NCBI RefSeq assembly: GCF_020404845.1
Contig: NZ_JAIOJZ010000028.1
Coordinates: 1-64,000 of the forward strand
From: Streptomyces hyderabadensis
GTDB lineage: Bacteria > Actinomycetota > Actinomycetes > Streptomycetales > Streptomycetaceae
Length of the DNA stretch: 64,000 nt
Direction: 5' to 3'
Part shown: positions 1 through 64,000 of the stretch, one piece after another
Numbering within the stretch: the stretch's first letter is position 1
How the letters are laid out: every line of letters begins with the position of its first letter
Translations under genes and position numbers: made by a program
The notes under the pieces: model-generated
Told to the model about the DNA's origin: nothing
Seen by the model: only the letters and a program-made list of their open reading frames with translations
The model's database searches: none

Positions 1-1
1 A

Positions 2-496
2 CCTCCAGCGGGCTGCCGGTGTCGCGGGCGAGGCGGGGCGCGGCGTGCCCCACCGCCCCCCCCCCCCGGGGGGGCGCGGCGGAGGAGAGAGACGCCCCGG
101 ACGCCCCAACCCACCCCCCCCCCCGGGCCCCGGGCCTGCCCCGCCGTACTGGCGGGCCCCGCGCCCGCGTTCGCCGACGCCCCCAGCCCGTTCCCCTCCG
201 CCCCCGCCGAGAGCGCCCCGAGCCCCGGTACCGGAGCGACCGACCAGGCCCCCGCACCCGCGCCGTCCGTCAGCTCTCCCGCCGCCGAGCCGACCGAGGC
301 ACCGGCCGCCGCGCCCGCCGACGGCCAGGTCTCCGTCGTACCGGAGGGCGCGGCCGACACCGGCGTGGCGGCGCCCGCGGACCCGGCCGGGACCGACCCG
401 TCCGTGGTCGGCGCGAGCACCGGCGGGGTGCTCCTCGCGGGCGGCGTGGTCCTCTTCGTCGTCCGCCGCCGACGGGCGGCGGCGACCGGCGCGTGA
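2..496 (+). CDS. Secreted, C-terminally membrane-anchored protein (5' end missing or damaged)
   Basis: One frame stays open from the window edge to a TGA at 494-496. Around 140-180 it reads like the end of a signal peptide (hydrophobic, then AxAFADA). It continues through a Pro/Ala/Ser/Thr-rich stalk and ends in a hydrophobic segment (GGVLLAGGVVLFVV) followed by RRRR, the layout of a surface protein with a C-terminal membrane anchor. The stop overlaps the GTG of the class F sortase by 4 nt, so the protein may be that sortase's substrate or partner (inference); no clear LPxTG-type motif is visible. The first 130 bases contain long C and G runs and no start codon in this frame, so the N terminus lies outside the window or the runs hide a frameshift. 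Confidence 0.5.
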   Translation, partial: PPAGCRCRGRGGARRAPPPPPPGGARRRRETPRTPQPTPPPGPRACPAVLAGPAPAFADAPSPFPSAPAESAPSPGTGATDQAPAPAPSVSSPAAEPTEAPAAAPADGQVSVVPEGAADTGVAAPADPAGTDPSVVGASTGGVLLAGGVVLFVVRRRRAAATGA

Positions 497-1137
497 TCCC
501 GCGCCCCGGCCGGACCCTGGCCGCCCCCGCCCTCGCCACCGCCGCACTGGCCGCGCTGCTCGTGGGCTGCGGCGGCGGCCAGGGGGACGGCGACGCCGCC
601 CCCAGCCGCCCGGCAGCCGCGAAGGCCACGGCGGCACCTCCCGCGCAGGCCCCGGCCAAGTCGGTGCGGCCCCTGGCGCGTTCGGTGCCGGTGGGGCTGC
701 GCATCCCCGCCATCGGGGTCGACACCCCGGTCATGGACCTCGGCCTGGCCTCGGACGGCACGGTGGAGGTCCCGCCCGTGACGGCCGACGACCGAGCCGG
801 CTGGTACCGGCACTCGCCGACCCCGGGCCAGGCGGGGCCGTCGGTCCTCCTGGGCCACGTCACGGTGGGCCGGTACGGCGACGGCGTCTTCCGGCACCTC
901 GCGCGGCTGCACCGCGGCGACCGGGTCGAGGCCCGCCTGGAGAACGGCACGGCCGCCGAGTTCGCGGTCACGGCCGTACGGACGGTGGCGAAGGACGACT
1001 TCCCGACGGAGGACGTCTACGGGGACGTGGCGGGACCGGAGCTGCGGCTCATCACCTGCGGCGGACCGCGCGACGGCGAGGAGTACCGGGACAACGTCAT
1101 CGTCTTCGCCGAACTGGCCGCCACCGGGGGCACCTAG
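493..1137 (+). CDS. Class F sortase
   Basis: A 214-residue protein starting at GTG 493. The N terminus has a hydrophobic stretch ending in LLVGC, a plausible lipobox, so it is probably a membrane-tethered lipoprotein. A Pro/Ala linker leads to the sortase beta-barrel (about residues 65-212). The catalytic histidine is in LLGHVTVG, the nucleophilic cysteine in LITCGG, and the arginine in EYRDN, the arrangement of actinobacterial class F sortases. These are extracytoplasmic transpeptidase-like enzymes whose substrates are mostly unknown. It is translationally coupled to the preceding anchored protein and followed by a sigma factor gene. Confidence 0.88.
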   Translation: MIPRPGRTLAAPALATAALAALLVGCGGGQGDGDAAPSRPAAAKATAAPPAQAPAKSVRPLARSVPVGLRIPAIGVDTPVMDLGLASDGTVEVPPVTADDRAGWYRHSPTPGQAGPSVLLGHVTVGRYGDGVFRHLARLHRGDRVEARLENGTAAEFAVTAVRTVAKDDFPTEDVYGDVAGPELRLITCGGPRDGEEYRDNVIVFAELAATGGT

Positions 1138-1199
1138 CCATCTGTCCGCCGGACAGGACCCGGTGCGCGCACCGCACACCCTCACGACCATGGAGAGCG

Positions 1200-1691
1200 T
1201 TGAAACGGTCCCGTGACAGGGCGGCGTCCGAGCTGTTCGCCGCCCTGTATCCGCGCCTCGCCGGCTGGTGCCGCCGGCTCGTCGACGACGACGAGACGGC
1301 CCACGAGATCGCCTCCGAGGCGTTCACCCGGCTCTGGGCCCGCTGGACGTCGGTGGAGGAGCCCCGCGGCTTCCTCTACGTCACCGCCGCCAACCTCGTC
1401 CGCGACCACTGGCGCAAGCTGGAGCGCGAGCGCCGGGCGGTGCGCCGGGTCACCGCGGAGGTCGCCGTGCGCCCGCACCCCGAACAGGCCGACCCCTCGG
1501 TGCGGCTGCTCGTACAGTCGCTGCCGGAGCGGCTGCGCGTGCCGATCCTGCTCCACTACTACGCCGACATGCCGATCCGGGAGGTGTCCGCGCTGACCGG
1601 GCGCAAGGAGGGAACCGTCAAGGCCGACCTGCACGCGGCCCGCGAACTGCTCCGTGTCCGGCTGAGGAGAAGCCTTGACCACACGCCTTGA
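1200..1691 (+). CDS. ECF-like RNA polymerase sigma factor
   Basis: About 163 residues. Region 2 is visible in the segment with AHEIASEAFTRLWARW and the following NLVRDHWRK. Region 4 is visible as LPERLRVPILLHYYADMPIREVSALTG and the KEGTVKADLHAARELLR helix-turn-helix. No other start is available in frame close by, so TTG 1200 is chosen, but the GGAGAG at 1192-1197 is unusually close to it, so the start is uncertain. It lies 62 nt after the sortase gene and overlaps the next gene, so the three downstream genes probably form one unit. The next gene could encode its membrane-bound regulator (inference). Confidence 0.75.
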   Translation: MKRSRDRAASELFAALYPRLAGWCRRLVDDDETAHEIASEAFTRLWARWTSVEEPRGFLYVTAANLVRDHWRKLERERRAVRRVTAEVAVRPHPEQADPSVRLLVQSLPERLRVPILLHYYADMPIREVSALTGRKEGTVKADLHAARELLRVRLRRSLDHTP

Positions 1692-2241
1692 GGACGAGAT
1701 GGACGAGCCCGGTTCCGGACCCGACGGCGACGACCCGCTGCTGGTCGTGCTGCGGCCCGGCGCCGACTTCCTGGGCCCGCCGCCGGGCCGTTACGAGGCG
1801 ATCCGCCGGGCGGCGTCCCGCCGGCGCCTGCTGCGTGCCGTCGCCGGTGCCGCCGCGACCGCTGCCGCCGCCGCCCTGATCGCACTGCCGCTGCGCTGGG
1901 CGGTGCCCACCGAGCCCACGCGCCCGGCGCCACCGCTGGCCCCGGCCCCCGCCGACCCCACCCCGCAGGCCTCGCCCAGCCCGGCCCCGCCGAGCGACGC
2001 CACGCGGGCGCCCCGCTCCGGCCACGCACCGCCGACGGAGGCCCCCGCCCCGTCCGCCGCCACACCGTCGCCCTCCGAGCCGACGACCGAGCCGAGCGTC
2101 CCGCCGGTCCGGCAGGGCCCGTCGAGCGCGCCGGGCGCCGTGGTGGTGCCCACGCCCGCGGCGCCCGACCATGCGGCGCACAGCGGCTCGGCTGCTTTCG
2201 AACGCTTGCCCAGTGCTCCCCTCTTCAGGGTGGAGGTGTAG
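1675..2241 (+). CDS. Single-pass membrane protein with Pro-rich exterior, possible sigma regulator
   Basis: 188 residues from TTG 1675, which is preceded by GAGGAG at good spacing; it overlaps the sigma-factor gene by 17 nt. An acidic N-terminal cytosolic stretch is followed by an Arg-rich patch (RRAASRRRLLR) and one hydrophobic helix (about residues 50-70). The outer part is almost entirely Pro/Ala/Ser/Thr, so it looks like a surface stalk. The topology and coupling to an ECF-like sigma gene fit a non-canonical anti-sigma or accessory factor, but no zinc motif (HxxxCxxC) is present. The function is otherwise unrecognised. Confidence 0.6.
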   Translation: MTTRLEDEMDEPGSGPDGDDPLLVVLRPGADFLGPPPGRYEAIRRAASRRRLLRAVAGAAATAAAAALIALPLRWAVPTEPTRPAPPLAPAPADPTPQASPSPAPPSDATRAPRSGHAPPTEAPAPSAATPSPSEPTTEPSVPPVRQGPSSAPGAVVVPTPAAPDHAAHSGSAAFERLPSAPLFRVEV

Positions 2242-2289
2242 GGCTTCCTCGCCTGGCGATCCGGAGAGGCGCGGATTCATGGCAGGATC

Positions 2290-2469
2290 GGCTTGTCCGA
2301 CAACGGAGTTGTCGGACCTACCGCCGGACAGGCGGGACGTCAAGCCTGTGGAGACCATGTAAGACCACCCCTCACGGGGCGGCAGAGGTCGATGAAGCAG
2401 GAACCCGCGGTGGCACCGCGTAGCGGTGCGGACCGGAATCGCCTGCGTTCACACAGGCGAGGATGTCAA
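2290..2469 (+). mobile_element. IS200/IS605-type right end with tnpB 3' remnant
   Basis: The sequence ends in GGAATC, then a short hairpin (CGCCTG ... CAGGCG, 2440-2459) and GAGGATGTCAA (2459-2469). This is the layout seen at the right ends of Streptomyces IS200/IS605 elements carrying tnpB. Upstream, a GC-rich reading frame contains HVRPPLTGRQRSMKQEP, which resembles the extreme C-terminal tail of such TnpB proteins. No upstream body of tnpB and no left end is present. In this family the right end encodes the 3' part of the guide (omega) RNA, so the hairpin may be an orphan scaffold (inference). It sits directly before a damaged DUF952 gene. Confidence 0.6.
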
Positions 2470-2478
2470 AACGGGGTG

Positions 2479-2688
2479 ATGATCTATCACTTGGTGGCGA
2501 TGTTCGGCCGCCTCCCACCGGCTCACCGCGAGGTTTGCGAGTGGGAGGCAGCCGCACCCGCGCCGCCGCCGGGTGTCGCCGAGGGCACCCTCTTCCCGCA
2601 CGTGTTCGGCCCCCTCGACCGCGCGGCCGTCCGGCGTGTGCTGGAGGTCCGCTGGGACGCCGGGGGCCGGGCCACGGGGCTGTGCTGA
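2479..2688 (+). pseudogene. DUF952 family protein, internally deleted
   Basis: The 69-residue frame begins MIYHLV, the usual DUF952 start, and ends with the family's C-terminal block (WEAAAPAPPPGVAEG, LFPHVFGPLDR, VLEVRWDAGGRATGL). About 40 residues that normally lie between these parts are replaced by a short unrelated stretch (AMFGRLPPAHREVC). DUF952 proteins are usually near 110 residues, so this is probably an inactive deletion derivative. It starts 9 nt after the IS200/IS605 right end, which suggests the element was involved in the damage. Confidence 0.6.
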
Positions 2689-2695
2689 TCGTGCC

Positions 2696-3025
2696 TCAGC
2701 CGTCCTGGGGGGTGATGACGGTGCCGCCGAGCAGCGCGGACGCCGTCTCGACCGGTGTCGCGGCGGGCGCCGACGGCGCGGGTTCGGCGCCGGGGGCGGG
2801 GTGGCAGGTGAAGCCGAGGCGGGTCATGGCCCGGGTCACCTCACCACCGGTGAAGTCGCGGCGGTCCTGCCGGGTGACGACCTCCCCCACCTGCTTGACG
2901 GGATAGCGGCGACGGCCGATCGTGACCGACTCACCGGTGACGGGTTCGGGCGTGACGCCCTTCATCGAGTCCAGCACCCCGCCCTTGGTGAGGTCGAACG
3001 GGTACCGGGCGATGACACAGCGCAT
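2696..3025 (-). CDS. SCO5918-family protein
   Basis: 109 residues starting MRCVIARYPFDLTKGGVLDSM, followed by a region with SVTIGRRRYPVKQVGEVVTRQDRRDF and an Ala/Pro-rich tail. This matches a small Streptomyces family typically encoded beside a cold-responsive DEAD-box helicase, as here. The biochemical role is unknown. It lies 56 nt downstream of the helicase gene on the same strand, so it is likely co-transcribed with it. Confidence 0.75.
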   Translation of the reverse strand: MRCVIARYPFDLTKGGVLDSMKGVTPEPVTGESVTIGRRRYPVKQVGEVVTRQDRRDFTGGEVTRAMTRLGFTCHPAPGAEPAPSAPAATPVETASALLGGTVITPQDG

Positions 3026-3081
3026 GATGCCTCCACGAGCGGGATGGGTGTGCGGTGGTGTTCGAACCTGCCCGGACCGTC

Positions 3082-4680
3082 CTAGGCCGCCGAGCCGGTC
3101 GCACCGGCCGAACCGGTCGAGCCGCCGGCGGACTGGCGGCGCGGCCTGCGGCGCGGGGACTCGCCGGCGGGCCGCCCCTGGGCGGCCCGGCCCTGACCGG
3201 TGCGGGGCTGCGCGGCGCCGGTACGGGCCTGGGCGCCGGTGCCCTGTCCGCCGCCGCGCCCCTGCGAGGAACGGCCGCGGCGGCCGCGGGACGCGGATCC
3301 CGTACCGGAGGCCGCGCGCTTGGGGCGCTCCACGACCGGTGCGGCGATCACGACGGGGACGCCGGAGGGTGCCTGCGCCCCGGTGATGCGGGTCAGCTCC
3401 GCCTCGCCCGAGCGGACCGGCGTGACCCGGGGGGTGATGCCGGCCGCGGCCATCAGCCGGGTCATCTCGCGCCGCTGGTCCGGCGTCACCAGGGTGACGA
3501 CGCTGCCGGACTCGCCGGCCCGGGCCGTACGGCCGCCCCGGTGCAGGTAGTCCTTGTGGTCGCCGGGCGGGTCCACGTTGACGACCAGGTCGAGGTTGTC
3601 GACGTGGATGCCGCGGGCCGCGACGTTGGTCGCCACCAGCGCGGTCACCTGCCCGTCCTTGAACTGGGCGAGGGTCCGGGTGCGCTGCGGCTGGGACTTG
3701 CCGCCGTGCAGGCCCGCGGCGCGCACCCCGCTCTTCAGCAGGTGCTTCACCAGCCGGTCCACCCGGTGCTTGGTGTCCAGGAACATGATGACCCGGCCGT
3801 CGCGCGCCGCGATCTCGATGGTGGTGCGCTGCTTGTCCTCGTCCTGCACGTGCAGCACGTGGTGCTCCATCGTGGTGACGGCACCGGCCGACGGGTCGAC
3901 GGAGTGGACCACCGGGTCGGTCAGGTAGCGGCGGACCAGCTTGTCGACGTTGCGGTCGAGGGTGGCCGAGAACAGCATCCGCTGCCCGTCCGGCGCGACC
4001 TGGTCGAGCAGGGCGGTGACCTGCGGCATGAAGCCCATGTCGGTCATCTGGTCGGCCTCGTCAAGGACCGTGATCGTGACGTCGCCGAGGGCGCAGTCGC
4101 CGCGGTCGATGAGGTCCTTGAGCCGTCCGGGCGTCGCGACGACGACCTCCGCGCCGGAGCGCAGCGCACCGGCCTGCCGGCCGATGGACATGCCGCCGAC
4201 CACGGTGGCCGACCTGAGGCCCACGGCGCGGGCGTACGGGGCGAGCGCGTCGGTGACCTGCTGGGCCAGCTCACGGGTGGGGACGAGAACCAGGGCGAGC
4301 GGACGCCGCGGCTCGGCGCGCCGGCCGGCCGTACGGGCCAGCAGGGCGAGGCCGAAGGCGAGCGTCTTGCCCGAACCGGTGCGGCCGCGGCCCAGTACGT
4401 CCCGCCCGGCCAGGGAGTTCGGCAGGGTCGCCGCCTGGATCGGGAACGGCATGGTCACGCCCTGGTCGCCGAGGGCGGCCAGCATGCGGGCCGGCAGGTC
4501 GAGTTCGGCGAAGGTCTCGACGGCGGGCAGCGCCGGGGTGACCGTCTTCGGCAGGGCGAACTCGCCGCCCTGGGGCGCGGCGGCCGGGCGGCGGCCGGAG
4601 TTCTGCGGGCGGCCGGCCGAACGGGAGCGCCGGGGGGTGTCGCCGGAGCGTCGGCGGTCGTTGGTGCGTGCGCGGTTCAT
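3082..4680 (-). CDS. DEAD-box RNA helicase
   Basis: 532 residues. The start is ATG 4680, preceded by GAGGAAGG at normal spacing. Helicase motifs appear in order: Walker A GRTGSGKT (about residue 97), PTRELAQQV, TPGRL, DEAD (about residue 206), SAT, ARGIHVDNLDLVVNVDPP and HRGGRTARAG. The C terminus is a long basic Arg/Gly/Gln-rich tail, as in RhlE-type helicases that remodel structured RNA. It is flanked by a cold-shock protein gene upstream and the SCO5918-family gene downstream, which supports a role in RNA handling at low temperature. It catalyses ATP-dependent unwinding of short RNA duplexes in the cytoplasm. Confidence 0.93.
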   Translation of the reverse strand: MNRARTNDRRRSGDTPRRSRSAGRPQNSGRRPAAAPQGGEFALPKTVTPALPAVETFAELDLPARMLAALGDQGVTMPFPIQAATLPNSLAGRDVLGRGRTGSGKTLAFGLALLARTAGRRAEPRRPLALVLVPTRELAQQVTDALAPYARAVGLRSATVVGGMSIGRQAGALRSGAEVVVATPGRLKDLIDRGDCALGDVTITVLDEADQMTDMGFMPQVTALLDQVAPDGQRMLFSATLDRNVDKLVRRYLTDPVVHSVDPSAGAVTTMEHHVLHVQDEDKQRTTIEIAARDGRVIMFLDTKHRVDRLVKHLLKSGVRAAGLHGGKSQPQRTRTLAQFKDGQVTALVATNVAARGIHVDNLDLVVNVDPPGDHKDYLHRGGRTARAGESGSVVTLVTPDQRREMTRLMAAAGITPRVTPVRSGEAELTRITGAQAPSGVPVVIAAPVVERPKRAASGTGSASRGRRGRSSQGRGGGQGTGAQARTGAAQPRTGQGRAAQGRPAGESPRRRPRRQSAGGSTGSAGATGSAA

Positions 4681-4907
4681 GGGGAACCTTCCTCGATACG
4701 GCACGTATCAAGGGAGACCCGCAGCGGACGAGCGGCGCAGGGAATCGCAAGAACGAGCCGGCCCGGTCGATTTCGGCGTGGTGGGCCGAGCGGACCGGGA
4801 GAATTGGTGAATGCGGGAACGCGTGAACGCGGGTGGAGCGAATGCGGGGAGGGAGTGCGGAGAAATCCGTACCCCGCGGCGGGCGCGGTGCGCCCGGAAA
4901 CGCGGCA

Positions 4908-4943
4908 AGCTGGGGCCCGCACCCCAAGGTGCGGGCCCCAGCT
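4908..4943 (-). terminator. Strong hairpin terminator after the cold-shock gene
   Basis: A perfect 16-bp stem (arms 4908-4923 and 4928-4943) closes on the loop CCAA. It lies 18 nt past the stop of the cold-shock gene and upstream of the helicase gene on the same strand. It should terminate or attenuate read-through into the helicase. Confidence 0.8.
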
Positions 4944-4961
4944 GCGGAGTGTGCGTGCGCG

Positions 4962-5470
<509 letters not shown>

Positions 5471-6328
5471 TCAGCCGAGGTCGGCGAGGTCCTCGGCGGT
5501 GAGGGCGATCGACCCGGCGGCCGTGTTCTCCTCCAGGTGGGACGGGGTGCCGGTGCCGGGGATGGCCAGGGTGACGGGCGAGGAGGCGAGCAGCCAGGCC
5601 AGGGCGATCTGCGGGACCGTGGCGCCGTGCCGGCCCGCGACCTTGGCGATCCGGTCCCCGCGGAGGTCGGTCAGGCCGCCGCCCAGCGGGAAGAACGGCA
5701 CATAGGCGATGCCGGCCTCCTCGCAGTGGGCCAGCACCTCCGTGTCGTCGCGCTTGTCGGTGTGGAAGTGGTTCTGGACGGCCGCCACGGGGGCGATCGC
5801 CCGGGCCTCGGCGAGGTGCCCGGCGTCCACGTTGCTGAGGCCCAGGTGCCGGATCAGACCCTCCTCGCGCAGTGCGGCCAGCGCCTCGAAGCGGGCGGCG
5901 ACGGACTCGCCGTGCGGCGTCGGCGCGAGGCCGCCGATACGGAGGTAGACCAGGTCGAGGCGGTCGAGGCCCAGGCCCTCGAGGTTCTCCTCGACCAGCG
6001 CCCGCAGCGCGCCCGGGTCGGTGGTCGCCTCCAGACTGCCGTCCGGCCTGCGCAGCGGCCCGACCTTGGTGGCGATCACCAGGTCGTCCGGGTAGGGGTG
6101 CAGGGCTTCGCGGATCAGGTCGTTGGCGCGTACGGTGCCGTCGCCGCTGGTGTAGAAGGCGGCGGTGTCGATGTGGTTGACGCCGAGTTCCACGGCCCGG
6201 CGCAGCACGGCGCGCCCGGTCTCCGGGTCGCGGGCCGGGCCGTGGAAGCTGTTGGTGGGCAGACGCATGGCTCCGAAGCCGAGCCGCCCGATCGTCAGGT
6301 CGCCACCAAGGCGGAATTCATTGCTCAT
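5471..6328 (-). CDS. Aldo/keto reductase family oxidoreductase
   Basis: 285 residues starting ATG 6328. The TIM-barrel signatures are visible: GFGAMRLP, NHIDTAAFY (catalytic Asp and Tyr), IATKVGP (catalytic Lys) and the C-terminal NADPH region IPGTGTPSHLEEN. The usual catalytic-loop histidine region reads DLVYLRIGG, with Arg in place of His, as in some pyridoxal-reductase-like members. It likely reduces an aldehyde or ketone using NADPH in the cytoplasm; the substrate is not predictable. A single-gene unit, divergent from the PLD/HTH regulator at 7111. Confidence 0.88.
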   Translation of the reverse strand: MSNEFRLGGDLTIGRLGFGAMRLPTNSFHGPARDPETGRAVLRRAVELGVNHIDTAAFYTSGDGTVRANDLIREALHPYPDDLVIATKVGPLRRPDGSLEATTDPGALRALVEENLEGLGLDRLDLVYLRIGGLAPTPHGESVAARFEALAALREEGLIRHLGLSNVDAGHLAEARAIAPVAAVQNHFHTDKRDDTEVLAHCEEAGIAYVPFFPLGGGLTDLRGDRIAKVAGRHGATVPQIALAWLLASSPVTLAIPGTGTPSHLEENTAAGSIALTAEDLADLG

Positions 6329-6439
6329 GCCCCCCACCCTGCGCGCCCCCACCCCCACCCCACGACCCCATGGCAACTTGCTGCCACCCACCCGACCCAC
6401 AGCGCCCCCGGCCCCGGCGGCCCCCGGGGCCGCCCCGCG

Positions 6440-6800
6440 ATCCCCGAGACCACCCCGCGATCCCCGAGACCACCCCGCGATCCCCGGGGCGGCCCTGCGA
6501 GTCTCGGGACCGCCCGGGATCCTCGGGACCGCCCGGGATTACGAGACCACCCCGCGATCCCCCGGGACTACCCGCGATCCTCGGGACCACTCGGGATCCT
6601 CGGGACCACTCGGGATCCTCGGGACCGCCCGTGATGATGCTCGGGACGGTCCGTGATGCTCGGGACCGCCTCGGGATCCTCGGGAGCACCCGTGATGCTC
6701 GGGAGCCCGGCGACCCCCGGGGCCACCTGGGACCCCGGGACCGTCTGGGACCTCCGGGACCCCCCGAGACCACCCGCGATCCCCAGGACCACGGTCCCCG
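6440..6800. repeat. Degenerate GC-rich minisatellite
   Basis: Between two divergent genes lies about 360 bp of imperfect tandem repeats. At 6445-6485 the unit is 20 bp (CGAGACCACCCCGCGATCCC). At 6582-6620 it becomes 19 bp (CGGGACCACTCGGGATCCT), and shorter diverged copies continue to about 6800. The remaining bases of the 6329-7110 gap show no supported gene. The array could affect divergent promoter geometry or simply be slippage-prone DNA. Confidence 0.7.
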
Positions 6801-7110
6801 TAGCCACCGCGGCGCCGCCAGCCCCGGCGGCCGCCGCCGACCTCGGCGGGCGGGGGCGGGTCCGGCGGTTTGGTGAGTGTTGCGGCCCGCCGGGTGTGGC
6901 GGGCCTGGCGTTCCCCAGCGGTCTTGCGGCCTTGCGGCCCGGCGGCCCTTGGTGGTTCCCGGCGTCCCGGAGTCCCCGGCGGGGCCAGTGCCCCTGGCGC
7001 GCACGGCGGCTCCGGCCGGCCCGGCGGGCCCTCGGGTCTCCGAGCGCCCCGGGCCGGCCCCGAGCGGTCGGCCCGGGTGCCGGTGGGGGCGGGCGCGTCA
7101 CAATGGCCGT

Positions 7111-7764
7111 ATGGCAGAGAGCATGACGGTGCACGGTGACCTGGAGCTGCTGGCGCGGGCCGGGCATCTCTTCTCCTCGGTCCGGGAGGAGTTCGTCTGC
7201 GCCGCCCGCGACCTCGACACCTGGCCCCGCCCGGCCGCCCGGCGGGTCGCCCGCACGCGGGTGCGGGACAGCGGCGCCTCGCAGGTGCGCAAGCTGCTCA
7301 GCCCGGCCGCGCTCGCCGACGAGGGCGCCCGGGCGCACCTGAACGAGCTGGCCGCCCGGGGCGCCCGGGTGCGGATCGCCGCCAGTGCCCTCCCGCACGA
7401 GACGATCATCATCGATCGGCGCTGGGCGATCCTCGCCGGAGCGGACGCGCCCGGGGGCCGCGCGTACACCGTGACCTCCGCGCCCACCCTCGTCGGCGGC
7501 GTGCACGCCCTGTTCGAAGCCGCCTGGGAGGCGGCCACCGACCTCGCGTCCTTCCTCCGGGGCGACCAGCCGCAGCTCGACGCCGGGAGCCGGACGGTGC
7601 TGCGCGCACTGGGATCGGGTGCCACCGACGAGGCAGCCGCTCGCGAACTGGGCATGTCCCTGCGCACCTACCGGCGCCGGGTCGCCGCACTGCTCGACGC
7701 CCTCGACGCCGGGTCGCGGTTCCAGGCGGGCGTACGCGCGGGCGAACTCGGACTCAGCGGCTGA
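7111..7764 (+). CDS. PLD/TrmB-like domain regulator with LuxR-type HTH
   Basis: 217 residues from ATG 7111. A -10-like CACAAT lies 6 nt before the ATG, so the transcript is probably leaderless. The N-terminal two thirds (FSSVREEFVCAARDLDTW ... LPHETIIIDRRWAILAG) resemble the PLD-like effector-sensing domain of TrmB/LuxR hybrids. The C terminus (about residues 155-205) is a helix-turn-helix (ATDEAAARELGMSLRTYRRR). It is a shorter relative of the four regulators at 46-50 kb. The ligand and targets are unknown; it likely regulates itself or the divergent reductase. Confidence 0.75.
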   Translation: MAESMTVHGDLELLARAGHLFSSVREEFVCAARDLDTWPRPAARRVARTRVRDSGASQVRKLLSPAALADEGARAHLNELAARGARVRIAASALPHETIIIDRRWAILAGADAPGGRAYTVTSAPTLVGGVHALFEAAWEAATDLASFLRGDQPQLDAGSRTVLRALGSGATDEAAARELGMSLRTYRRRVAALLDALDAGSRFQAGVRAGELGLSG

Positions 7765-7883
7765 GCGAGCGACCGGACGGACGGGCGAACGGCCGGAGGG
7801 TCGGTCGGCAGGAACGGTTCGGTGTTCCGCTGCGTCGTCACCCGACGGGGCACGGCGGCCGTGCCCCGGAGAGGGGCGGCGCA

Positions 7884-8615
7884 GTGGCTGCGGACGGGTT
7901 CGCCGAGTGGACGCGGCGGTTCGAGGACGAGAGCGAGCGCAGGCGGGCGCAGGGCGACCCGGACTGGACGCGCGGTGCCGTGCTGCACCGGGCGGTGTGG
8001 GCCGGCGTCCAGCGCTTCCAGGTCGGCGAGGACGGTGACGGGGCGAACCTCGTCGCCAAGGCCGAGAAGGCGGGCGACCCCCAATACGCGCGCGCCGTGC
8101 GCCTCTTCGTCGCCGAGGAGCAGAACCACGCCCGGCTCCTCGCCCGGCTGCTGGCCGCCGGCGGCAGGCCGACGCTGCGCGGCCACTGGAGCGACACCGC
8201 CTTCGTACGGCTGCGGCGCCTGCTGGGCCTGCGCACCGAACTGCTGGTGCTGATGGTCGCCGAGGTCGTGGCGCTGCGGTACTACCGCGCCCTGCGGGAC
8301 GGCACCGACGACGCGCTGACCACGGAGGTGGCCGGCCGGATCCTGGCCGACGAGCGGCGCCACGTCCCCTTCCACTGCGAGCGGCTGCACGACTCGCTGG
8401 CCGAACTCCCCGCCGTGACGCGCCGCCCCGTGCTGGCCCTGTGGCGGCTGCTGCTCCTCGCCGCCACCCTGGTCGTCGTCGCCGACCACGGCGCGGGGTT
8501 GCGCCGCCTCGGCGTCGGACGGCGCCGGTTCGCGTCCGACGTCATGGCCTCGTCCGCCGAGGTGGTGGAGGCGGTGCTGTCCCCGCGGCCGGACGCGTGG
8601 CCCGGCGACGCCTGA
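7884..8615 (+). CDS. Ferritin-like di-iron protein
   Basis: 243 residues from GTG 7884, with GGAGAGG upstream. It is a helical protein with two di-iron ligand motifs of ExxH type, AEEQNHARLL (about residue 75) and ADERRHVPFH (about residue 155), and a hydrophobic C-terminal helix (LLLLAATLVVV) that may associate with the membrane. The motifs match the ferritin-like superfamily; whether it is an oxidase, hydroxylase or iron-storage protein cannot be told. Confidence 0.75.
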   Translation: MAADGFAEWTRRFEDESERRRAQGDPDWTRGAVLHRAVWAGVQRFQVGEDGDGANLVAKAEKAGDPQYARAVRLFVAEEQNHARLLARLLAAGGRPTLRGHWSDTAFVRLRRLLGLRTELLVLMVAEVVALRYYRALRDGTDDALTTEVAGRILADERRHVPFHCERLHDSLAELPAVTRRPVLALWRLLLLAATLVVVADHGAGLRRLGVGRRRFASDVMASSAEVVEAVLSPRPDAWPGDA

Positions 8616-8650
8616 GACCGGCAGCACCGGCGCCATACCGCCCGGCACGC

Positions 8651-8830
8651 CCGCTCCCGCGTCCGCGCTCACGCCCGCCGGCGGGTCCGTCCGGCACGCC
8701 TGCTCCCGCGTCCGCGCTCACGCCCGCCGGCGGGTCCGTCCGGCAGGCCCGCTCCCGCGTCCGCGCTCACGCCTGCTCCCGCGTCCGCCCGGCACGCCCG
8801 CTCCCGCGTCCGCGCTCACGCCCGCTCCCT
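8651..8830. repeat. 49-bp tandem repeat array
   Basis: The sequence GCTCCCGCGTCCGCGCTCACG recurs at 8653, 8702 and 8751 with a period of exactly 49 bp, then as shorter partial copies at about 8775 and 8800. The repeat holds the palindrome GCCCGCCGGCGGG. It occupies the gap between convergent genes (ferritin-like and TerD), where it may act as a bidirectional termination region. No gene is seen in 8616-8914. Confidence 0.75.
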
Positions 8831-8914
8831 CGTCCCCCGTCCCCGCCCGCTCCCGCGGCCGCCCGGCACGCCCGGCGGCGGGTCGTACCTCGGGTGGTCG
8901 TACCTCGGGGCGTC

Positions 8915-9499
8915 CTACTTGCTGACGGCGAAGCGCATCAGGGCGTGCTCGTCGCCCTGCTTGATCTTGCCCGTCTCGTTGACGACCTCCAGCTTCCAGG
9001 AGTCCCCGACCCGCACGGCCTTGGCCACGGCGCAGCCGTTGTCCTGGCTCAGCAGGCTGGGCCAGATGTCGGCGACCTGCTCCGAGCTGCCCCCGGTCGC
9101 GTCGTAGACCTTGAAGCTGATGTTGCGCGCCTTCTGGAAGGAGCTGCCCTTCTTGTACGCGGCGGCGACGAACACGATCGACGTGATGACGCCCGGGAGC
9201 CGCGCGAACTCCACGGTCACCGTCTCGTCGTCGCCGTCCCCGTGGCCGGTCTGGTTGTCGCCGCTGTGCAGCAGCGAGCCGTTGCCCATCGGGTCGAGCG
9301 AGTCGAGCCCGGCGAGCCGTACCGGGTCCCCGCCCTGCATCGCGACGGCGATCAGGTCGAGGTCGGTGCCGGTCTTGCGCCGCAGCTTGCCGAGCACTCC
9401 GCCGCTGCTGCCGGCGGTGGGGTCCCAGGAGACGCCGATGGACAGGTGGGTCACCCCGTCCAGGTCCGCGGGGCCGCCTTCCTTGGTGAGCGTGATCAT
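8915..9499 (-). CDS. TerD-family (CABP) stress protein
   Basis: 194 residues starting ATG 9499 (MITLTKEG). Typical TerD features include LSIGVSWDPTAG, DLDLIAVAM, HSGDNQTGHGDGDDETV (acidic calcium-binding residues) and IVFVAAAY. These proteins bind calcium through conserved acidic residues and are linked with tellurite resistance and general stress. Streptomyces carry many paralogues, often with unknown roles. The insert GSSGGVLGKLRRKTG near residue 30 is typical of the family. Monocistronic, convergent with the ferritin-like gene. Confidence 0.92.
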   Translation of the reverse strand: MITLTKEGGPADLDGVTHLSIGVSWDPTAGSSGGVLGKLRRKTGTDLDLIAVAMQGGDPVRLAGLDSLDPMGNGSLLHSGDNQTGHGDGDDETVTVEFARLPGVITSIVFVAAAYKKGSSFQKARNISFKVYDATGGSSEQVADIWPSLLSQDNGCAVAKAVRVGDSWKLEVVNETGKIKQGDEHALMRFAVSK

Positions 9500-9652
9500 G
9501 TGTGGGTCATCCTCCGTGGTCGTGCCTGTGCCGCAGAGTCTGCCTGGCGCGGGAACGTTTCGGCAGGGCGGGGCCGGGGACGGGGGCGGCCGCGGGCAGC
9601 CCGTCAGTTTTCGAGAAGCACCGCGGCCCCGCCCGCTCCTACCGTCGACGCC

Positions 9653-10273
9653 ATGAACTCCATCGACTCGGTCACCCTGGAGGTGGCCGACACCGAGGCC
9701 GCCGCCCGCTTCTACTCCGACGCCTTCGGGCTCGACGGTTCGCGGGTGCGGGTCCGCGCCTGCGACGCCCCGACGAGCGGGTTCCGCGGCTTCACCCTGT
9801 CGCTCGTGGTGTCCCAGCCCGGCAACGTCGACGCCCTGTTCACCGCCGCCGTCGAGGCCGGCGCCACCGTCCTCAAGCCCGCCGCGAAGTCGCTGTGGGG
9901 ATACGGCGGGGTGGTCCAGGCACCGGACGGCACGGTCTGGCAGCTCGCGACCTCGGCGAAGAAGGACACCGCTCCGGTCACCCGCGACGTCGACGAGATC
10001 GTGCTCCTCCTGGGCGTCGAGGACGTCAGGGCCACCAAGCGGTTCTACGTCGAGCAGGGCCTCACCGTGGGCAAGAGCTTCGGCGGGAAGTACGTCGAGT
10101 TCGCCACCGGCCCCGGCACCGTCAAGCTCTCCCTCTACAAGCGCCGGGCCCTCGCCAAGGTCGCGGGCGTGCCCGCCGAGGGAACCGGTTCGCACCGCCT
10201 CGTCGTCTCCGGCGGCACCCGCCCGTTCGACGACCCGGACGGCTTCACCTGGCAGCCGGAACCCAGGCAGTGA
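9653..10273 (+). CDS. VOC/glyoxalase-fold protein
   Basis: 206 residues from ATG 9653, with two tandem VOC modules. The first (residues 1-100) begins SIDSVTLEVADTEAAARFY and ends APDGTVWQLA; the second (about 112-206) begins EIVLLLGVEDVRATKRFY and ends DDPDGFTWQPE. The layout is that of small glyoxalase/bleomycin-resistance family proteins. Metal ligands are not clearly conserved, so the activity (isomerase, dioxygenase-like or binding protein) is open. The ATG lies shortly after TACCGT, compatible with a leaderless mRNA. Confidence 0.85.
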   Translation: MNSIDSVTLEVADTEAAARFYSDAFGLDGSRVRVRACDAPTSGFRGFTLSLVVSQPGNVDALFTAAVEAGATVLKPAAKSLWGYGGVVQAPDGTVWQLATSAKKDTAPVTRDVDEIVLLLGVEDVRATKRFYVEQGLTVGKSFGGKYVEFATGPGTVKLSLYKRRALAKVAGVPAEGTGSHRLVVSGGTRPFDDPDGFTWQPEPRQ

Positions 10274-10292
10274 TCCGTTCGTCTTCCTGTTC

Positions 10293-11642
10293 ATGTCATC
10301 AAGGGAAACTCCGCGAATACCCTGGGGGCGGACGCGGGCGAGACTCTGGGCCGTGGCGGGTGTGGCGACCCTCGCGTTCCTCATCGCGCTGGAGATCGCC
10401 GCGCGCCGCTACGGCCTGCCGGGGCCGATGACCAACCAGGCCAAGGAGCTGGTGTTCGCCCCCGCGTCGGGGCCCCTGCTCTACGCCGGCCTGGCGCTGA
10501 CGATGGTGGTCCTGACCTGGCGGCAGCGGTTCCTCGCGGCGGCCGTCGCGGTCGGCATCGACCTCGCCGTCGCGCTGGTGCGGTGGGCCGCGGACGCCAC
10601 CGCGTCGGGCAGCCACTCCTTCGGCAACGGCGCGCTGTGGGTGGTCCTGGGCTGCGGGGTCGTCGCCGTGACGCGCCGCACCGGCCCCGAACGGATCCTC
10701 CTGCTGAAGGGCGTCGGGCTCGGCCTGCTGCTGGTGGCCGGGCGCAAGACGGGCGACGCCTGGCTGCTGATCACGTCGAAGACGCGTCCGGACGTGCTCG
10801 ACCCGTACGTGGCGACCGCCGACCACGCGCTCGGCAACCCGTCGTGGCTGGTGGGCCGGGCCGTCGAGGCAACCGGAGCGGTCGGTGAGCACGTACTGGA
10901 CTGGGTCTACGTCCAGCTCGCGGTGGCCGCGGTCGTGGTCGCGCTGTACCAGCTGCGCAAGGTGGCGGCCGAGCGCCGGTTCCCGCGCCACCACCTGGTC
11001 CGCACCTTCCTGCTGATCGGCCTGCTCGGACCGGGCATCTACATGATCTTCCCGGTGGTCGGGCCGGTCTTCGCCTACGGCACCGGCGCCTTCGGCACCG
11101 GCGGCGAGGAGTGGGCGCTCGCCGACCTGTGGCCGCACACGCCACCGCCGGTCGCCGCGCCGCACGCGTTCACGTACGACGGGATCACCCCCCGCAACTG
11201 CATGCCCAGCCTGCACACCGCATGGGCCACCGTGATCTTCATCCACTCCCGGACGGGCCCGCGCGTCCTGCGCTGGGCAGGAACGTTCTGGCTGGTCGCC
11301 ACGCTCACCGCGACGCTCGGGTTCGGCTACCACTACGCCATCGACCTGGTCGCCGGAGTGGTGTTCGCGGTCACGGTCGAGGCGGGGCTGCGCGCCCTGG
11401 ACCGCGGCTGGGACCGGTCGGGAAGCCTGCTGGTCGCCCACGGGGCGGTGGTGTTCGCCGCGATCCTGGCGTCGACGCGCTACCTGTCGCTGGAGATGGC
11501 CCGGCACCCGTGGGTCTTCGGCCCGCTCCTGCTGCTGGCCATGGCCTCGGTGATCCACGGTTACGTCCGGACCGTGAAGGGGTGGGAACCGGCGCCCGCG
11601 GCGCCGTCACCGCGTCCGGAACCGCAACTCGAGGCAGCCTGA
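10293..11642 (+). CDS. Integral membrane PAP2-family phosphatase / inositolphosphotransferase-like
   Basis: 449 residues with about ten hydrophobic helices. The C-terminal half carries the PAP2 active site: CMPSLHTAWA (catalytic His at about residue 307) and GFGYHYAIDLVAG (second catalytic His). The N-terminal half is membrane-only. Such proteins act on lipid phosphates or transfer phospho-head groups at the membrane; the substrate is unknown. It starts 19 nt after the VOC gene and may be co-transcribed. Confidence 0.82.
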   Translation: MSSRETPRIPWGRTRARLWAVAGVATLAFLIALEIAARRYGLPGPMTNQAKELVFAPASGPLLYAGLALTMVVLTWRQRFLAAAVAVGIDLAVALVRWAADATASGSHSFGNGALWVVLGCGVVAVTRRTGPERILLLKGVGLGLLLVAGRKTGDAWLLITSKTRPDVLDPYVATADHALGNPSWLVGRAVEATGAVGEHVLDWVYVQLAVAAVVVALYQLRKVAAERRFPRHHLVRTFLLIGLLGPGIYMIFPVVGPVFAYGTGAFGTGGEEWALADLWPHTPPPVAAPHAFTYDGITPRNCMPSLHTAWATVIFIHSRTGPRVLRWAGTFWLVATLTATLGFGYHYAIDLVAGVVFAVTVEAGLRALDRGWDRSGSLLVAHGAVVFAAILASTRYLSLEMARHPWVFGPLLLLAMASVIHGYVRTVKGWEPAPAAPSPRPEPQLEAA

Positions 11643-11695
11643 GGCACGCGGCACGCGGCACGCGGCACCCGGAAGCGGGTCGGTATCGTGCAGCC

Positions 11696-12319
11696 ATGCC
11701 TGATCTGAGCCCTTCCTCCCCCGCAGAGGCCTACGCGGCGCTGCTGCAGGGCAACGCCCGCTTCGTGAGCGGGGACCGCCTGCACCCCAACCAGGACGCC
11801 GACCGCCGGGCGGAGCTGGCCCCGCGTCAGCATCCGTTCGCCGTGCTCTTCGGATGCTCGGACTCACGGCTCGCGGCCGAGATCATCTTCGACCGTGGGC
11901 TGGGCGACCTGTTCGTGGTGCGGACGGCCGGCCACGTGGCGGGCGCCGAGGTGCTGGGCAGCGTCGAGTACGGCGTCAACGTGCTGGGCGCACCGCTCGT
12001 GGTGGTGCTCGGGCACGACTCCTGCGGCGCGGTCACCGCGGCCGCCGAGGCCGAACGCGGCGGCACGGCACCGGCCGGTTACCTCGGGGACGTGGTGGAG
12101 CGGGTGATGCCGAGCGTGCTCGCGGCGCGCGCCCTGGGGCGCACCGAGGTCGACGAGTTCGTGGACGAGCACATCCGCCGGAGCGTCGACGGGCTGGTGG
12201 GCCGCTCGGCGCAACTGGCGAACGAGGTGGCCGCCGGCCGGTGCGCCGTCGTCGGACTGTCCTACCGTCTGGCCGACGGGACGGTGAAGCGCGTGGCGGC
12301 TCACGGGCTCCCCGAGTAG
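11696..12319 (+). CDS. Beta-class carbonic anhydrase
   Basis: 207 residues from ATG 11696. The zinc ligands and catalytic dyad are visible as GCSDSR (Cys, Asp, Arg; about residue 54) and GHDSCGAV (His and Cys; about residue 108). It interconverts CO2 and bicarbonate in the cytoplasm, supplying carboxylases. A hairpin terminator lies 14 nt after the stop. Confidence 0.95.
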   Translation: MPDLSPSSPAEAYAALLQGNARFVSGDRLHPNQDADRRAELAPRQHPFAVLFGCSDSRLAAEIIFDRGLGDLFVVRTAGHVAGAEVLGSVEYGVNVLGAPLVVVLGHDSCGAVTAAAEAERGGTAPAGYLGDVVERVMPSVLAARALGRTEVDEFVDEHIRRSVDGLVGRSAQLANEVAAGRCAVVGLSYRLADGTVKRVAAHGLPE

Positions 12320-12332
12320 CCGGTCGGCACCT

Positions 12333-12370
12333 GTGCCTCCGTGATGCCATGAGTGGCGCCACGGAGGCAC
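12333..12370 (+). terminator. Hairpin after carbonic anhydrase gene
   Basis: Perfect 11-bp arms, GTGCCTCCGTG (12333-12343) and CACGGAGGCAC (12360-12370), enclose a 16-nt loop. The loop itself carries a copy of the TGGCGCCA motif discussed for the ribbon-helix-helix regulator. Confidence 0.7.
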
Positions 12371-12451
12371 ATTGCATTTCGGGGACGTTTCCGCAGGTCG
12401 GTGGGCTGTCGTTCGCGTCCTCGCCGTTCTGGTGTCGTTGGTACTTGCGCG

Positions 12452-12481
12452 TGGCGCCATCGTGGTGCCATGATGGCGTCA
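12452..12481 (+). promoter_or_regulatory. Three phased TGGYGYCA repeats at the RHH gene start
   Basis: TGGCGCCA at 12452, TGGTGCCA at 12463 and TGGCGTCA at 12474 are spaced exactly 11 bp apart and run into the ATG at 12481. Arrays of short sites one helical turn apart are typical operators for ribbon-helix-helix proteins. The same three-fold array recurs upstream of the GtrA gene. Confidence 0.65.
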
Positions 12482-13002
12482 TGGACCTCACCCCGTATGT
12501 CGACGCACTCCGCCGCGAACTCGCGGTGGCCGCCGAAGCCGGTGGCGACGAAGCCCGCGAGCTGGCCGAGCGGCTGATCGCCCCGCTGGAGTCGGCGACC
12601 CGGCTGACCATGCTCAACGTGCTCTCCGCCGCGATGGACGAGATCACCCGCGAGCTGGCCCCCGGCTCGGTCGACGTACGGCTGCGCGGCCTCGACCCCG
12701 ACTTCGTGGTGACACCGCCGCCCACCGACGGCGGCGGTGCCGTGGAGCAGGCCGCGCCCGTCGAGACCCTCAAGGCGCCGGCGCCGCCCGCCGACGGCGA
12801 CGAGGGCGGCACCGCGCGCGTCAACCTGCGCCTGCCGGCCCACCTCAAGACGCGCGCCGAGGAGGCCGCGGGCCGCGAGGGACTGTCGGTCAACGCCTGG
12901 CTGGTGCGGGCCGTCTCGGCCGCCGTCGACGGCGGTGGCAGCGCGCCCGCGCCGGAGCGGGCCCGCAACGTCGGACAGAGCTTCACCGGCTGGGTGCGCT
13001 AG
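12481..13002 (+). CDS. Ribbon-helix-helix (HicB/Arc-like) regulator
   Basis: 173 residues from ATG 12481. The N-terminal 70 residues are helical (VDALRRELAVAAEAGGDEARELAERL), followed by a Pro-rich linker. The C-terminal RHH module is TARVNLRLPAHLKTRAEEAA plus EGLSVNAWLVRAVSAAV, then a conserved tail GQSFTGWVR. The beta strand RVNLRLP is the DNA-contacting ribbon. No HicA toxin is adjacent, so it is likely a regulator rather than an antitoxin. It precedes a DUF4097 gene and an ABC exporter, and probably represses its own promoter through the phased repeats at 12452-12481. Confidence 0.78.
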   Translation: MDLTPYVDALRRELAVAAEAGGDEARELAERLIAPLESATRLTMLNVLSAAMDEITRELAPGSVDVRLRGLDPDFVVTPPPTDGGGAVEQAAPVETLKAPAPPADGDEGGTARVNLRLPAHLKTRAEEAAGREGLSVNAWLVRAVSAAVDGGGSAPAPERARNVGQSFTGWVR

Positions 13003-13127
13003 CCCGGCCCGCAAGGAACCGAGTACCGCAGCACACCGAACCGCACTGGACCACACCGCACAGCGCCACGCTCAGACCACGTCCCACCAGCGGGGACGCC
13101 CCACGGACTCATGAGGACGGTACAGCC

Positions 13128-13970
13128 ATGCCTTCTTTCGACACTCCCCGCCCGATCGCGGTGACCGCCCACGTGGGCGCCGGTTCCGTCCGGTTCACCG
13201 CGAGCGACCGGCCCGACACGGTCGTCGAGGTGCGCCCGGGCGACCCCAAGCGGGACAAGGACGTACGGGCCGCCGAGCAGACCGAGGTCTCCTACGCGAG
13301 CGGCGTCCTGACGATCAGCACGAAGGAGCGCCGCTTCATCGGCCCCACCGGCACGGTCGACGTGACGGTGGAACTGCCCGCCGGGTCCCGCGTCGACACG
13401 GTCGGCTCCTGGACCCAGGTCCTCGGCGAGGGCCGGCTGGGCGAGGTCCGGGTGAAGACCCCGGGCGGCGACGTGCGCCTGGACACGACCGGGCCGCTGC
13501 GGCTCGACGCGTCCCACGGCTCGGTCACCGTGGACCGGGTCGAGGGCTCGGCCGAGATCACCACCAGCTCCGGCAGCGTGCGGGTCGGCGTCATCGAGGG
13601 TCCCGCCGTCCTGAAGAACTCGCACGGCTCCACCACCGTGGGCGCCGCCCTCGGCGACCTCAGGGTGAAGAACGCCAACGGTGACATCAACGTCGCCCGC
13701 GCCGAGGCCTCGCTCACCGCCACCACCGCCCACGGCACCCTGCGGGTGGACGAGGTGGCCCGCGGCGAGATCCGGCTGGAGACCTCCTACGGCGCCATCG
13801 AGGTCGGCGTCCGCGCGGGCACGGCCGCCTGGCTGGACGTCCAGTCCAGCGGCGGGCAGGTGCGCAACACGCTCACCGCGTCCGGCAGCCCCGCCCAGAC
13901 GGAGGAGACCGTCAAGGTCCACGCCCGCACCCGGTACGGCAACATCGACGTCCGCCGCGCCAAGGCCTGA
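13128..13970 (+). CDS. DUF4097-family beta-helix protein
   Basis: 280 residues. Short beta-strand repeats with SHGSVTVDRVEG, SSGSVRVGVIEG, SHGSTTVGAALG and NANGDINVARAEA form a right-handed beta-solenoid, the DUF4097 (putative adhesin) fold. There is no signal peptide, so it is cytoplasmic. In Streptomyces this family is commonly encoded between an RHH regulator and a DrrAB-type ABC transporter, as here. The function is unknown. Confidence 0.8.
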   Translation: MPSFDTPRPIAVTAHVGAGSVRFTASDRPDTVVEVRPGDPKRDKDVRAAEQTEVSYASGVLTISTKERRFIGPTGTVDVTVELPAGSRVDTVGSWTQVLGEGRLGEVRVKTPGGDVRLDTTGPLRLDASHGSVTVDRVEGSAEITTSSGSVRVGVIEGPAVLKNSHGSTTVGAALGDLRVKNANGDINVARAEASLTATTAHGTLRVDEVARGEIRLETSYGAIEVGVRAGTAAWLDVQSSGGQVRNTLTASGSPAQTEETVKVHARTRYGNIDVRRAKA

Positions 13971-14083
13971 GCGCCCGCGCACCGGCCGCCCCCCGGCGTA
14001 TCCGCCCCCCGGCGCCACCGTCGCCCCGCACGCTCCGTCACCTCACCCCCGCACATCCGTCACCCCTCGAACGGGAGGGCTCC

Positions 14084-15121
14084 ATGCCTTCGTCTGTCAT
14101 GCCCACGACCACCCCGGGAGCCGGTCCGCAGGCGCCCGCCGCCGTCTCCGCCGCGGGTCTGCGCAAGTCGTACGGGGACAAGACCGTCCTCGACGGCATC
14201 GACCTGCGGATCCCGGCCGGGTCCGTCTTCGCGCTGCTCGGGCCGAACGGCGCCGGCAAGACCACCACCGTGCAGATCCTCTCCACCCTCATCTCCGCCG
14301 ACGGCGGGCAGGCCCAGGTGGCCGGCCACGACCTCGCCACCGCCCCGCAGGCGGTCCGCGGCGCGATCGGCGTCACCGGACAGTTCTCGGCCGTGGACGG
14401 TCTGATCACCGGCGAGGAGAACATGCTCCTCATGGCCGACCTGCATCTGATCCCCCGGCGCGAGGGGAAGCAGATCGCCGCCGAACTGCTGGAGCGCTTC
14501 GGCCTCACCGAGGCCGCGAAGAAGCCCGCCTCCACCTACTCCGGCGGCATGAAGCGCCGCCTGGACATCGCCATGACCCTGGTCGGCAGCCCCCGGGTGA
14601 TCTTCCTCGACGAGCCCACCACTGGCCTCGACCCCCGCTCCCGCCACAACATGTGGCAGATCATCCGCGAACTCGTCACCGGCGGCGTCACCGTCTTCCT
14701 CACCACCCAGTACCTGGAGGAGGCCGACGAACTCGCCGACCGCATCGCCGTGCTCAACGACGGCAGGATCGCCGCCGAGGGCACCGCCGAGGAACTGAAG
14801 CGGCTCGTCCCCGGCGGACACGTCCGGCTCCGCTTCACCGACCCGGGCGCCTATCGCGACGCCGCCGGCGCGCTGCCCGGCAGCACCGCGGACGACGACT
14901 CCCTCACCCTCCAGATCCCCAGCGACGGCAGCCAGCGCGACCTGCGCTCCGTCCTCGACCGCCTGGACGCCGCGGGCGTCGAGGCGGACGAGCTGACCGT
15001 GCACACCCCCGACCTCGACGACGTCTTCTTCGCCCTGACCGGCGGCGCCGGCGTCCCCGCCCAGTCCGCCCAGTCCGCCCAGTCCGCCCCGTCCGACGCG
15101 ACCAAGGAGACGGTCCGATGA
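14084..15121 (+). CDS. ABC exporter ATP-binding protein (DrrA family)
   Basis: 345 residues from ATG 14084. Motifs: Walker A GPNGAGKTTT (about residue 53), signature YSGGMKRRLDIAMTL, Walker B VIFLDEPTTGLD, and the C-terminal DrrA-type domain (ADELTVHTPDLDDVFFALTG). The tail carries a slippage-prone AQSAQSAQSAPS repeat. It couples ATP hydrolysis to export of an unknown hydrophobic compound or lipid together with the permease, which it overlaps by ATGA. Confidence 0.93.
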   Translation: MPSSVMPTTTPGAGPQAPAAVSAAGLRKSYGDKTVLDGIDLRIPAGSVFALLGPNGAGKTTTVQILSTLISADGGQAQVAGHDLATAPQAVRGAIGVTGQFSAVDGLITGEENMLLMADLHLIPRREGKQIAAELLERFGLTEAAKKPASTYSGGMKRRLDIAMTLVGSPRVIFLDEPTTGLDPRSRHNMWQIIRELVTGGVTVFLTTQYLEEADELADRIAVLNDGRIAAEGTAEELKRLVPGGHVRLRFTDPGAYRDAAGALPGSTADDDSLTLQIPSDGSQRDLRSVLDRLDAAGVEADELTVHTPDLDDVFFALTGGAGVPAQSAQSAQSAPSDATKETVR

Positions 15122-15909
15122 GCACCCTCACCCTCGCCGTGCGCAACTCCTCCACCATGCTGCGCCGCAACCTCCTGCACGCCCGCCGCTACCCCTCCCT
15201 CACCCTCAACCTGCTGCTCACGCCGATCATGCTGCTGCTGCTCTTCGTCTACATCTTCGGAGACGCGATGAGCGCCGGCATCGGCGACGGCGGCGCCGAC
15301 CGGTCCGCCTACGTCGCGTTCATCGTGCCGGGCCTGGTGCTGATGACCATCGGCAGCACCACGGTCGGCACCGCGGTCTCGGTCGCCAACGACATGAGCG
15401 AGGGCATCGTCGCGCGCTTCCGCACCATGCCCATCCACCGCGGCTCGGTGATCACCGGGCACGTCATCGGCAGTGTGCTGCAGTCGGTGATCAGCGTGGT
15501 CCTCGTCGGTGCCGTCGCCGCGGCCATCGGCTTCCGCTCCACCGACGCCACCGTCCTGGAGTGGCTCGCGGCCTTCGCGCTGGTCGCCCTGTTCGCCACC
15601 GCGCTCACCTGGATCGCCGTCGGCATGGGCCTGATCAGCCCGAACGCCGAGGCCGCCAGCAACAACGCGCTGCCGCTGATCTTCCTCCCGCTCATCTCCA
15701 GCACCTTCGTGCCCATCGACGCCATGCCGGGCTGGTTCCAGCCGATCGCCGAGTACCAGCCGTTCACCCCCGCCATCGAGACCCTGCGCGGCCTGCTCCT
15801 CGGCACCGAGATCGGCCACAACGGCTGGCTCGCCCTCGGCTGGTGCGTGGCCCTCTGCGCGCTCGGCTACTTCTGGTCGAAGTCGGTCTTCAACCGCGAC
15901 TCGAAGTAG
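15118..15909 (+). CDS. ABC-2 type exporter permease (DrrB family)
   Basis: 263 residues with six predicted transmembrane helices, including LTLNLLLTPIMLLLLFVYIFG and VAFIVPGLVLMTIGSTTVG. ABC-2 signatures include EGIVARFRTMPIHRGSVITGH and NALPLIFLPLISSTFVPIDAMP. The start codon overlaps the ATPase stop (ATGA), so the two proteins form one transporter. Daunorubicin-resistance-like proteins of this type export drugs or lipids. Confidence 0.93.
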   Translation: MSTLTLAVRNSSTMLRRNLLHARRYPSLTLNLLLTPIMLLLLFVYIFGDAMSAGIGDGGADRSAYVAFIVPGLVLMTIGSTTVGTAVSVANDMSEGIVARFRTMPIHRGSVITGHVIGSVLQSVISVVLVGAVAAAIGFRSTDATVLEWLAAFALVALFATALTWIAVGMGLISPNAEAASNNALPLIFLPLISSTFVPIDAMPGWFQPIAEYQPFTPAIETLRGLLLGTEIGHNGWLALGWCVALCALGYFWSKSVFNRDSK

Positions 15910-16020
15910 GCGGCCACCGCGGCCAGCTCCGCGGGCGGTCCCCGCGACCCGTTCCACCAGGGCGGCGCGCCCCGACACCTCGTCGGGGCGCGCCGCCCTC
16001 GGCGTTGCCCCGCCGGTCGA

Positions 16021-16086
16021 TGGCGCACATGGCGTCAGTAAATGGCTCCCGATGGCGCCATGAATGTGCCATAGTGGTGCCATCAA
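16021..16086 (+). promoter_or_regulatory. TGGYGCCA repeat operator upstream of the GtrA gene
   Basis: TGGCGCCA at 16053, ATGTGCCA at 16064 and TGGTGCCA at 16075 are spaced 11 bp apart, exactly as at 12452-12481. Weaker copies (TGGCGCAC 16021, TGGCGTCA 16030) lie before them. The GtrA ATG at 16122 follows with GGAGGGGG between, so the operator sits in its promoter. I infer control by the RHH protein at 12481. Confidence 0.6.
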
Positions 16087-16121
16087 CGGCACTACGACAC
16101 CACGGAGGGGGCGGTCCGACC

Positions 16122-16901
16122 ATGGACACAGTGCGGAGCGGCGGCCGACGGACCACGCCCGGTGCCCTCGTGGCCTTCGCCCGCTTCGTGCTCTGCGGGG
16201 GCGGCGTGGGCCTCGCCGCCGCCTTCGCCGTGGCCGGCCTCGCCGCCTGGATGCCCTGGGCCCTGGCCAACGCCCTGGTCACCGCGGCCTCCACCCTCCT
16301 CGGCACCGAGCTGCACGCCCGCTTCACCTTCGGCGCGGGCGGGCGTACGACCTGGCGCCAGCACGCCCAGTCGGCCGGATCGGCGGGGGCCGCGTACGCG
16401 GTGACGTGCGCGGCGATGCTCGTCCTGCACCAGGTGGTGGCGGCGCCCGGTGCGGTGCTGGAACAGGCCGTCTACCTGTCCGCCTCCGCGCTCGCCGGTA
16501 TCGCCCGCTTCGTGGTGCTGCGCCTCGTCGTCTTCGCGCGGGGCGAGCGGCGTCCCGCCGCGGCGGACGGGGCGCGTCCCCTCGGGTGTCCCCCCGGGCG
16601 TCCCCTCGTCAGAGACGTGTCAAAGGCGCTCACGCCGCCGTATGGAAGCCGTCAACGGTGGCCGAAACCGGTCGGAACGGGGCTCTCATCTTCCTGTCAG
16701 CTTCTTTTCCGAACCTCACTAGGAGCCAGCGATGGCCGACGTGGCCTTCGTCGTCACCACGATCGCGGTGTTCGCGTTCGTGGCCCTTGTCGCCAAGGGG
16801 GTGACGAAGCTGTGACCGCGGAGAACATCGTCGGCCTGATCGTGGCCGTCGCCCTGCTCGGTTACCTCGTCCTCGCCCTGATCCACCCGGAGAGGTTCTG
16901 A
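16122..16901 (+). CDS. GtrA-family membrane protein with anomalous C-terminal read-through
   Basis: The first ~145 residues are a normal GtrA protein: [19 protein letters not shown], four hydrophobic helices, [15 protein letters not shown] and [14 protein letters not shown]. GtrA proteins are thought to flip or deliver lipid-linked sugars. The frame then has no stop through about 80 low-quality residues ([20 protein letters not shown]...), crosses the gap before the kdp genes and ends inside kdpF, sharing its stop at 16899-16901. A normal GtrA would end near 16570-16720. A stop in the next frame at 16720-16722 suggests a frameshift in the C/G runs near 16580-16600, or a genuine in-frame fusion. 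Confidence 0.7.
16732..16815 (+). CDS. 27-residue membrane micropeptide leading the kdp operon
   Basis: ATG 16732 is preceded by AGGAG at good spacing. The peptide [20 protein letters not shown] then AKGVTKL is a single hydrophobic helix with a basic end. Its TGA overlaps the GTG of kdpF by 4 nt, so the two are coupled. Comparable tiny proteins precede kdpF in Streptomyces kdp operons. It may assist assembly of the Kdp complex, by analogy with KdpF (inference). Confidence 0.7.
   Translation: MADVAFVVTTIAVFAFVALVAKGVTKL
16812..16901 (+). CDS. kdpF: K+-transporting ATPase small subunit KdpF
   Basis: 29 residues: [20 protein letters not shown] then LALIHPERF, the classic KdpF single helix ending in HPERF. 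It stabilises the KdpABC complex in the membrane. GTG 16812 overlaps the stop of the preceding micropeptide; kdpA begins 7 nt after the stop. Confidence 0.92.
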
Positions 16902-16908
16902 GCACCGC

Positions 16909-18570
16909 ATGAGCCCCGTCCTCGCCGGCGTGCTCCAGCTGCTCGCGCTCATGGCCGCGCTGGCGCTCGCCTACGTCCCCCTCGGCAACTACCTGGCCAA
17001 GGTCTACTCCTCGTCCAAGCACCTGCGGGTCGAGAGGTGGATCTACAAGGGCATCGGAGCGAACCCGGACACGGAGATGCGCTGGCCGGCGTACCTGCGC
17101 GGCGTCCTCGCCTTCTCCGTCGCCGGCGTCCTCTTCCTGTACCTGCTCCAGCGGCTGCAGGGCGTGCTGCCGGGCTCGCTCGGCTTCGCCTCCATCGACC
17201 CGGACCAGGCGTTCAACACCGCCGCGTCCTTCGTGGCCAACACCAACTGGCAGTCGTACTACGGCGAGCAGGCCATGGGCCACGTCGTGCAGACCGCCGG
17301 CCTGGCGGTGCAGAACTTCGTGTCGGCCGCCGTCGGCATCGCCGTGGCCGTCGCCCTCGTCCGCGGTTTCGCCCGGTCCCGCACCGGTGAACTGGGCAAC
17401 TTCTGGGCCGACCTGGTCCGCGGTGTGGTCCGCGTCCTGGTGCCCATCGCCGTCGTCGGCGCCCTGATCCTGGTGGCCTGCGGTGTCATCCAGAACTTCT
17501 CCGGCATCCACGAGGTCGGCCAGTTCACCGGCGGCACGCAGGAGTGGAACGGGGGTGCGGTCGCCTCCCAGGAGGTCATCAAGGAGCTGGGCACCAACGG
17601 CGGCGGCTACTTCAACGCCAACAGCGCCCACCCCTTCGAGAACCCCACCCCGTTCACCAACCTGTTCGAGATCTTCCTGATCCTGCTGATCCCGGTCGCC
17701 CTGACCCGCACCTTCGGCGTCATGACCGGCTCGGTGCGGCAGGGGTACGCGATCCTCGCCACGATGGCCACCATCTGGGTCGGCTTCACGGCCCTGATGA
17801 TGTGGACCGAGTTCGCCCACCACGGCCCGGCGCTGCAGGCGGCCGGCGGCGCGATGGAGGGCAAGGAGGTCCGCTTCGGCATCGGCGGCTCGTCGATCTT
17901 CGCGGTGTCGACCACCCTGACCTCCACCGGCGCCGTGGACTCCTTCCACTCCTCCTACACCGGCCTGGGCGGCGGCATCACCATGCTCGGCATGATGCTG
18001 GGCGAGATCGCGCCCGGAGGCGTCGGATCCGGGCTCTACGGCATGCTGGTCATGGCGGTGATCGCGGTCTTCATCGCGGGGCTCATGGTGGGCCGCACCC
18101 CCGAGTACCTGGGCAAGAAGATCGGCACCCGCGAGATCAAGTTCGCGGCCTGCTACATCCTGATCACCCCGGCCCTGGTCCTGGTGTTCACGGCCGCCGC
18201 GATGGCGCTGCCCACGCCGGGCGACTCGATGACCAACAGCGGGGCGCACGGCTTCTCCGAGATCCTCTACGCCTACACCTCCGCCTCGAACAACAACGGC
18301 TCCGCCTTCGCCGGTCTGAACGCCGACACCCAGTGGTTCAACACCACCCTCGGCCTCGCCATGCTGCTCGGCCGCTTCCTGCCGATGGTGTTCGTCCTGG
18401 CCCTCGCGGGCTCGCTGGCCGGCCAGCAGCCGGTGCCGGCCACCAAGGGCACCCTGCGCACCGAGAAGCCCCTGTTCAGCGGGCTGCTGGTGGGCGCCGT
18501 CCTGATCATCACCGGGCTGACCTACTTCCCGGCCCTCGCCCTGGGCCCGCTCGCCGAGGGGCTGGCATGA
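16909..18570 (+). CDS. kdpA: K+-transporting ATPase subunit A
   Basis: 553 residues, the expected length, with about ten transmembrane helices. The ion-selectivity segments are visible, for example [20 protein letters not shown] and [15 protein letters not shown]. KdpA is the potassium-selective channel-like subunit that passes K+ under control of KdpB ATP hydrolysis. Its TGA overlaps a potential ATG of kdpB. No kdpD/kdpE sensor genes follow inside this window. Confidence 0.97.
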
Positions 18571-18599
18571 CCACTCACACGCGGAAACAAGAGGACGCC

Positions 18600-20702
18600 A
18601 TGTCCACCGTCACCACCCCGGACCGGGCGCCGCACCACGACGCACCCACCGGGCACCAGCCCGAGCAGGGCCGCGTCGGCGCGGGCCTCTTCGACCCGAA
18701 GCAGCTGGTCAAGTCACTGCCCGACGCGTTCCGCAAGCTCGACCCGCGGGTGATGGTGAAGTCGCCCGTCATGTTCGTCGTCCTCGTCGGATCCGTCCTG
18801 ACCACGGCCTTCTCCTTCGCGGACCCCGGCGACTGGTTCGGCTGGACGATCAGCGCCTGGCTCTGGCTGACCGTGCTCTTCGCCAACCTGGCGGAGGCGG
18901 TCGCCGAGGGCCGCGGCAAGGCCCAGGCCGACACCCTGCGCAAGGCCAAGACCGACACCGTCGCCCGCCGTCTCGTCGACGGACGCGAGGAGCGGGTGCC
19001 CGGCACCGGGCTGCGCGTCGGCGACCTGGTGGTCTGCGAGGCCGGCGACATCGTCCCCGGCGACGGCGACGTCGTCGAGGGCGTCGCCTCGGTCGACGAG
19101 TCGGCGATCACCGGGGAGTCGGCGCCCGTCATCCGCGAGTCCGGCGGCGACCGGTCCGCGGTCACCGGCGGCACGAAGGTGCTCTCCGACCGGGTCGTCG
19201 TACGGATCACCACCAAGCCGGGCGAGACCTTCATCGACCGGATGATCAACCTGGTCGAGGGCGCGGCCCGGCAGAAGACGCCGAACGAGATAGCGCTCAA
19301 CATCCTGCTGGCCTCGCTGACCGTCGTCTTCCTGCTGGCCTGCGCCACCCTCCCGCCGTTCGCCGACTACGCCGGCACCGAGCTGACCATGGTCGTGCTG
19401 GTGGCCCTGCTGGTCTGCCTGATCCCGACCACGATCGGCGCCCTGCTCTCCGCGATCGGCATCGCGGGCATGGACCGCCTGGTGCAGCGCAACGTACTGG
19501 CGATGTCGGGCCGCGCCGTCGAGGCCGCCGGTGACGTCTCCACGCTGCTCCTCGACAAGACCGGCACCATCACCCTCGGCAACCGGCAGGCCGCCGAGTT
19601 CGTGCCCGTGCGCGGGGTGACGGAGGCCGAGGTCGCCGACGCCGCCCAGCTCTCCTCGCTCGCCGACGAGACACCCGAGGGCCGCTCGATCGTCGTCCTC
19701 GCCAAGGAGAAGTACGGGCTGCGCGAGCGCCACCAGGGCGAACTCGTCGGCGCCGAGTGGATCGAGTTCACCGCCCAGACCCGGATGTCGGGCGTGGACG
19801 TGGACGGCCGCAAGGTGCGCAAGGGCGCGGCCGGTTCGGTCGCCGCCTGGGTCCGCGAGCGGGGCGGCCAGGTCGCCGACGACGCGGACACCACCACCGA
19901 CCGCATCTCCGCGGCGGGCGGCACCCCGCTGCTGGTGGCGGTCGAGGACGACCGCGGCGCGCGCGTCCTCGGGGTGATCCACCTCAAGGACGTCGTCAAG
20001 GACGGCATGCGCGAACGCTTCGCGGAGCTGCGCCGCATGGGCATCAAGACGGTCATGATCACCGGCGACAACCCGCTGACCGCGAAGGCGATCGCGGACG
20101 AGGCGGGCGTCGACGACTTCCTCGCCGAGGCCACGCCCGAGGACAAGATGGCGCTGATCAAGCGGGAGCAGGCCGGCGGCAAGCTGGTCGCGATGACCGG
20201 CGACGGCACCAACGACGCCCCCGCGCTGGCCCAGGCGGACGTCGGCGTGGCCATGAACACCGGCACGTCGGCCGCCAAGGAGGCCGGCAACATGGTCGAC
20301 CTCGACTCCAACCCGACCAAGCTCATCGAGATCGTCGAGATCGGCAAGCAGCTGCTGATCACCCGCGGGGCGCTGACGACGTTCTCCATCGCCAACGACG
20401 TCGCCAAGTACTTCGCGATCATCCCGGCGCTCTTCGCGGCCGTCTACCCGGGCCTGGACAAGCTCAACATCATGGGCCTGTCCTCCCCGTCCTCCGCGAT
20501 CCTGTCCGCGGTGGTCTTCAACGCGCTGATCATCGTCGCGCTGGTCCCGCTCGCGCTGAAAGGCGTGCGCTACCGGCCCATGAGCGCCGACCGGATGCTG
20601 CGCCGCAACCTCGCCGTGTACGGACTGGGCGGTCTGATCGCCCCGTTCGCCGGCATCAAGATCATCGACCTGCTCGTCTCGCTCATCCCCGGAATCGGTT
20701 GA
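18600..20702 (+). CDS. kdpB: K+-transporting P-type ATPase subunit B
   Basis: 700 residues from ATG 18600, preceded by GAGGA; an in-frame ATG at 18567 overlapping the kdpA stop is a possible alternative. P-type ATPase motifs: [20 protein letters not shown] (phosphorylated Asp), [14 protein letters not shown] and [21 protein letters not shown]. It hydrolyses ATP to drive high-affinity K+ uptake with KdpA and KdpC. Confidence 0.97.
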
Positions 20703-20707
20703 CCGCC

Positions 20708-21385
20708 ATGAACACCTCCGTCACCAACGCCGCCCGCCTGCTGGCCGCGGGACTGCGCGCCCTCCTCGTCCTGACCGTGGTCACCGGCATCGTCTACCCG
20801 CTCGCCGTCACCGGCGTCGCCCAGGGGCTGTTCCCCGGCAAGGCGAACGGCTCCGAGATCAAGGCGGACGGGAAGGTCGTCGGTTCCTCCCTGATCGGCC
20901 AGCAGTACAACCTGCCGCTGAAGAAGGGCCAGGAGACCCCCGAGCCGGACCTGAAGTGGTTCCAGGGCCGCCCCGCCAACGGCCTCGGCACCAACAGCGT
21001 CAACACCCAGTACAAGCTGATCCTGTCCGGGGCCACCAACCGCTCCGCCGACAACCCGGAACTCCTCCAGTGGGTGAAGGACGCCAAGGCCGCCGTCGTC
21101 AAGGACAACTCCGTACCCGGTCACCCCGTGCGGCCGTCCGACGTGCCCGCGGACGCGGTCACCTCCTCCGGCTCCGGCCTGGACCCGGACATCTCCCCGC
21201 AGTACGCCGACCTCCAGGTGCACCGGGTCGCCGCGAAGAACGGCCTGCCCGTGGACCGGGTCCAGAAGCTCGTCGACGAGCACACCACCTCCCGCACCCT
21301 CGGCTTCATCGGCGAACCGCGGGTGAACGTCCTGGAACTGAACATCGCGCTCAAGGAGCTGGTGGCCCCCGCGGCCGGGCGCTGA
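20708..21385 (+). CDS. kdpC: K+-transporting ATPase subunit C
   Basis: 225 residues with one N-terminal transmembrane helix (LRALLVLTVVTGIVYPLAVTG) and the family signatures GSSLIGQQ, VTSSGSGLDPDISPQYADLQ and GEPRVNVLELN. It binds KdpB and stabilises nucleotide binding in the complex. It lies 5 nt after kdpB. Confidence 0.96.
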   Translation: MNTSVTNAARLLAAGLRALLVLTVVTGIVYPLAVTGVAQGLFPGKANGSEIKADGKVVGSSLIGQQYNLPLKKGQETPEPDLKWFQGRPANGLGTNSVNTQYKLILSGATNRSADNPELLQWVKDAKAAVVKDNSVPGHPVRPSDVPADAVTSSGSGLDPDISPQYADLQVHRVAAKNGLPVDRVQKLVDEHTTSRTLGFIGEPRVNVLELNIALKELVAPAAGR

Positions 21386-21406
21386 GGCGCGGTTACAATC
21401 CGGGCC

Positions 21407-22351
21407 ATGGCCCTCACCGTGAGCGACGTGGAACGGTTCGAGGCCTCCAGGCACCGTCTGGAGGCCATCGCCTACCGCCTCCTCGGCTCCGCGAGCGAGG
21501 CGGAGGACGCCGTGCAGGAGACGTTCCTGCGCTGGCAGGCGGCCGACGTCGCGCGCGTCGAAGTCCCCGAGGCCTGGCTGACCAAGGTCCTCACCAACCT
21601 GTGCCTCAACCAGCTCACCTCGGCCCGCGCCCGGCGCGAGACCTACGTCGGCCAGTGGCTGCCCGAGCCGCTGCTGGCCGGCGACCCGATGCTCGGCCCC
21701 GCCGAGACGGCCGAGCAGCGCGAGTCGGTCTCCCTCGCGGTCCTCGCCCTGCTGGAGCGGCTCGCCCCGGCCGAGCGGGCGGTGTACGTCCTGCGTGAGG
21801 CGTTCGGCTACCCGCACCGGGAGATCGCCGCGATCCTCGACATCACCGAGGACGCCAGCCAGCAGACCCTGCACCGGGCCAGGAAGCACGTCGCGCAGGG
21901 CAGGGCGCGCACGGAGGTAGACGGGGCCGCCGCCCGGCGGATCGTCGACGAGTTCCTCGCGGCGGCCACCAGCGGCCGCACCGAACCGCTGGTCCGGCTG
22001 CTCACCCAGGACGCCGTGTCGATCGGCGACGGCGGCGGAAAGGTCCCGGCCCGCGCCAAGGCGTTCGAGGGCGCCCGCGCGGTGGCCACGTTCATGCGGG
22101 GCCTGTTCAAGCCCGGCAAGGCCAAGCGCGAGCTGACCGGCGGTCCCGCCGATATCTACGCCGTCACCGCCAACGGCGACCCCGCCGTGGTGGCCGTCGT
22201 GCACGGCCGGGTCATCGGGATCATGTGCCTGGAGGTCACGCCCGAGGGGCTCGCGGGCTTCCGCAACCAGGTCAACCCCGACAAGCTCGAACGCGCCACC
22301 CGCCGGTGGGCGGCCACCGACCACGGGGAACCTTTGCTTCAGGTCTTCTGA
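21407..22351 (+). CDS. ECF41-like sigma factor with SnoaL-type C-terminal domain
   Basis: 314 residues from ATG 21407. TACAAT lies 7 nt upstream, so the message is probably leaderless. Region 2 (RLLGSASEAEDAVQETFLRW) and region 4 (LAPAERAVYVLREAFGYPHREIA, then SQQTLHRARKHV) are followed by a ~110-residue SnoaL-like domain containing the DGGGK motif at 22030-22044, diagnostic of the ECF41 group. In that group the C-terminal domain, not a separate anti-sigma, controls activity. ECF41 genes sit beside an oxidoreductase, epimerase or decarboxylase, here an FAD oxidoreductase that is probably its target. Confidence 0.88.
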   Translation: MALTVSDVERFEASRHRLEAIAYRLLGSASEAEDAVQETFLRWQAADVARVEVPEAWLTKVLTNLCLNQLTSARARRETYVGQWLPEPLLAGDPMLGPAETAEQRESVSLAVLALLERLAPAERAVYVLREAFGYPHREIAAILDITEDASQQTLHRARKHVAQGRARTEVDGAAARRIVDEFLAAATSGRTEPLVRLLTQDAVSIGDGGGKVPARAKAFEGARAVATFMRGLFKPGKAKRELTGGPADIYAVTANGDPAVVAVVHGRVIGIMCLEVTPEGLAGFRNQVNPDKLERATRRWAATDHGEPLLQVF

Positions 22352-22357
22352 CCGTCA

Positions 22358-22372
22358 TGTGACGCAAGTCAC
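22358..22372 (+). promoter_or_regulatory. GTGAC-N4-GTCAC inverted repeat before the oxidoreductase gene
   Basis: GTGACGCAAGTCAC lies just after the sigma gene stop and about 95 nt before the oxidoreductase ATG. It may be part of the promoter or an operator. Confidence 0.35.
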
Positions 22373-22466
22373 TTCCTGCTCCTGTCAGGAATCCGCGGGC
22401 TGCCCGGTTCAAGGGGCGAGTCCCGCTGGAGAGAGCCCTCAGCGGCCGGAGACAAGGGAGCACGTC

Positions 22467-23663
22467 ATGCAGCACACCCCGCGGCACCGCATCGTCGTCC
22501 TGGGCGCCGGATACGCCGGAGCCGTCGCCGCCGGCCGTCTCGCCCGGCGGCTGCGGAGCGAGGACGCGGCCATCACCCTCGTCAACGCCGAGGCCCAGTT
22601 CGTCGAACGGGTCCGGATGCACCAGCTCGCCGTCGGCCAGGACCTCCGGGCCCGGCCGCTCGACGAGATGTTCGCCGGCACCGGCGTCGACGTGCGGATC
22701 GCCAAGGTCACCGCCGTGGACGCCGACCGGAAGACCGTCTCCGTCACCGACCCGGACGGCACCGGTGAACTGGAGTACGACACCCTCGTCTACGCCCTCG
22801 GCAGCGCCTGGAACCCCCAGGACGTCCCCGGTGTCCGGGAGCACGCCCACGAGCTGGCCGGGCGCCCGGGCGCGCTGCGGCTGCGCGCACGCCTGGCGGG
22901 ACTGGCGGCCGGCCGCTCCGTGGTCGTGGTCGGCGGCGGGCTCACCGGCCTGGAGACCGCGGCCGAGATCGCCGAGGCCCGCCCCGACCTCGCGGTGTCG
23001 CTCACCGCGAGCGGCGGCCTCGGCGACTGGCTCTCCCCCAGGGGCCGCCGCCACCTGCGGAAGGTTTTCGCCGCCCTCGGCATCACGGTGTACGAGGACG
23101 CCGCCGTCACGGCCGTGGCCGCGGACCACGTCGTCACCGCCGACGGCACGTCCGTACCGGCCGACGTCACGGTGTGGACCGCCGGGTTCGCCGTCCACCC
23201 GCTGGCGCGGGCCACCACCCTGGAGGTCACCGACACGGGCCGGATCGTGGTCGACGCGACCATGCGCTCGGTGTCCCACCCCGACGTGTACGCGGTCGGC
23301 GACGCGGCGCTGGCCGCGGGCCCCGGCGACAAGCCGCTCAGGATGTCGTGCGCCTCGGGCGTCCCCACCGCCTGGCAGGCCGCCGACGCCGTCGCGGCCC
23401 GGCTGACCGGCCGGAAGCTGCCGACCGTGACGCCGCGCTACTTCAACCAGTGCATCTCGCTGGGCCGCGGCCAGGGCCTGATCCAGTACGTCACCGCCGA
23501 CGACCGGGCCGTGCGCGGGGCGCTGACCGGACGGCTCGCCGCCCTCTACAAGGAACTCGTCTGCAAGTCCGCGGCCTGGGGCGTCGCCAACCCGACCCTC
23601 GGCATCCCGACCCGACGCCGTCCGGTCACGGCCCGCACCCCGGAGCCGGCGCCGACGGTCTGA
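22467..23663 (+). CDS. FAD-dependent NAD(P)H oxidoreductase (NDH-2-like)
   Basis: 398 residues from ATG 22467. The FAD-binding motif is VVLGAGYAGAVAAGRLA (residue ~10), the NAD(P)-binding motif VVVVGGGLTGLETAAEIAE (~155), and the second FAD motif HPDVYAVGDAAL (~275). It resembles type II NADH dehydrogenases and related disulfide-oxidoreductase-fold enzymes, but lacks the C-terminal membrane anchor, so it is probably soluble. It is the likely target gene of the adjacent ECF41-type sigma factor. Confidence 0.88.
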   Translation: MQHTPRHRIVVLGAGYAGAVAAGRLARRLRSEDAAITLVNAEAQFVERVRMHQLAVGQDLRARPLDEMFAGTGVDVRIAKVTAVDADRKTVSVTDPDGTGELEYDTLVYALGSAWNPQDVPGVREHAHELAGRPGALRLRARLAGLAAGRSVVVVGGGLTGLETAAEIAEARPDLAVSLTASGGLGDWLSPRGRRHLRKVFAALGITVYEDAAVTAVAADHVVTADGTSVPADVTVWTAGFAVHPLARATTLEVTDTGRIVVDATMRSVSHPDVYAVGDAALAAGPGDKPLRMSCASGVPTAWQAADAVAARLTGRKLPTVTPRYFNQCISLGRGQGLIQYVTADDRAVRGALTGRLAALYKELVCKSAAWGVANPTLGIPTRRRPVTARTPEPAPTV

Positions 23664-23694
23664 ACGGCGGCGGACCGGGCGGGGGCGGCCACGC

Positions 23695-24465
23695 TCAGCG
23701 CACCGGGAACCCGAAGGTGCGGCCCTGCTCCTTCAGCCAGGGCAGGACCTGCCGCAGCGCCTCGACGGTCTGGGTGCGGTCGCCCCCGGCGTCGTGGAAG
23801 AGGATGGTCGGCCCGTTGGGCAGCTCCCGCTGGACGGTGGCGACGATGGCGTCGGTGCCCGGCCGCTCGAAGTCCTTGGTGTCCACGTTCCAGCCCAGCG
23901 GGCGCATGCCGTGGGAGGCGGCGAGCTTGCGGCTGTAGGGGGTGAACGCCCCGCCGGGGGCCCGGTAGTACACCGGCCGGACGCCCCCGGACGCCTCGGT
24001 GATCATGCGCTCGGCGTCCAGGATCTCCTTGGACTGGTACGCCTCGGACTTCTTGTCCATGGCCGTGTCGTGCGACACCGAGTGGTCGCACAGCCGGTGC
24101 CCGGCGGCGACGACATCCTTCACGAGGTCCGGGTGGGCCTCGGCCTGAACGCCCGTCATGCAGAAGACGGCCTTCACCCCGTACTGGTCCAGCAGGTCCA
24201 GCACCTGCGGCGTCCACGCCGGGTCGGGACCGTCGTCGATGGTGATGTTCACGCCGCGCGGCCCGGCGTCCGAGGCGTGCGCGATGCTGATGTCGACCGG
24301 CTTGCCGCCCGGGGTGGCCGACGCGGAGGCCTGGGGCGTCGCGCCGCCGCCGACGGGGTCGGCCTGCGCGGTCCACACCGAGGCGCCGACGGCGAGCACC
24401 GTCACACCGAGCGCCGCCCCGACCACCTTGCCGTACCAGCCCCGTCCACCACCGTGCCGCGCCAT
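23695..24465 (-). CDS. Secreted polysaccharide deacetylase (NodB family)
   Basis: 256 residues from ATG 24465. An N-terminal signal or anchor helix (VVGAALGVTVLAVGASVW) precedes an Ala/Ser/Pro linker and the NodB domain. Metal and catalytic motifs are present: TIDDGPD, HSVSH, RAPGGAFTP and ILFHDAGGDR. It removes N- or O-acetyl groups from peptidoglycan, chitin-like or other wall polymers outside the membrane. Convergent with the oxidoreductase gene. Confidence 0.92.
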   Translation of the reverse strand: MARHGGGRGWYGKVVGAALGVTVLAVGASVWTAQADPVGGGATPQASASATPGGKPVDISIAHASDAGPRGVNITIDDGPDPAWTPQVLDLLDQYGVKAVFCMTGVQAEAHPDLVKDVVAAGHRLCDHSVSHDTAMDKKSEAYQSKEILDAERMITEASGGVRPVYYRAPGGAFTPYSRKLAASHGMRPLGWNVDTKDFERPGTDAIVATVQRELPNGPTILFHDAGGDRTQTVEALRQVLPWLKEQGRTFGFPVR

Positions 24466-24528
24466 GTCCGCCGCCCCGCCTTCGCGTAGTTCCTCGCCGC
24501 CGCTCCCCGAGCACCCCGGGGACCACAT

Positions 24529-24970
24529 GACAGGACGGGAGAAAGCTCCTCGGGGATCCGTCCGTTACGGATCACGGACAATCCCGGGGGAGTTCGCGGA
24601 CAACCGGGCGGCCGGGGCCCGCGCGCCACCCAGCGCGCGGAGGATGCGGACCAGGTCGGCGGGGGCCGCCGCGAGCCGCACCGCCCGGCCCGCGTCGTCG
24701 AGTTCGGCGACGTGCCGGCCGCGGCGTCCCCGTCGCCGCCCCGTGGACGCCGTACGGCCGTGCCGGTGAGCCGGCGCACCGGGACCGGCCGCGCCGCGAC
24801 CTCCCGGGACCGGGGTGCGCAACGACCGCGACCCGCAGGGGCCGCCTGCGCGGTGGACGGATACTCATCTCGCGGCCGACGGTCGTGCCCGCATCGTGCC
24901 CGCACCGTGTCCGCACGCCGCCACCGGCCGTACGGGACCTGCCGGATGCCTGGGTGCGGTGGGCCGCGCC
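24529..24970. other. Gap without a recognisable gene
   Basis: Several long frames are open here because of base composition, but none has a convincing ribosome site or family pattern. A minus-strand frame (24565-24822) contains ELDDAGRAVRLAAAPADLVRI, which could be a remnant of a small domain. It borders a series of truncated genes, so decay is likely. Confidence 0.4.
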
Positions 24971-25283
24971 TCAGGCGGAGGGCGCCGGTCCCGGCCGGCG
25001 GTCGCCCAGCGGGCGGCGCGCGGCCAGCACCGCCCCGAGCCCCTCCCGCAGGTCGGCGACGAAGTACCCGGGAACCTCCAGCGACGGGAAGTGTCCCCCG
25101 CGTTCGGCCACCGTCCAGCGGACGATGTTCCGGTACCGCTGCCGGGCCCAGGGGCGCGGGCACTTCTCGACGTCGCGGGGGTACATGGTGAGCGCCGACG
25201 GGACGTCGACCCGGAGTGCGGGGTCGAGCGAGTCGTGGCTCTCGTAGTAGATGCGGGCCGCCGACGCGCCGGTCGGGCTCCCT
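24971..25283 (-). pseudogene. Epoxide hydrolase, C-terminal fragment
   Basis: The minus strand encodes only the last ~100 residues of an epoxide-hydrolase-like alpha/beta hydrolase: TGASAARIYYESHDSLDP, VPSALTMYPRDVEKCPRPWA and the catalytic His region GGHFPSLEVPGYFVADLREG. The N-terminal 280-300 residues, including the nucleophile Asp, are missing. Homology stops at about 25283, where plus-strand DUF2690 sequence begins, so a deletion joined two unrelated genes. Confidence 0.7.
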
Positions 25284-25288
25284 TGTGC

Positions 25289-25681
25289 CACGGAGCCGCC
25301 TGCGAGGGCCGGGACCCGATGCGCCTGATCTGCGGCATCGGCCCCGACACCCTCGCCTCGCACCGCACCGCCACCGGCGCCCACGTCGAGCTGCGCCACA
25401 GCAAGAAGTGCGGTGCGAGCTGGGCCCGGACCTGGGGGACCGAGATCGGCGACCGGCTGGACGTCACGGCGGGCGGCCCGACCCACGAGGTGCGGATCGG
25501 GAACAAGGACGACGCGGCGGCCTTCATGTACACCGAGATGACGGAAGTGGGCCCCGGCAGCACCGTCCGGGCCTGCTTCCGCCCCGCGACGGCCGACGCC
25601 GAACGCGAGTGCTTCGAGGCCCGCGTGGGCGGGACCACCACAACCGGGCCGCGGGGGCTGGACACCGCCGGGGGTGAGTGA
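25289..25681 (+). pseudogene. DUF2690 domain protein, 5'-truncated
   Basis: The frame reads CHGAACEGRDPMRLICGIG, then TLASHRTATGAHVELRHSKKC, the core of DUF2690, usually found in secreted or HTH-linked actinobacterial proteins. It continues to a TGA at 25679-25681. There is no start codon with a ribosome site before the domain; the upstream sequence belongs to the antisense epoxide hydrolase remnant. ATG 25319 lies inside the domain. Confidence 0.6.
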
Positions 25682-26174
25682 CGTCCGGCCCTCGGACGTG
25701 CCGATGCCGCAGCGGGAAGACCTGGTGCTCGTCGACCAGAAGGGCCCGCTCGTCGCCGAGCGGATCGCCGCCACGTCCGCCGCGCAGCCCCTGGTCCGCC
25801 GTATCGGCACCGCGCTCGTCGACGCGGCAGCGGCGTTGACCGGCGGCGGTCGCCCGGACGACCCGGCGGCGGGCGACGCGTTGCTGCTCGCCCGTCTCCA
25901 GCTCATGATCTCGACGCCTGCCCTGTGGGCCAGGCACCTGGACGGCCACTACGCCCTCCAGCAAGCGATCGTCGACGCCCTGGGGGGCGACGTCACCGAT
26001 CCCGATGCGGAGTTCCGCGCCCGAGCGGCGGCCGGCGCCTGTCTGGCCGCCATGCACACGGCACTGGTGCGCTGGGCCGAGGACGAGGGGCGGACCGAGC
26101 TGCCCGATCTGATCGCGCAGGCGCTCGTCGCCGCCTTCGGTCCCGATGCCGTCGACACCGGCCCGGCCGGGTGA
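25674..26174 (+). pseudogene. TetR-family regulator lacking its DNA-binding domain
   Basis: 166 residues from GTG 25674. The protein begins just after where a TetR HTH should end (PMPQREDLVLVDQKGPLVAERI corresponds to FPTKEDLVL... of intact members). It contains only the helical ligand-binding domain (MftR-type C-terminal: ARAAAGACLAAMHTALVRWAED). About 55 N-terminal residues including the HTH are absent. It overlaps the end of the DUF2690 remnant, marking a second deletion junction near 25680. Confidence 0.6.
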
Positions 26175-26275
26175 GGAGCCCGCGACGTCGGCGCCCCGGG
26201 TGAGGTGTAGTGCGTCCGGCCCACGGCAGATTCCCCGCTCGTTGCCTACCGCTGTGATCGACTTTGTGCGCTTCG

Positions 26276-26317
26276 TTGACATTTCCCCCAGGAGGCCTAC
26301 CGTTGGGAGCGCTCCCA
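26276..26317 (+). promoter_or_regulatory. Promoter and CebR box of the AA10 monooxygenase
   Basis: TTGACA (26276-26281) and TACCGT (26298-26303) are separated by 16 bp. Immediately after is the perfect 14-bp palindrome TGGGAGCGCTCCCA (26304-26317), identical to the CebR operator of Streptomyces cellulose genes. A repressor bound there would block initiation until cello-oligosaccharides are present. Confidence 0.88.
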
Positions 26318-26351
26318 TAACAGTCGTGCAACTGGAAGGAGTTCCCCCCAC

Positions 26352-27026
26352 ATGCGCACACAGAGTCCGTTAACCGGGCGTTCGCGGTCGTCCCTCCGTC
26401 GCCCTCTCCAGGCGCTCGTCATGCTGTTCGCCGTGGTTGTCGGCGCACTGACCTGGTCGGCCCCCGCCCAGGCTCACGGCACTGTCGTCGGCCCCGCCAC
26501 CCGGGCGTACCAGTGCTGGAAGACGTGGGGCAGCAACCACACGAACCCGGCCATGCAGACCGAAGACCCCATGTGCTGGCAGGCCTTCCAGGCCAACGCC
26601 GACACCATGTGGAACTGGATGAGCGCGCTCCGCGACGGCCTCGGCGGCCAGTTCCAGGCGCGGACCCCCGACGGGACGCTCTGCAGCAACAACCTCTCCA
26701 GGAACGCCAGCCTGGACAAGCCCGGGCAGTGGAAGACCACCACCGTCGGCAACAACTTCTCGGTCCACCTGTACGACCAGGCGTCCCACGGTGCCGACTA
26801 CTTCAAGGTCTACGTGAGCAAGCAGGGCTTCGACCCCAAGACCCAGGCACTGGGCTGGGGCAACCTCGACTTCATCACGCAGACCGGCCGGTTCGCCCCG
26901 GCGCAGGACATCACGTTCCCCGTCCAGACTTCCGGTTACACCGGACACCACATCGTGTTCGTGATCTGGCAGGCCTCGCACCTCGACCAGGCCTACATGT
27001 GGTGCAGCGACGTGAACTTCGGCTGA
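26352..27026 (+). CDS. Lytic polysaccharide monooxygenase, AA10 family
   Basis: 224 residues from ATG 26352. A twin-Arg-rich signal region and hydrophobic core end in APAQA, so cleavage exposes His at residue 42, the first residue of the copper histidine brace. The second brace His is in TGHHIVFVIWQASHLDQAYM near the C terminus. There is no carbohydrate-binding module, so the mature enzyme is ~183 residues. It oxidatively cleaves crystalline cellulose or chitin outside the cell; the CebR box upstream points to cellulose. Confidence 0.95.
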   Translation: MRTQSPLTGRSRSSLRRPLQALVMLFAVVVGALTWSAPAQAHGTVVGPATRAYQCWKTWGSNHTNPAMQTEDPMCWQAFQANADTMWNWMSALRDGLGGQFQARTPDGTLCSNNLSRNASLDKPGQWKTTTVGNNFSVHLYDQASHGADYFKVYVSKQGFDPKTQALGWGNLDFITQTGRFAPAQDITFPVQTSGYTGHHIVFVIWQASHLDQAYMWCSDVNFG

Positions 27027-27050
27027 GCCGGGGAGCGTCACCCCCTCCAC

Positions 27051-27083
27051 ACGCAACCCCAGGTCGCTGGCCTGGGGTTGCGT
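27051..27083 (+). terminator. Terminator after the AA10 gene
   Basis: Perfect 13-bp stem (27051-27063 with 27071-27083) and a 7-nt loop, 25 nt after the stop codon. Confidence 0.8.
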
Positions 27084-27116
27084 GCGTATCCAAGGGCTTC
27101 GACGTGCCCGTCGCGC

Positions 27117-27468
27117 TCACTTGCCGGCTTCGGGGCCGTACCACTGGAGCGCCTGACCGGTGACAGCTGTCACGCATTCGAAATCCCGGTCGCGGTGCAG
27201 AAGAGTGAGTCCCTGCAATTCGGCTGTGGCGGCCACGACGAGGTCAACAGGCCCGGCGCTGCGGTACTGCCCGCGTTGGGTGAGGATCTCCTGGACCTGC
27301 CAGGCGCGGTCGTAGGCCCTGTCATCGACCGGAACCCAGCCGAAGAGCAGACGCATGTTCTCGATGCCGTGGGCCCTGTCGGCGGCGGAGCGTGCGCCGT
27401 AGAAGAACTCCAGCTCGGTGATGGAGCAGGAGGCGATGAGCCCGGCTGCCGCCGCCCGGTCCCATCCG
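27117..27468 (-). pseudogene. PIN-domain (VapC-type) toxin, N-terminally truncated
   Basis: The minus frame encodes the C-terminal ~115 residues of a PIN nuclease: AAAAGLIASCSITELEFFYG, GPVDLVVAATAELQGLTLLH (second acidic site) and HRDRDFECV. The N-terminal strand with the first catalytic Asp is missing. At about 27465 the sequence switches abruptly to plus-strand MFS transporter code, so a deletion removed the 5' ends of both genes. Confidence 0.65.
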
Positions 27469-27855
27469 GCTGGTCGTCCGGCTGGGGCGCGGCCGGGTGC
27501 TGCTCGCGGGCTGCGCGGTGCAACTGGTGGGCACCGTGATGCTGTTGGCGGTGGCCGCCGGACCGTGGGCGGAGCCGTCGGCAGCCAGCTCGCCGCCGCG
27601 GTTCTGGCTTCCCGCGTGATCTCCGGAACATCGCTCCCCGACGATTCGGGCTTCACCCTCGCGTTCTGGATCGCCACGGCCGTAGCCGCGTCGGGGGCGC
27701 TCTATGCGTTGCTGTCCGGAAAGCGATCGACCACTGAAAAAGAAATCAGCCAGGAATTCGTTGGGGTCGGAGATGGAAGTGATGGAAAAGTAATGGAAGG
27801 GAAAAAGAATGGGCCGACCGCGGGCTCTGTCGACACGGCTGAGTCAACCGGTTGA
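27467..27855 (+). pseudogene. MFS (EmrB/QacA-type) transporter, 3' remnant with frameshift
   Basis: Starting at 27467 one frame reads RLVVRLGRGRVLLAGCAVQL, a transmembrane segment of a 14-helix MFS exporter. After a frame change near 27560-27580 the adjacent frame continues GGAVGSQLAAAVLASRV, SLPDDSGFTLAFWIATAVAA and a charged tail to the stop at 27855. These are the last two or three helices of the transporter; everything before is lost. Confidence 0.6.
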
Positions 27856-27902
27856 GCTCTACCGCGACTGCACCGGTGACACGGAGGACCCAGCAGTAAG
27901 CA

Positions 27903-28180
27903 TGCCGAGGAAGACCCCGCAGGGCTTGGAGACCTGGAGCAGGAGCTGTACTCGGCCGGTGCGGATGCCGCTGAGGTGGAAGCCGGTTCACGTCGACTGC
28001 AGGCGGAAGCCCTGGTCATCAACTCGCTGAGGCACGCAAGCAGTACGCGCTGGTCCAGAGGGACGTGGCTGCCCGTATGGGTGTGAGCATCGCTGGGGTA
28101 TCCCAGGTCGAGCACGGCGAGGTCGCCCACTCTCGATGTCATCGCACGTTACGTCGGAGCGGTCGGCGGCAGCGCTTGGC
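27903..28180 (+). pseudogene. XRE-family HTH (antitoxin-like) gene, frameshifted
   Basis: Three frames each carry one part of the gene: LGDLEQELYSAGADAAEVEA at 27925-27985, then RDVAARMGVSIAGVSQVEHG (HTH recognition helix) at ~28060-28120, then TLDVIARYVGAVGG at ~28130-28170. Intact members read these in one frame. At least two indels are needed. It may have been the antitoxin partner of a lost toxin. Confidence 0.55.
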
Positions 28181-28243
28181 GTGCTCAATGGCTGGGTTGC
28201 TCCGTCATCCGGTCTGAGCCTCGTGGCGCACTTGCCGCCCGTT

Positions 28244-28262
28244 ATGCCATTTTCAATGGCAT
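28244..28262 (+). promoter_or_regulatory. Palindromic operator of the vapBC-type module
   Basis: ATGCCATT-TTC-AATGGCAT forms perfect 8-bp arms around a 3-nt spacer, 10 nt before the antitoxin GTG at 28272. The location suggests autoregulation by the antitoxin-toxin complex. Confidence 0.6.
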
Positions 28263-28271
28263 ACTCGGGGT

Positions 28272-28553
28272 GTGGCTGATGACGACGTTGACTTCCCACC
28301 CGGCGACGGCCCCACCAGTGGTATCTCCGTCACCCTGACCGCCGGAACTCTGCAAGCCATCCGCGAGCGGGTCGGCAAGCGGGGCGTCTCGGCGTACCTG
28401 GAGAAGGCGGCCCAGCGGCAGATCGAGCGGGACAATCTGGACGAGCTGATCGCGGACTTCGACAAGGTGCACGGCCCGGCCGACCCCAAGGCCGTGGCGG
28501 CCAAGCGTGCCCGGCTGACTGGCGACGCTTCAGACTCTGGGGCGACTGCGTGA
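28272..28553 (+). CDS. Antitoxin of a VapBC-type module
   Basis: 93 residues from GTG 28272. The N-terminal part contains SGISVTLTAGTLQAIRERVG, a beta strand and helix of ribbon-helix-helix type, followed by RGVSAYLEKAAQRQIERDNL and a flexible acidic/basic C-terminal tail that would wrap the toxin. The stop overlaps the toxin GTG by 4 nt, the usual TA organisation. Confidence 0.8.
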   Translation: MADDDVDFPPGDGPTSGISVTLTAGTLQAIRERVGKRGVSAYLEKAAQRQIERDNLDELIADFDKVHGPADPKAVAAKRARLTGDASDSGATA

Positions 28554-28948
28554 GCGGTGCCCTGGTCCTGGACAGCGAGGGCCTGGCGAAGGCCGTACAG
28601 CGTGATCGGGAAATCCACGAGTGGCTGACGGCGGCTCGCGACGCGGACCTGCCCGTGGTCACGTCAGCTGCCGTGCTGGTCGAGGTGATCCACCCGAAGA
28701 TCAACGACGCCGCGCTGAAGTGGACCCTGTCCCGCCTGGCCGTCGAGCCGGTGACCCAGGCCGTCGCGCACTCCGCTGCCGCCTTGCTACGGGCAGCGGG
28801 GCTGCACGGCCACAAGTACGCCATCGACGCCATGCTGTGCGCGACCGCCTTGCAGCATCCCGGCCGGGTGACGATTCTGACTTCGGACTTCGAAGACATC
28901 AGGCTGCTCACTGCCGGGCATCCGCGCCTGAGCACCGAGAAGGTCTGA
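28550..28948 (+). CDS. PIN-domain toxin (VapC family)
   Basis: 132 residues from GTG 28550. The first catalytic Asp is in ALVLDSEGLAK, a second acidic residue in AAVLVEVIHPK, and the third and fourth acidic sites in KYAIDAMLCATAL and TILTSDFEDIRLL. It is a full-length PIN ribonuclease, predicted to cut tRNA or rRNA when not held by the antitoxin. It is the only intact toxin-antitoxin pair in this decayed region. Confidence 0.85.
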   Translation: MSGALVLDSEGLAKAVQRDREIHEWLTAARDADLPVVTSAAVLVEVIHPKINDAALKWTLSRLAVEPVTQAVAHSAAALLRAAGLHGHKYAIDAMLCATALQHPGRVTILTSDFEDIRLLTAGHPRLSTEKV

Positions 28949-29250
28949 GCCGCTGCCATCTCCGTCTCCACATCCTCCCCCGGCGGCGCCATCTCGGAGC
29001 GCAGCAGGGATTCCAGACATCTCGCTCAGGTGGGTCAGGACCGCCTGCCGACCCCGGTAGCGTCCGACGTAACGGCGGGCCTGGGCGGCGAAGAACGGCA
29101 CGGTGCCGTCGTTCAGCACAGCGTTTGGGTCCTCTCCGAAGTCGTTCTGCCCGGATCAGCCTGCCCATGCCTATGACACCGGGCCCGGAACGAGGGAGGT
29201 CGCACGACGCCTGCTGTGCGGCCTGGCATGGAGGGGTCCGGAAATGACTG
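28949..29250. other. Gap with an unidentified minus-strand remnant
   Basis: No convincing complete gene. A minus frame around 28990-29140 encodes LNDGTVPFFAAQARRYVGRY and GRQAVLTHLSEMSGI, which looks protein-like but was not recognised and lacks a good start. Confidence 0.3.
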
Positions 29251-29274
29251 AGGCCCAGGTCGTGACCTGGGCCT
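29251..29274. terminator. Hairpin beside the duplicated tRNA end
   Basis: AGGCCCAGGTC and GACCTGGGCCT pair around a 2-nt centre. It closely resembles the terminator beside the intact tRNA-Gly (33425-33451) and probably was the original terminator before the island inserted. Confidence 0.6.
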
Positions 29275-29278
29275 TCTT

Positions 29279-29326
29279 CATGGAGCGGGTGACGAGAATC
29301 GAACTCGCGCTCTCAGCTTGGGAAGC
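29279..29326 (-). repeat. Attachment-site copy: duplicated 3' part of tRNA-Gly
   Basis: 48 bp identical to 33455-33502, which covers the 3' 46 nt of the tRNA-Gly(CCC) gene plus two flanking bases. Such partial tRNA duplications are the footprint of tyrosine-recombinase integration. Together with 33455-33502 it bounds a ~4.2 kb island. Confidence 0.85.
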
Positions 29327-29721
29327 GACGGCGCTCGATGGGCGCCCAGGTCCCTGACCTGCAGCGTAAGGACCCACGGGGTCGGCCAGTGAGGCGCTGA
29401 CCGACCGCTCTTGCCCCGCTGCGACCAGGCACGGGCCAGGACGGTGTGTATCCGGCTGTTGCGCTCGGCGGTGGCGAAAAGGTCCCCTCGCAGTCCTCGC
29501 CCGACTTCGGGTGCCGCGCCGACGTCACCCAGGGCCCAGTTCACTCCTACCGCGTAGAGGCCGGCCTCTGGCGGCGAGATGCGAAACAGCTGGTCTGCGG
29601 GGGCGATGCAGGGAGTCGGCATTCCCGCGTTCCGGGCGTCGGAGGTCATGTCCAGGGCCTGGCCGCAGTCACCCGTTCGTGAGGCCGCGGTGGCTGGCCG
29701 GCCCTCAATCGGGCAGATCAC
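29327..29721 (-). CDS. Hypothetical protein at the island edge (uncertain)
   Basis: A minus frame from GTG 29721 (or an internal ATG near 29646) encodes MTSDARNAGMPTPCIAPADQ, then ISPPEAGLYAVGVNWALGDV, and runs into the duplicated tRNA end, where it loses any natural terminus. It has no recognised domain. It may be a gene remnant truncated by the att site. Confidence 0.3.
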
Positions 29722-29802
29722 GAAGCCGCACAGGAGCTAGTGCCGCATCAGAGGAACGTTTGCCCTGCCGGCGTCCCTGCCCGGGTCAGGGTGGAGTCCC
29801 TC

Positions 29803-29848
29803 GTGATACGTTCCTGCCGCCGTGCACTGCTGCGAACTGAGGAGGTGA
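29803..29848 (+). promoter_or_regulatory. Promoter and possible leader peptide upstream of the hydrolase
   Basis: TGATACGTT (29803-29811) resembles an extended -10 box. Ten nt later GTG 29822 opens an eight-codon frame MHCCELRR followed by TGA (29846-29848), overlapping AGGAGG. A stem-capable stretch follows before the hydrolase start at 29938. This could be an attenuating leader; no family was recognised. Confidence 0.35.
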
Positions 29849-29937
29849 GACCGATCAACGCTGTGACAGGTCGGGCCTCCCTCCCTCGCATGGCCTAGGG
29901 AGTGCCCGCAGAGGCATCCCGAAAGGCATGAATCGCT

Positions 29938-30669
29938 ATGCGCTTCATATCTGAGGCGTCGTCCGACGGCGTCCGCGAACAGCTCTTCACCCTCGGCGAG
30001 ATTCCTGGCGTGTTGTGGACGCCGGAATGTGCCGCCACCACTCGTCCGCTCGTCTTGATGGGACACGGTGGCGGTCAGCACAAGAAGGCCCCTGACCTCG
30101 TGGCGCGTGCACGCCGCTTCGTGACCGAATGCGGGTTCGCGGTCGTGGCCGTCGACGTTCCCGCCCATGGCGACCGGCCGAAGGTTGAGGAGTACGACCG
30201 GATCGCGACGGAGAACCAGGCTCGCGTGGAAGCCGGTGAAGAATTGGCCCCGCTGATCGCCGACTTCCAGGCGCTCGTGGCCCGCCAGACTGTGCCGGAA
30301 TGGCGGGCGGTCCTGGACGCGGTTCAGCAACTTGAGCACGTTGGCGCCGGCCCGGTGGGCTACTGGGGGGTTTCGCTGGGATGCGGACTCGGTGTTCCCT
30401 TCGTCGCTGCCGAACCGCGCGTTCGCGCGGCGGTACTTGGCTTGGGCGGGGCGCTGGCGTCGGCCGAGGCCGCCGCGCGGATCACGGTTCCAGTGGAGTT
30501 CTTGGTGCAGTGGGACGATGAGCGGGTGCCGAGGGTTCAGAGCTTGGCGCTGTTCGACGCCTTGGCATCGGCCGAGAAAACGTTGCACGCCAACCCCGGC
30601 AAGCACGGGGAGATCCCGGCATTCGAGCTGGAGAGCACGTTGAGGTTCTTCGCCCGGCACCTCGGCTGA
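29938..30669 (+). CDS. Alpha/beta hydrolase (dienelactone-hydrolase-like)
   Basis: 243 residues from ATG 29938. The oxyanion region is LVLMGHGGGQHKK, the nucleophile elbow GYWGVSLGCGLG (Ser at about residue 147), the acid QWDDERVP and the catalytic His NPGKHGEIP. It is a soluble serine hydrolase of unknown substrate. It is the only intact enzyme gene in the first half of the tRNA-bounded island. Confidence 0.82.
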   Translation: MRFISEASSDGVREQLFTLGEIPGVLWTPECAATTRPLVLMGHGGGQHKKAPDLVARARRFVTECGFAVVAVDVPAHGDRPKVEEYDRIATENQARVEAGEELAPLIADFQALVARQTVPEWRAVLDAVQQLEHVGAGPVGYWGVSLGCGLGVPFVAAEPRVRAAVLGLGGALASAEAAARITVPVEFLVQWDDERVPRVQSLALFDALASAEKTLHANPGKHGEIPAFELESTLRFFARHLG

Positions 30670-30758
30670 TCCCGCCGACTGCAGTCCGCGACGTGCCGAT
30701 CGGGGGCCCGGATCCCGATCGGCACGTTCGCTGCAACTGGTCGGAGTGGCCGACACAA

Positions 30759-31185
30759 CATGGACGGCTTCGACTCGCTGCACCCGAAAGTACAAGGGCG
30801 GCCGGCCGAAGACCTTCACGCTGCCCGAGCGGCGCGAGACCGAGAAGATCGCGAAGTCGAAGCCAGCCGACCGAGCACAAACTGACGTTCTCCACCCGGG
30901 GCCCGAGCAAGCCGGCGGACTTCCTGGTTGCCGAGGGGATGGTCGACGACATCAGCCACGAGGGCCTGCGCATCCTGCTCCGCGCGGAGGGCGTCTCCTG
31001 CAACGCCTGAAGGCCTGGAAGACCTCCCGCGATCCGGACTACGCAGCCAAGAAGGCCGGGATCGAGCACCTCTGCGCGACTCCCGACCGCGAGGTCATAC
31101 CCAAGGGCGGCGAGCCCGAAGTGATCTACTGCGTAGACGAGTTCGTGCCGCTCAGCCTGACGCCGGCGGGAGTACGACGCCTGTA
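30759..31185 (+). pseudogene. IS630-family transposase, frameshifted fragment
   Basis: Segments of an IS630 transposase lie in alternating frames: RKYKGGRPKTFTLPERRETE (30785-30860), then FSTRGPSKPADFLVAEGMVD and SHEGLRILLRAEGVS (30890-31000), then TSRDPDYAAKKAGIEHL and EVIYCVDEFVPLSL (31020-31160). The last contains the first catalytic Asp (CVDEF). At least two indels separate them and the catalytic C-terminal half (second Asp, Glu) is missing. It is a dead IS inside the island. Confidence 0.75.
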
Positions 31186-31271
31186 TGAGCGGCGCAATGC
31201 AGGCGAGCGGCCTCATGATGGCCTGTCGTGGGCACGGCTCTTCGCGAGGCACTGGGAGACCTGGTGCCTGC

Positions 31272-32168
31272 CTAGCGGTTCAGCACTTCCCCGAGCACGT
31301 CGTCCACCGGGGTGGCGCTCACGCCGAGGATCTTTTCGGTCTCGGAGTAGTCGATGACGAACGGCCGGCCGGGCTTGGTGAGTACTTCGTGCATCTCCGC
31401 CCAGAACGGATCGGTGAACGCCAGCAGGGTCAGGTCGCGTTCGGTCAGCTCTTCCATCCGTGGTTCCGGGGCATCCGCGAGATCGGCGAGTCGCCCGGCC
31501 AGTTCCCGCACCGACAGGGTCGTGGTGGGGGCGTGCCAGGCACGGCCGTACGCCTGCTCGTTGCGGCTCGCGGCGACCAGTGTGCGTGCGGTGTCGCCGA
31601 TCGCCGAGTAGCTGTGCGGCACATCGAGTTCCTGCGGCACCAGGGCCAGCCTGCCTTCCAGGACTTGCCGCTGCACCATGAGGCTGAACACCGAGAAGGC
31701 GCCGGCGCCGTAGAACTGGGCGGCCCGCACCTCGGTGACCTTCACCCCCGAGGCCGCGGCTTCCTCCCAGACCCGCGCCCTGGCCCGACCCTTGGGCCCG
31801 GTCGCCGCCAGGGGGAAGTCCGGCCTGATCGGCCCGCTCACCGGACCGTAGGCGTAGAGGTTGCCGAGCATGACGTACGCGGCCCCGGTACGCCGCGCCG
31901 CGCCGAGGAGCGATGCCGACAGGATGGGGAACTGCTCGGGCCAGCGGTGGTACGGCGGAGCGGCCGTGGTGAACAGGGTGTCCGCCCCCTCTGTCAGTTC
32001 GGTGAGCCGATCGGTGTCGGTCGCGTCCGCGGCGACCTTGTCGACGAGCGGGTGGTCGGGCCCGCCGCCGGTCCGGCTGATCATCCGCACCCGCTCGCCG
32101 TCTTCGGCGAGAAGCAGAGCGGTCTTCGACGCCGCGGCCCCACGTCCCACGATCACATGAGATTTCAT
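31272..32168 (-). CDS. NAD(P)-dependent epimerase/dehydratase family protein
   Basis: 298 residues from ATG 32168. The N-terminal nucleotide-binding strand reads HVIVGRGAAASKTALLLAEDG, a variant of GxxGxxG. LGNLYAYGPVSGPI matches the YxxxK-region of extended SDRs, although the Lys is not obvious. The body resembles NAD(P)H-binding epimerases acting on small sugars or quinones. It is divergently transcribed from an AraC-type regulator, which probably controls it. Confidence 0.8.
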   Translation of the reverse strand: MKSHVIVGRGAAASKTALLLAEDGERVRMISRTGGGPDHPLVDKVAADATDTDRLTELTEGADTLFTTAAPPYHRWPEQFPILSASLLGAARRTGAAYVMLGNLYAYGPVSGPIRPDFPLAATGPKGRARARVWEEAAASGVKVTEVRAAQFYGAGAFSVFSLMVQRQVLEGRLALVPQELDVPHSYSAIGDTARTLVAASRNEQAYGRAWHAPTTTLSVRELAGRLADLADAPEPRMEELTERDLTLLAFTDPFWAEMHEVLTKPGRPFVIDYSETEKILGVSATPVDDVLGEVLNR

Positions 32169-32195
32169 GCGGACCACGGTGCCGCTGCCCGGCCT

Positions 32196-32218
32196 CGTGG
32201 AATAGTGGCCACAATGCC
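32196..32218. promoter_or_regulatory. Possible operator between the epimerase and AraC genes
   Basis: ATAGTGGCCACAAT contains a GTGGCCAC palindrome in the 71-bp divergent promoter region. It may bind the adjacent regulator. Confidence 0.35.
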
Positions 32219-32239
32219 AACCATCCGGAGGTTCTGGCC

Positions 32240-33187
32240 ATGCATCGCGTCGCCGCGGTCGTCGTGCCGCCGGTACTGAGCTTCGACGTCTCGATCCCGC
32301 TCATGGTCTTCCACAACGTGGAGCACTACGACGTGCGGGTGTGTACGGCGCGCCCCGGCCCGACGCCGACCGTCGGCGGCCCCGACATCGTGGTGCCGGA
32401 CGGCCTGGACGCGATGGCGGGCGCCGACACGGTGATCGCCGTCGGCAGCGGCGGCGAGCAGGCTCCTCCGGAGGTCCTCGACGCCCTGCGGAAAGCCGCC
32501 GCCACCGGCGCCCGCATCGCCTCGCTGTGTACGGGGGCGTTCGTACTGGCCCAGGCCGGCCTGCTCGACGGGCGCCGCGCCACCACCCACTGGGGACTGG
32601 CCGACGACCTCGCCGCTCGCTTCCCGGCCGTCGACGTCCAGCCCGACCTCCTCTTCGTCGAGGACGGCGGCATCTTCACCTCGGCGGGGGCCGCGGCCGC
32701 CATCGACCTGTGCCTGCATCTGGTCAGGGTCGACCACGGCGCGGCGGCCGCCAACACGGCCGCGCGGCTCGCGGTCGTCCCTCCCGTACGGCCGGGCGGC
32801 CAGTCCCAGTTCATCGAGACCCCGCTGCCGCCGGAGCGCGGCACCTCACTCGCCGCCACCCGCGCCTGGGCGCTCGAACGCCTCGATCGCCCGCTCACCC
32901 TGGCCGACCTGGCCGGTCACGCCAGGACGAGCGTGCGCACCCTGACCCGGCGCTTCCACGCGGAGACCGGCCTGAGCCCTCTCCAATGGCTGCTGCACCG
33001 GCGCATCGACCGGGCCAGAGAGCTGTTGGAGACCACCGAGCTGCCCATGGACCAGGTGGCCGGGAAGAGCGGTCTGGGCAGCGCGGACTCCCTGCGCAAG
33101 CACATGGTCGGCCGGGTCGGACTCACGCCCACGGCCTATCGCGCGAGCTTCAGCCGGCAGGTCGACCACCCGGCCGGGGCCACGTGA
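32240..33187 (+). CDS. GlxA-type AraC family transcriptional regulator
   Basis: 315 residues from ATG 32240. The N-terminal half is a DJ-1/PfpI (GATase1-like) domain with ASLCTGAFVLAQAGLLDGRR and TTHWGLADDLAARFP. The C-terminal ~90 residues are an AraC HTH pair: LTLADLAGHARTSVRTLTRR and LPMDQVAGKSGLGSADSLRK. Such proteins activate adjacent dehydrogenase genes in response to small metabolites. Divergent from the epimerase gene. Confidence 0.9.
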   Translation: MHRVAAVVVPPVLSFDVSIPLMVFHNVEHYDVRVCTARPGPTPTVGGPDIVVPDGLDAMAGADTVIAVGSGGEQAPPEVLDALRKAAATGARIASLCTGAFVLAQAGLLDGRRATTHWGLADDLAARFPAVDVQPDLLFVEDGGIFTSAGAAAAIDLCLHLVRVDHGAAAANTAARLAVVPPVRPGGQSQFIETPLPPERGTSLAATRAWALERLDRPLTLADLAGHARTSVRTLTRRFHAETGLSPLQWLLHRRIDRARELLETTELPMDQVAGKSGLGSADSLRKHMVGRVGLTPTAYRASFSRQVDHPAGAT

Positions 33188-33346
33188 CGAGCCGCTAGCG
33201 CTGCGCCCGCCGCCAGCGGGGCCGAAGCACCGCATGGGGCTTCAACGCAGGGCGTGGCGGATCTTCAAGCGTCCGTACCCCATGCCCCCATTCCGGGTTG
33301 CTCCTCCGGAAGCGAGGCCAGAGCGCACCCGAGTTCGCCACTGACG

Positions 33347-33390
33347 GCACGCCGAGAGCACGCCGAGAGCACGCTGAGGGCACGCTGAGG
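33347..33390. repeat. Four 11-bp direct repeats
   Basis: GCACGCCGAGA occurs twice and GCACGCTGAGG twice, head to tail with 11-bp period. They lie between the AraC gene and the tRNA terminator, at the inner end of the island. Short direct repeats beside an att core can be integrase arm sites (inference). Confidence 0.6.
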
Positions 33391-33424
33391 GCGCGCCGCC
33401 CCTTGTTCGGACTAGGCAACAAGT

Positions 33425-33451
33425 AAGGCCCAAGTCGCTGACTTGGGCCTT
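33425..33451 (-). terminator. Terminator of the tRNA-Gly gene
   Basis: Perfect 12-bp stem (33425-33436 with 33440-33451) and a GCT loop, directly 3' of the tRNA. Confidence 0.8.
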
Positions 33452-33454
33452 CTC

Positions 33455-33502
33455 CATGGAGCGGGTGACGAGAATCGAACTCGCGCTCTCAGCTTGGGAA
33501 GC
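33455..33502 (-). repeat. Attachment-site copy within the intact tRNA-Gly
   Basis: 48 bp identical to 29279-29326. This copy keeps the tRNA complete. Confidence 0.85.
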
Positions 33503-33530
33503 TGATGTTCTACCATTAAACTACACCCGC
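33457..33530 (-). tRNA. tRNA-Gly (anticodon CCC)
   Basis: 74 nt on the minus strand with encoded CCA. The acceptor stem pairs GCGGGTG with CACCCGC. The D loop holds TTTAATGGTAGAAC, the anticodon stem CAGC/GCTG encloses TTCCCAA (anticodon CCC), and the T arm has GAGTTCGATTCTC. It is the integration target of the island to its left in plus coordinates. Confidence 0.95.
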
Positions 33531-33803
33531 GTAAGACGCCGACCGAGGTCGGTGCCTGGACGCTCGCTCACTCTACCCCATGCCCGGCCCCCGGTGTTCG
33601 CGCCGTGGGGCCGGTGGTCGTTCCGGGGTGCGGATGCGGCTGCGGGGGCGCGGGGTTGGGGCGTACCGTGAGGGCCCTGGAGAGGGTGTGCGCGAGGGCG
33701 GAGTGCCGCCTGGAGAGTCGTCTCTTTCATCCCGTACTGTGGCTTTTGTCGTCAGGGTAGTTCAGCCAGACGCGGCTCTTGGGGAAGGGACTTGAAGGAC
33801 TTG
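33531..33803. other. Intergenic region before the Zn-ribbon gene
   Basis: No supported gene. It must hold the tRNA-Gly promoter (minus strand) and the promoter of the small gene at 33804 (plus strand; TACTGT near 33736 is a candidate -10). Confidence 0.35.
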
Positions 33804-33962
33804 ATGGAGCGCACCGTCGTCCGCTGTGCCGATGGGCACGTGTTCACCGCCACCTCGTTCCCGATGCAGCAGGCCGAGCGACTCGGCCCCGGTCGGCTCG
33901 TCCGATGTCCGCGGTGTGCGCGGCTGCGGAGCGCCGTGCCGGTGGGTGCGGAGAAGCGGTAG
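33804..33962 (+). CDS. Small zinc-ribbon-like protein
   Basis: 52 residues from ATG 33804, with GAAGG 6 nt upstream. The sequence has TVVRCADGHVFTATS and, 20 residues later, RLVRCPRCARLR: one Cys plus His followed by a CxxC pair, suggesting a zinc ribbon. It is found before dcd, so it could be co-expressed with nucleotide metabolism. The function is unknown. Confidence 0.6.
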   Translation: MERTVVRCADGHVFTATSFPMQQAERLGPGRLVRCPRCARLRSAVPVGAEKR

Positions 33963-34040
33963 CACAGACGCAGAGCGAGATCGGGCGCGCGGCGCGGCGG
34001 CGGTTGTCGCTGCTCCGCGCGCCTTGCGTATCCTCGGTGC

Positions 34041-34616
34041 GTGCTTCTCTCAGACAAGGACATCCGGGCCGAGATCGACCACGGGCGGGTGCGGATCGAT
34101 CCCTTCGACGACTCCATGGTGCAGCCGTCGAGCATCGACGTGCGTCTCGACCGCTACTTCCGGGTGTTCGAGAATCACCGGTACCCGCACATCGACCCCT
34201 CGGTCGAGCAGGTGGACCTGACCCGGCTGGTGGAGCCGGAGGGCGACGAGCCGTTCATCCTGCACCCCGGCGAGTTCGTGCTGGCCAGTACGTACGAGGT
34301 CATCACCCTCCCCGACGACCTGGCGTCCCGCCTGGAGGGGAAGAGTTCGCTCGGGCGGCTCGGGCTGGTCACGCACTCCACCGCCGGGTTCATCGACCCG
34401 GGCTTCTCGGGGCACGTGACGCTGGAGCTGAGCAATCTCGCGACCCTCCCGATCAAGCTGTGGCCGGGGATGAAGATCGGGCAGCTGTGCATGTTCCGGC
34501 TCACCTCGCCGGCCGAGCACCCGTACGGGAGCGAGCGCTACGGGTCCCGTTACCAGGGGCAGCGGGGGCCGACCGCCTCCCGGTCCTTCCTCAATTTCCA
34601 CCGGACCCAGGTCTGA
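34041..34616 (+). CDS. dcd: dCTP deaminase
   Basis: 191 residues from GTG 34041. Family signatures: [42 protein letters not shown] (catalytic Glu region lies in [16 protein letters not shown]) and [11 protein letters not shown]. It deaminates dCTP to dUTP in the pathway to dTTP and forms a homotrimer. Confidence 0.96.
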
Positions 34617-34650
34617 ACCCAGTGACGAGCAGGATGAGCAGGACACGCGC

Positions 34651-35148
34651 ATGAGTGATGTTCGGGAGAATCTGACCTACGAGCAGTTCGGCGTCGCCGT
34701 GCGCGAACTCGCGCAGGCCGTCGCCGACGACGGGTACGAGCCGGACATAGTGCTCTCCATCGCCCGCGGGGGCGTCTTCGTCGCCGGCGGGCTGGCGTAC
34801 GCGCTCGACTGCAAGAACATCCACCTGGTGAACGTGGAGTTCTACACCGGGGTCGGGACCACGCTCGACATGCCCGTCATGCTCGCGCCGGTCCCGAACG
34901 TCATCGACTTCTCCGACAAGAAGGTCCTGATCACCGACGACGTCGCCGACACCGGCAAGACGCTCAAGCTGGTGCGGGACTTCTGCCTGGACACGGTCGC
35001 CGAGGTGCGCAGCGCGGTGATCTATGAGAAGTCCCACTCCCTCGTGCGGTGCGAGTACGTGTGGAAGCGGACCGATGAGTGGATCAACTTCCCGTGGTCC
35101 GTTCAGCCGCCCGTCGTGCGGCGGCAGGGGCAGGTGCTGGACGCCTGA
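34651..35148 (+). CDS. Phosphoribosyltransferase
   Basis: 165 residues from ATG 34651. The PRPP-binding loop is KVLITDDVADTGKTLKLV, and the N-terminal SIARGGVFVAGGLAYAL is the pyrophosphate loop. The short length fits purine-type (xanthine/hypoxanthine) phosphoribosyltransferases. It is 34 nt after dcd, so probably in the same transcript; a bidirectional terminator follows. Confidence 0.88.
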   Translation: MSDVRENLTYEQFGVAVRELAQAVADDGYEPDIVLSIARGGVFVAGGLAYALDCKNIHLVNVEFYTGVGTTLDMPVMLAPVPNVIDFSDKKVLITDDVADTGKTLKLVRDFCLDTVAEVRSAVIYEKSHSLVRCEYVWKRTDEWINFPWSVQPPVVRRQGQVLDA

Positions 35149-35170
35149 CCGGCCGATCGGCGCCAACGCG

Positions 35171-35205
35171 AAGGGCCCCGGCGTGACGTGCACGCCGGGG
35201 CCCTT
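35171..35205. terminator. Bidirectional hairpin terminator
   Basis: A 15-bp stem (35171-35185 with 35191-35205) between convergent genes, with A and T runs at its outer ends. Confidence 0.85.
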
Positions 35206-35228
35206 TCCGTATGTCTGTGTGCCCGCGG

Positions 35229-36176
35229 CTAGAACGTGCCGAGCTTCACGATCGACAGCAGGGCGATCAGCTGGATGGCGCTGGCGCCGAGCGCCTTGGG
35301 CCAGGGCAGGTCGTGGGAGCGGCTGACCATGAGGGTCAGCAGGGCGCCGGCCGCGACCCAGGTGGCCCAGCCGAGGATCTGCACGAAGGGCGCGTCGCCG
35401 CCGGCGAACATCGCGACGACCAGGCGCGGGGCGTCCGTGAGGGACATGATCAGCATGGAGAGGCCGACCGTCGGCTGCCAGGCGCCGTCGCCGCCGAGCT
35501 GGCGGGCGAGGGTGTGGGTGACCACACCCAGGATGAAGGCGCTCAGCACCAGCGCGACCGCCGTGGTCAGGACGATCGGGATGGCGTTCGAGAGGGTGGC
35601 GTTGATCGCCTCCTCGCGGGCGCCGTCGAAGCCGAAGACCGCCAGCAGGCCGTAGAGGAACGTCACGATGAGCGCCGGGACCCACATCGCGTAGTCCCGC
35701 ATCTGGAGGAAGGTCTGGTTGGGCGCGAGGATCACGCCCTTCAGGAGGTCCTTCCAGTGCAGGCGGGGCCCGACCGGGCCGGGGGCCGGGGCGGAGCCGG
35801 CGCGGTAGGTGTCGCCCTGGTTGTAGGGGTCGTCGACCGTGAACGCCTGGGTGTGGCCCGGGTTGTTGGCCGCGTACGGGTCGTACGGGGCCTGCTGGGG
35901 GTGTCCGCCGGGGCCGCCCTGTCCGTAGCCGCCGTCGCCGAAGTACTCCGGCTCACCGTGGCCACCGCCGTATCCGCCGCCGGGTGCCTGCGGCCACGGG
36001 GAGCCGCCGGGCGCGGGGGCACCGCCGCCGTACGGCTGCTGCGGGTACGGGGGCTGAGGCGCCGCGGGACCGCCGTACGACGGTCCCTGGGGCGCCTGCT
36101 GTCCGTACGGGGGGCGTTGCGGTCGCGCGTTTGGAGCGCCGTTGTCCCGGCCGCGTCCGATCCTGAATCCAGCCAC
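35229..36176 (-). CDS. Yip1-domain integral membrane protein
   Basis: 315 residues from GTG 36176 (VAGFRIGRGRDNG). An in-frame ATG at 36257 is possible but adds a poor extension. The first ~140 residues are a Pro/Gly/Tyr/Gln-rich disordered region (PPYGQQAP, PYGGGAP). Five or six hydrophobic helices follow, including LIVTFLYGLLAVFGF and GWATWVAAGALLTLMV. The C-terminal part matches the Yip1 superfamily, whose bacterial members are uncharacterised. Confidence 0.8.
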   Translation of the reverse strand: MAGFRIGRGRDNGAPNARPQRPPYGQQAPQGPSYGGPAAPQPPYPQQPYGGGAPAPGGSPWPQAPGGGYGGGHGEPEYFGDGGYGQGGPGGHPQQAPYDPYAANNPGHTQAFTVDDPYNQGDTYRAGSAPAPGPVGPRLHWKDLLKGVILAPNQTFLQMRDYAMWVPALIVTFLYGLLAVFGFDGAREEAINATLSNAIPIVLTTAVALVLSAFILGVVTHTLARQLGGDGAWQPTVGLSMLIMSLTDAPRLVVAMFAGGDAPFVQILGWATWVAAGALLTLMVSRSHDLPWPKALGASAIQLIALLSIVKLGTF

Positions 36177-36328
36177 GCCTTCGAACGTACCTGGTCCCGG
36201 AGAGTGACGTGCGGGGCCCGGCCATTCGGGGGGTCCTTTGCGGCCGAGCTGTGACATCCCTTACGGGGTCTCCCCGAGGAGACCCCGAGGCCCGGCCGGC
36301 GGACCGGCGGCGGGTGCCCCCCGGTTCC

Positions 36329-37627
36329 CTACCGGGTCAGGAACTGCGACGTCGAGAAGGTGAGAGCGGCCCGTGCCGTCACGACGTCCTTCGCCGCGCC
36401 CCGGTGGACCTCGACGGAGTCCTCCGTGTCGCCCCGGTAGGTGCGCAGCACCAGGTCCGCGAGACCGTCGCCGTCGAAGTCGCCGGTCGTCAGCACCCGC
36501 GTCGTGCCCGGCGCCGCGGGCCGCACCGTGACCGGGGCCCGGGCCGTGAGGCCGGCCTCGCGGCCCGGGTGGACGCGTACGCCGGAGCCGCTGGAGACCA
36601 GGTCGCTCAGGCCGTCGCCGTCGAAGTCGGCGGCGTCGAGCATCGAACCGGGGGTGTCGAGGCTGCCGCGGGCCGCGGTGGGCAGGTCGTAGCGCATCGC
36701 GGTGTCGTCCATGGTGCCCACGGCCGCGTCCAGCGCCTTGCCCTTGCCGAAGGCGCCCAGCGCGATGTCGACGCCGGCCGGGAGGGTGACCCCGGTGCGG
36801 GTCGGGCCGTCGGGGCCGCCCAGGACGAGGGCCGCCCTGCCGGGGCCCGCGGAGACGCGGACGACCAGGTCGTCGTACCCGTCGCGGTTCACGTCGGCGG
36901 CGGGGCCGGTCGGTGCCTCGCCGGGGGACGGGACGGGCGCGCCGGCCTCGCGCGGGGCGCCCTTGCGGGTGAAGGGCCCGCGCAGATAGCTGAGGCGGCC
37001 CGCGGAGGCGTGGACCACCAGGTCCTGGGCGCCGTCGCCGTCGAAGTCGCCGCAGACCGGACGCTCGGGCCAGTCGTTGCCGTAGCGGGCCCGGTCGGGC
37101 ACGGTCAGCGGGACCGCGCGGCCGGTCGGTCCCGACGGGGAGCCGAAGAGGAGCTGGAGGGGGACCGGGGGGCGGCCCTGGCCGTCGTAGGGCGGGTCGG
37201 TGGTGACCACCAGGTCGGTGAAGCGGTCGCCGTCGAGGTCGCAGCTCGCCTCCGCCTCGAAGACGGCCGGCAACTGGCCGTCCACCGGGGCCGCGTGCTC
37301 CTTCGGCGTGAGCAACTGCCGGGTTCCCGAGACCAGTCCGCGGGACGAGCCGTAGACGATCCCGATGCCGGCGTCGTCGGCGTGGCTCTCCGCCTTGACC
37401 AGGTCGTCCAGGATCAGGTCGCGGTGGCCGTCGCCGTTGAAGTCGTCGGGGACCTCGCTGCCCTCGCCGTGCGGGACGGGCAGCGGGGCGGGGGCCTGGG
37501 CGGCCCGCACGGGGGTCGGGGAGGCGTCCTCGGCGGCGGGCGCCGGGCCGTGGCCGCAGGCGGCGAGCAGCAGCAGACAGCCGGCGGCGGCCGTGCCGGT
37601 CAGGGTCCTTCTTCGCAGGCGCCGCAC
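36329..37627 (-). CDS. FG-GAP/VCBS-repeat lipoprotein
   Basis: 432 residues from GTG 37627, with GAGGTGA upstream. The lipobox is LLLAAC. About six calcium-binding FG-GAP repeats follow, each with DxDGDGxxDL: DFNGDGHRDLI, DLDGDRFTDLV, DFDGDGAQDLV, DVNRDGYDDLV, DFDGDGLSDLV and DFDGDGLADLV, forming a beta-propeller. It is an extracellular lipid-anchored protein, perhaps adhesive or enzyme-associated. Confidence 0.9.
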   Translation of the reverse strand: MRRLRRRTLTGTAAAGCLLLLAACGHGPAPAAEDASPTPVRAAQAPAPLPVPHGEGSEVPDDFNGDGHRDLILDDLVKAESHADDAGIGIVYGSSRGLVSGTRQLLTPKEHAAPVDGQLPAVFEAEASCDLDGDRFTDLVVTTDPPYDGQGRPPVPLQLLFGSPSGPTGRAVPLTVPDRARYGNDWPERPVCGDFDGDGAQDLVVHASAGRLSYLRGPFTRKGAPREAGAPVPSPGEAPTGPAADVNRDGYDDLVVRVSAGPGRAALVLGGPDGPTRTGVTLPAGVDIALGAFGKGKALDAAVGTMDDTAMRYDLPTAARGSLDTPGSMLDAADFDGDGLSDLVSSGSGVRVHPGREAGLTARAPVTVRPAAPGTTRVLTTGDFDGDGLADLVLRTYRGDTEDSVEVHRGAAKDVVTARAALTFSTSQFLTR

Positions 37628-37704
37628 CGTTCACCTCGTCCGTATCGACCCGTATCACCATCACCGTCAACGACCGGGTAATCATGCACGCGTTCGACAT
37701 ACGG

Positions 37705-37741
37705 CGACACCCCCGGGTTCGTACGGAACCCGGGGGTGTCG
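37705..37741 (-). terminator. Terminator of the Fe-S oxidoreductase gene
   Basis: A 16-bp stem (37705-37720 with 37726-37741), 21 nt beyond the stop codon. Confidence 0.85.
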
Positions 37742-37761
37742 GTCGAGCGGGTGAGCGGCGG

Positions 37762-40044
37762 TTACTTCACCGGCTCCGGCGTCGGCTCGCTCTCCGGCTC
37801 CGGCTCGCCGGTCGGGTCGGCCGGGGTCTTGACGGAGTCCAGCAGGAGCTGGGCGACGTCGACGACCTGGATGGACTCCTTGGCCTTGCCGTCGTTCTTC
37901 TTGCCGTTGACCGAGTCGGTCAGCATGACCAGGCAGAACGGGCAGGCCGTCGAGACGATGTCGGGGTTGACGGACAGGGCCTCGTCCACGCGCTCGTTGT
38001 TGATGCGCTTGCCGATCCGCTCCTCCATCCACATCCGCGCGCCGCCGGCGCCGCAGCAGAAGCCGCGCTCCTTGTGCCGGTGCATCTCCTCGTTGCGGAC
38101 GCCCGGGACGGCGGCGATGATCTCGCGCGGCGGCGTGTAGATCTTGTTGTGGCGGCCCAGGTAGCAGGGGTCGTGGTAGGTGATGATGCCCTCGACCGGG
38201 GTGACCGGGAGCAGCTTGCCCTCGTCGACCAGGTGCTGGAGCAGCTGGGTGTGGTGGATGACCTCGTAGTCGCCGCCGAGCTGCGGGTACTCGTTGCCGA
38301 GGGTGTTGAGGCAGTGCGGGCAGGTGGCGACGATCTTCTTGGCCGACTTGGGCTTCGCCGACTCGGGCGTCACCTTGCCGTCGTCGTCCATCTCCTCGCC
38401 GAAGGCGGCGTTGAGGGTCATGACGTTCTCCATGCCGAGCTCCTGGAACAGGGGCTCGTTGCCCAGGCGGCGGGCGGAGTCACCGGTGCACTTCTCGTCG
38501 CCGCCCATGATCGCGAACTTGACGCCCGCGATGTGCAGCAGCTCGGCGAAGGCCTTGGTGGTCTTCTTGGCGCGGTCCTCCAGGGCGCCGGCGCAGCCGA
38601 CCCAGTAGAGGTACTCGACCTCGGTGAGGTCCTCGATGTCCTTGCCGACGACCGGGACCTCGAAGTCCAGCTCCTTGAGCCACTCCAGGCGCTGCTTCTT
38701 CGCCAGGCCCCAGGGGTTGCCCTTCTTCTCCAGGTTCTTGAGCATCGTGCCCGCCTCGGACGGGAACGCCGACTCGATCATGACCTGGTAGCGGCGCATG
38801 TCGACGATGTGGTCGACGTGCTCGATGTCGACCGGGCACTGCTCGACGCAGGCGCCGCAGGTGGTGCAGGACCACAGGACGTCCGGGTCGATGACGCCGT
38901 TCTCCTCGAGGGTGCCGATCAGCGGGCGCTCGGCCTCCGCCAGAGCGGCGGCCGGGACACCGGCGAGCTGCTCCTCGCTCGCCTTCTCCTCGCCCTCCAT
39001 CGTCTTGCCGCCGCCGGCCAGCAGGTAGGGGGCCTTGGCGTGCGCGTGGTCGCGCAGGGACATGATCAGGAGCTTGGGGGAGAGCGGCTTGCCGGTGTTC
39101 CAGGCGGGGCACTGCGACTGGCAGCGGCCGCACTCGGTGCAGGTGGAGAAGTCCAGCAGGCCCTTCCAGGAGAACTGCTCGACCTGGGAGACGCCGAAGA
39201 CGTCGTCGTCGCCGGGGTCGGTGAAGTCGATCGGCTTGCCGCCCGAGGTCATCGGGAGCAGCGGGCCCAGCGCGGTGCCGCCCTTCGCGTCGCGCTTGAA
39301 CCAGATGTTCGGGAAGGCCAGGAAGCGGTGCCAGGCCACGCCCATGTCGGTCTTCAGGGCGACCGTGATCATCCAGATGAAGGAGGTGGCGATCTTCAGG
39401 CCGGCGAAGAAGTAGACGAGGTTCTGCAGCGTGCCGAGGTCCACGTCCTGGAGCGCGGAGACGACCGGGTACGAGATGAAGAACGACGCCTCGTAGCCGT
39501 CCACGTGGTGGAGGGCGCCCTCCAGCGCGTGCAGCATGAAGATGCAGACGCCGACGATGAGGATGACGGCCTCGACGAAGTACGCCTGGCCGAAGTTGGA
39601 GCCCCCGAAGCGGGACTTGCGGCCAGGCTTGCGCGGGTGGCTGAGCTGCCGGATCACGATCAGGACGAGGATGCCGAGCACCGTCATCGTGCCGATGAAC
39701 TCGACGAAGACGTTGTACGGCGCCCAGTCGCCGATGACCGGCAGGATCCAGTCGGCCTGGAAGAGCTGGCCGACGGCGTTGACGATGGTCAGCAGCAGGG
39801 AGAAGAAGCCCACCGCGACGAACCAGTGCGCCACCCCGACGATGCCCCAGCGGTTCATCCGGGTGTGGCCGAGGAACTCCCTGACCACGGTGACGGTGCG
39901 GTCCACGGGGTCGTTGGTCCGCGTTCCGGCCGGCACCGGCTGGCCCAGCCGCATGTAGTTGAAGATCTGCAGGACGGCGCGGCCGAACAGTGCGACGCCG
40001 ACCACGATCAGGACCAGCGACACGATGATCGCGGCGAGTTGCAT
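37762..40044 (-). CDS. Membrane-bound (Fe-S)/CCG-domain oxidoreductase, HdrD/GlpC-like
   Basis: 760 residues from ATG 40044, with GAGGAG upstream. Five to six N-terminal helices (residues 1-230) resemble a nitrate-reductase-gamma-type domain. Two [4Fe-4S] ferredoxin motifs follow, CTECGRCQSQCPAW (~300) and CTTCGACVEQCPVD (~390). Two CCG domains complete it (CPHCLNTLGNEYP; CCGAGGARMWMEE). The order matches actinobacterial heterodisulfide-reductase-like proteins that carry electrons between quinones and cytosolic partners. The C-terminal tail is Pro/Glu-rich. Confidence 0.92.
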   Translation of the reverse strand: MQLAAIIVSLVLIVVGVALFGRAVLQIFNYMRLGQPVPAGTRTNDPVDRTVTVVREFLGHTRMNRWGIVGVAHWFVAVGFFSLLLTIVNAVGQLFQADWILPVIGDWAPYNVFVEFIGTMTVLGILVLIVIRQLSHPRKPGRKSRFGGSNFGQAYFVEAVILIVGVCIFMLHALEGALHHVDGYEASFFISYPVVSALQDVDLGTLQNLVYFFAGLKIATSFIWMITVALKTDMGVAWHRFLAFPNIWFKRDAKGGTALGPLLPMTSGGKPIDFTDPGDDDVFGVSQVEQFSWKGLLDFSTCTECGRCQSQCPAWNTGKPLSPKLLIMSLRDHAHAKAPYLLAGGGKTMEGEEKASEEQLAGVPAAALAEAERPLIGTLEENGVIDPDVLWSCTTCGACVEQCPVDIEHVDHIVDMRRYQVMIESAFPSEAGTMLKNLEKKGNPWGLAKKQRLEWLKELDFEVPVVGKDIEDLTEVEYLYWVGCAGALEDRAKKTTKAFAELLHIAGVKFAIMGGDEKCTGDSARRLGNEPLFQELGMENVMTLNAAFGEEMDDDGKVTPESAKPKSAKKIVATCPHCLNTLGNEYPQLGGDYEVIHHTQLLQHLVDEGKLLPVTPVEGIITYHDPCYLGRHNKIYTPPREIIAAVPGVRNEEMHRHKERGFCCGAGGARMWMEERIGKRINNERVDEALSVNPDIVSTACPFCLVMLTDSVNGKKNDGKAKESIQVVDVAQLLLDSVKTPADPTGEPEPESEPTPEPVK

Positions 40045-40285
40045 TTGGGGGCTCCTCGGGCCTGCGAGGTTACGAGGGGGCGGTGGTACGGGGTGGTGCT
40101 CGGTAGTACTGGTGGGTGTTGCTCGGTATCGCTCGTATTACTAAGCGGTAACTTAATCAGTCCGTTTGAGACTACCCCCATCCTCCGCCGCACTGTAGTC
40201 GGACGTGCGGTGATCTGCGTCGCTGAGGCAACCCTGGCCGCGGCGTGCCACTCCGCCCCCCATTGCGCGTAAGGAGCGGATAAGA

Positions 40286-40306
40286 GTTGAGCCTGGCCGA
40301 CTCACC
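40286..40306 (+). promoter_or_regulatory. Degenerate HAIR element
   Basis: GTTGAGC-N7-ACTCACC lies upstream of the -35 of the dnaK promoter. It is a weaker copy of the HspR operator at 40338. Confidence 0.6.
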
Positions 40307-40310
40307 TCTG

Positions 40311-42906
<2,596 letters not shown>

Positions 42907-42948
42907 GCTTGAAGTGACGGCACAGGCGCGAGAGGAGGGACGTCGGGG

Positions 42949-44139
42949 ATGAGCACGAAGGACTTCATCGAGAAGGACTACTACAAGGTTCTCGGCGTCC
43001 CCAAGGACGCCACCGAGGCCGAGATCAAGAAGGCGTACCGGAAGCTCGCCCGCGAGAACCACCCGGACGCCAACAAGGGAAACGTCAAGGCGGAGGAGCG
43101 CTTCAAGGAGATCTCCGAGGCCAACGACATCCTCGGTGACCCCAAGAAACGCAAGGAGTACGACGAGGCCCGCGCCCTCTTCGGCAACGGAGGCTTCCGT
43201 CCGGGGCCGGGCGCGGGCGGCGGTGGCACCTTCAACTTCGACCTGGGCGACCTCTTCGGCGGCGGCGCCCAGGGCGGGGGAGGCCAGGGCGGCTTCGGCG
43301 GCGGCCTCGGGGACGTCTTCGGCGGTCTGTTCAACCGCACCGGAGGCGGACCCGGCACCGGCACGCGCACGCAGCCGCGGCGCGGGCAGGACATCGAGTC
43401 CGAGGTGACCCTGAGCTTCACCGAGGCCATCGAGGGCGCGACCGTGCCGCTCAGGATGTCCTCGCAGGCACCCTGCAAGGCCTGTTCGGGCACCGGCGAC
43501 AAGAACGGCACGCCGCGCGTGTGCCCGACCTGCGTCGGCACCGGCCAGGTCGCCCGGGGTTCGGGCGGCGGCTTCTCGCTCACCGACCCGTGCCCGGACT
43601 GCAAGGGCCGCGGCCTGATCGCCGAGGACCCCTGCGAGGTCTGCAAGGGCTCCGGACGCGCCAAGTCCTCGCGGACGATGCAGGTCCGGATCCCCGCCGG
43701 GGTCTCCGACGGGCAGCGCATCCGGCTGCGCGGCAAGGGCACGCCGGGCGAGCGGGGCGGTCCGGCGGGCGACCTGTACGTGGTCGTGCACGTCAAGGAA
43801 CACCCCGTCTTCGGACGCCGGGGCGACAACCTCACCGTCACCGTCCCGGTCACCTACGCCGAGGCGGCCCTCGGCGGCGAGGTCAGGGTCCCGACCCTGG
43901 GCGGTCCGCCCGTCACGCTGAAGCTGCCGGCGGGCACGCCCAACGGGCGCACCATGCGGGCCCGGGGCAAGGGCGCGGTCCGCAAGGACGGCACCCGCGG
44001 CGACCTCCTGGTCACCGTGGAGGTGAGTGTTCCGAAGGATCTGACGGGGAAGGCTCGTGACGCGCTGGAGGCGTATCGCGAGGCGACCGCGGACGAGGAT
44101 CCGCGGGCGGAGTTGTTCCAGGCCGCGAAGGGAGCTTGA
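42949..44139 (+). CDS. dnaJ: Co-chaperone DnaJ
   Basis: 396 residues from ATG 42949. The J domain (residues 9-74) has the HPD motif in ARENHPDANKG. A Gly/Phe-rich region follows, then four zinc-finger repeats CKACSGTG, CPTCVGTG, CPDCKGRG and CEVCKGSG, and two C-terminal substrate-binding domains. It stimulates DnaK ATPase activity. An AGGAGG site precedes the start. Confidence 0.98.
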   Translation: MSTKDFIEKDYYKVLGVPKDATEAEIKKAYRKLARENHPDANKGNVKAEERFKEISEANDILGDPKKRKEYDEARALFGNGGFRPGPGAGGGGTFNFDLGDLFGGGAQGGGGQGGFGGGLGDVFGGLFNRTGGGPGTGTRTQPRRGQDIESEVTLSFTEAIEGATVPLRMSSQAPCKACSGTGDKNGTPRVCPTCVGTGQVARGSGGGFSLTDPCPDCKGRGLIAEDPCEVCKGSGRAKSSRTMQVRIPAGVSDGQRIRLRGKGTPGERGGPAGDLYVVVHVKEHPVFGRRGDNLTVTVPVTYAEAALGGEVRVPTLGGPPVTLKLPAGTPNGRTMRARGKGAVRKDGTRGDLLVTVEVSVPKDLTGKARDALEAYREATADEDPRAELFQAAKGA

Positions 44140-44144
44140 CGGGA

Positions 44145-44600
44145 ATGGACGGTCGTCGACGCAACCCGTACGAACTGACCGAGGACACCCCGGTCTACGT
44201 CATCTCGGTGGCGGCCCAGCTCTCCGGCCTGCACCCGCAGACCCTGCGCCAGTACGACCGCCTCGGCCTGGTCTCCCCGGACCGCACGGCCGGCCGGGGC
44301 CGGCGCTACTCGGCCCGCGACATCGAACTGCTCCGGCAGGTGCAGCAGTTGTCGCAGGACGAGGGCATCAACCTGGCCGGAATCAAGCGCATCATCGAAC
44401 TGGAGAACCAGGTCGCCGAGCTGCAGGCCCGCGCGGCCGAGCTGGCCGCCGCGCTCGACGGCGCCGCCACGGCGATGCGCCAGCGCGAGGCCGCGGTGCA
44501 CGCGTCGTACCGCCGTGACCTCGTTCCTTACCAAGAGGTACAGCAGACCAGCGCCCTGGTGGTCTGGCGTCCCAAGCGCCACGGCCAGTCCTCGGACTGA
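44145..44600 (+). CDS. hspR: Heat-shock repressor HspR (MerR family)
   Basis: 151 residues from ATG 44145 (an upstream TTG at 44136 overlaps the dnaJ stop). The MerR HTH reads YVISVAAQLSGLHPQTLRQY and the wing GRGRRYSARDIELLRQ. A helical region ends with a basic tail (VVWRPKRHGQ). It represses the dnaK operon and clpB through HAIR sites, both present in this window. Confidence 0.97.
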   Translation: MDGRRRNPYELTEDTPVYVISVAAQLSGLHPQTLRQYDRLGLVSPDRTAGRGRRYSARDIELLRQVQQLSQDEGINLAGIKRIIELENQVAELQARAAELAAALDGAATAMRQREAAVHASYRRDLVPYQEVQQTSALVVWRPKRHGQSSD

Positions 44601-44639
44601 GCCGGACCGGCAGTCGGCACAAGGGAAAACGGCCGTGAC

Positions 44640-44670
44640 AGCCCCGGAGGACCGCCCGTCCTCCGGGGCT
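44640..44670 (+). terminator. dnaK operon terminator
   Basis: 12-bp stem (44640-44651 with 44659-44670) and a 7-nt loop, 39 nt after the hspR stop. Confidence 0.85.
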
Positions 44671-44803
44671 GGTTCACAACGGTGCAGTCTCATTGGTCTA
44701 GTACTTCTTGACGATTTGGTGAAGACAGCGTTGGCTTCCTTCACCGGGGTCACCTGGGTCACCTGGATACCAACAACACCCGTGTGTCGGAAGGTCTAGC
44801 GCA

Positions 44804-45922
44804 GTGAGCAGCCGTGCCCGTCGTACCGCCATATCCGTGGCCGCGTCCCTGATGACCTTCTCGCTGGCCTCCTGCGGTGTGCTGGGCGCCTCGGACAGCA
44901 GCGACGACGCGAGCCCGACCAAGGGCAACGACATCACGGTCGGTCTGCTCCTGCCGGAGAAGGAGAACACGCGCTACGAGCAGTTCGACTACCCCTTCTT
45001 CAAGGCGAAGGTCGGCGACCTCACGCGCGACGAGGGCAACGTCAAGTACGCCAACGCCGAGGCCAGCGCCGCCAAGCAGGCCGAGCAGCTGCAGCAGATG
45101 GTCGACGACAAGGTCGACGTGATCGTGCTGGACGCGGTGGACTCGCACGCCATCGCGGACGGCGTGCGGAAGGCCAAGGACGCCGGCATCCCCGTCATCG
45201 CCTACGACCGGCTGGCCGAGGGCCCGATCGAGGCGTACATCTCCTTCGACAACGAACTGGTCGGCGAGGTCCAGGGCCGCTCCCTCATCGAGGCGCTGGG
45301 CGGCGACCCGGAGAGCTCCGAGAAGATCGTCATGATGAACGGCTCGTCCACCGACCCGAACGCCAAGCAGTTCAAGGCGGGCGCGCTGTCCGAGCTGAAC
45401 GGCAAGGTGACGATCGCCCAGTCCTTCGACACCAAGGACTGGAAGCCGGAGAACGCCGAGTCGAACATGACCGAGGCGATCGAGAAGATCGGCAAGAGCC
45501 AGATCGCGGGCGTCTACTCGGCCAACGACGGCATGGCGGGCGGCATCATCAAGGCCCTGGAGGACGCGGGCGTCACCGACCTGCCGCCGATCACCGGCCA
45601 GGACGCGGAGCTGGCGGCGGTGCAGCGGATCGTCACCGGCGAGCAGTACATGAGCGTGTACAAGTCCTACCCGCAGGAGGCCGAGAACGCCGCGGAGATG
45701 GCCGTGGCGCGGGTCCAGGGCCGGGACATCCAGTTCGACGCGCTGGCCCGCGACAAGGTCGACAGCCCCACGCACAAGGGCATCCCGGCGCAGCTCGTCC
45801 CCGTCGTCGCCCTCACCAAGGCCAACATCGAGGAGACGGTCATCGCGGAGGGCTTCTACAAGGTCAGCGACATCTGCACCGCCAAGTACGCGGACGCGTG
45901 CGCGGAGATGGGCCTGAAGTAG
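44804..45922 (+). CDS. Sugar ABC transporter substrate-binding lipoprotein (XylF-like)
   Basis: 372 residues from GTG 44804. The signal peptide ends in the lipobox LASC. The mature protein is a periplasmic-binding-protein type 1 fold: VGLLLPEKENTRYEQFDYPF, VDVIVLDAVDSHAIADGVRK, GIPVIAYDRL and GVYSANDGMAGGIIKAL. It resembles xylose/ribose-type binding proteins. No ATPase or permease genes follow, so the partner transporter is elsewhere or the protein is solitary. Confidence 0.9.
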   Translation: MSSRARRTAISVAASLMTFSLASCGVLGASDSSDDASPTKGNDITVGLLLPEKENTRYEQFDYPFFKAKVGDLTRDEGNVKYANAEASAAKQAEQLQQMVDDKVDVIVLDAVDSHAIADGVRKAKDAGIPVIAYDRLAEGPIEAYISFDNELVGEVQGRSLIEALGGDPESSEKIVMMNGSSTDPNAKQFKAGALSELNGKVTIAQSFDTKDWKPENAESNMTEAIEKIGKSQIAGVYSANDGMAGGIIKALEDAGVTDLPPITGQDAELAAVQRIVTGEQYMSVYKSYPQEAENAAEMAVARVQGRDIQFDALARDKVDSPTHKGIPAQLVPVVALTKANIEETVIAEGFYKVSDICTAKYADACAEMGLK

Positions 45923-45953
45923 CCCGCGTGTCTTCCGGGTCCCACCGGCGGGG

Positions 45954-45980
45954 CATTCCGTCCGCAACCGGCACATTCCG
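45954..45980 (+). promoter_or_regulatory. Paired CATTCCG sites upstream of the first regulator gene
   Basis: CATTCCG at 45954 and 45974 are exactly 20 bp apart in the promoter region of the gene at 46073. Possible operator half-sites. Confidence 0.35.
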
Positions 45981-46072
45981 GTCCCCGCGCGGGGTGGAGC
46001 CGTGTTGCGGAGCCGGTCCGGGCCGCGCATAGTTGCGCTGCGGAAGAGCCGGAACCGGGGGTGGGATGGGCG

Positions 46073-47101
46073 ATGGCCGGGCACGGGGCTCAGGAGCACC
46101 CGCACGGGGCCGACCGGCTCTGCGCGGCCGGAGACCGCCTGTACTCCCGGGCCGTGCGGCGCGGGCGGGTGCCCCGCCAGGACGCCGAGCCCGTCCCCTG
46201 CCTCCTGGAACTGGCCCTGCTGCACCCCGACCCCGACGACATGGACTGGCTGGTGCCGACCTCTCCGCAGGAGGTCATGACCCGGCTGCTGCGCGGGGTC
46301 CACGACGAGGTCAGCGCCAGTCAGCGGCGGGTGGGCTCGGCCGTGGAAGCCTTCGAGTGGTACGCGGGCCTGGGCAGGCTGCTCCAGACCCCGGCCGGCC
46401 CGGAGTCGACCGCGATCCGCGTCCTCGACGGCCTGTCCCGCATCCAGGCCGCGATGGACGAGGCGACGGCCGCCTGCACGACCGAGGTGCTCACCGTCCA
46501 GCCCGGCGGCATCCGGCGCGAGCACGAGCTGTCCGAGGGCCTGCACCGGGCGCTGGCGCTGCGCGGGCGCGGGGTGCGGATGCGGGACCTGTACACGCAC
46601 GTGGCCCGGCACGGGCAGGGCCTGCTCAACTACCTCGAACTCATGGGTGACGCGGTGGAGGCCCGCACCCTGGACGAGGTCATCGACCGCCTCATCCTCT
46701 TCGACCGCACGGTCGCCTTCATCCCCGCCAACACCGACCGCACGATGGCCCTCGAACTGCGCCACCCGGCCCTGATCGCCTACCTGATCACGGTCTTCGA
46801 ACGCCTCTGGCGCCTCGCCATCCCGCTGACGGCGCCCCTCCCCGACACGGGCATCGAGGGCATCTCCCACCGCGAGCAGTCCATCGCGGCGCTGCTCGCG
46901 GAGGGCCACCAGGACGCGGTGATCGCGGAACGCCTCGGCATCAGCGTCCGCACGGCCCGCGCGCACATCGCCCGCCTCTCGGAGACCCTGGGCGCGGCCA
47001 GCCGCACCCAGCTGGGCGTCCGCATAGCCCAGGCCGGCCTGGACGGCTCCCCGCGCACCCCGGTCATCCTTCCCGGTCGAGAATCCCCGACCGCCCGATG
47101 A
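46073..47101 (+). CDS. LuxR-type regulator with PLD/TrmB-like sensor (paralogue 1)
   Basis: 342 residues from ATG 46073 (GTG 46061 is also in frame). The N-terminal module (residues 10-75) reads GADRLCAAGDRLYSRAVRRG, PCLLELALLHPDPDDMDWLV. The middle PLD/TrmB-like domain has LDGLSRIQAAMDEATAACTTE, VLTVQPGGIRRE and DRTVAFIPANTDRTMALELR. The HTH (about 270-330) is IAALLAEGHQDAVIAERLGI then RTARAHIARLSETLGAASR. It is convergent with paralogue 2, overlapping it by 38 nt. DNA target and ligand are unknown. Confidence 0.8.
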   Translation: MAGHGAQEHPHGADRLCAAGDRLYSRAVRRGRVPRQDAEPVPCLLELALLHPDPDDMDWLVPTSPQEVMTRLLRGVHDEVSASQRRVGSAVEAFEWYAGLGRLLQTPAGPESTAIRVLDGLSRIQAAMDEATAACTTEVLTVQPGGIRREHELSEGLHRALALRGRGVRMRDLYTHVARHGQGLLNYLELMGDAVEARTLDEVIDRLILFDRTVAFIPANTDRTMALELRHPALIAYLITVFERLWRLAIPLTAPLPDTGIEGISHREQSIAALLAEGHQDAVIAERLGISVRTARAHIARLSETLGAASRTQLGVRIAQAGLDGSPRTPVILPGRESPTAR

Positions 47102-48041
47102 GATACCCGAGCTGAGCCCGGCTCTCGCTGCCGAGGGTGGCGGCGAGTTTGGCGATGTGGACGCGTGCGGTGCGGACGTTCATGCCGAGGCGGTCGGCGA
47201 TGTCTGCGTCGGTGTGGCCTTCGATGAGGAGGGCGGCGATGGCGCGTTGGCGGGGGGTGATGCCGTTGAGGGTGGGTTGTTGGACGGCTTGGGGGTGCAT
47301 GGGGGTGGCGAGGTGCCAGAGGCGGTCGAAGGTGTTGACGAAGTAGGCGATAAGGGCGGGGTGCCGCACTTCGAGGGCGAGTGAGCGGTCGGCGCTGGCG
47401 GGGATGAAGGCGACGGTGCGGTCGACGACGATGAGCCGTTCGGTGACCTCGTCGAGCGTGCGGGCCTCGACGTCGCCGGTCAGCTGCTCGTAGCGGGCGA
47501 GCACGTGTGGAGCGTGCCGGTAGGTGTGTTGGTAGAGGGTGCGGATACGCCCCCCTCGGTCGAGGAAAGCCTGGTCGCGCTGGAGCGATCGCAGGTTGTC
47601 CTGCCGCGGCGGAGCATTGGGGCCCTGGTACGGCTGGATGGTCAGCGCCTGCTCCGTGGCGTCGGCCAGAGCGTCGGCGATGGCCCGGCTGATCTGCTCC
47701 TTCCCTGTCACCAGCAGGAGCGCGGTGACGTCCGCTGCCTCGGAGGACTCCTCGCGTATCAGCGGCGCGAAGGCCTTCACCAGTTGCTCTTCGCGCCGGC
47801 GTTCGTCGGCGATGCGTCGGCCCGAGGCTCGCAGCAGGCTGTGCAGCGCTGCCATCGGAGAGGCCGGTTCGAGCCGGTCCGGGTCGTCGGGCGCCGGGTG
47901 GAGGAATCCGAAGTCGACCAGGCAGGGCGGCATGCCGGGCACCGGTTGCGTCACATGGCCCTCCTGCAGCGCGCGCTGGTACACCCGCATGCCTGCCGGG
48001 CACATCTCCTCCGGCCCGTGCTCCGGGTGCGACGCCGTCAT
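47064..48041 (-). CDS. LuxR-type regulator with PLD/TrmB-like sensor (paralogue 2)
   Basis: 325 residues from ATG 48041, overlapping the stop of paralogue 3 by ATGA. It shares the same three modules: EEMCPAGMRVYQRALQEGHV and FLHPAPDDPDRLEP; RGGRIRTLYQHTYRHAPHVL and DRTVAFIPASADRSLALEVR; and the HTH IAALLIEGHTDADIADRLGM. Its HTH-coding DNA is almost identical to that of paralogue 3 over ~120 bp, so the two arose by recent duplication or gene conversion. Confidence 0.8.
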   Translation of the reverse strand: MTASHPEHGPEEMCPAGMRVYQRALQEGHVTQPVPGMPPCLVDFGFLHPAPDDPDRLEPASPMAALHSLLRASGRRIADERRREEQLVKAFAPLIREESSEAADVTALLLVTGKEQISRAIADALADATEQALTIQPYQGPNAPPRQDNLRSLQRDQAFLDRGGRIRTLYQHTYRHAPHVLARYEQLTGDVEARTLDEVTERLIVVDRTVAFIPASADRSLALEVRHPALIAYFVNTFDRLWHLATPMHPQAVQQPTLNGITPRQRAIAALLIEGHTDADIADRLGMNVRTARVHIAKLAATLGSESRAQLGYLIGRSGILDREG

Positions 48042-49066
48042 TGCTCGACTTCCCGTTGTCCGAGGATTCCCGACTCGGCGATCAAATAGCCGAGTTGTGC
48101 GCGGCTCTCGCTGCCGAGGGTGGCGGCGAGTTTGGCGATGTGGACGCGTGCGGTGCGGACGTTCATGCCGAGGCGGTCGGCGATGTCGGCGTCGGTGTGG
48201 CCTTCGACGAGGAGGGAGGCGATGGTGCGTTGACGCGATGTGACGCCGTTCAGGGATCGGTGTTGGGCCGCCTGTGGATGCATCGGAGTAGCGAGCCGCC
48301 AGAGACGCTCGAAGGTGGTCACGAAATAGTCGATGAGAGCGGGGTGGCGGACTTCGAGCGCGAGTGAGCGGTCGGCGTTGGCGGGGATGAAGGCGATCCG
48401 GCGGTCGACGACGATGAGGCGATCGGTCACCTCGTCCAGGGAGCGCGCCTCGGCGTCTCCGCGCAGTTGCTCGTAGCGGGCGCGGACCAACGGCAGGTGA
48501 CGCTGCGTATGCTGGTAGAGGGTGCGAATCCGCCCACCGCGGTCGAGCATTTCCTGATCACGTTGCAAGGACAGGTGCTGGGACTGGCGTCCGCGCTGAT
48601 CGCCGTAGTGGGCGTTGGGTTGGATGCACAGCAGTTCGTTGGTGGCATCCGCCATTGCTTCGCTGATGGCTTCGTTGATCTGCGGGACGCCGCTGAGGAC
48701 GCGTACGGCCGCGGCGTCGCCACCGGCCGTACGTCGGCCGTCCACCTGCATCAACGGTTCGAACGTCGCGGACAGCCGGGCTTCCCGCCGCCTTTCCTCG
48801 GCGATGCGCTGTGCGGATACGTCCAGCATCCGGTGCAGGGCGACGGCCGGAGCGACCGGCTCCAGCCAGTCGGGTTCGCCGACGCGAGGCTGCAGCAGTC
48901 CATATGCCGTCAGGCAGGGCGCCGCGGCAGCCTCTGAGTCCGGTACGCGGCCCTCACGCAGTGCCTGGGTGTACAGCAGTGTTCCGGCGGTGCAGAGATC
49001 TTCGGGACCGTGCTCCGGATGCGTCTCGTGCGGTGCCGCCGTGGGCTCGCGTGCCTCCCCCGTCAC
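48038..49066 (-). CDS. LuxR-type regulator with PLD/TrmB-like sensor (paralogue 3)
   Basis: 342 residues from GTG 49066, which overlaps the stop of paralogue 4 (GTGA). Modules: EDLCTAGTLLYTQALREGRV, PCLTAYGLLQPRVGEPDWLE; LSGVPQINEAISEAMADATN, RGGRIRTLYQHTQRHLPLVR, DRRIAFIPANADRSLALEVR; HTH IASLLVEGHTDADIADRLGM, RTARVHIAKLAATLGSESR. Middle gene of a coupled three-gene operon. Confidence 0.8.
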   Translation of the reverse strand: MTGEAREPTAAPHETHPEHGPEDLCTAGTLLYTQALREGRVPDSEAAAAPCLTAYGLLQPRVGEPDWLEPVAPAVALHRMLDVSAQRIAEERRREARLSATFEPLMQVDGRRTAGGDAAAVRVLSGVPQINEAISEAMADATNELLCIQPNAHYGDQRGRQSQHLSLQRDQEMLDRGGRIRTLYQHTQRHLPLVRARYEQLRGDAEARSLDEVTDRLIVVDRRIAFIPANADRSLALEVRHPALIDYFVTTFERLWRLATPMHPQAAQHRSLNGVTSRQRTIASLLVEGHTDADIADRLGMNVRTARVHIAKLAATLGSESRAQLGYLIAESGILGQREVEQ

Positions 49067-50073
49067 AGGCCGTGCCCGTTGGTGACGCCCTGGTCGTCCT
49101 GCTCCAGGAGCCCCGACTGGGCGATGAGGTAACCCAGCTGAGCGCGACTGCCGCTCCCTAGTGCGGAGGCCAGTTTGGCGATGTGCGCGCGGCACGTGCG
49201 CACGTTCATGCCCAGGCGCCGGGCGATCGCCTCGTCGACGTGGCCTTCGACCAGAAGCTTGGCTATGGAGTGCTGGATGTCGGTGATGCCGTCGGGCGCC
49301 GTCTCGTAGGGGGCGCCGGCGGTGAGCGGCACTGCTCGCCCCCAGATGAACTCGAACACCTTGATCAGATAACGGACCAGCCCGGGGTGGCGGATTTCCA
49401 GCGCGACCTGCCGGTCGTCCCGGATGGGGATGAAAGCCACGGTCTCGTCGCAGATGATGAGTCGCTCGACGAGCTCGTCGATGGTGCGGTACTCGGCTTT
49501 CCCGTTCGGGAACTGGTCCACGTAGGCCATGCGTTCGGGGCTGTACCGTGCCGTGTGCTGATAGAGGGTGCGGATGCGTACCCCACGGTCGACCAGCGTC
49601 CTGTCGCGCTCCAGTCCCTCGATGAGCCTGCGCTCGGGGTGCCGGGCACTCGGCTGGACCGTGAGCATCTCCACCACGCACTGGTCCGTGGCCAGGTCAA
49701 GGGCCGCGTTGATGCGGTCGAGCCCCTCCAGGACGGTGATCGAGTGGGTTGGTGCCGCACCCTGCGCGCTGAGGGCCATGAAGGGTTCGAAGGCCGCAGC
49801 AAGCTCGATCGAGGTGCGTCGACGCTCCGATATCTCGTGCTCAATCGGATTCAGCCGCCGCGCGAGGGCGACCGCCGGAGACACGGGCAGGAGCCAGTTG
49901 GCATCGTCTGGGTCGGGGTGCAGGAGTGCGAACTCCATCAGACAGGGGACCGGATCCGCCTCGCTGCGGGCGACACGTCCGGTGCGCAGGGCGTTCGCGT
50001 AGAGGCGCGCCCCCGCCTCACACAGTTCAGTAACTGCATGGGGATGTGTCGCTTTGGTCTGATTTGTTGTCAA
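49063..50073 (-). CDS. LuxR-type regulator with PLD/TrmB-like sensor (paralogue 4)
   Basis: 336 residues from TTG 50073, with GGTGGAG at good spacing. Modules: TELCEAGARLYANALRTGRV, PCLMEFALLHPDPDDANWLL; LEGLDRINAALDLATDQCVV, RGVRIRTLYQHTARYSPERM, DETVAFIPIRDDRQVALEIR; HTH IAKLLVEGHVDEAIARRLGM, RTCRAHIAKLASALGSGSR. It heads the minus-strand operon and is divergent from the secreted-peptide gene, sharing a 113-bp promoter region with it, so it is the best candidate regulator of that peptide. Confidence 0.82.
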   Translation of the reverse strand: MTTNQTKATHPHAVTELCEAGARLYANALRTGRVARSEADPVPCLMEFALLHPDPDDANWLLPVSPAVALARRLNPIEHEISERRRTSIELAAAFEPFMALSAQGAAPTHSITVLEGLDRINAALDLATDQCVVEMLTVQPSARHPERRLIEGLERDRTLVDRGVRIRTLYQHTARYSPERMAYVDQFPNGKAEYRTIDELVERLIICDETVAFIPIRDDRQVALEIRHPGLVRYLIKVFEFIWGRAVPLTAGAPYETAPDGITDIQHSIAKLLVEGHVDEAIARRLGMNVRTCRAHIAKLASALGSGSRAQLGYLIAQSGLLEQDDQGVTNGHGL

Positions 50074-50186
50074 ATCTCCACCCCCCAGGGTCCTGAACGT
50101 GCAGGAACATGATGCACCGATTGTGTGGCCATGACGTGCCTATATGAGCCATCGTCTTATCCGACGGGGGAAGAGGGGACCTTCAA
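50074..50186. promoter_or_regulatory. Divergent promoter region, regulator operon / peptide operon
   Basis: 113 bp between TTG 50073 and GTG 50187. It is AT-richer than its surroundings, with TCCTGAACGTGCAGGA (inverted CCTG/CAGG) at about 50091-50106 and a TATATGAGCC stretch near 50141-50150 that could be a -10 region for the peptide gene. GAAGAGGGG at 50170-50178 is the peptide ribosome site. Confidence 0.5.
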
Positions 50187-50396
50187 GTGAGGACGAAGCT
50201 GGCTATGTCTAAGAGAATGCTTCGCTCGGTGCTTGTCGCCGCCTTCTCCGCCGTTGTGGCCTTCGGAACTCTGAGTGGCCTCTCCGTGGCGAAGGGCGAT
50301 GCCCGAGCGGACAGCGTCTGGTCGCTTACGACGGTGACCGCTACGCCTGCTGGCGCGGACGGGGAAGCTCTCACAGACGACAGTGTGTGGTCTTGA
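50187..50396 (+). CDS. Secreted pre-peptide with terminal DSVWS repeats
   Basis: 69 residues from GTG 50187 (an ATG at 50205, codon 7, is also usable). A signal peptide has a basic n-region (SKRMLR), a hydrophobic core (SVLVAAFSAVVAFGTLSGL) and a predicted cut after DARA. The mature 28-mer then begins exactly with DSVWS and ends exactly with DSVWS, with a Thr/Ala/Gly-rich centre. There is no Cys, so no disulfide or thioether is expected. The stop is one base before the ATG of the Rieske-like gene. I do not recognise a named family; a signalling or modified peptide is inferred. Confidence 0.78.
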   Translation: MRTKLAMSKRMLRSVLVAAFSAVVAFGTLSGLSVAKGDARADSVWSLTTVTATPAGADGEALTDDSVWS

Positions 50397-50397
50397 C

Positions 50398-50733
50398 ATG
50401 ACGACTCCACCCGATGACCGCTCCTTCCGGCGAGAAATGGCCACCGCCTACCGCTCCGGCTGGCACTTCATCGACCTGGTCACCGCGATCCCGCACGCCG
50501 GTGACTCCCTGATGGTGACCGTCTTCGGCGAGCCGGTCGTCGTCACGCTGGACGAGGACGGCGACGTGCGTGCGTACCGGTGTCTGCGGCGGCCTCGGGG
50601 GGCGCCGCAGCCCGTCCGGTGTGCCATCCGGTACGGAATGATCTTTGTGAACCTGGACCAGCGGGACCACCGGCTCGAGCAGCCGGAGGCCCCCGAAGTG
50701 AGGACCATCTCGGCCACCCCCCGCAGTGCCTGA
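50398..50733 (+). CDS. Rieske-like protein lacking iron-sulfur ligands
   Basis: 111 residues from ATG 50398. The sequence follows the N-terminal Rieske domain of ring-hydroxylating oxygenases: SGWHFIDLVTAIPHAGDSLM, FGEPVVVTLDEDGDVRAYR and PVRCAIRYGMIFVNLDQ. At the first cluster loop, normally CxHRG, it reads CLRRPRGA, so the His is gone. The second loop (CxxH) is deleted, and the protein jumps from RGAPQ to PVRC. It therefore cannot hold a [2Fe-2S] cluster and lacks the catalytic domain. One nt separates it from the peptide gene, suggesting it binds or processes that peptide or acts in the same pathway. Confidence 0.75.
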   Translation: MTTPPDDRSFRREMATAYRSGWHFIDLVTAIPHAGDSLMVTVFGEPVVVTLDEDGDVRAYRCLRRPRGAPQPVRCAIRYGMIFVNLDQRDHRLEQPEAPEVRTISATPRSA

Positions 50734-50778
50734 CGCGATTCCCCCGTCGTAACAAATCGCTCAGGTGCTTCCCCCCGG

Positions 50779-50817
50779 CAGCGGCGTCACCGTGACCTGA
50801 ACACGGTGACGCCGCTG
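50779..50817 (+). terminator. Terminator of the peptide operon
   Basis: Perfect 16-bp stem (50779-50794 with 50802-50817) and a 7-nt loop, 46 nt beyond the stop. Confidence 0.85.
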
Positions 50818-50955
50818 TCGCATGTGCGGACATCTCGCGACACCAGCCGGTTCCGCGACTGGCCGAAAAGGCACTCGTGCGGTGCGGCCCGTTCACTGCC
50901 GCGTCACCCGCCCCCCTGAGCCTCGGCGTCTCCCGGGGAGAATTGCGGCTCCCGA

Positions 50956-50976
50956 CTTGAGTGGGGCAGGCTCAAC
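50956..50976 (+). promoter_or_regulatory. HspR operator (HAIR) upstream of clpB
   Basis: CTTGAGT-N7-GCTCAAC, followed by TACGCT (50983-50988) as candidate -10. It puts clpB under the HspR encoded at 44145. Confidence 0.88.
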
Positions 50977-51025
50977 TTTGTGTACGCTGGATGAGTCAGC
51001 ACTACGCGAGGAGGAGAGCCAGAAC

Positions 51026-53623
51026 GTGGACGCCGAGCTGACCAACCGGAGCCGGGACGCGATCAACGCGGCCAGCAACCGGGCCGTGACCGAGGGAAAC
51101 GCCGACCTCACCCCCGCCCACCTGCTCCTTGCGCTGCTCCAGGGGCAGGACAACGAGAACATCACCGACCTGCTCGTCGCCGTCGAGGCCGACCTCGCCG
51201 CCGTGCGCTCCGGCGCCGAGCGCATCGTCGCCGGGCTGCCCAGCGTGACCGGGTCCACCGTCGCGCCCCCGCAACCCAGCCGTGAGATGCTCGCCGTGGT
51301 CGCCGACGCCCAGGCACGCGCCAAGGAACTCGGGGACGAGTACCTCTCCACCGAGCACCTGCTCCTCGGCATCGCCGCGAAGGGCGGCGCGGCCGGTGAG
51401 GTACTGGAGGGGCAGGGAGCCAGTGCGAAGAAGCTGCAGGAGGCCTTCCGCAAGGCGAGGGGAGGGCGCCGGGTGACCACGCCCGACCCCGAGGGGCAGT
51501 ACAAGGCGCTGGAGAAGTTCGGCACCGACCTCACCGCCGCCGCCCGGGACGGAAAGCTCGACCCCGTCATCGGGCGCGACCAGGAGATCCGCCGGGTGGT
51601 CCAGGTGCTCAGCCGGCGGACCAAGAACAACCCCGTGCTCATCGGCGAGCCCGGCGTCGGCAAGACCGCCGTCGTCGAAGGGCTCGCCCAGCGGATCGTC
51701 AAGGGCGACGTGCCCGAGTCGCTGAAGGACAAGCGGCTGGTCGCGCTGGACCTCGGCGCCATGGTCGCCGGGGCCAAGTACCGCGGCGAGTTCGAGGAGC
51801 GGCTCAAGACCGTCCTCGCCGAGATCAAGGACTCCGACGGGCAGGTCGTCACCTTCATCGACGAGCTGCACACCGTCGTCGGCGCCGGCGCGGGCGGCGA
51901 CTCCGCCATGGACGCCGGGAACATGCTCAAGCCGATGCTGGCCCGCGGCGAGCTGCGCATGGTGGGTGCCACCACCCTCGACGAGTACCGGGAGCGGATC
52001 GAGAAGGACCCCGCCCTGGAGCGCCGCTTCCAGCAGGTGCTGGTCGCCGAGCCGACCGTCGAGGACTCCATCGCCATCCTGCGCGGGCTCAAGGGGCGGT
52101 ACGAGGCCCACCACAAGGTGCAGATCGCGGACAGCGCGCTGGTGGCCGCCGCGAGCCTATCCGACCGGTACATCACCTCCCGCTTCCTGCCCGACAAGGC
52201 CATCGACCTGGTCGACGAGGCCGCATCCCGGCTGCGCATGGAGATCGACTCCTCGCCGGTCGAGATCGACGAACTCCAGCGCGCCGTCGACCGGCTGAAG
52301 ATGGAGGAGCTGGCGATCGGCAAGGAGACCGACGCCGCCTCCCTGGAGCGTCTGGAGCGGCTGCGGCGCGACCTCGCCGACAAGGAGGAGGAGCTGCGCG
52401 GCCTCACCGCCCGCTGGGAGAAGGAGAAGAAGTCCCTCAACCGGGTCGGCGAGCTGAAGGAGAAGCTCGACGAACTGCGCGGGCAGGCCGAGCGCGCCCA
52501 GCGCGACGGCGACTTCGACACCGCCAGCAAGCTGCTGTACGGCGAGATCCCCACCCTGGAGCGCGACCTGGAGGCCGCCTCCGAGGCGGAGGAGGAGGTC
52601 GCCCGGGACACCATGGTCAAGGAGGAGGTCGGCGCCGACGACATCGCCGACGTCGTCGCCTCCTGGACCGGCATCCCCGCCGGGCGGCTGCTGGAGGGCG
52701 AGACGCAGAAGCTGCTGCGCATGGAGGACGAGCTGGGCAAGCGGCTCATCGGCCAGACCGAGGCCGTGCGGGCCGTCTCCGACGCCGTACGCCGCTCCCG
52801 GGCCGGGATCGCCGACCCGGACCGCCCGACCGGGTCCTTCCTCTTCCTCGGCCCCACCGGTGTCGGCAAGACCGAGCTGGCCAAGGCGCTCGCCGACTTC
52901 CTCTTCGACGACGAGCGGGCCATGGTCCGCATCGACATGTCCGAGTACAGCGAGAAGCACAGCGTCGCCCGGCTGGTCGGCGCCCCGCCCGGATACGTCG
53001 GCTACGAGGAGGGCGGCCAGCTCACCGAGGCCGTGCGGCGGCGGCCGTACACCGTCGTGCTGCTCGACGAGGTGGAGAAGGCGCACCCCGAGGTCTTCGA
53101 CATCCTGCTCCAGGTGCTGGACGACGGGCGCCTCACCGACGGGCAGGGCCGCACCGTCGACTTCCGCAACACCATCCTGGTGCTCACCTCCAACCTGGGC
53201 AGCCAGTACCTGGTCGACCCGACCACCGGCGAGGCGGAGAAGAAGGAGCAGGTGCTGGAGGTGGTCCGGGCCTCCTTCAAGCCGGAGTTCCTCAACCGGC
53301 TCGACGACCTGGTGGTCTTCTCGGCCCTCAGCAAGGACGAGCTGAGCCGGATCGCCCGGCTCCAGATCGACGGCCTGGCCCGGCGGCTCGCCGAGCGCCG
53401 CCTCACCCTGGAGGTCACCGACGAGGCCCTCGGCTGGCTCGCGGAGGAGGGCAACGATCCGGCCTACGGCGCCCGGCCGCTGCGCCGCCTCGTGCAGACC
53501 GCGATCGGCGACCGGCTCGCCCGGGAGATCCTCTCCGGTGAGATCAAGGACGGCGACACGGTCCGCGTGGACCGCTTCGGCGACGACCTGATCGTGGGAC
53601 CGGCGAGCGGCAAGACGCTGTGA
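51026..53623 (+). CDS. clpB: Disaggregase ClpB (AAA+ chaperone)
   Basis: 865 residues from GTG 51026, preceded by GAGGAGAG. An N-terminal Clp repeat domain is followed by AAA module 1 (GEPGVGKT, ~206), a long charged coiled-coil middle domain (residues ~400-525) and AAA module 2 (GPTGVGKT, ~609; Walker [13 protein letters not shown]). It rescues aggregated proteins with DnaK/DnaJ/GrpE. Heat-inducible through the HAIR site. Confidence 0.98.
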
Positions 53624-53794
53624 CCGACCGCACGGCCCGCCCCGGCGATCCGCCCTTCGGGTTGCCGGGGCGCCGAGCGGGGTACCCGACTGGCCGGATC
53701 GAGTCAGCCGAGGGCTGACAGGCCCCCGACGGGCTTGCCACGCCCCTCCCCGCATGGGGGAGGATGGCCGGATCCGTACGAAGGGAAATTCACG

Positions 53795-54331
53795 GTGAGC
53801 ATCGACCCGTCCTCGATTCCGAACTTCGGGGGCAAGCAGCCCGAGCCGCAGCCCCAAGGACCGGCGGGCCCCGTCGTCCCGGATCAGGATCTTGTGAAGC
53901 AGCTCCTCGACCAGATGGAGCTGAAGTACGTCGTCGACGACGAGGGCGACCTCGCGGCGCCGTGGGAGCAGTTCCGTACGTACTTCATGTTCCGCGGCGA
54001 GGGCGACCAGCAGGTCTTCTCGGTGCGGACGTTCTACGACCGGCCCCACCAGATCGACGAGAAGCCCCAGCTCCTGGAGTCGGTCGACGACTGGAACCGG
54101 CGCACCCTGTGGCCCAAGGTGTACTCCCACACCCACGACGACGGCACCGTCCGCCTGATCGGCGAGGCGCAGATGCTGATCGGCATGGGCGTCAGCCTGG
54201 AGCACTTCGTCTCCTCGACGGTCAGCTGGGTGCGGGCCGCCATCGAGTTCGACCGGTGGCTCGTGGAGCAGCTCGGCCTGGAGCAGGACGTCAACGAGGC
54301 GGAGAAGCCGACCGACGAGGACGGCGAGTAG
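53795..54331 (+). CDS. YbjN-domain protein
   Basis: 178 residues from GTG 53795 with AAGGGA upstream. A Pro/Gln-rich start leads to a YbjN-like alpha/beta fold (VKQLLDQMELKYVVDDEGDL, FRGEGDQQVFSVRTFYDRP, NRRTLWPKVYSHTHDDGTVR). Related proteins modulate stress responses or act as chaperone-like adaptors; the specific role is unknown. A hairpin terminator follows. Confidence 0.85.
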   Translation: MSIDPSSIPNFGGKQPEPQPQGPAGPVVPDQDLVKQLLDQMELKYVVDDEGDLAAPWEQFRTYFMFRGEGDQQVFSVRTFYDRPHQIDEKPQLLESVDDWNRRTLWPKVYSHTHDDGTVRLIGEAQMLIGMGVSLEHFVSSTVSWVRAAIEFDRWLVEQLGLEQDVNEAEKPTDEDGE

Positions 54332-54355
54332 TCCGCCCCCGCGGCTGATCACAGC

Positions 54356-54391
54356 AGAGCCCGGACCCCGGCAGTGCGGGGCCCGGGCTCT
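54356..54391. terminator. Hairpin terminator between convergent genes
   Basis: 15-bp stem with one mismatch (54356-54370 with 54377-54391), serving both the YbjN and aminotransferase genes. Confidence 0.8.
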
Positions 54392-54436
54392 CGTCGTACC
54401 CGGGTCCGCGCGTACCGGGGCACGGTGCGGGCCCGC

Positions 54437-55636
54437 TCACCCCGCCGCCGCCTTCAGCCGCCGCACCGCCTCCTCCAGCACCGAGGCCTGCTTGCAGAAC
54501 GCGAACCGCACGAAGGGCGCGCCCTCCTCCCGGTGGTCGTAGAAGACCGCGTTGGGGACGGCCACGACGCCCGCGCGCTCCGGCAGTGAGCGGCAGAAGG
54601 CGAAGCCGTCGCTGACGCCGAGCGGGCGGATGTCGGTGGTGACGAAGTACGTCCCGGCGGGCCGGTACACCCCGAAGCCCGCCTCGGCCAGCCCCGCCGC
54701 CAGCAGGTCCCGCTTGGCCTCCATGTCGGCCCGGTAGGCGGCGAAGTACGACTCCGGCAGCGCGAGCGCCTCGGCCACCGCGTACTGGAAGGGCCCCGAG
54801 GCCACGTACGTCAGGTACTGCTTGGCCGAGCGGACCGCCGTGAGCAGGGCGGGCGCGGCGGTGACCCAGCCGACCTTCCAGCCGGTGAACGAGAACGTCT
54901 TGCCGGCCGACCCGATGGTCACCGTGCGCTCCCGCATCCCCGGGAAGGACGCCAGGGGGATGTGCTCGGCGGTGTCGAAGACCAGGTGCTCGTAGACCTC
55001 GTCGGTCACCACCAGCAGGTCCCGCTCCACCGCCAGCTCGGCGATCGCCGCCAGCTCCTGGCGGGTGAGGACCGTGCCCGTCGGGTTGTGCGGGGTGTTC
55101 AGCAGCAGGAGCCGGGTGCGGTCGGTGACGGCGTCGCGCAGCTCGTCCAGGTCCAGGCGGAACGCGCCCTCGTGCGGGCGCAGCGTCACGGGCACGCGGG
55201 TGCCGCCCGCCATCGCGACGCAGGCCGCGTACGAGTCGTAGTACGGCTCCAGCGCGACGACCTCGTCGCCGGGCTCCAGCAGGGCCAGCAGGGCCGCCGC
55301 GATGGCCTCCGTGGCACCGGCGGTGACCAGGACCTCGGTGTCGGGGTCGTAGGACAGGCCGTAGCGGCTCAGCTGGTGGCCGGCGACGGCGGCGCGCAGC
55401 TCGGGGACGCCGGGGCCGGGCGGGTACTGGTTGCCGCGCCCGTCGCGCAGCGCCCGCACGGCGGCCTCGCGGATCTCCTCGGGACCGTCGGTGTCGGGGA
55501 AGCCCTGACCGAGGTTGATCGCCCCGGTCCGCACCGCCAGGGCGGACATCTCGGCGAAGATCGTCGTCCCGAACTCCGCGAGCCGGCGGTTCAGGAGGGG
55601 ACGGGCGCTGGAGCTCATCGAGGTCATGCCGGCCAT
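54437..55636 (-). CDS. PLP-dependent class I/II aminotransferase (DapC/kynurenine-type)
   Basis: 399 residues from ATG 55636. Family motifs: INLGQGFPDTDGPEEI, TAGATEAIAAALLALLEPGD, LLNTPHNPTGTVLT, VVTDEVYEHLVF and the PLP lysine in SAGKTFSFTGWKVGW. It resembles the group annotated as N-succinyldiaminopimelate or kynurenine aminotransferases and transfers amino groups between an amino acid and a 2-oxo acid in the cytoplasm. The exact substrate is not set by sequence alone. Confidence 0.9.
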   Translation of the reverse strand: MAGMTSMSSSARPLLNRRLAEFGTTIFAEMSALAVRTGAINLGQGFPDTDGPEEIREAAVRALRDGRGNQYPPGPGVPELRAAVAGHQLSRYGLSYDPDTEVLVTAGATEAIAAALLALLEPGDEVVALEPYYDSYAACVAMAGGTRVPVTLRPHEGAFRLDLDELRDAVTDRTRLLLLNTPHNPTGTVLTRQELAAIAELAVERDLLVVTDEVYEHLVFDTAEHIPLASFPGMRERTVTIGSAGKTFSFTGWKVGWVTAAPALLTAVRSAKQYLTYVASGPFQYAVAEALALPESYFAAYRADMEAKRDLLAAGLAEAGFGVYRPAGTYFVTTDIRPLGVSDGFAFCRSLPERAGVVAVPNAVFYDHREEGAPFVRFAFCKQASVLEEAVRRLKAAAG

Positions 55637-55743
55637 CCTGCGCCGAGGCTCTGGTCTTCCTCAACTCAGAGCGTTGTCAGAGCCACTTGTTAGATTGCCC
55701 GGTGGATGGAGACCGGTCAGAGAACCTTTGAGGTCCGCGGTCA

Positions 55744-55815
55744 AGAGGGGCGGGCACAAAGGTCCCCGGGAGCCACCTCGGGACTATGTCGCAGGCCGTA
55801 GATCCCCGCCCCTCT
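55744..55815. ncRNA. Candidate structured RNA element
   Basis: An 11-bp closing stem (AGAGGGGCGGG 55744-55754 with CCCGCCCCTCT 55805-55815) encloses 50 nt with a further GTCCC/GGGAC pairing. It lies in the 407-bp gap between divergent genes, where no protein gene is supported. It could be a 5' leader or small RNA; no known RNA family was recognised. Confidence 0.3.
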
Positions 55816-56043
55816 CATCCTCCATCTCCATGAGAGTGCAGGTCAGGGGCCGTTCCCGGTCGAAGACCCTCAGAACTTCCTCAACTCTGCTTTGGGGCGC
55901 GGCGGCGAGGGGCATCCCCCGTTCACGCAACGAGCTTCACGGCGTGATCCACAGGCAATCGATACGCAGCGGGGCATCCGACGGGGGATTGCTTCGGGGG
56001 AGTCCACCGGGCCCGGGTCCGGGGACGGAAGGAGGGTGGAGCC

Positions 56044-56328
56044 ATGGTCACAGGCATCATCCTGTTCGTGGTCGCGGCCCTGGTGATCAGGGTCTTCGTG
56101 CTGGGCCGACGCAGTTCCGGTGCCGTCCGGGCGGGGGGCGGTCGCTCGCGCCGGGGCGGCGGGGGCGGCGACAGCGGCGGCGGCACCAACAGCTGGTGGG
56201 CCGGCGACGGGGGCGGTTCGTCCTCGGACGGTCACCACTCGGGCCACTCCTGCGGTGGCGGCTCGTCCTGCGGAGGCGGGTCGTCCTGCGGGGGAGGGGG
56301 CGGCGGCGGATGCGGCGGAGGCAGCTGA
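56044..56328 (+). CDS. Small membrane protein with Gly/Ser/Cys/His-rich tail
   Basis: 94 residues from ATG 56044, preceded by AAGGAGGGTGGAG. One N-terminal helix (VTGIILFVVAALVIRVFVLG) is followed by a basic patch and a low-complexity tail containing SSCGGGSSCGGG and HHSGHSCGGG. Five Cys and three His in a Gly-rich chain could bind metal. The composition resembles Gly/Cys-rich membrane proteins with no assigned function. Confidence 0.7.
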   Translation: MVTGIILFVVAALVIRVFVLGRRSSGAVRAGGGRSRRGGGGGDSGGGTNSWWAGDGGGSSSDGHHSGHSCGGGSSCGGGSSCGGGGGGGCGGGS

Positions 56329-56373
56329 CACGGGGCAGCTGAGCTCCGCCCAGGGGGAACCGCATCCCCGCCG

Positions 56374-56403
56374 AGGGGGCCCGTCCCTGGGACCGGGCCC
56401 CCT
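56374..56403 (+). terminator. Hairpin after the Gly/Cys-rich gene
   Basis: 10-bp arms (56374-56383 with 56394-56403) and a 10-nt loop. Confidence 0.65.
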
Positions 56404-56728
56404 TGCCCCACCCAGAGCGCCCGCCGGGCCACACTCCCGGTGGGCGCTCCCACACCCCGGCGCACGCCGTACGGGCGGGGTGTGCGCTCTGGTTGAACAG
56501 TTGAGCTGTGGAGCCCCCTGAGGGATGGAAACGTCACGAAGTTGGGTAAAAACGCTGTGGCGGCGCCATCGTTCATGATTCGCTCTCCCTCATCAACGCA
56601 GCTCCTCGGACGACCTGTTGACCCCCCTCCTGACCGGCCGACTGGGCTGAGCGGGCCGCATCCCCGGCAGCGCCGCGGATGCGCAGACCCCACACCTTCC
56701 TCTCCTTGTGTGCTTGCGGAGCCGATCC
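56404..56728. other. Gap before the DUF2617 gene
   Basis: No supported gene. The region has lower GC around 56520-56640 and several possible promoter hexamers, but no clear conserved pattern. Confidence 0.4.
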
Positions 56729-57265
56729 ATGCTCACGACCCTGAAAACCGCCTACACCGACACCCGCGCCGCCGACCTGGCCTGGGCCCTGGGGCGCGAG
56801 CCGCTGCCCGCGCTCGCCTGTCTGGACGTCGAACTGACGGACGCGAGGCTGCAGTTGAGACTGCTCGGCGCCTCCCACCAAGTCCTGCTCGAGGAGGAGC
56901 GGGGCAGCTGCTCGGAGACGGTGGCGTGCATCCCCGGCAGCAGCACCCCCCTTCCGCTGGGCGTCGCCAAGCGGGTGGGCGACTGGGAGTACGAGTTCGC
57001 CGCCCGGGTGGAGGTGCTGACCCCGGGCTCCTTCGCCGGCCGCGCCCAGGAGCTGCTGGCCCTGGTCTCCGACCACCCGCACGGCCTGGCGGGCGTCTTC
57101 CCCGGCAGCCCGCACGCCTTCACCGCGCTGCTGGCCCAGCGGCACGAGGGGCAGGTGCACTGGCGGACCTGGCACGCCTACCCGCAGGACGGCCAGCTGG
57201 TGGCGACCCGCACCCGGGTGGGCGTGCGGGTGCCGACGGCCCGGCTCAGCCCGTCCGCGGTGTGA
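56729..57265 (+). CDS. DUF2617-family protein
   Basis: 178 residues from ATG 56729. Conserved stretches include YTDTRAADLAWALGREPLPA, ELTDARLQLRLLGASHQVLL, SCSETVACIPG and PHAFTALLAQ. It is a soluble protein of unknown function, encoded just before the spermidine-synthase-like gene as is common in Streptomyces. Confidence 0.8.
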   Translation: MLTTLKTAYTDTRAADLAWALGREPLPALACLDVELTDARLQLRLLGASHQVLLEEERGSCSETVACIPGSSTPLPLGVAKRVGDWEYEFAARVEVLTPGSFAGRAQELLALVSDHPHGLAGVFPGSPHAFTALLAQRHEGQVHWRTWHAYPQDGQLVATRTRVGVRVPTARLSPSAV

Positions 57266-57340
57266 AGCGGGGGGCGCGCGCCCGTGGCGCGAGCGGGTGA
57301 GGGCCGGATAAACCTGTGGTGCTCAAGCAGCCTTGAGTTT

Positions 57341-57388
57341 CACACGTGTGGGTGACGAAGCGCAGTGCTGGAGTGACGTAACGTCACT
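57341..57388 (+). promoter_or_regulatory. Two palindromes upstream of the spermidine-synthase-like gene
   Basis: CACACGTGTG (57341-57350) and AGTGACGT-A-ACGTCACT (57372-57388) are perfect inverted repeats; the second ends 2 nt before the GTG start. They look like operators for a dimeric regulator of unknown identity. Confidence 0.5.
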
Positions 57389-57390
57389 GC

Positions 57391-59043
57391 GTGATCGAAC
57401 CGCACGCGCCCGCCCCGCCCGGCTCTCCGCCGTCCTGGGGCGGCCCCTGCGGCCCCGACGCGCCCGCCCGGCTGCCCGTACGGCCCGCCGTCGGGCGGTT
57501 CCTGGTGCTGGCGGGCGTCTTCGTCTGCGCGGCCTGCGGGCTCGTGTACGAACTCGAACTCGTCGCGCTCGCCTCGTACCTGATCGGCGACTCGGTCACC
57601 CAGGCGTCCGTCGTCCTGTCCGTCATGGTCTTCGCCATGGGCCTGGGCTCGCTCGCCGCCAAACGGCTGCGCGGCCTCGCGGCGGCCGGCTTCGGCGCGC
57701 TGGAGGCCGCCCTCGCCCTGGTCGGCGGCTCCAGCGCGATGGTCCTGTACGCCGTCTTCGCCTGGACCGGCGGCTGGGGCGGCCTGTGGGCGGACGGCCC
57801 GCGCATCCTGCTGGTCGCCTTCTCCCTCGCCATCGGCGTGCTGATCGGCGCCGAGGTGCCGCTGCTGATGGAGCTGATCCAGCGGGTGCGCCGGCAGGAC
57901 CCGGGCGGTGCCGTCGCCGACCTGTTCGCCGCGGACTACGTCGGCGCGCTCGTCGGCGGCCTCGCCTTCCCGTTCGTCCTGCTGCCCTTCCTGGGCCAGC
58001 TCACCGGCGCCTTGCTCACCGGCACGGTCAACGCGGTCGTGGGGGCCGCCCTGGTCCTCGGGCTGTTCCGGCGCGACCTGACCCGCCGGGCCCGCTGGCT
58101 GCTGCTGACCGCGAACGCCGTGGTCCTCGCCCTGCTCGCCACGGCGACCGTCCTCGCCGACGACTTCGAACGCGCGGCCCGGCACGCCGTATACGGCCAG
58201 GACGTCCGGGTGGCGGTGCAGACCGACGTGCAGGAGGTCGTCCTCACCGGCGAGGCCGACGGCCGGCCCCTCGACCTGTTCCTCGACGGGCGGCTGCGGG
58301 TGCGCGGCAGCGACGAGCGGCGCTACCACGAGGCGCTGGTGCACCCCGCGATGGACGGCCCGCACGCGCGCGTGCTGATCCTCGGCGGCGGCGACGGCCT
58401 CGCCGCCCGGGAGGTGCTGCGCCACCCCGGCGTACACCGCGTCGACGTGCTCGAAGCCGACCCCGGCCTCGCCCGGCTGGCCCGGCACGACCCCGGCCTG
58501 TCCGCCCTCAACGAGCACGCCTACGGCGACGCCCGCGTCCGCGTCCTCACCGGCGACGCCTTCCGCCGGCTGCGCTCGACGCCCTCCGCGGCGTACGACG
58601 TGGTGATCGCGGACCTGCCCGACCCGGGCCTCACGGCCAGCACCAAGCTGTACTCGCAGGAGTTCTACGGCCTGCTGCGGCGGGTGCTCGCGCCCGACGG
58701 GCGGCTGGCGGTCCACGCCGGCCCGGTCGCCGACCGCCCCCGCGCCTTCTGGACGGTGGACGCCACCCTCCGCGCGGCCGGCCTGCCGGCGGCCGCCTAC
58801 CGCGTCGTCGCCCGGGACTCCGGCACCGCGCCCGGCACCGGACGCGCGGCCGCCGGCCTCCGCGGTCCCCGCGGCTGGGGCTTCCTGCTGGCCGCGCGCA
58901 CCGCCCCCGCGCTGCGCCTGGACCCGGCGGCGCCCCGCCCGCGCACCCTCACGCCGGGATCGCTGGCCCGGGACGCCCGCGACGCGGCCCGCACCCGGAT
59001 CCCCGGGCTGCCGCCGTCCACGCTTCCGCATCCGCGGTACTGA
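57391..59043 (+). CDS. Membrane spermidine-synthase-like protein
   Basis: 550 residues from GTG 57391. Seven or so N-terminal helices (residues 40-240) include [20 protein letters not shown] and [21 protein letters not shown] cytosolic Rossmann methyltransferase-like domain follows, with [20 protein letters not shown] (~330) and [20 protein letters not shown]. This N-terminal-membrane variant occurs widely in actinobacteria; polyamine aminopropyl transfer is expected but unproven. A C-terminal Arg/Pro-rich extension is present. Confidence 0.85.
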
Positions 59044-59307
59044 GCCGCGGGGGTGCCGCGGATACGACCCGCGCGTCCCCGTGCGGCGGCCCGGCCCTCC
59101 CCCGAGTGCGGGACGGACCGCCACATCCCCCTGATCCCCCTGTGGATCGCTCGCACCGAGAACCTACGGCCGCACCGCGCGGCCCCGAATCCCGCGGTGG
59201 GTGGAGAACGGAGCCAACCCGGCGTGGTAGCCGCCCGGTTCCTGCAACTTCCGCGGTACGGCGAAAGGATGACGCCGACGCCCGGCGGCCGGACCTACGC
59301 TGCCCGG

Positions 59308-60468
59308 ATGCGCCTGCACTCCTTGGCGGCCGACGGCCTGATCGCCGCGGCGCTGACGACCGTGGCCGTCCTGCTCGGCACCGAGGCCGTCACCCAGGGG
59401 TGGCCCGCGCTCGACCCGCTCGCCTGGACGCTCGTCGCCCTGCTGACCCTCCCGCTCGTACTGCGCACCCGCGCCCCCGTCGCCGTCTGCCTCGCCGTCC
59501 ACGCCTGCTGGGCCGCGTACATCACCCTCGGCCACTGGCCCGTCGTCGGCTCCTTCGGCCCCATGCTCGCCGTCTACACCGTCGCCTCCCTGCGCCCCCA
59601 CCGCACCGCCGCCGCCTGCGCCGCCCTGCTCGCCGCGGTCTGGATCTACGCCGGGCTGCGCACGGACGGCGGGTCGATGGCCTCGGTGGCGGGGCAGGCC
59701 GTGGGCTTCCCGCTGGTGCTGTGGCGGTTCGGCCACGTGGCCCGCCGGACCGGCGAGCTGACGCTGCGGCTGCGCGCCGAACAGGCCGACCGGGCCCGGC
59801 GCGAGGTCGCCGGGGAACGGGTGCGGATCGCCCGCGAACTGCACGACGTGGTCGCCCACCACATCGCCGTCATCAACGTCCAGGCGGGTCTCGCCCGCTT
59901 CGTCTTCCACTCCGACGCCCGCACCGCGCGCGAGGCCCTGGACACCATCGAGGGCGCCAGCGGCGAGGCGCTGGCCGAACTGCGCCGCATGCTCGGCCTG
60001 TTGCGCGCCGACGGCGTGCAGGGCGCGGACGGCGCTCCGGCGCCCGGCCTCGGCCAGCTCGACGAGATGGTCACCCGGGTGCGCACCGGCGGCGTGGCCG
60101 TGGACCTGCGCGTCACCGGCACCCCGCGCCCGCTGCCGCCCGGCGTCCAGCTGTGCGTCTACCGGGTGGTGCAGGAAGCCCTCACCAACGTGCTCAAGCA
60201 CGCCCCCGGCGCGGACGCCGCCGTGGAACTCGCCTACCGCGCGGGCGAGGTGACGGTGTCGGTGACCGACGACGGGCCCGCCGGGGGACCGGATCAGGAC
60301 ATACCCGCCGAACGCGGCGGCCACGGCTTGATCGGAATGCGGGAGAGGGCCAAGCTCTACGGCGGGACGATCGCCGTCGGCCCGCGCAGCGAGGGTGGAT
60401 TCGGCGTGCGCCTGACCCTGCCGACGCCGGTACCAGCCGCACGCCGGGGAGACACCGTCCGGGAATGA
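59308..60468 (+). CDS. Sensor histidine kinase (NarL-type partner)
   Basis: 386 residues from ATG 59308; TACGCT at 59296-59301 just upstream suggests a leaderless message (ATG 59269 is the alternative). Five helices (residues 5-130) form the sensor, with little extracellular loop, so the signal is probably sensed in the membrane. The dimerisation domain has the phospho-His in [19 protein letters not shown] (~177), and the HATPase domain ends with [17 protein letters not shown]. The stop overlaps the response regulator start (ATGA). Confidence 0.93.
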
Positions 60469-61193
60469 CCGACGCAGACCGGGACCGCCCGACGGACGGG
60501 CCGATACGCCTGCTCGTCGTCGACGACCAGTACCTCGTCCGCAGCGGCCTCGCCGCACTGCTGCGCGCCGCCCCCGGCATGGAGGTCGCCGGCGAGGCGG
60601 CCGACGGCGCCGAGGCGGTGGAGCTGGCCGCGCGGATCCGGCCGGACGTGGTCCTGATGGACATCCGGATGCCCGGCCTCACCGGCATCCAGGCCACCGA
60701 GCGGATCCTTGCCCAGGCCGTGGACCCCGCGCCCCGGATCCTCGTCCTGACCACCTTCGACCTCGACGAGTACGTGTACGGCGCCCTGCGGGCCGGCGCC
60801 TCCGGCTTCCTGCTCAAGGACGCGGGCCCGGAACGGCTGCTGGCCGCGGTGACCGCGGTGCACGGCGGCGACGCGCTGTTCGCCCCCGCGGTCACCCGGC
60901 GCCTGGTGGAGGCGTTCACGCGGCTGACGGACACGGGGCGCGCCGAACCCCCGCACGTCCCGGCGCCGCCCGCCCTGACGGCGCTGACCGGCCGCGAGGC
61001 GGAGGTCCTGCGCCTGGTGGCCCGCGGTCTGAGCAACGCCGAGGCCGCCGACCGGCTGTTCATCAGCGAGGCCACCGTGAAGACCCACCTCAACCGCACC
61101 ATGGCCAAACTGGGCCTGACCAGCAGGGCCCAGGCGGTGGTGGTGGCGTACGAGACGGGACTGGTGACGCCGGGCAGCGCGGGCGGCGGGTGA
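60465..61193 (+). CDS. NarL/LuxR-type response regulator
   Basis: 242 residues from ATG 60465. The receiver has the acidic pair VVDDQ and the phosphoacceptor Asp in [11 protein letters not shown] (~65), with Thr in [20 protein letters not shown]. The C-terminal HTH (residues ~170-230) is [20 protein letters not shown] then [19 protein letters not shown]. It partners with the kinase encoded just before. Confidence 0.95.
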
Positions 61194-61245
61194 CTTCGTG
61201 CCGACGGGGGGTGTACCGGGCGCCCGCTGGGTAAGCTGCGCTGAC

Positions 61246-62082
61246 ATGGAGCATGAGGTGTTCGTTCCGGTTCCGGCCGAGCGGCTCAGGGACGTGCTGG
61301 CCGACCCCGTCCGGGTCGCCCGGGCGGTTCCGGGGCTCCAGCAGGACGCCGGTGCCGAGCCCGTCGCGGGCCGGCTGAAGGTGCGCATCGGCAGTCACTC
61401 CATCACCTACCGCGGCGCCGTGCGCCTGTCCGCGCGCGAGGACGGCACCTACGCCGTCGAGGGCGACGCCACCGAGTCGCGCGGCACCGGCGCGGTCACC
61501 CTCGCGCTGACGCTGCGCGCGGCCGACGCCGAGGGCGGTGCCACCCTCGTGTTCACCGGGACGGCCACCGCCGACGGCCGGGTCACGGAGCTGCCGCCGG
61601 AATCGGTGACCTCGGCCACGACCCGGCTGCTGACCCGCTTCGCGGAGAACCTGGGCACGGCGGCGCAGGCGTCCCCCGCGGCGCCCCCCGACCCGCAGCC
61701 GGAACCGGAGCCGCGACCGGACCCCGAGCCGCGCCCCGCCTCCGTCTTCGACACCGAGGTCCCCCCGCCCTCCCTCATGAACACCGACGAGGACGAGGAC
61801 ACGGACGAGGACGCGCACGAAGACACGGACCAGGACACGGACGGGGGCACGGACGACGGGCCCGCCGTCCCGCCCGCCGCCGAGGCCGCGCACGCGCGCC
61901 GCACGATGATCGGCCGCAGCGCCGAGGAGGTGGACCACGCCCCGCCGCGCGGCCGGTACGCCCCCGTGCCCGCCCCGCAGGCGAGCGCGGTCGGCGCCCC
62001 CCTGCGCTGGGCCGCCCCCGCGGCGGCGCTGGTCGTGGCGTCGGCGATCGTGGTGGGCCGCGCGCTGCGCCGACGCCGCTGA
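61246..62082 (+). CDS. SRPBCC/CoxG-like protein with C-terminal membrane anchor
   Basis: 278 residues from ATG 61246; TAAGCT lies 9 nt upstream, suggesting a leaderless transcript. The N-terminal ~145 residues are a CoxG-like SRPBCC fold (HEVFVPVPAERLRDVLADPV, GGATLVFTGTATADGRVTEL). Next come a Pro/Glu linker, an acidic DEDEDTDEDAHEDTDQD repeat and a C-terminal helix (AAPAAALVVASAIVVG) with RALRRRR. It may bring a lipid or cofactor-binding domain to the membrane. Confidence 0.8.
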   Translation: MEHEVFVPVPAERLRDVLADPVRVARAVPGLQQDAGAEPVAGRLKVRIGSHSITYRGAVRLSAREDGTYAVEGDATESRGTGAVTLALTLRAADAEGGATLVFTGTATADGRVTELPPESVTSATTRLLTRFAENLGTAAQASPAAPPDPQPEPEPRPDPEPRPASVFDTEVPPPSLMNTDEDEDTDEDAHEDTDQDTDGGTDDGPAVPPAAEAAHARRTMIGRSAEEVDHAPPRGRYAPVPAPQASAVGAPLRWAAPAAALVVASAIVVGRALRRRR

Positions 62083-62118
62083 GTGGGGCGCCCTTGATCG
62101 CCCCAGTAGGGTCGTGGC

Positions 62119-62916
62119 GTGAGTAACGAACCCATCACGCTGACCGCGGGCGACGCGGAGGCGACCGTGCTGCCGGGCAACGGCGGCCGGATCGGCGGGC
62201 TCCGCGTCGGCGGCACGGAACTGCTCCGCCAGGGCGAACGCTACGGCTGCTTCCCGATGGTCCCCTGGTGCGGACGCATCCGCGACGGCCGCTTCCGCGA
62301 CGGCGCCGTGGAACACCAGATGCCGCTGAACTCCCCGCCGCACGCCATCCACGGCACCGCCCGCGACGCCGCCTGGCGCACCGCCCGCGTCACCGCGGAC
62401 GAGGCCGTCCTCACCTACGACCTCGTCGACCCCTGGCCGTACCCCGGCCGCGTCACCCAGGTGGTCGCGCTCGCCGAGGACGGGCTCACCCTGTCGATGT
62501 CCGTGGAGACGTACGAGTCGTCCTTCCCGGCGCAGATCGGCTGGCATCCCTGGTTCAACCGGACCCTCGACGGCGAGAACGGCACCGGCGTGGAGATCGC
62601 CTTCGACCCCGCCTGGCAGGAGGAGCGCGGCGCCGACCACCTCCCGACCGGCAACCGGGTCGAGCCGAAGCCGGGCCCCTGGGACGACTGCTTCGGCATG
62701 CCCGACGGCGTCGACGTCACGCTGACCTGGCCGGGGCGGCTGGAGCTGAAGGTGACCAGCCGGGAGCAGTGGGTCGTGGTGTACGACGAACAGGAGGCCG
62801 CCGTCTGTGTGGAGCCGCAGACCGGCCCGCCCAACGGCCTGAACACCCTCCCGCGCCTGGTCACGCCGCTGGAGCCGCTGGAGGCCACGACCACCTGGCG
62901 CTGGACCCGGCTCTAA
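62119..62916 (+). CDS. Aldose 1-epimerase family protein
   Basis: 265 residues from GTG 62119. A galactose-mutarotase-like beta-sandwich is seen: VLPGNGGRIGGLRVGGTELL, PHAIHGTARDAAWR (catalytic His region), IGWHPWFNR (second His) and AVCVEPQTGPPNG (catalytic Glu). It converts alpha and beta anomers of sugars. It lies 9 nt before pyrE. Confidence 0.9.
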   Translation: MSNEPITLTAGDAEATVLPGNGGRIGGLRVGGTELLRQGERYGCFPMVPWCGRIRDGRFRDGAVEHQMPLNSPPHAIHGTARDAAWRTARVTADEAVLTYDLVDPWPYPGRVTQVVALAEDGLTLSMSVETYESSFPAQIGWHPWFNRTLDGENGTGVEIAFDPAWQEERGADHLPTGNRVEPKPGPWDDCFGMPDGVDVTLTWPGRLELKVTSREQWVVVYDEQEAAVCVEPQTGPPNGLNTLPRLVTPLEPLEATTTWRWTRL

Positions 62917-62925
62917 GCTGGGGGC

Positions 62926-63474
62926 ATGACGGACGTACGCGGCGAGCTGCTGCAGCAGATCAAGGACAAGGCCGTGGTGCACGGCAAGGTGACCCTCTCC
63001 TCGGGCCTGGAGGCGGACTACTACGTCGACCTGCGCCGCATCACCCTGGACGGCGAGGCCGCGCCGCTGGTCGGGCAGGTGCTGCTCGACCTGACCGCCG
63101 ACCTGGAGTTCGACGCGGTGGGCGGGCTGACCATGGGCGCCGACCCGGTCGCCGCCAGCATGCTGCACGCCGCCGCCGCGCGGGGCCGGAAGCTGGACGC
63201 GTTCGTCGTCCGCAAGGCCGCCAAGGCGCACGGGCTGCAGCGCCGCGTCGAGGGCCCGGACATCAAGGGCCGCCGCGTCCTGGTCGTCGAGGACACCTCC
63301 ACCACCGGCGGCTCCCCGCTCACCGCCGTCGAGGCGGTGCGCGAGGCCGGGGCCGAGGTGGTCGCCGTCGCCACCATCGTGGACCGGGCGACCGGCGCCG
63401 CCGAGAAGATCCAGGACGGCGCGGAGGTGCCGTACCTGTACGCGTACGACAAGGACGAGCTGGGCCTGGACTGA
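62926..63474 (+). CDS. pyrE: Orotate phosphoribosyltransferase
   Basis: 182 residues from ATG 62926. Key segments: HGKVTLSSGLEADYYVDLRR, GLTMGADPVAASMLHAAA, FVVRKAAKAHGLQRRVEG and the PRPP loop VLVVEDTSTTGGSPL. It makes OMP from orotate and PRPP in pyrimidine synthesis. Confidence 0.96.
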   Translation: MTDVRGELLQQIKDKAVVHGKVTLSSGLEADYYVDLRRITLDGEAAPLVGQVLLDLTADLEFDAVGGLTMGADPVAASMLHAAAARGRKLDAFVVRKAAKAHGLQRRVEGPDIKGRRVLVVEDTSTTGGSPLTAVEAVREAGAEVVAVATIVDRATGAAEKIQDGAEVPYLYAYDKDELGLD

Positions 63475-63628
63475 CACCAGGGGTACCAGGGGCCGAGACG
63501 GGACCGGGGTCCACTCGGGGATTCCCCTTCCGTCTGGAAGGATGGGGCCGACGATGACGTCGCCCCCCAGTCCTAGGTCAGGGCCATAAGCGCCAACACG
63601 CCCACCCGCACATACAAGGAGCGGACAG

Positions 63629-64000
63629 ATGCCCATCGCAACTCCCGAGGTCTACAACGAGATGCTGGACCGGGCGAAGGCAGGAAAGTTCGCCTACCCC
63701 GCCATCAACGTGACCTCTTCCCAGACGCTGCACGCGGCCCTGCGCGGTTTCGCGGAGGCGGAGAGCGACGGCATCGTCCAGATCTCCACCGGCGGCGCCG
63801 AGTTCCTGGGCGGCCAGCACAACAAGGACATGGTGACCGGCGCCGTCGCCCTCGCCGAGTTCGCGCACATCGTCGCCGAGAAGTACGACGTCACCGTCGC
63901 CCTGCACACGGACCACTGCCCCAAGGACAAGCTCGACGGGTACGTCCGCCCGCTGCTCGCGGTCTCCGAGGAGCGCGTGAAGGCCGGCCGCAACCCGCTC
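63629..64000 (+). CDS. fba: Class II fructose-bisphosphate aldolase (partial, runs off the window)
   Basis: The first 124 residues from ATG 63629, with AAGGAG upstream. AYPAINVTSSQTLHAALRGF, QISTGGAEFLGG and VALHTDHCPKDKLD (zinc-ligand His and catalytic Asp) are typical of the long class II aldolases of actinobacteria. It cleaves fructose-1,6-bisphosphate in glycolysis. The 3' end lies outside the window. Confidence 0.96.
   Translation, partial: MPIATPEVYNEMLDRAKAGKFAYPAINVTSSQTLHAALRGFAEAESDGIVQISTGGAEFLGGQHNKDMVTGAVALAEFAHIVAEKYDVTVALHTDHCPKDKLDGYVRPLLAVSEERVKAGRNPL

Follow-up and report, generated by a model that had tools for sequence, protein, structure and literature searches.

A family of repeated-word peptides and a covarying neighbouring regulator point to undescribed peptide signalling in Streptomyces

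The gene at 50187..50396 (+) of the analyzed DNA, a 64,000-nucleotide stretch of a Streptomyces hyderabadensis contig that we call the window, encodes a peptide precursor of 69 amino acids, and together with the neighbouring regulator R4 it suggests that Streptomyces cells communicate by a peptide system that has not been described. We consider it very likely that both belong to a linear-peptide pheromone-receptor system, RRNPP-like in its working and with unrelated receptors. What was computed is a family of ORFs, a purifying selection that keeps short repeated words identical, a constant gene neighbourhood, a covariation between R4 and the peptide and the predicted fold of R4. It is the covariation in combination with the selection that would tie the peptide as ligand to R4 as receptor.

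The peptide gene is supported by its ORF, by homologues in a family and by a comparison of synonymous and non-synonymous changes. The ORF starts with GTG at 50187 and stops at 50394-50396, and a G-rich stretch resembling a ribosome-binding site ends 7 nt ahead of the start. Residues 1-41 (50187..50309, +) are a predicted Sec signal peptide with a basic start, a hydrophobic core and a terminal ARA; its cleavage is inferred, the cut being a by-eye call that is otherwise backed only by a hydrophobicity rule. After AKGDARA the precursor reads DSVWSLTTVTATPAGADGEALTDDSVWS, followed by the stop codon, which confirms the original prediction of a 28-residue product with DSVWS at both ends. The first copy is located at 50310..50324 and the second, exactly C-terminal, at 50379..50393 (both +), and their codons, GAC-AGC-GTC-TGG-TCG and GAC-AGT-GTG-TGG-TCT, show three synonymous and no amino-acid differences. 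No Pfam or NCBIfam model matched the window peptide above its curated cut-off.

Using the window ORF as query, homologues were detected in 23 other genomes of the genus with E-values from 2e-20 to 0.0024. A profile matched at E<=0.01 in 226 of 295 Streptomyces genomes, with the reservation that near-threshold matches may be false, and gave no match at this threshold in 69 of the 295. We read 185 loci, which gave 167 distinct peptides and 165 loci with a usable R4. Of 201 loci, 185 were kept: 182 were chosen by pattern, L006, L008, L070 and L072 were added and L094 was removed by hand; L025-L030, L093 and L095-L101 are without a family peptide and were left out, and L110, a profile match with none by sequence pattern, was excluded. 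Beyond the first 30, 100 further profile-match loci were taken in order of score from genomes that were not yet represented. As the profile holds Trp columns and the best scorers were taken first, the sample favours DxxW words. A contig scan with an ATG-start query yielded 31 loci and missed homologues with a GTG start.

Across the family the profile alignment is conserved in the N-terminal half (VRTKPTMxKRMLRSVL...) and variable in the remainder, apart from words of the form D/N/E-x-x-W. At least two xxxW words after residue 24 were found in 123 of the 167 distinct peptides and a single word in 44, the number of copies per precursor ranging from one to 18. A single tetrapeptide is common to all words in 115 of the 123 multi-word peptides, and in 76 this extends to the pentapeptide. 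Eight multi-word peptides are not uniform in the tetrapeptide. In five of them this is due solely to an additional Trp that does not belong to a word (L017, L161, L172, L180, L190), which leaves three with truly non-uniform words (L019, L053, L123). Examples of arrays, counted by eye, are DTSWP x2, DSKWP x3, DSGWT x4, DLVWD x4, EISW x4 and DSTW x9. Across 165 loci the words comprise 33 tetrapeptides and 61 pentapeptides. What is conserved is D-x-x-W and the identity of the word within a gene, and not DSVWS itself. Homologous loci lacking any DSVWS peptide had been proposed as a refutation, which is misleading because the word differs between strains.

The length of the mature peptide is uncertain because the residue after W varies in genes with DSTW or DSSW words, where no more than 7 of 40 multi-copy genes keep it constant, compared with 74 of 81 other multi-copy genes. 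Outside the DSTW/DSSW group a pentapeptide is the likely mature form because of this uniformity and because the residue after W covaries with R4; in the DSTW/DSSW genes it is perhaps a tetrapeptide, as the residue varies there. The precursor ends exactly with the pentapeptide in 28 of 44 single-word and 30 of 123 multi-word peptides, and a small-x-small site just ahead of the first copy is present in only 86 of 167.

For a single ORF picked from a genome, the DSVWS repeat by itself is moderately unlikely and not decisive: some pentamer was repeated in 203 of 200,000 shuffles of the window 28-mer, and a chance repeat in a spurious ORF could be argued from this number. We accept the repeat as real because pentamer repeats in the family are far above shuffles; after residue 30 they occur in 117 of 167 distinct homologues, with 2.9 expected. 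The codons of the words, written x0-x1-x2-W-+1, also speak against chance. Between consecutive copies the codons for D, x1 and x2 are identical in 692 cases and differ synonymously in 266 and non-synonymously in 5, whereas four linker codons between the copies show 200 synonymous and 684 non-synonymous differences. Of the possible single-nucleotide changes in the motif codons 81% would be non-synonymous. Judged by these counts of 266 against 5, the copies are mostly old and their identity is held as peptide and not as DNA. We see in this strong support for translation of the ORF and for the word as the part that counts. A spurious ORF is ruled out by the same contrast, and with the breadth of the family, the neighbourhood, the shared tetrapeptides and the covariation also standing against it, we regard chance as a negligible explanation.

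The gene neighbourhood is constant. R4 (49063..50073, -), a protein of 336 amino acids with a TTG start, is the proposed peptide receptor and transcription factor on the basis of its fold and the covariation. It is followed by the paralogous regulators R3 (48038..49066, -), whose GTG start, called by eye, overlaps the R4 stop, and R2 (47064..48041, -), whose ATG overlaps the R3 stop; R1 (46061..47101, +) is a further paralogue, whose orthologues hardly vary at the pocket residues in 96 loci. The original description of a sensor-regulator family with four members beside the peptide thus holds, four paralogues being present in the window. The suggested search for peptides beside homologous regulators was run from the peptide side, and every one of the 185 loci, which were picked through the peptide and not through its neighbours, has a family regulator upstream and a Rieske-like ORF downstream. 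The R4 and the Rieske-like frames are open in 167 of 167 distinct loci, and 165 R4 show the HTH motif that was expected. In the 47 loci listed individually, the regulator closest to the peptide is divergent, with a match starting about 110-126 bp upstream, and the match to the Rieske-like protein begins between -3 and +6 nt relative to the stop codon of the peptide gene. The R4-peptide intergenic region (50074..50186, no strand assigned) is strongly conserved across 167 loci and contains the dyad TCCTG-N6-CAGGA (50091..50106), a candidate operator for which there are no binding data.

Where about 5 kb upstream was available, the commonest gene orders were R1+ R3- R4- (55 loci), R1+ R4- (22), R4- alone (14) and R1+ R3- R3- R4- (10). 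Up to four or five tandem R3/R4-like regulators, and fragments of them, were seen in L043, L157, L197 and others, and receptors have apparently been gained and lost at such loci. An ATG-initiated extension of R4, "MFRTLGGGDL", which is present at many loci, is likely an over-call because a good ribosome-binding site precedes the TTG start. Elsewhere in the window, 7474-7758 (+) gives a weak regulator-like match with 35% identity to R4 residues 227-323 (E 4e-7), which is mostly HTH.

The downstream protein of 111 amino acids (50398..50733, +) starts 1 nt past the peptide stop and is predicted to have a Rieske fold. Its model has a pLDDT of 72.4 and compares with NagGH (Z 8.3, rmsd 3.2 over 78) and BphA3 (Z 7.4, rmsd 1.2 over 57). 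Instead of the CxH...CxxH cluster ligands it reads C62-L-R and C75-A-I-R, so that both His ligand positions are Arg; C62 is present in 163 and C75 in 166 of 167 proteins, and both Arg are invariant in 36 aligned Rieske-like proteins. The position of this protein directly behind the peptide in all loci, its high conservation regardless of the peptide type and the invariant Trp of the word would fit a RiPP-like pathway, in which the words are modified, the Rieske-like protein assists in altering the Trp and the signal is the peptide in its modified form. We hold this to be improbable, as the protein lacks both His ligands and is merely 111 amino acids long, and as paralogous peptide loci gave no Rieske-like tblastn match within flanks of about 1.5 kb. 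As a guess, the Rieske-like protein is perhaps a partner of R4 or of an importer.

R4 is predicted to be a TrmB-like protein with a LuxR-type HTH. An AF2 model based on an alignment of 50 R4 (taken from 75 of the 165) and 4 paralogues reached a pLDDT of 83.7 and a pTM of 0.50 and consists of an N-terminal winged HTH, a long helix, an alpha/beta domain at about 107-250 and a C-terminal HTH. The best Foldseek matches of the model were TrmBL2 (E 7e-15) and TrmB. In the structural comparisons (VIA) it matched NucT with Z 16.8 (rmsd 2.2, 135 aligned), the sugar-binding domain of TrmB, 2f5t, with Z 15.2 (rmsd 2.6 over 129) and TrmBL2 with Z 15.9 and an rmsd of 19.3 over 228 aligned residues, the latter indicating that the domains are placed differently. 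Residues 259-330 of the model matched VqmA, with Z about 11 over 65-68 residues, and ChrA. PF00196 is above the cut-off in R1, R2 and R3 and below it in R4, and no TPR, autoinducer-binding or TrmB model was among the Pfam matches of R4 at E<=1.

With its winged HTH, helix and PLD-like ligand domain at residues of about 12-250, R4 would resemble the archaeal TrmB and TrmBL2. It differs from TrmB, whose domain binds sugar (2f5t), in that its residues track the peptide, the peptide gene is adjacent and a LuxR-type HTH is added at the C-terminus; in place of a sugar, the covariation points to a peptide as the ligand of R4. This GerE-type HTH is shared with LuxR, CviR and VqmA. Unlike LuxR and other acyl-homoserine lactone receptors, R4 shows no autoinducer-binding domain in the Pfam search, and the TrmB/PLD fold is predicted in its place.

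The main support for a receptor function comes from the covariation over 165 loci (R4 numbering as in the window). Met136 accompanies Ser at x1 in 103 of 103 loci, and Val136 accompanies Thr in 45 of 46, the exception being one Leu; with Leu, Ile or Val at x1, Met136 is found in none of 16. Asp157 is present in 149 of 149 loci with Ser or Thr at x1 and in 0 of 16 with the aliphatic residues, all 16 of which have Gly, Ala or Ser157. For x0, Arg/His145 occurs with Asp in 117 of 149 loci and with Asn in 0 of 15, all 15 having Met, Val, Ile or Leu145, and His110 follows the same line (138 of 149 with Asp, 0 of 15 with Asn). At x2, His goes with Asp143 (10/10), Lys or Arg with Ser/Phe145 (13/13), Gly or Ala with Ala153 (35/39) and Thr, Val, His or Ile with Gly153 (63/70), and Ser is mixed at residue 153 (25 Gly, 15 Ala). 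Finally, Pro at +1 is accompanied by Gln221 in 41 of 43 loci. Many of these pairings are complements in size or charge, as in a binding pocket. The covarying residues 136, 143, 145, 149, 153 and 157 lie in strand 135-140 and the next loop and helix of the model; distances were not measured.

The association also holds on a tree for which R4 without residues 101-261 was combined with the Rieske-like protein. Of 39 changes at x1, 29 fall on branches with a change at residue 136, where 7.6 are expected (z 8.9, next column 2.5); the signal is weaker for x0, x2 and +1, with best z of 5.2, 4.7 and 3.8. Among the six closest R4 pairs whose words differ at x1 only, by Ser or Thr, there are four independent word pairs (DTRWD/DSRWD, DSIWS/DTIWS, DTHWP/DSHWP, DTVWS/DSVWS), all of which show V136/M136, the R4s differing elsewhere too. 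Eleven chosen columns account for 5.7% of the differences when close R4s have unlike tetrapeptides (391 pairs) and for 1.9% when they share the pentapeptide (215 pairs), which is an illustration and not a test because the columns were picked from the same data. It is possible that exchange of a peptide and receptor cassette could inflate the coincident changes; a single column far above the rest would argue against such exchange alone. As a further reservation, the tree itself draws on other parts of R4.

R1 from the same loci served as a control and has Val136 in 95 of 96 and Gly143, Arg145, Ala157 and Leu181 in 96 of 96 proteins, whatever the peptide. In 101 R3 proteins the residues at the positions of the R4 pocket vary and do not follow the home word in a comparable way; there is a faint shift at 157 in 7 loci with Ile or Leu at x1. 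Therefore, the covariation belongs to R4 and not to the whole locus. Read by the R4 code, the R1 residues would fit an aliphatic x1, inferred to be part of a word such as D-[L/I]-G-W. The suggestion that the peptide is a pheromone or receptor ligand is supported by this covariation, while export, cutting, uptake and effect of the peptide are not shown.

A small, exported-looking peptide that is hypervariable between strains could also be an antimicrobial or kin-killing agent, with R4 merely regulating it or conferring immunity. By general knowledge, a short acidic Trp word, often C-terminal, would be unusual for a bacteriocin. What constantly accompanies the peptide is a regulator together with a Rieske-like protein, and the covariation maps to the TrmB-like domain of a transcription factor; we find this explanation hardly credible.

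Regulators of this family are not restricted to the window locus. The same genome contains a fifth strong regulator in another place (L096:1453-2583, -), and divergent from it a signal-peptide-like ORF of 53 amino acids ending in DSQWG (L096:2614-2775, +). An ORF resembling GTP cyclohydrolase II, named by eye, adjoins this system. The peptide of the fifth locus as query was found in 1 of 61 genomes, its own, and the regulator worked better as query. We scanned 59 paralogue loci from Streptomyces and another family of the order together with 95 control chunks, and a signal-peptide-like ORF in which a D/N/E-xxW word is repeated or C-terminal was present in 11 of the 59 and 1 of the 95 (Fisher p 1e-4). 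Among the 11 cases, L232 and L233 are nearly identical to each other, and L272 and L275 are less certain than the rest. The lone control match, an ORF ending in DSGWG (L048, about 13085, +), lies beside a family regulator (12734-12006, -); the presence of a regulator was examined for this control chunk only and not for the other 94.

Looser inspection of the paralogue loci, without a control of its own, gave the words DSAWG, DPAWG and DTGWG. In another family of the order (L280, L283, L288, L290), ORFs ending in CGACWE, CAGCWS and CLSCWG were seen beside regulators, again without control, and CxxCW may be a possible second class of words. Of 6 loci (L299-L302, L304, L305) from one genus of yet another family of the class, 4 have signal-peptide-like DxxW ORFs with the words DTSWG (twice in L299), DSSWG, DTGWP and DTSWG, three directly after an AxA site; there was no control, and the ORFs at L299-L305 are on the downstream side of the regulator in convergent and not divergent orientation. 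Regulator matches at E<=1e-20 were obtained in 45 of 148 genomes of the class, a number that includes Streptomyces genomes and short matches. At many paralogous regulator loci no peptide was seen, including a group beside a transporter that is MFS-like by eye (L248-L250, L253-L256, L258), possibly receptor-only members.

The rules derived from R4 hold in part in these paralogues. Asp157 is present in 7 of 7 cases with Ser or Thr at x1 (5 independent) and in 0 of 5 with Pro or His, and Arg145 accompanies all 13 Asp words. As Asp157 is also common in paralogues without peptide (5 of the 6 shown), the Pro and His cases carry the weight of this check. A weakly assigned exception, NISWD (L272), keeps D157, and the rule for residue 136 fails in distant paralogues, which have L136 with Ser at x1.

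The paralogous systems also bear on the idea that the peptide is a ligand of R4 without being intercellular, and that it reports on the export or proteolysis of the cell itself under secretion or heat stress. Genes resembling hspR and clpB flank the locus (a DnaJ-like ORF at 42949, a MerR-type, HspR-like ORF at 44136 and a ClpB-like ORF at 50822, all named by eye), and the covariation of R4 would fit a private ligand as well. However, such a self-report has no need for a hypervariable word or for extra R3 copies with variable pockets, and paralogous systems are found elsewhere, for example beside the GTP cyclohydrolase II-like ORF. We therefore give this explanation only an outside chance.

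For the pheromone-receptor system that we prefer, the following course is conceivable. The precursor would be exported by Sec and cut by signal peptidase ahead of the first D-x-x-W word, and extracellular peptidases would trim it to a short peptide, DSVWS in the window and otherwise D-x-x-W plus usually one residue. The peptide may then return into cells through an oligopeptide importer and bind to the PLD-like domain of the cytosolic R4, which would alter transcription at the conserved divergent promoter and probably elsewhere, in a direction that is inferred. Several copies per precursor would increase the yield, and strain-specific words followed by R4 would result in pherotypes. The membrane traffic and the sign of the regulation are presumed from the anatomy of the locus and from RRNPP systems; export, cutting, import, binding, the direction of regulation and the role of the Rieske-like protein are all inferences, and no mature peptide, importer or protease was identified.

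Like Rap-Phr, PlcR-PapR, NprR-NprX and Rgg-SHP of the RRNPP type, the system has a small exported-looking propeptide gene adjoining the gene of an intracellular receptor, and the peptide would be short and linear. Several RRNPP receptors are themselves transcription factors, and specificity groups are known. In contrast to RRNPP, R4 is predicted to be TrmB/PLD-like with a LuxR-type HTH, and membership in RRNPP is ruled out by the absence of a TPR domain; compared with RRNPP of Bacillota, the phylum is another one and a precursor carries up to 18 words. In the accessible part of an RRNPP survey the criteria were a TPR receptor of 250-500 amino acids and an adjacent gene for an exported propeptide (PMC10075063). 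R4 meets the size criterion, and surveys keyed to TPR in the way this part describes could not see the R4 system because R4 is not a TPR protein.

As an extracellular signal the peptide would stand beside the butyrolactones and the BldK peptide of the same genus. Butyrolactones are small molecules made by enzymes, unlike a ribosomal peptide. BldK takes up a 655-Da peptide that, in the portion of the source available, is presumed to be a signal for the formation of aerial mycelium (PMC9640686). The mass of DTHWP, a word of two distinct peptides at three loci, is 654.28 Da and thus near this value, from which no conclusion is drawn; for DSVWS the computed mass is 592.25. According to available sections of another article, quorum sensing in Streptomyces relies predominantly on butyrolactones or butanolides, and a search of one Streptomyces genome for signalling-peptide genes yielded no strong candidates (PMC11019849). 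We found no description of the peptide-receptor family in the open-access literature, preprints and subscription papers being outside this scope, and none in the accessible parts of PMC9640686, PMC11303876, PMC4748050, PMC11264864, PMC10075063 and PMC11019849. OvmZ and OvmW were rejected as relatives of R4 and the Rieske-like protein; within the limits of the available text, OvmW is a small HTH protein and OvmZ has no conserved domain (PMC11264864).

A wider reading, which we put forward tentatively as possible rather than probable, is a peptide language of the genus, in which each Streptomyces speaks one DxxW word of dozens and senses it by a co-evolving R4. If this applies, R3, which is variable in number and has pockets unlike the home peptide, would listen to the words of other strains, and the near-invariant R1 would hear a word that many strains share. 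The receptor superfamily and its DxxW and CxxCW peptides, which extend to other families of the order and class, would then rank with RRNPP and LuxI/LuxR as another major class of signalling in bacteria. It would have escaped notice because the search for receptors relied on TPR domains and because peptides of this length go unannotated.

On a coarse scale the system adds a new class to peptide quorum sensing, and to our knowledge the ligand and the receptor families are outside the known ones. It provides candidates for extracellular peptide signals in Streptomyces, of which the 655-Da peptide taken up by BldK (PMC9640686) might be an example. If true, a pheromone system of this kind could explain strain-specific self-recognition. 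Streptomyces and its relatives are major sources of antibiotics in use, and a pheromone that is made by the ribosome and whose receptor code can be read would, if true, offer cheap synthetic inducers for silent gene clusters.
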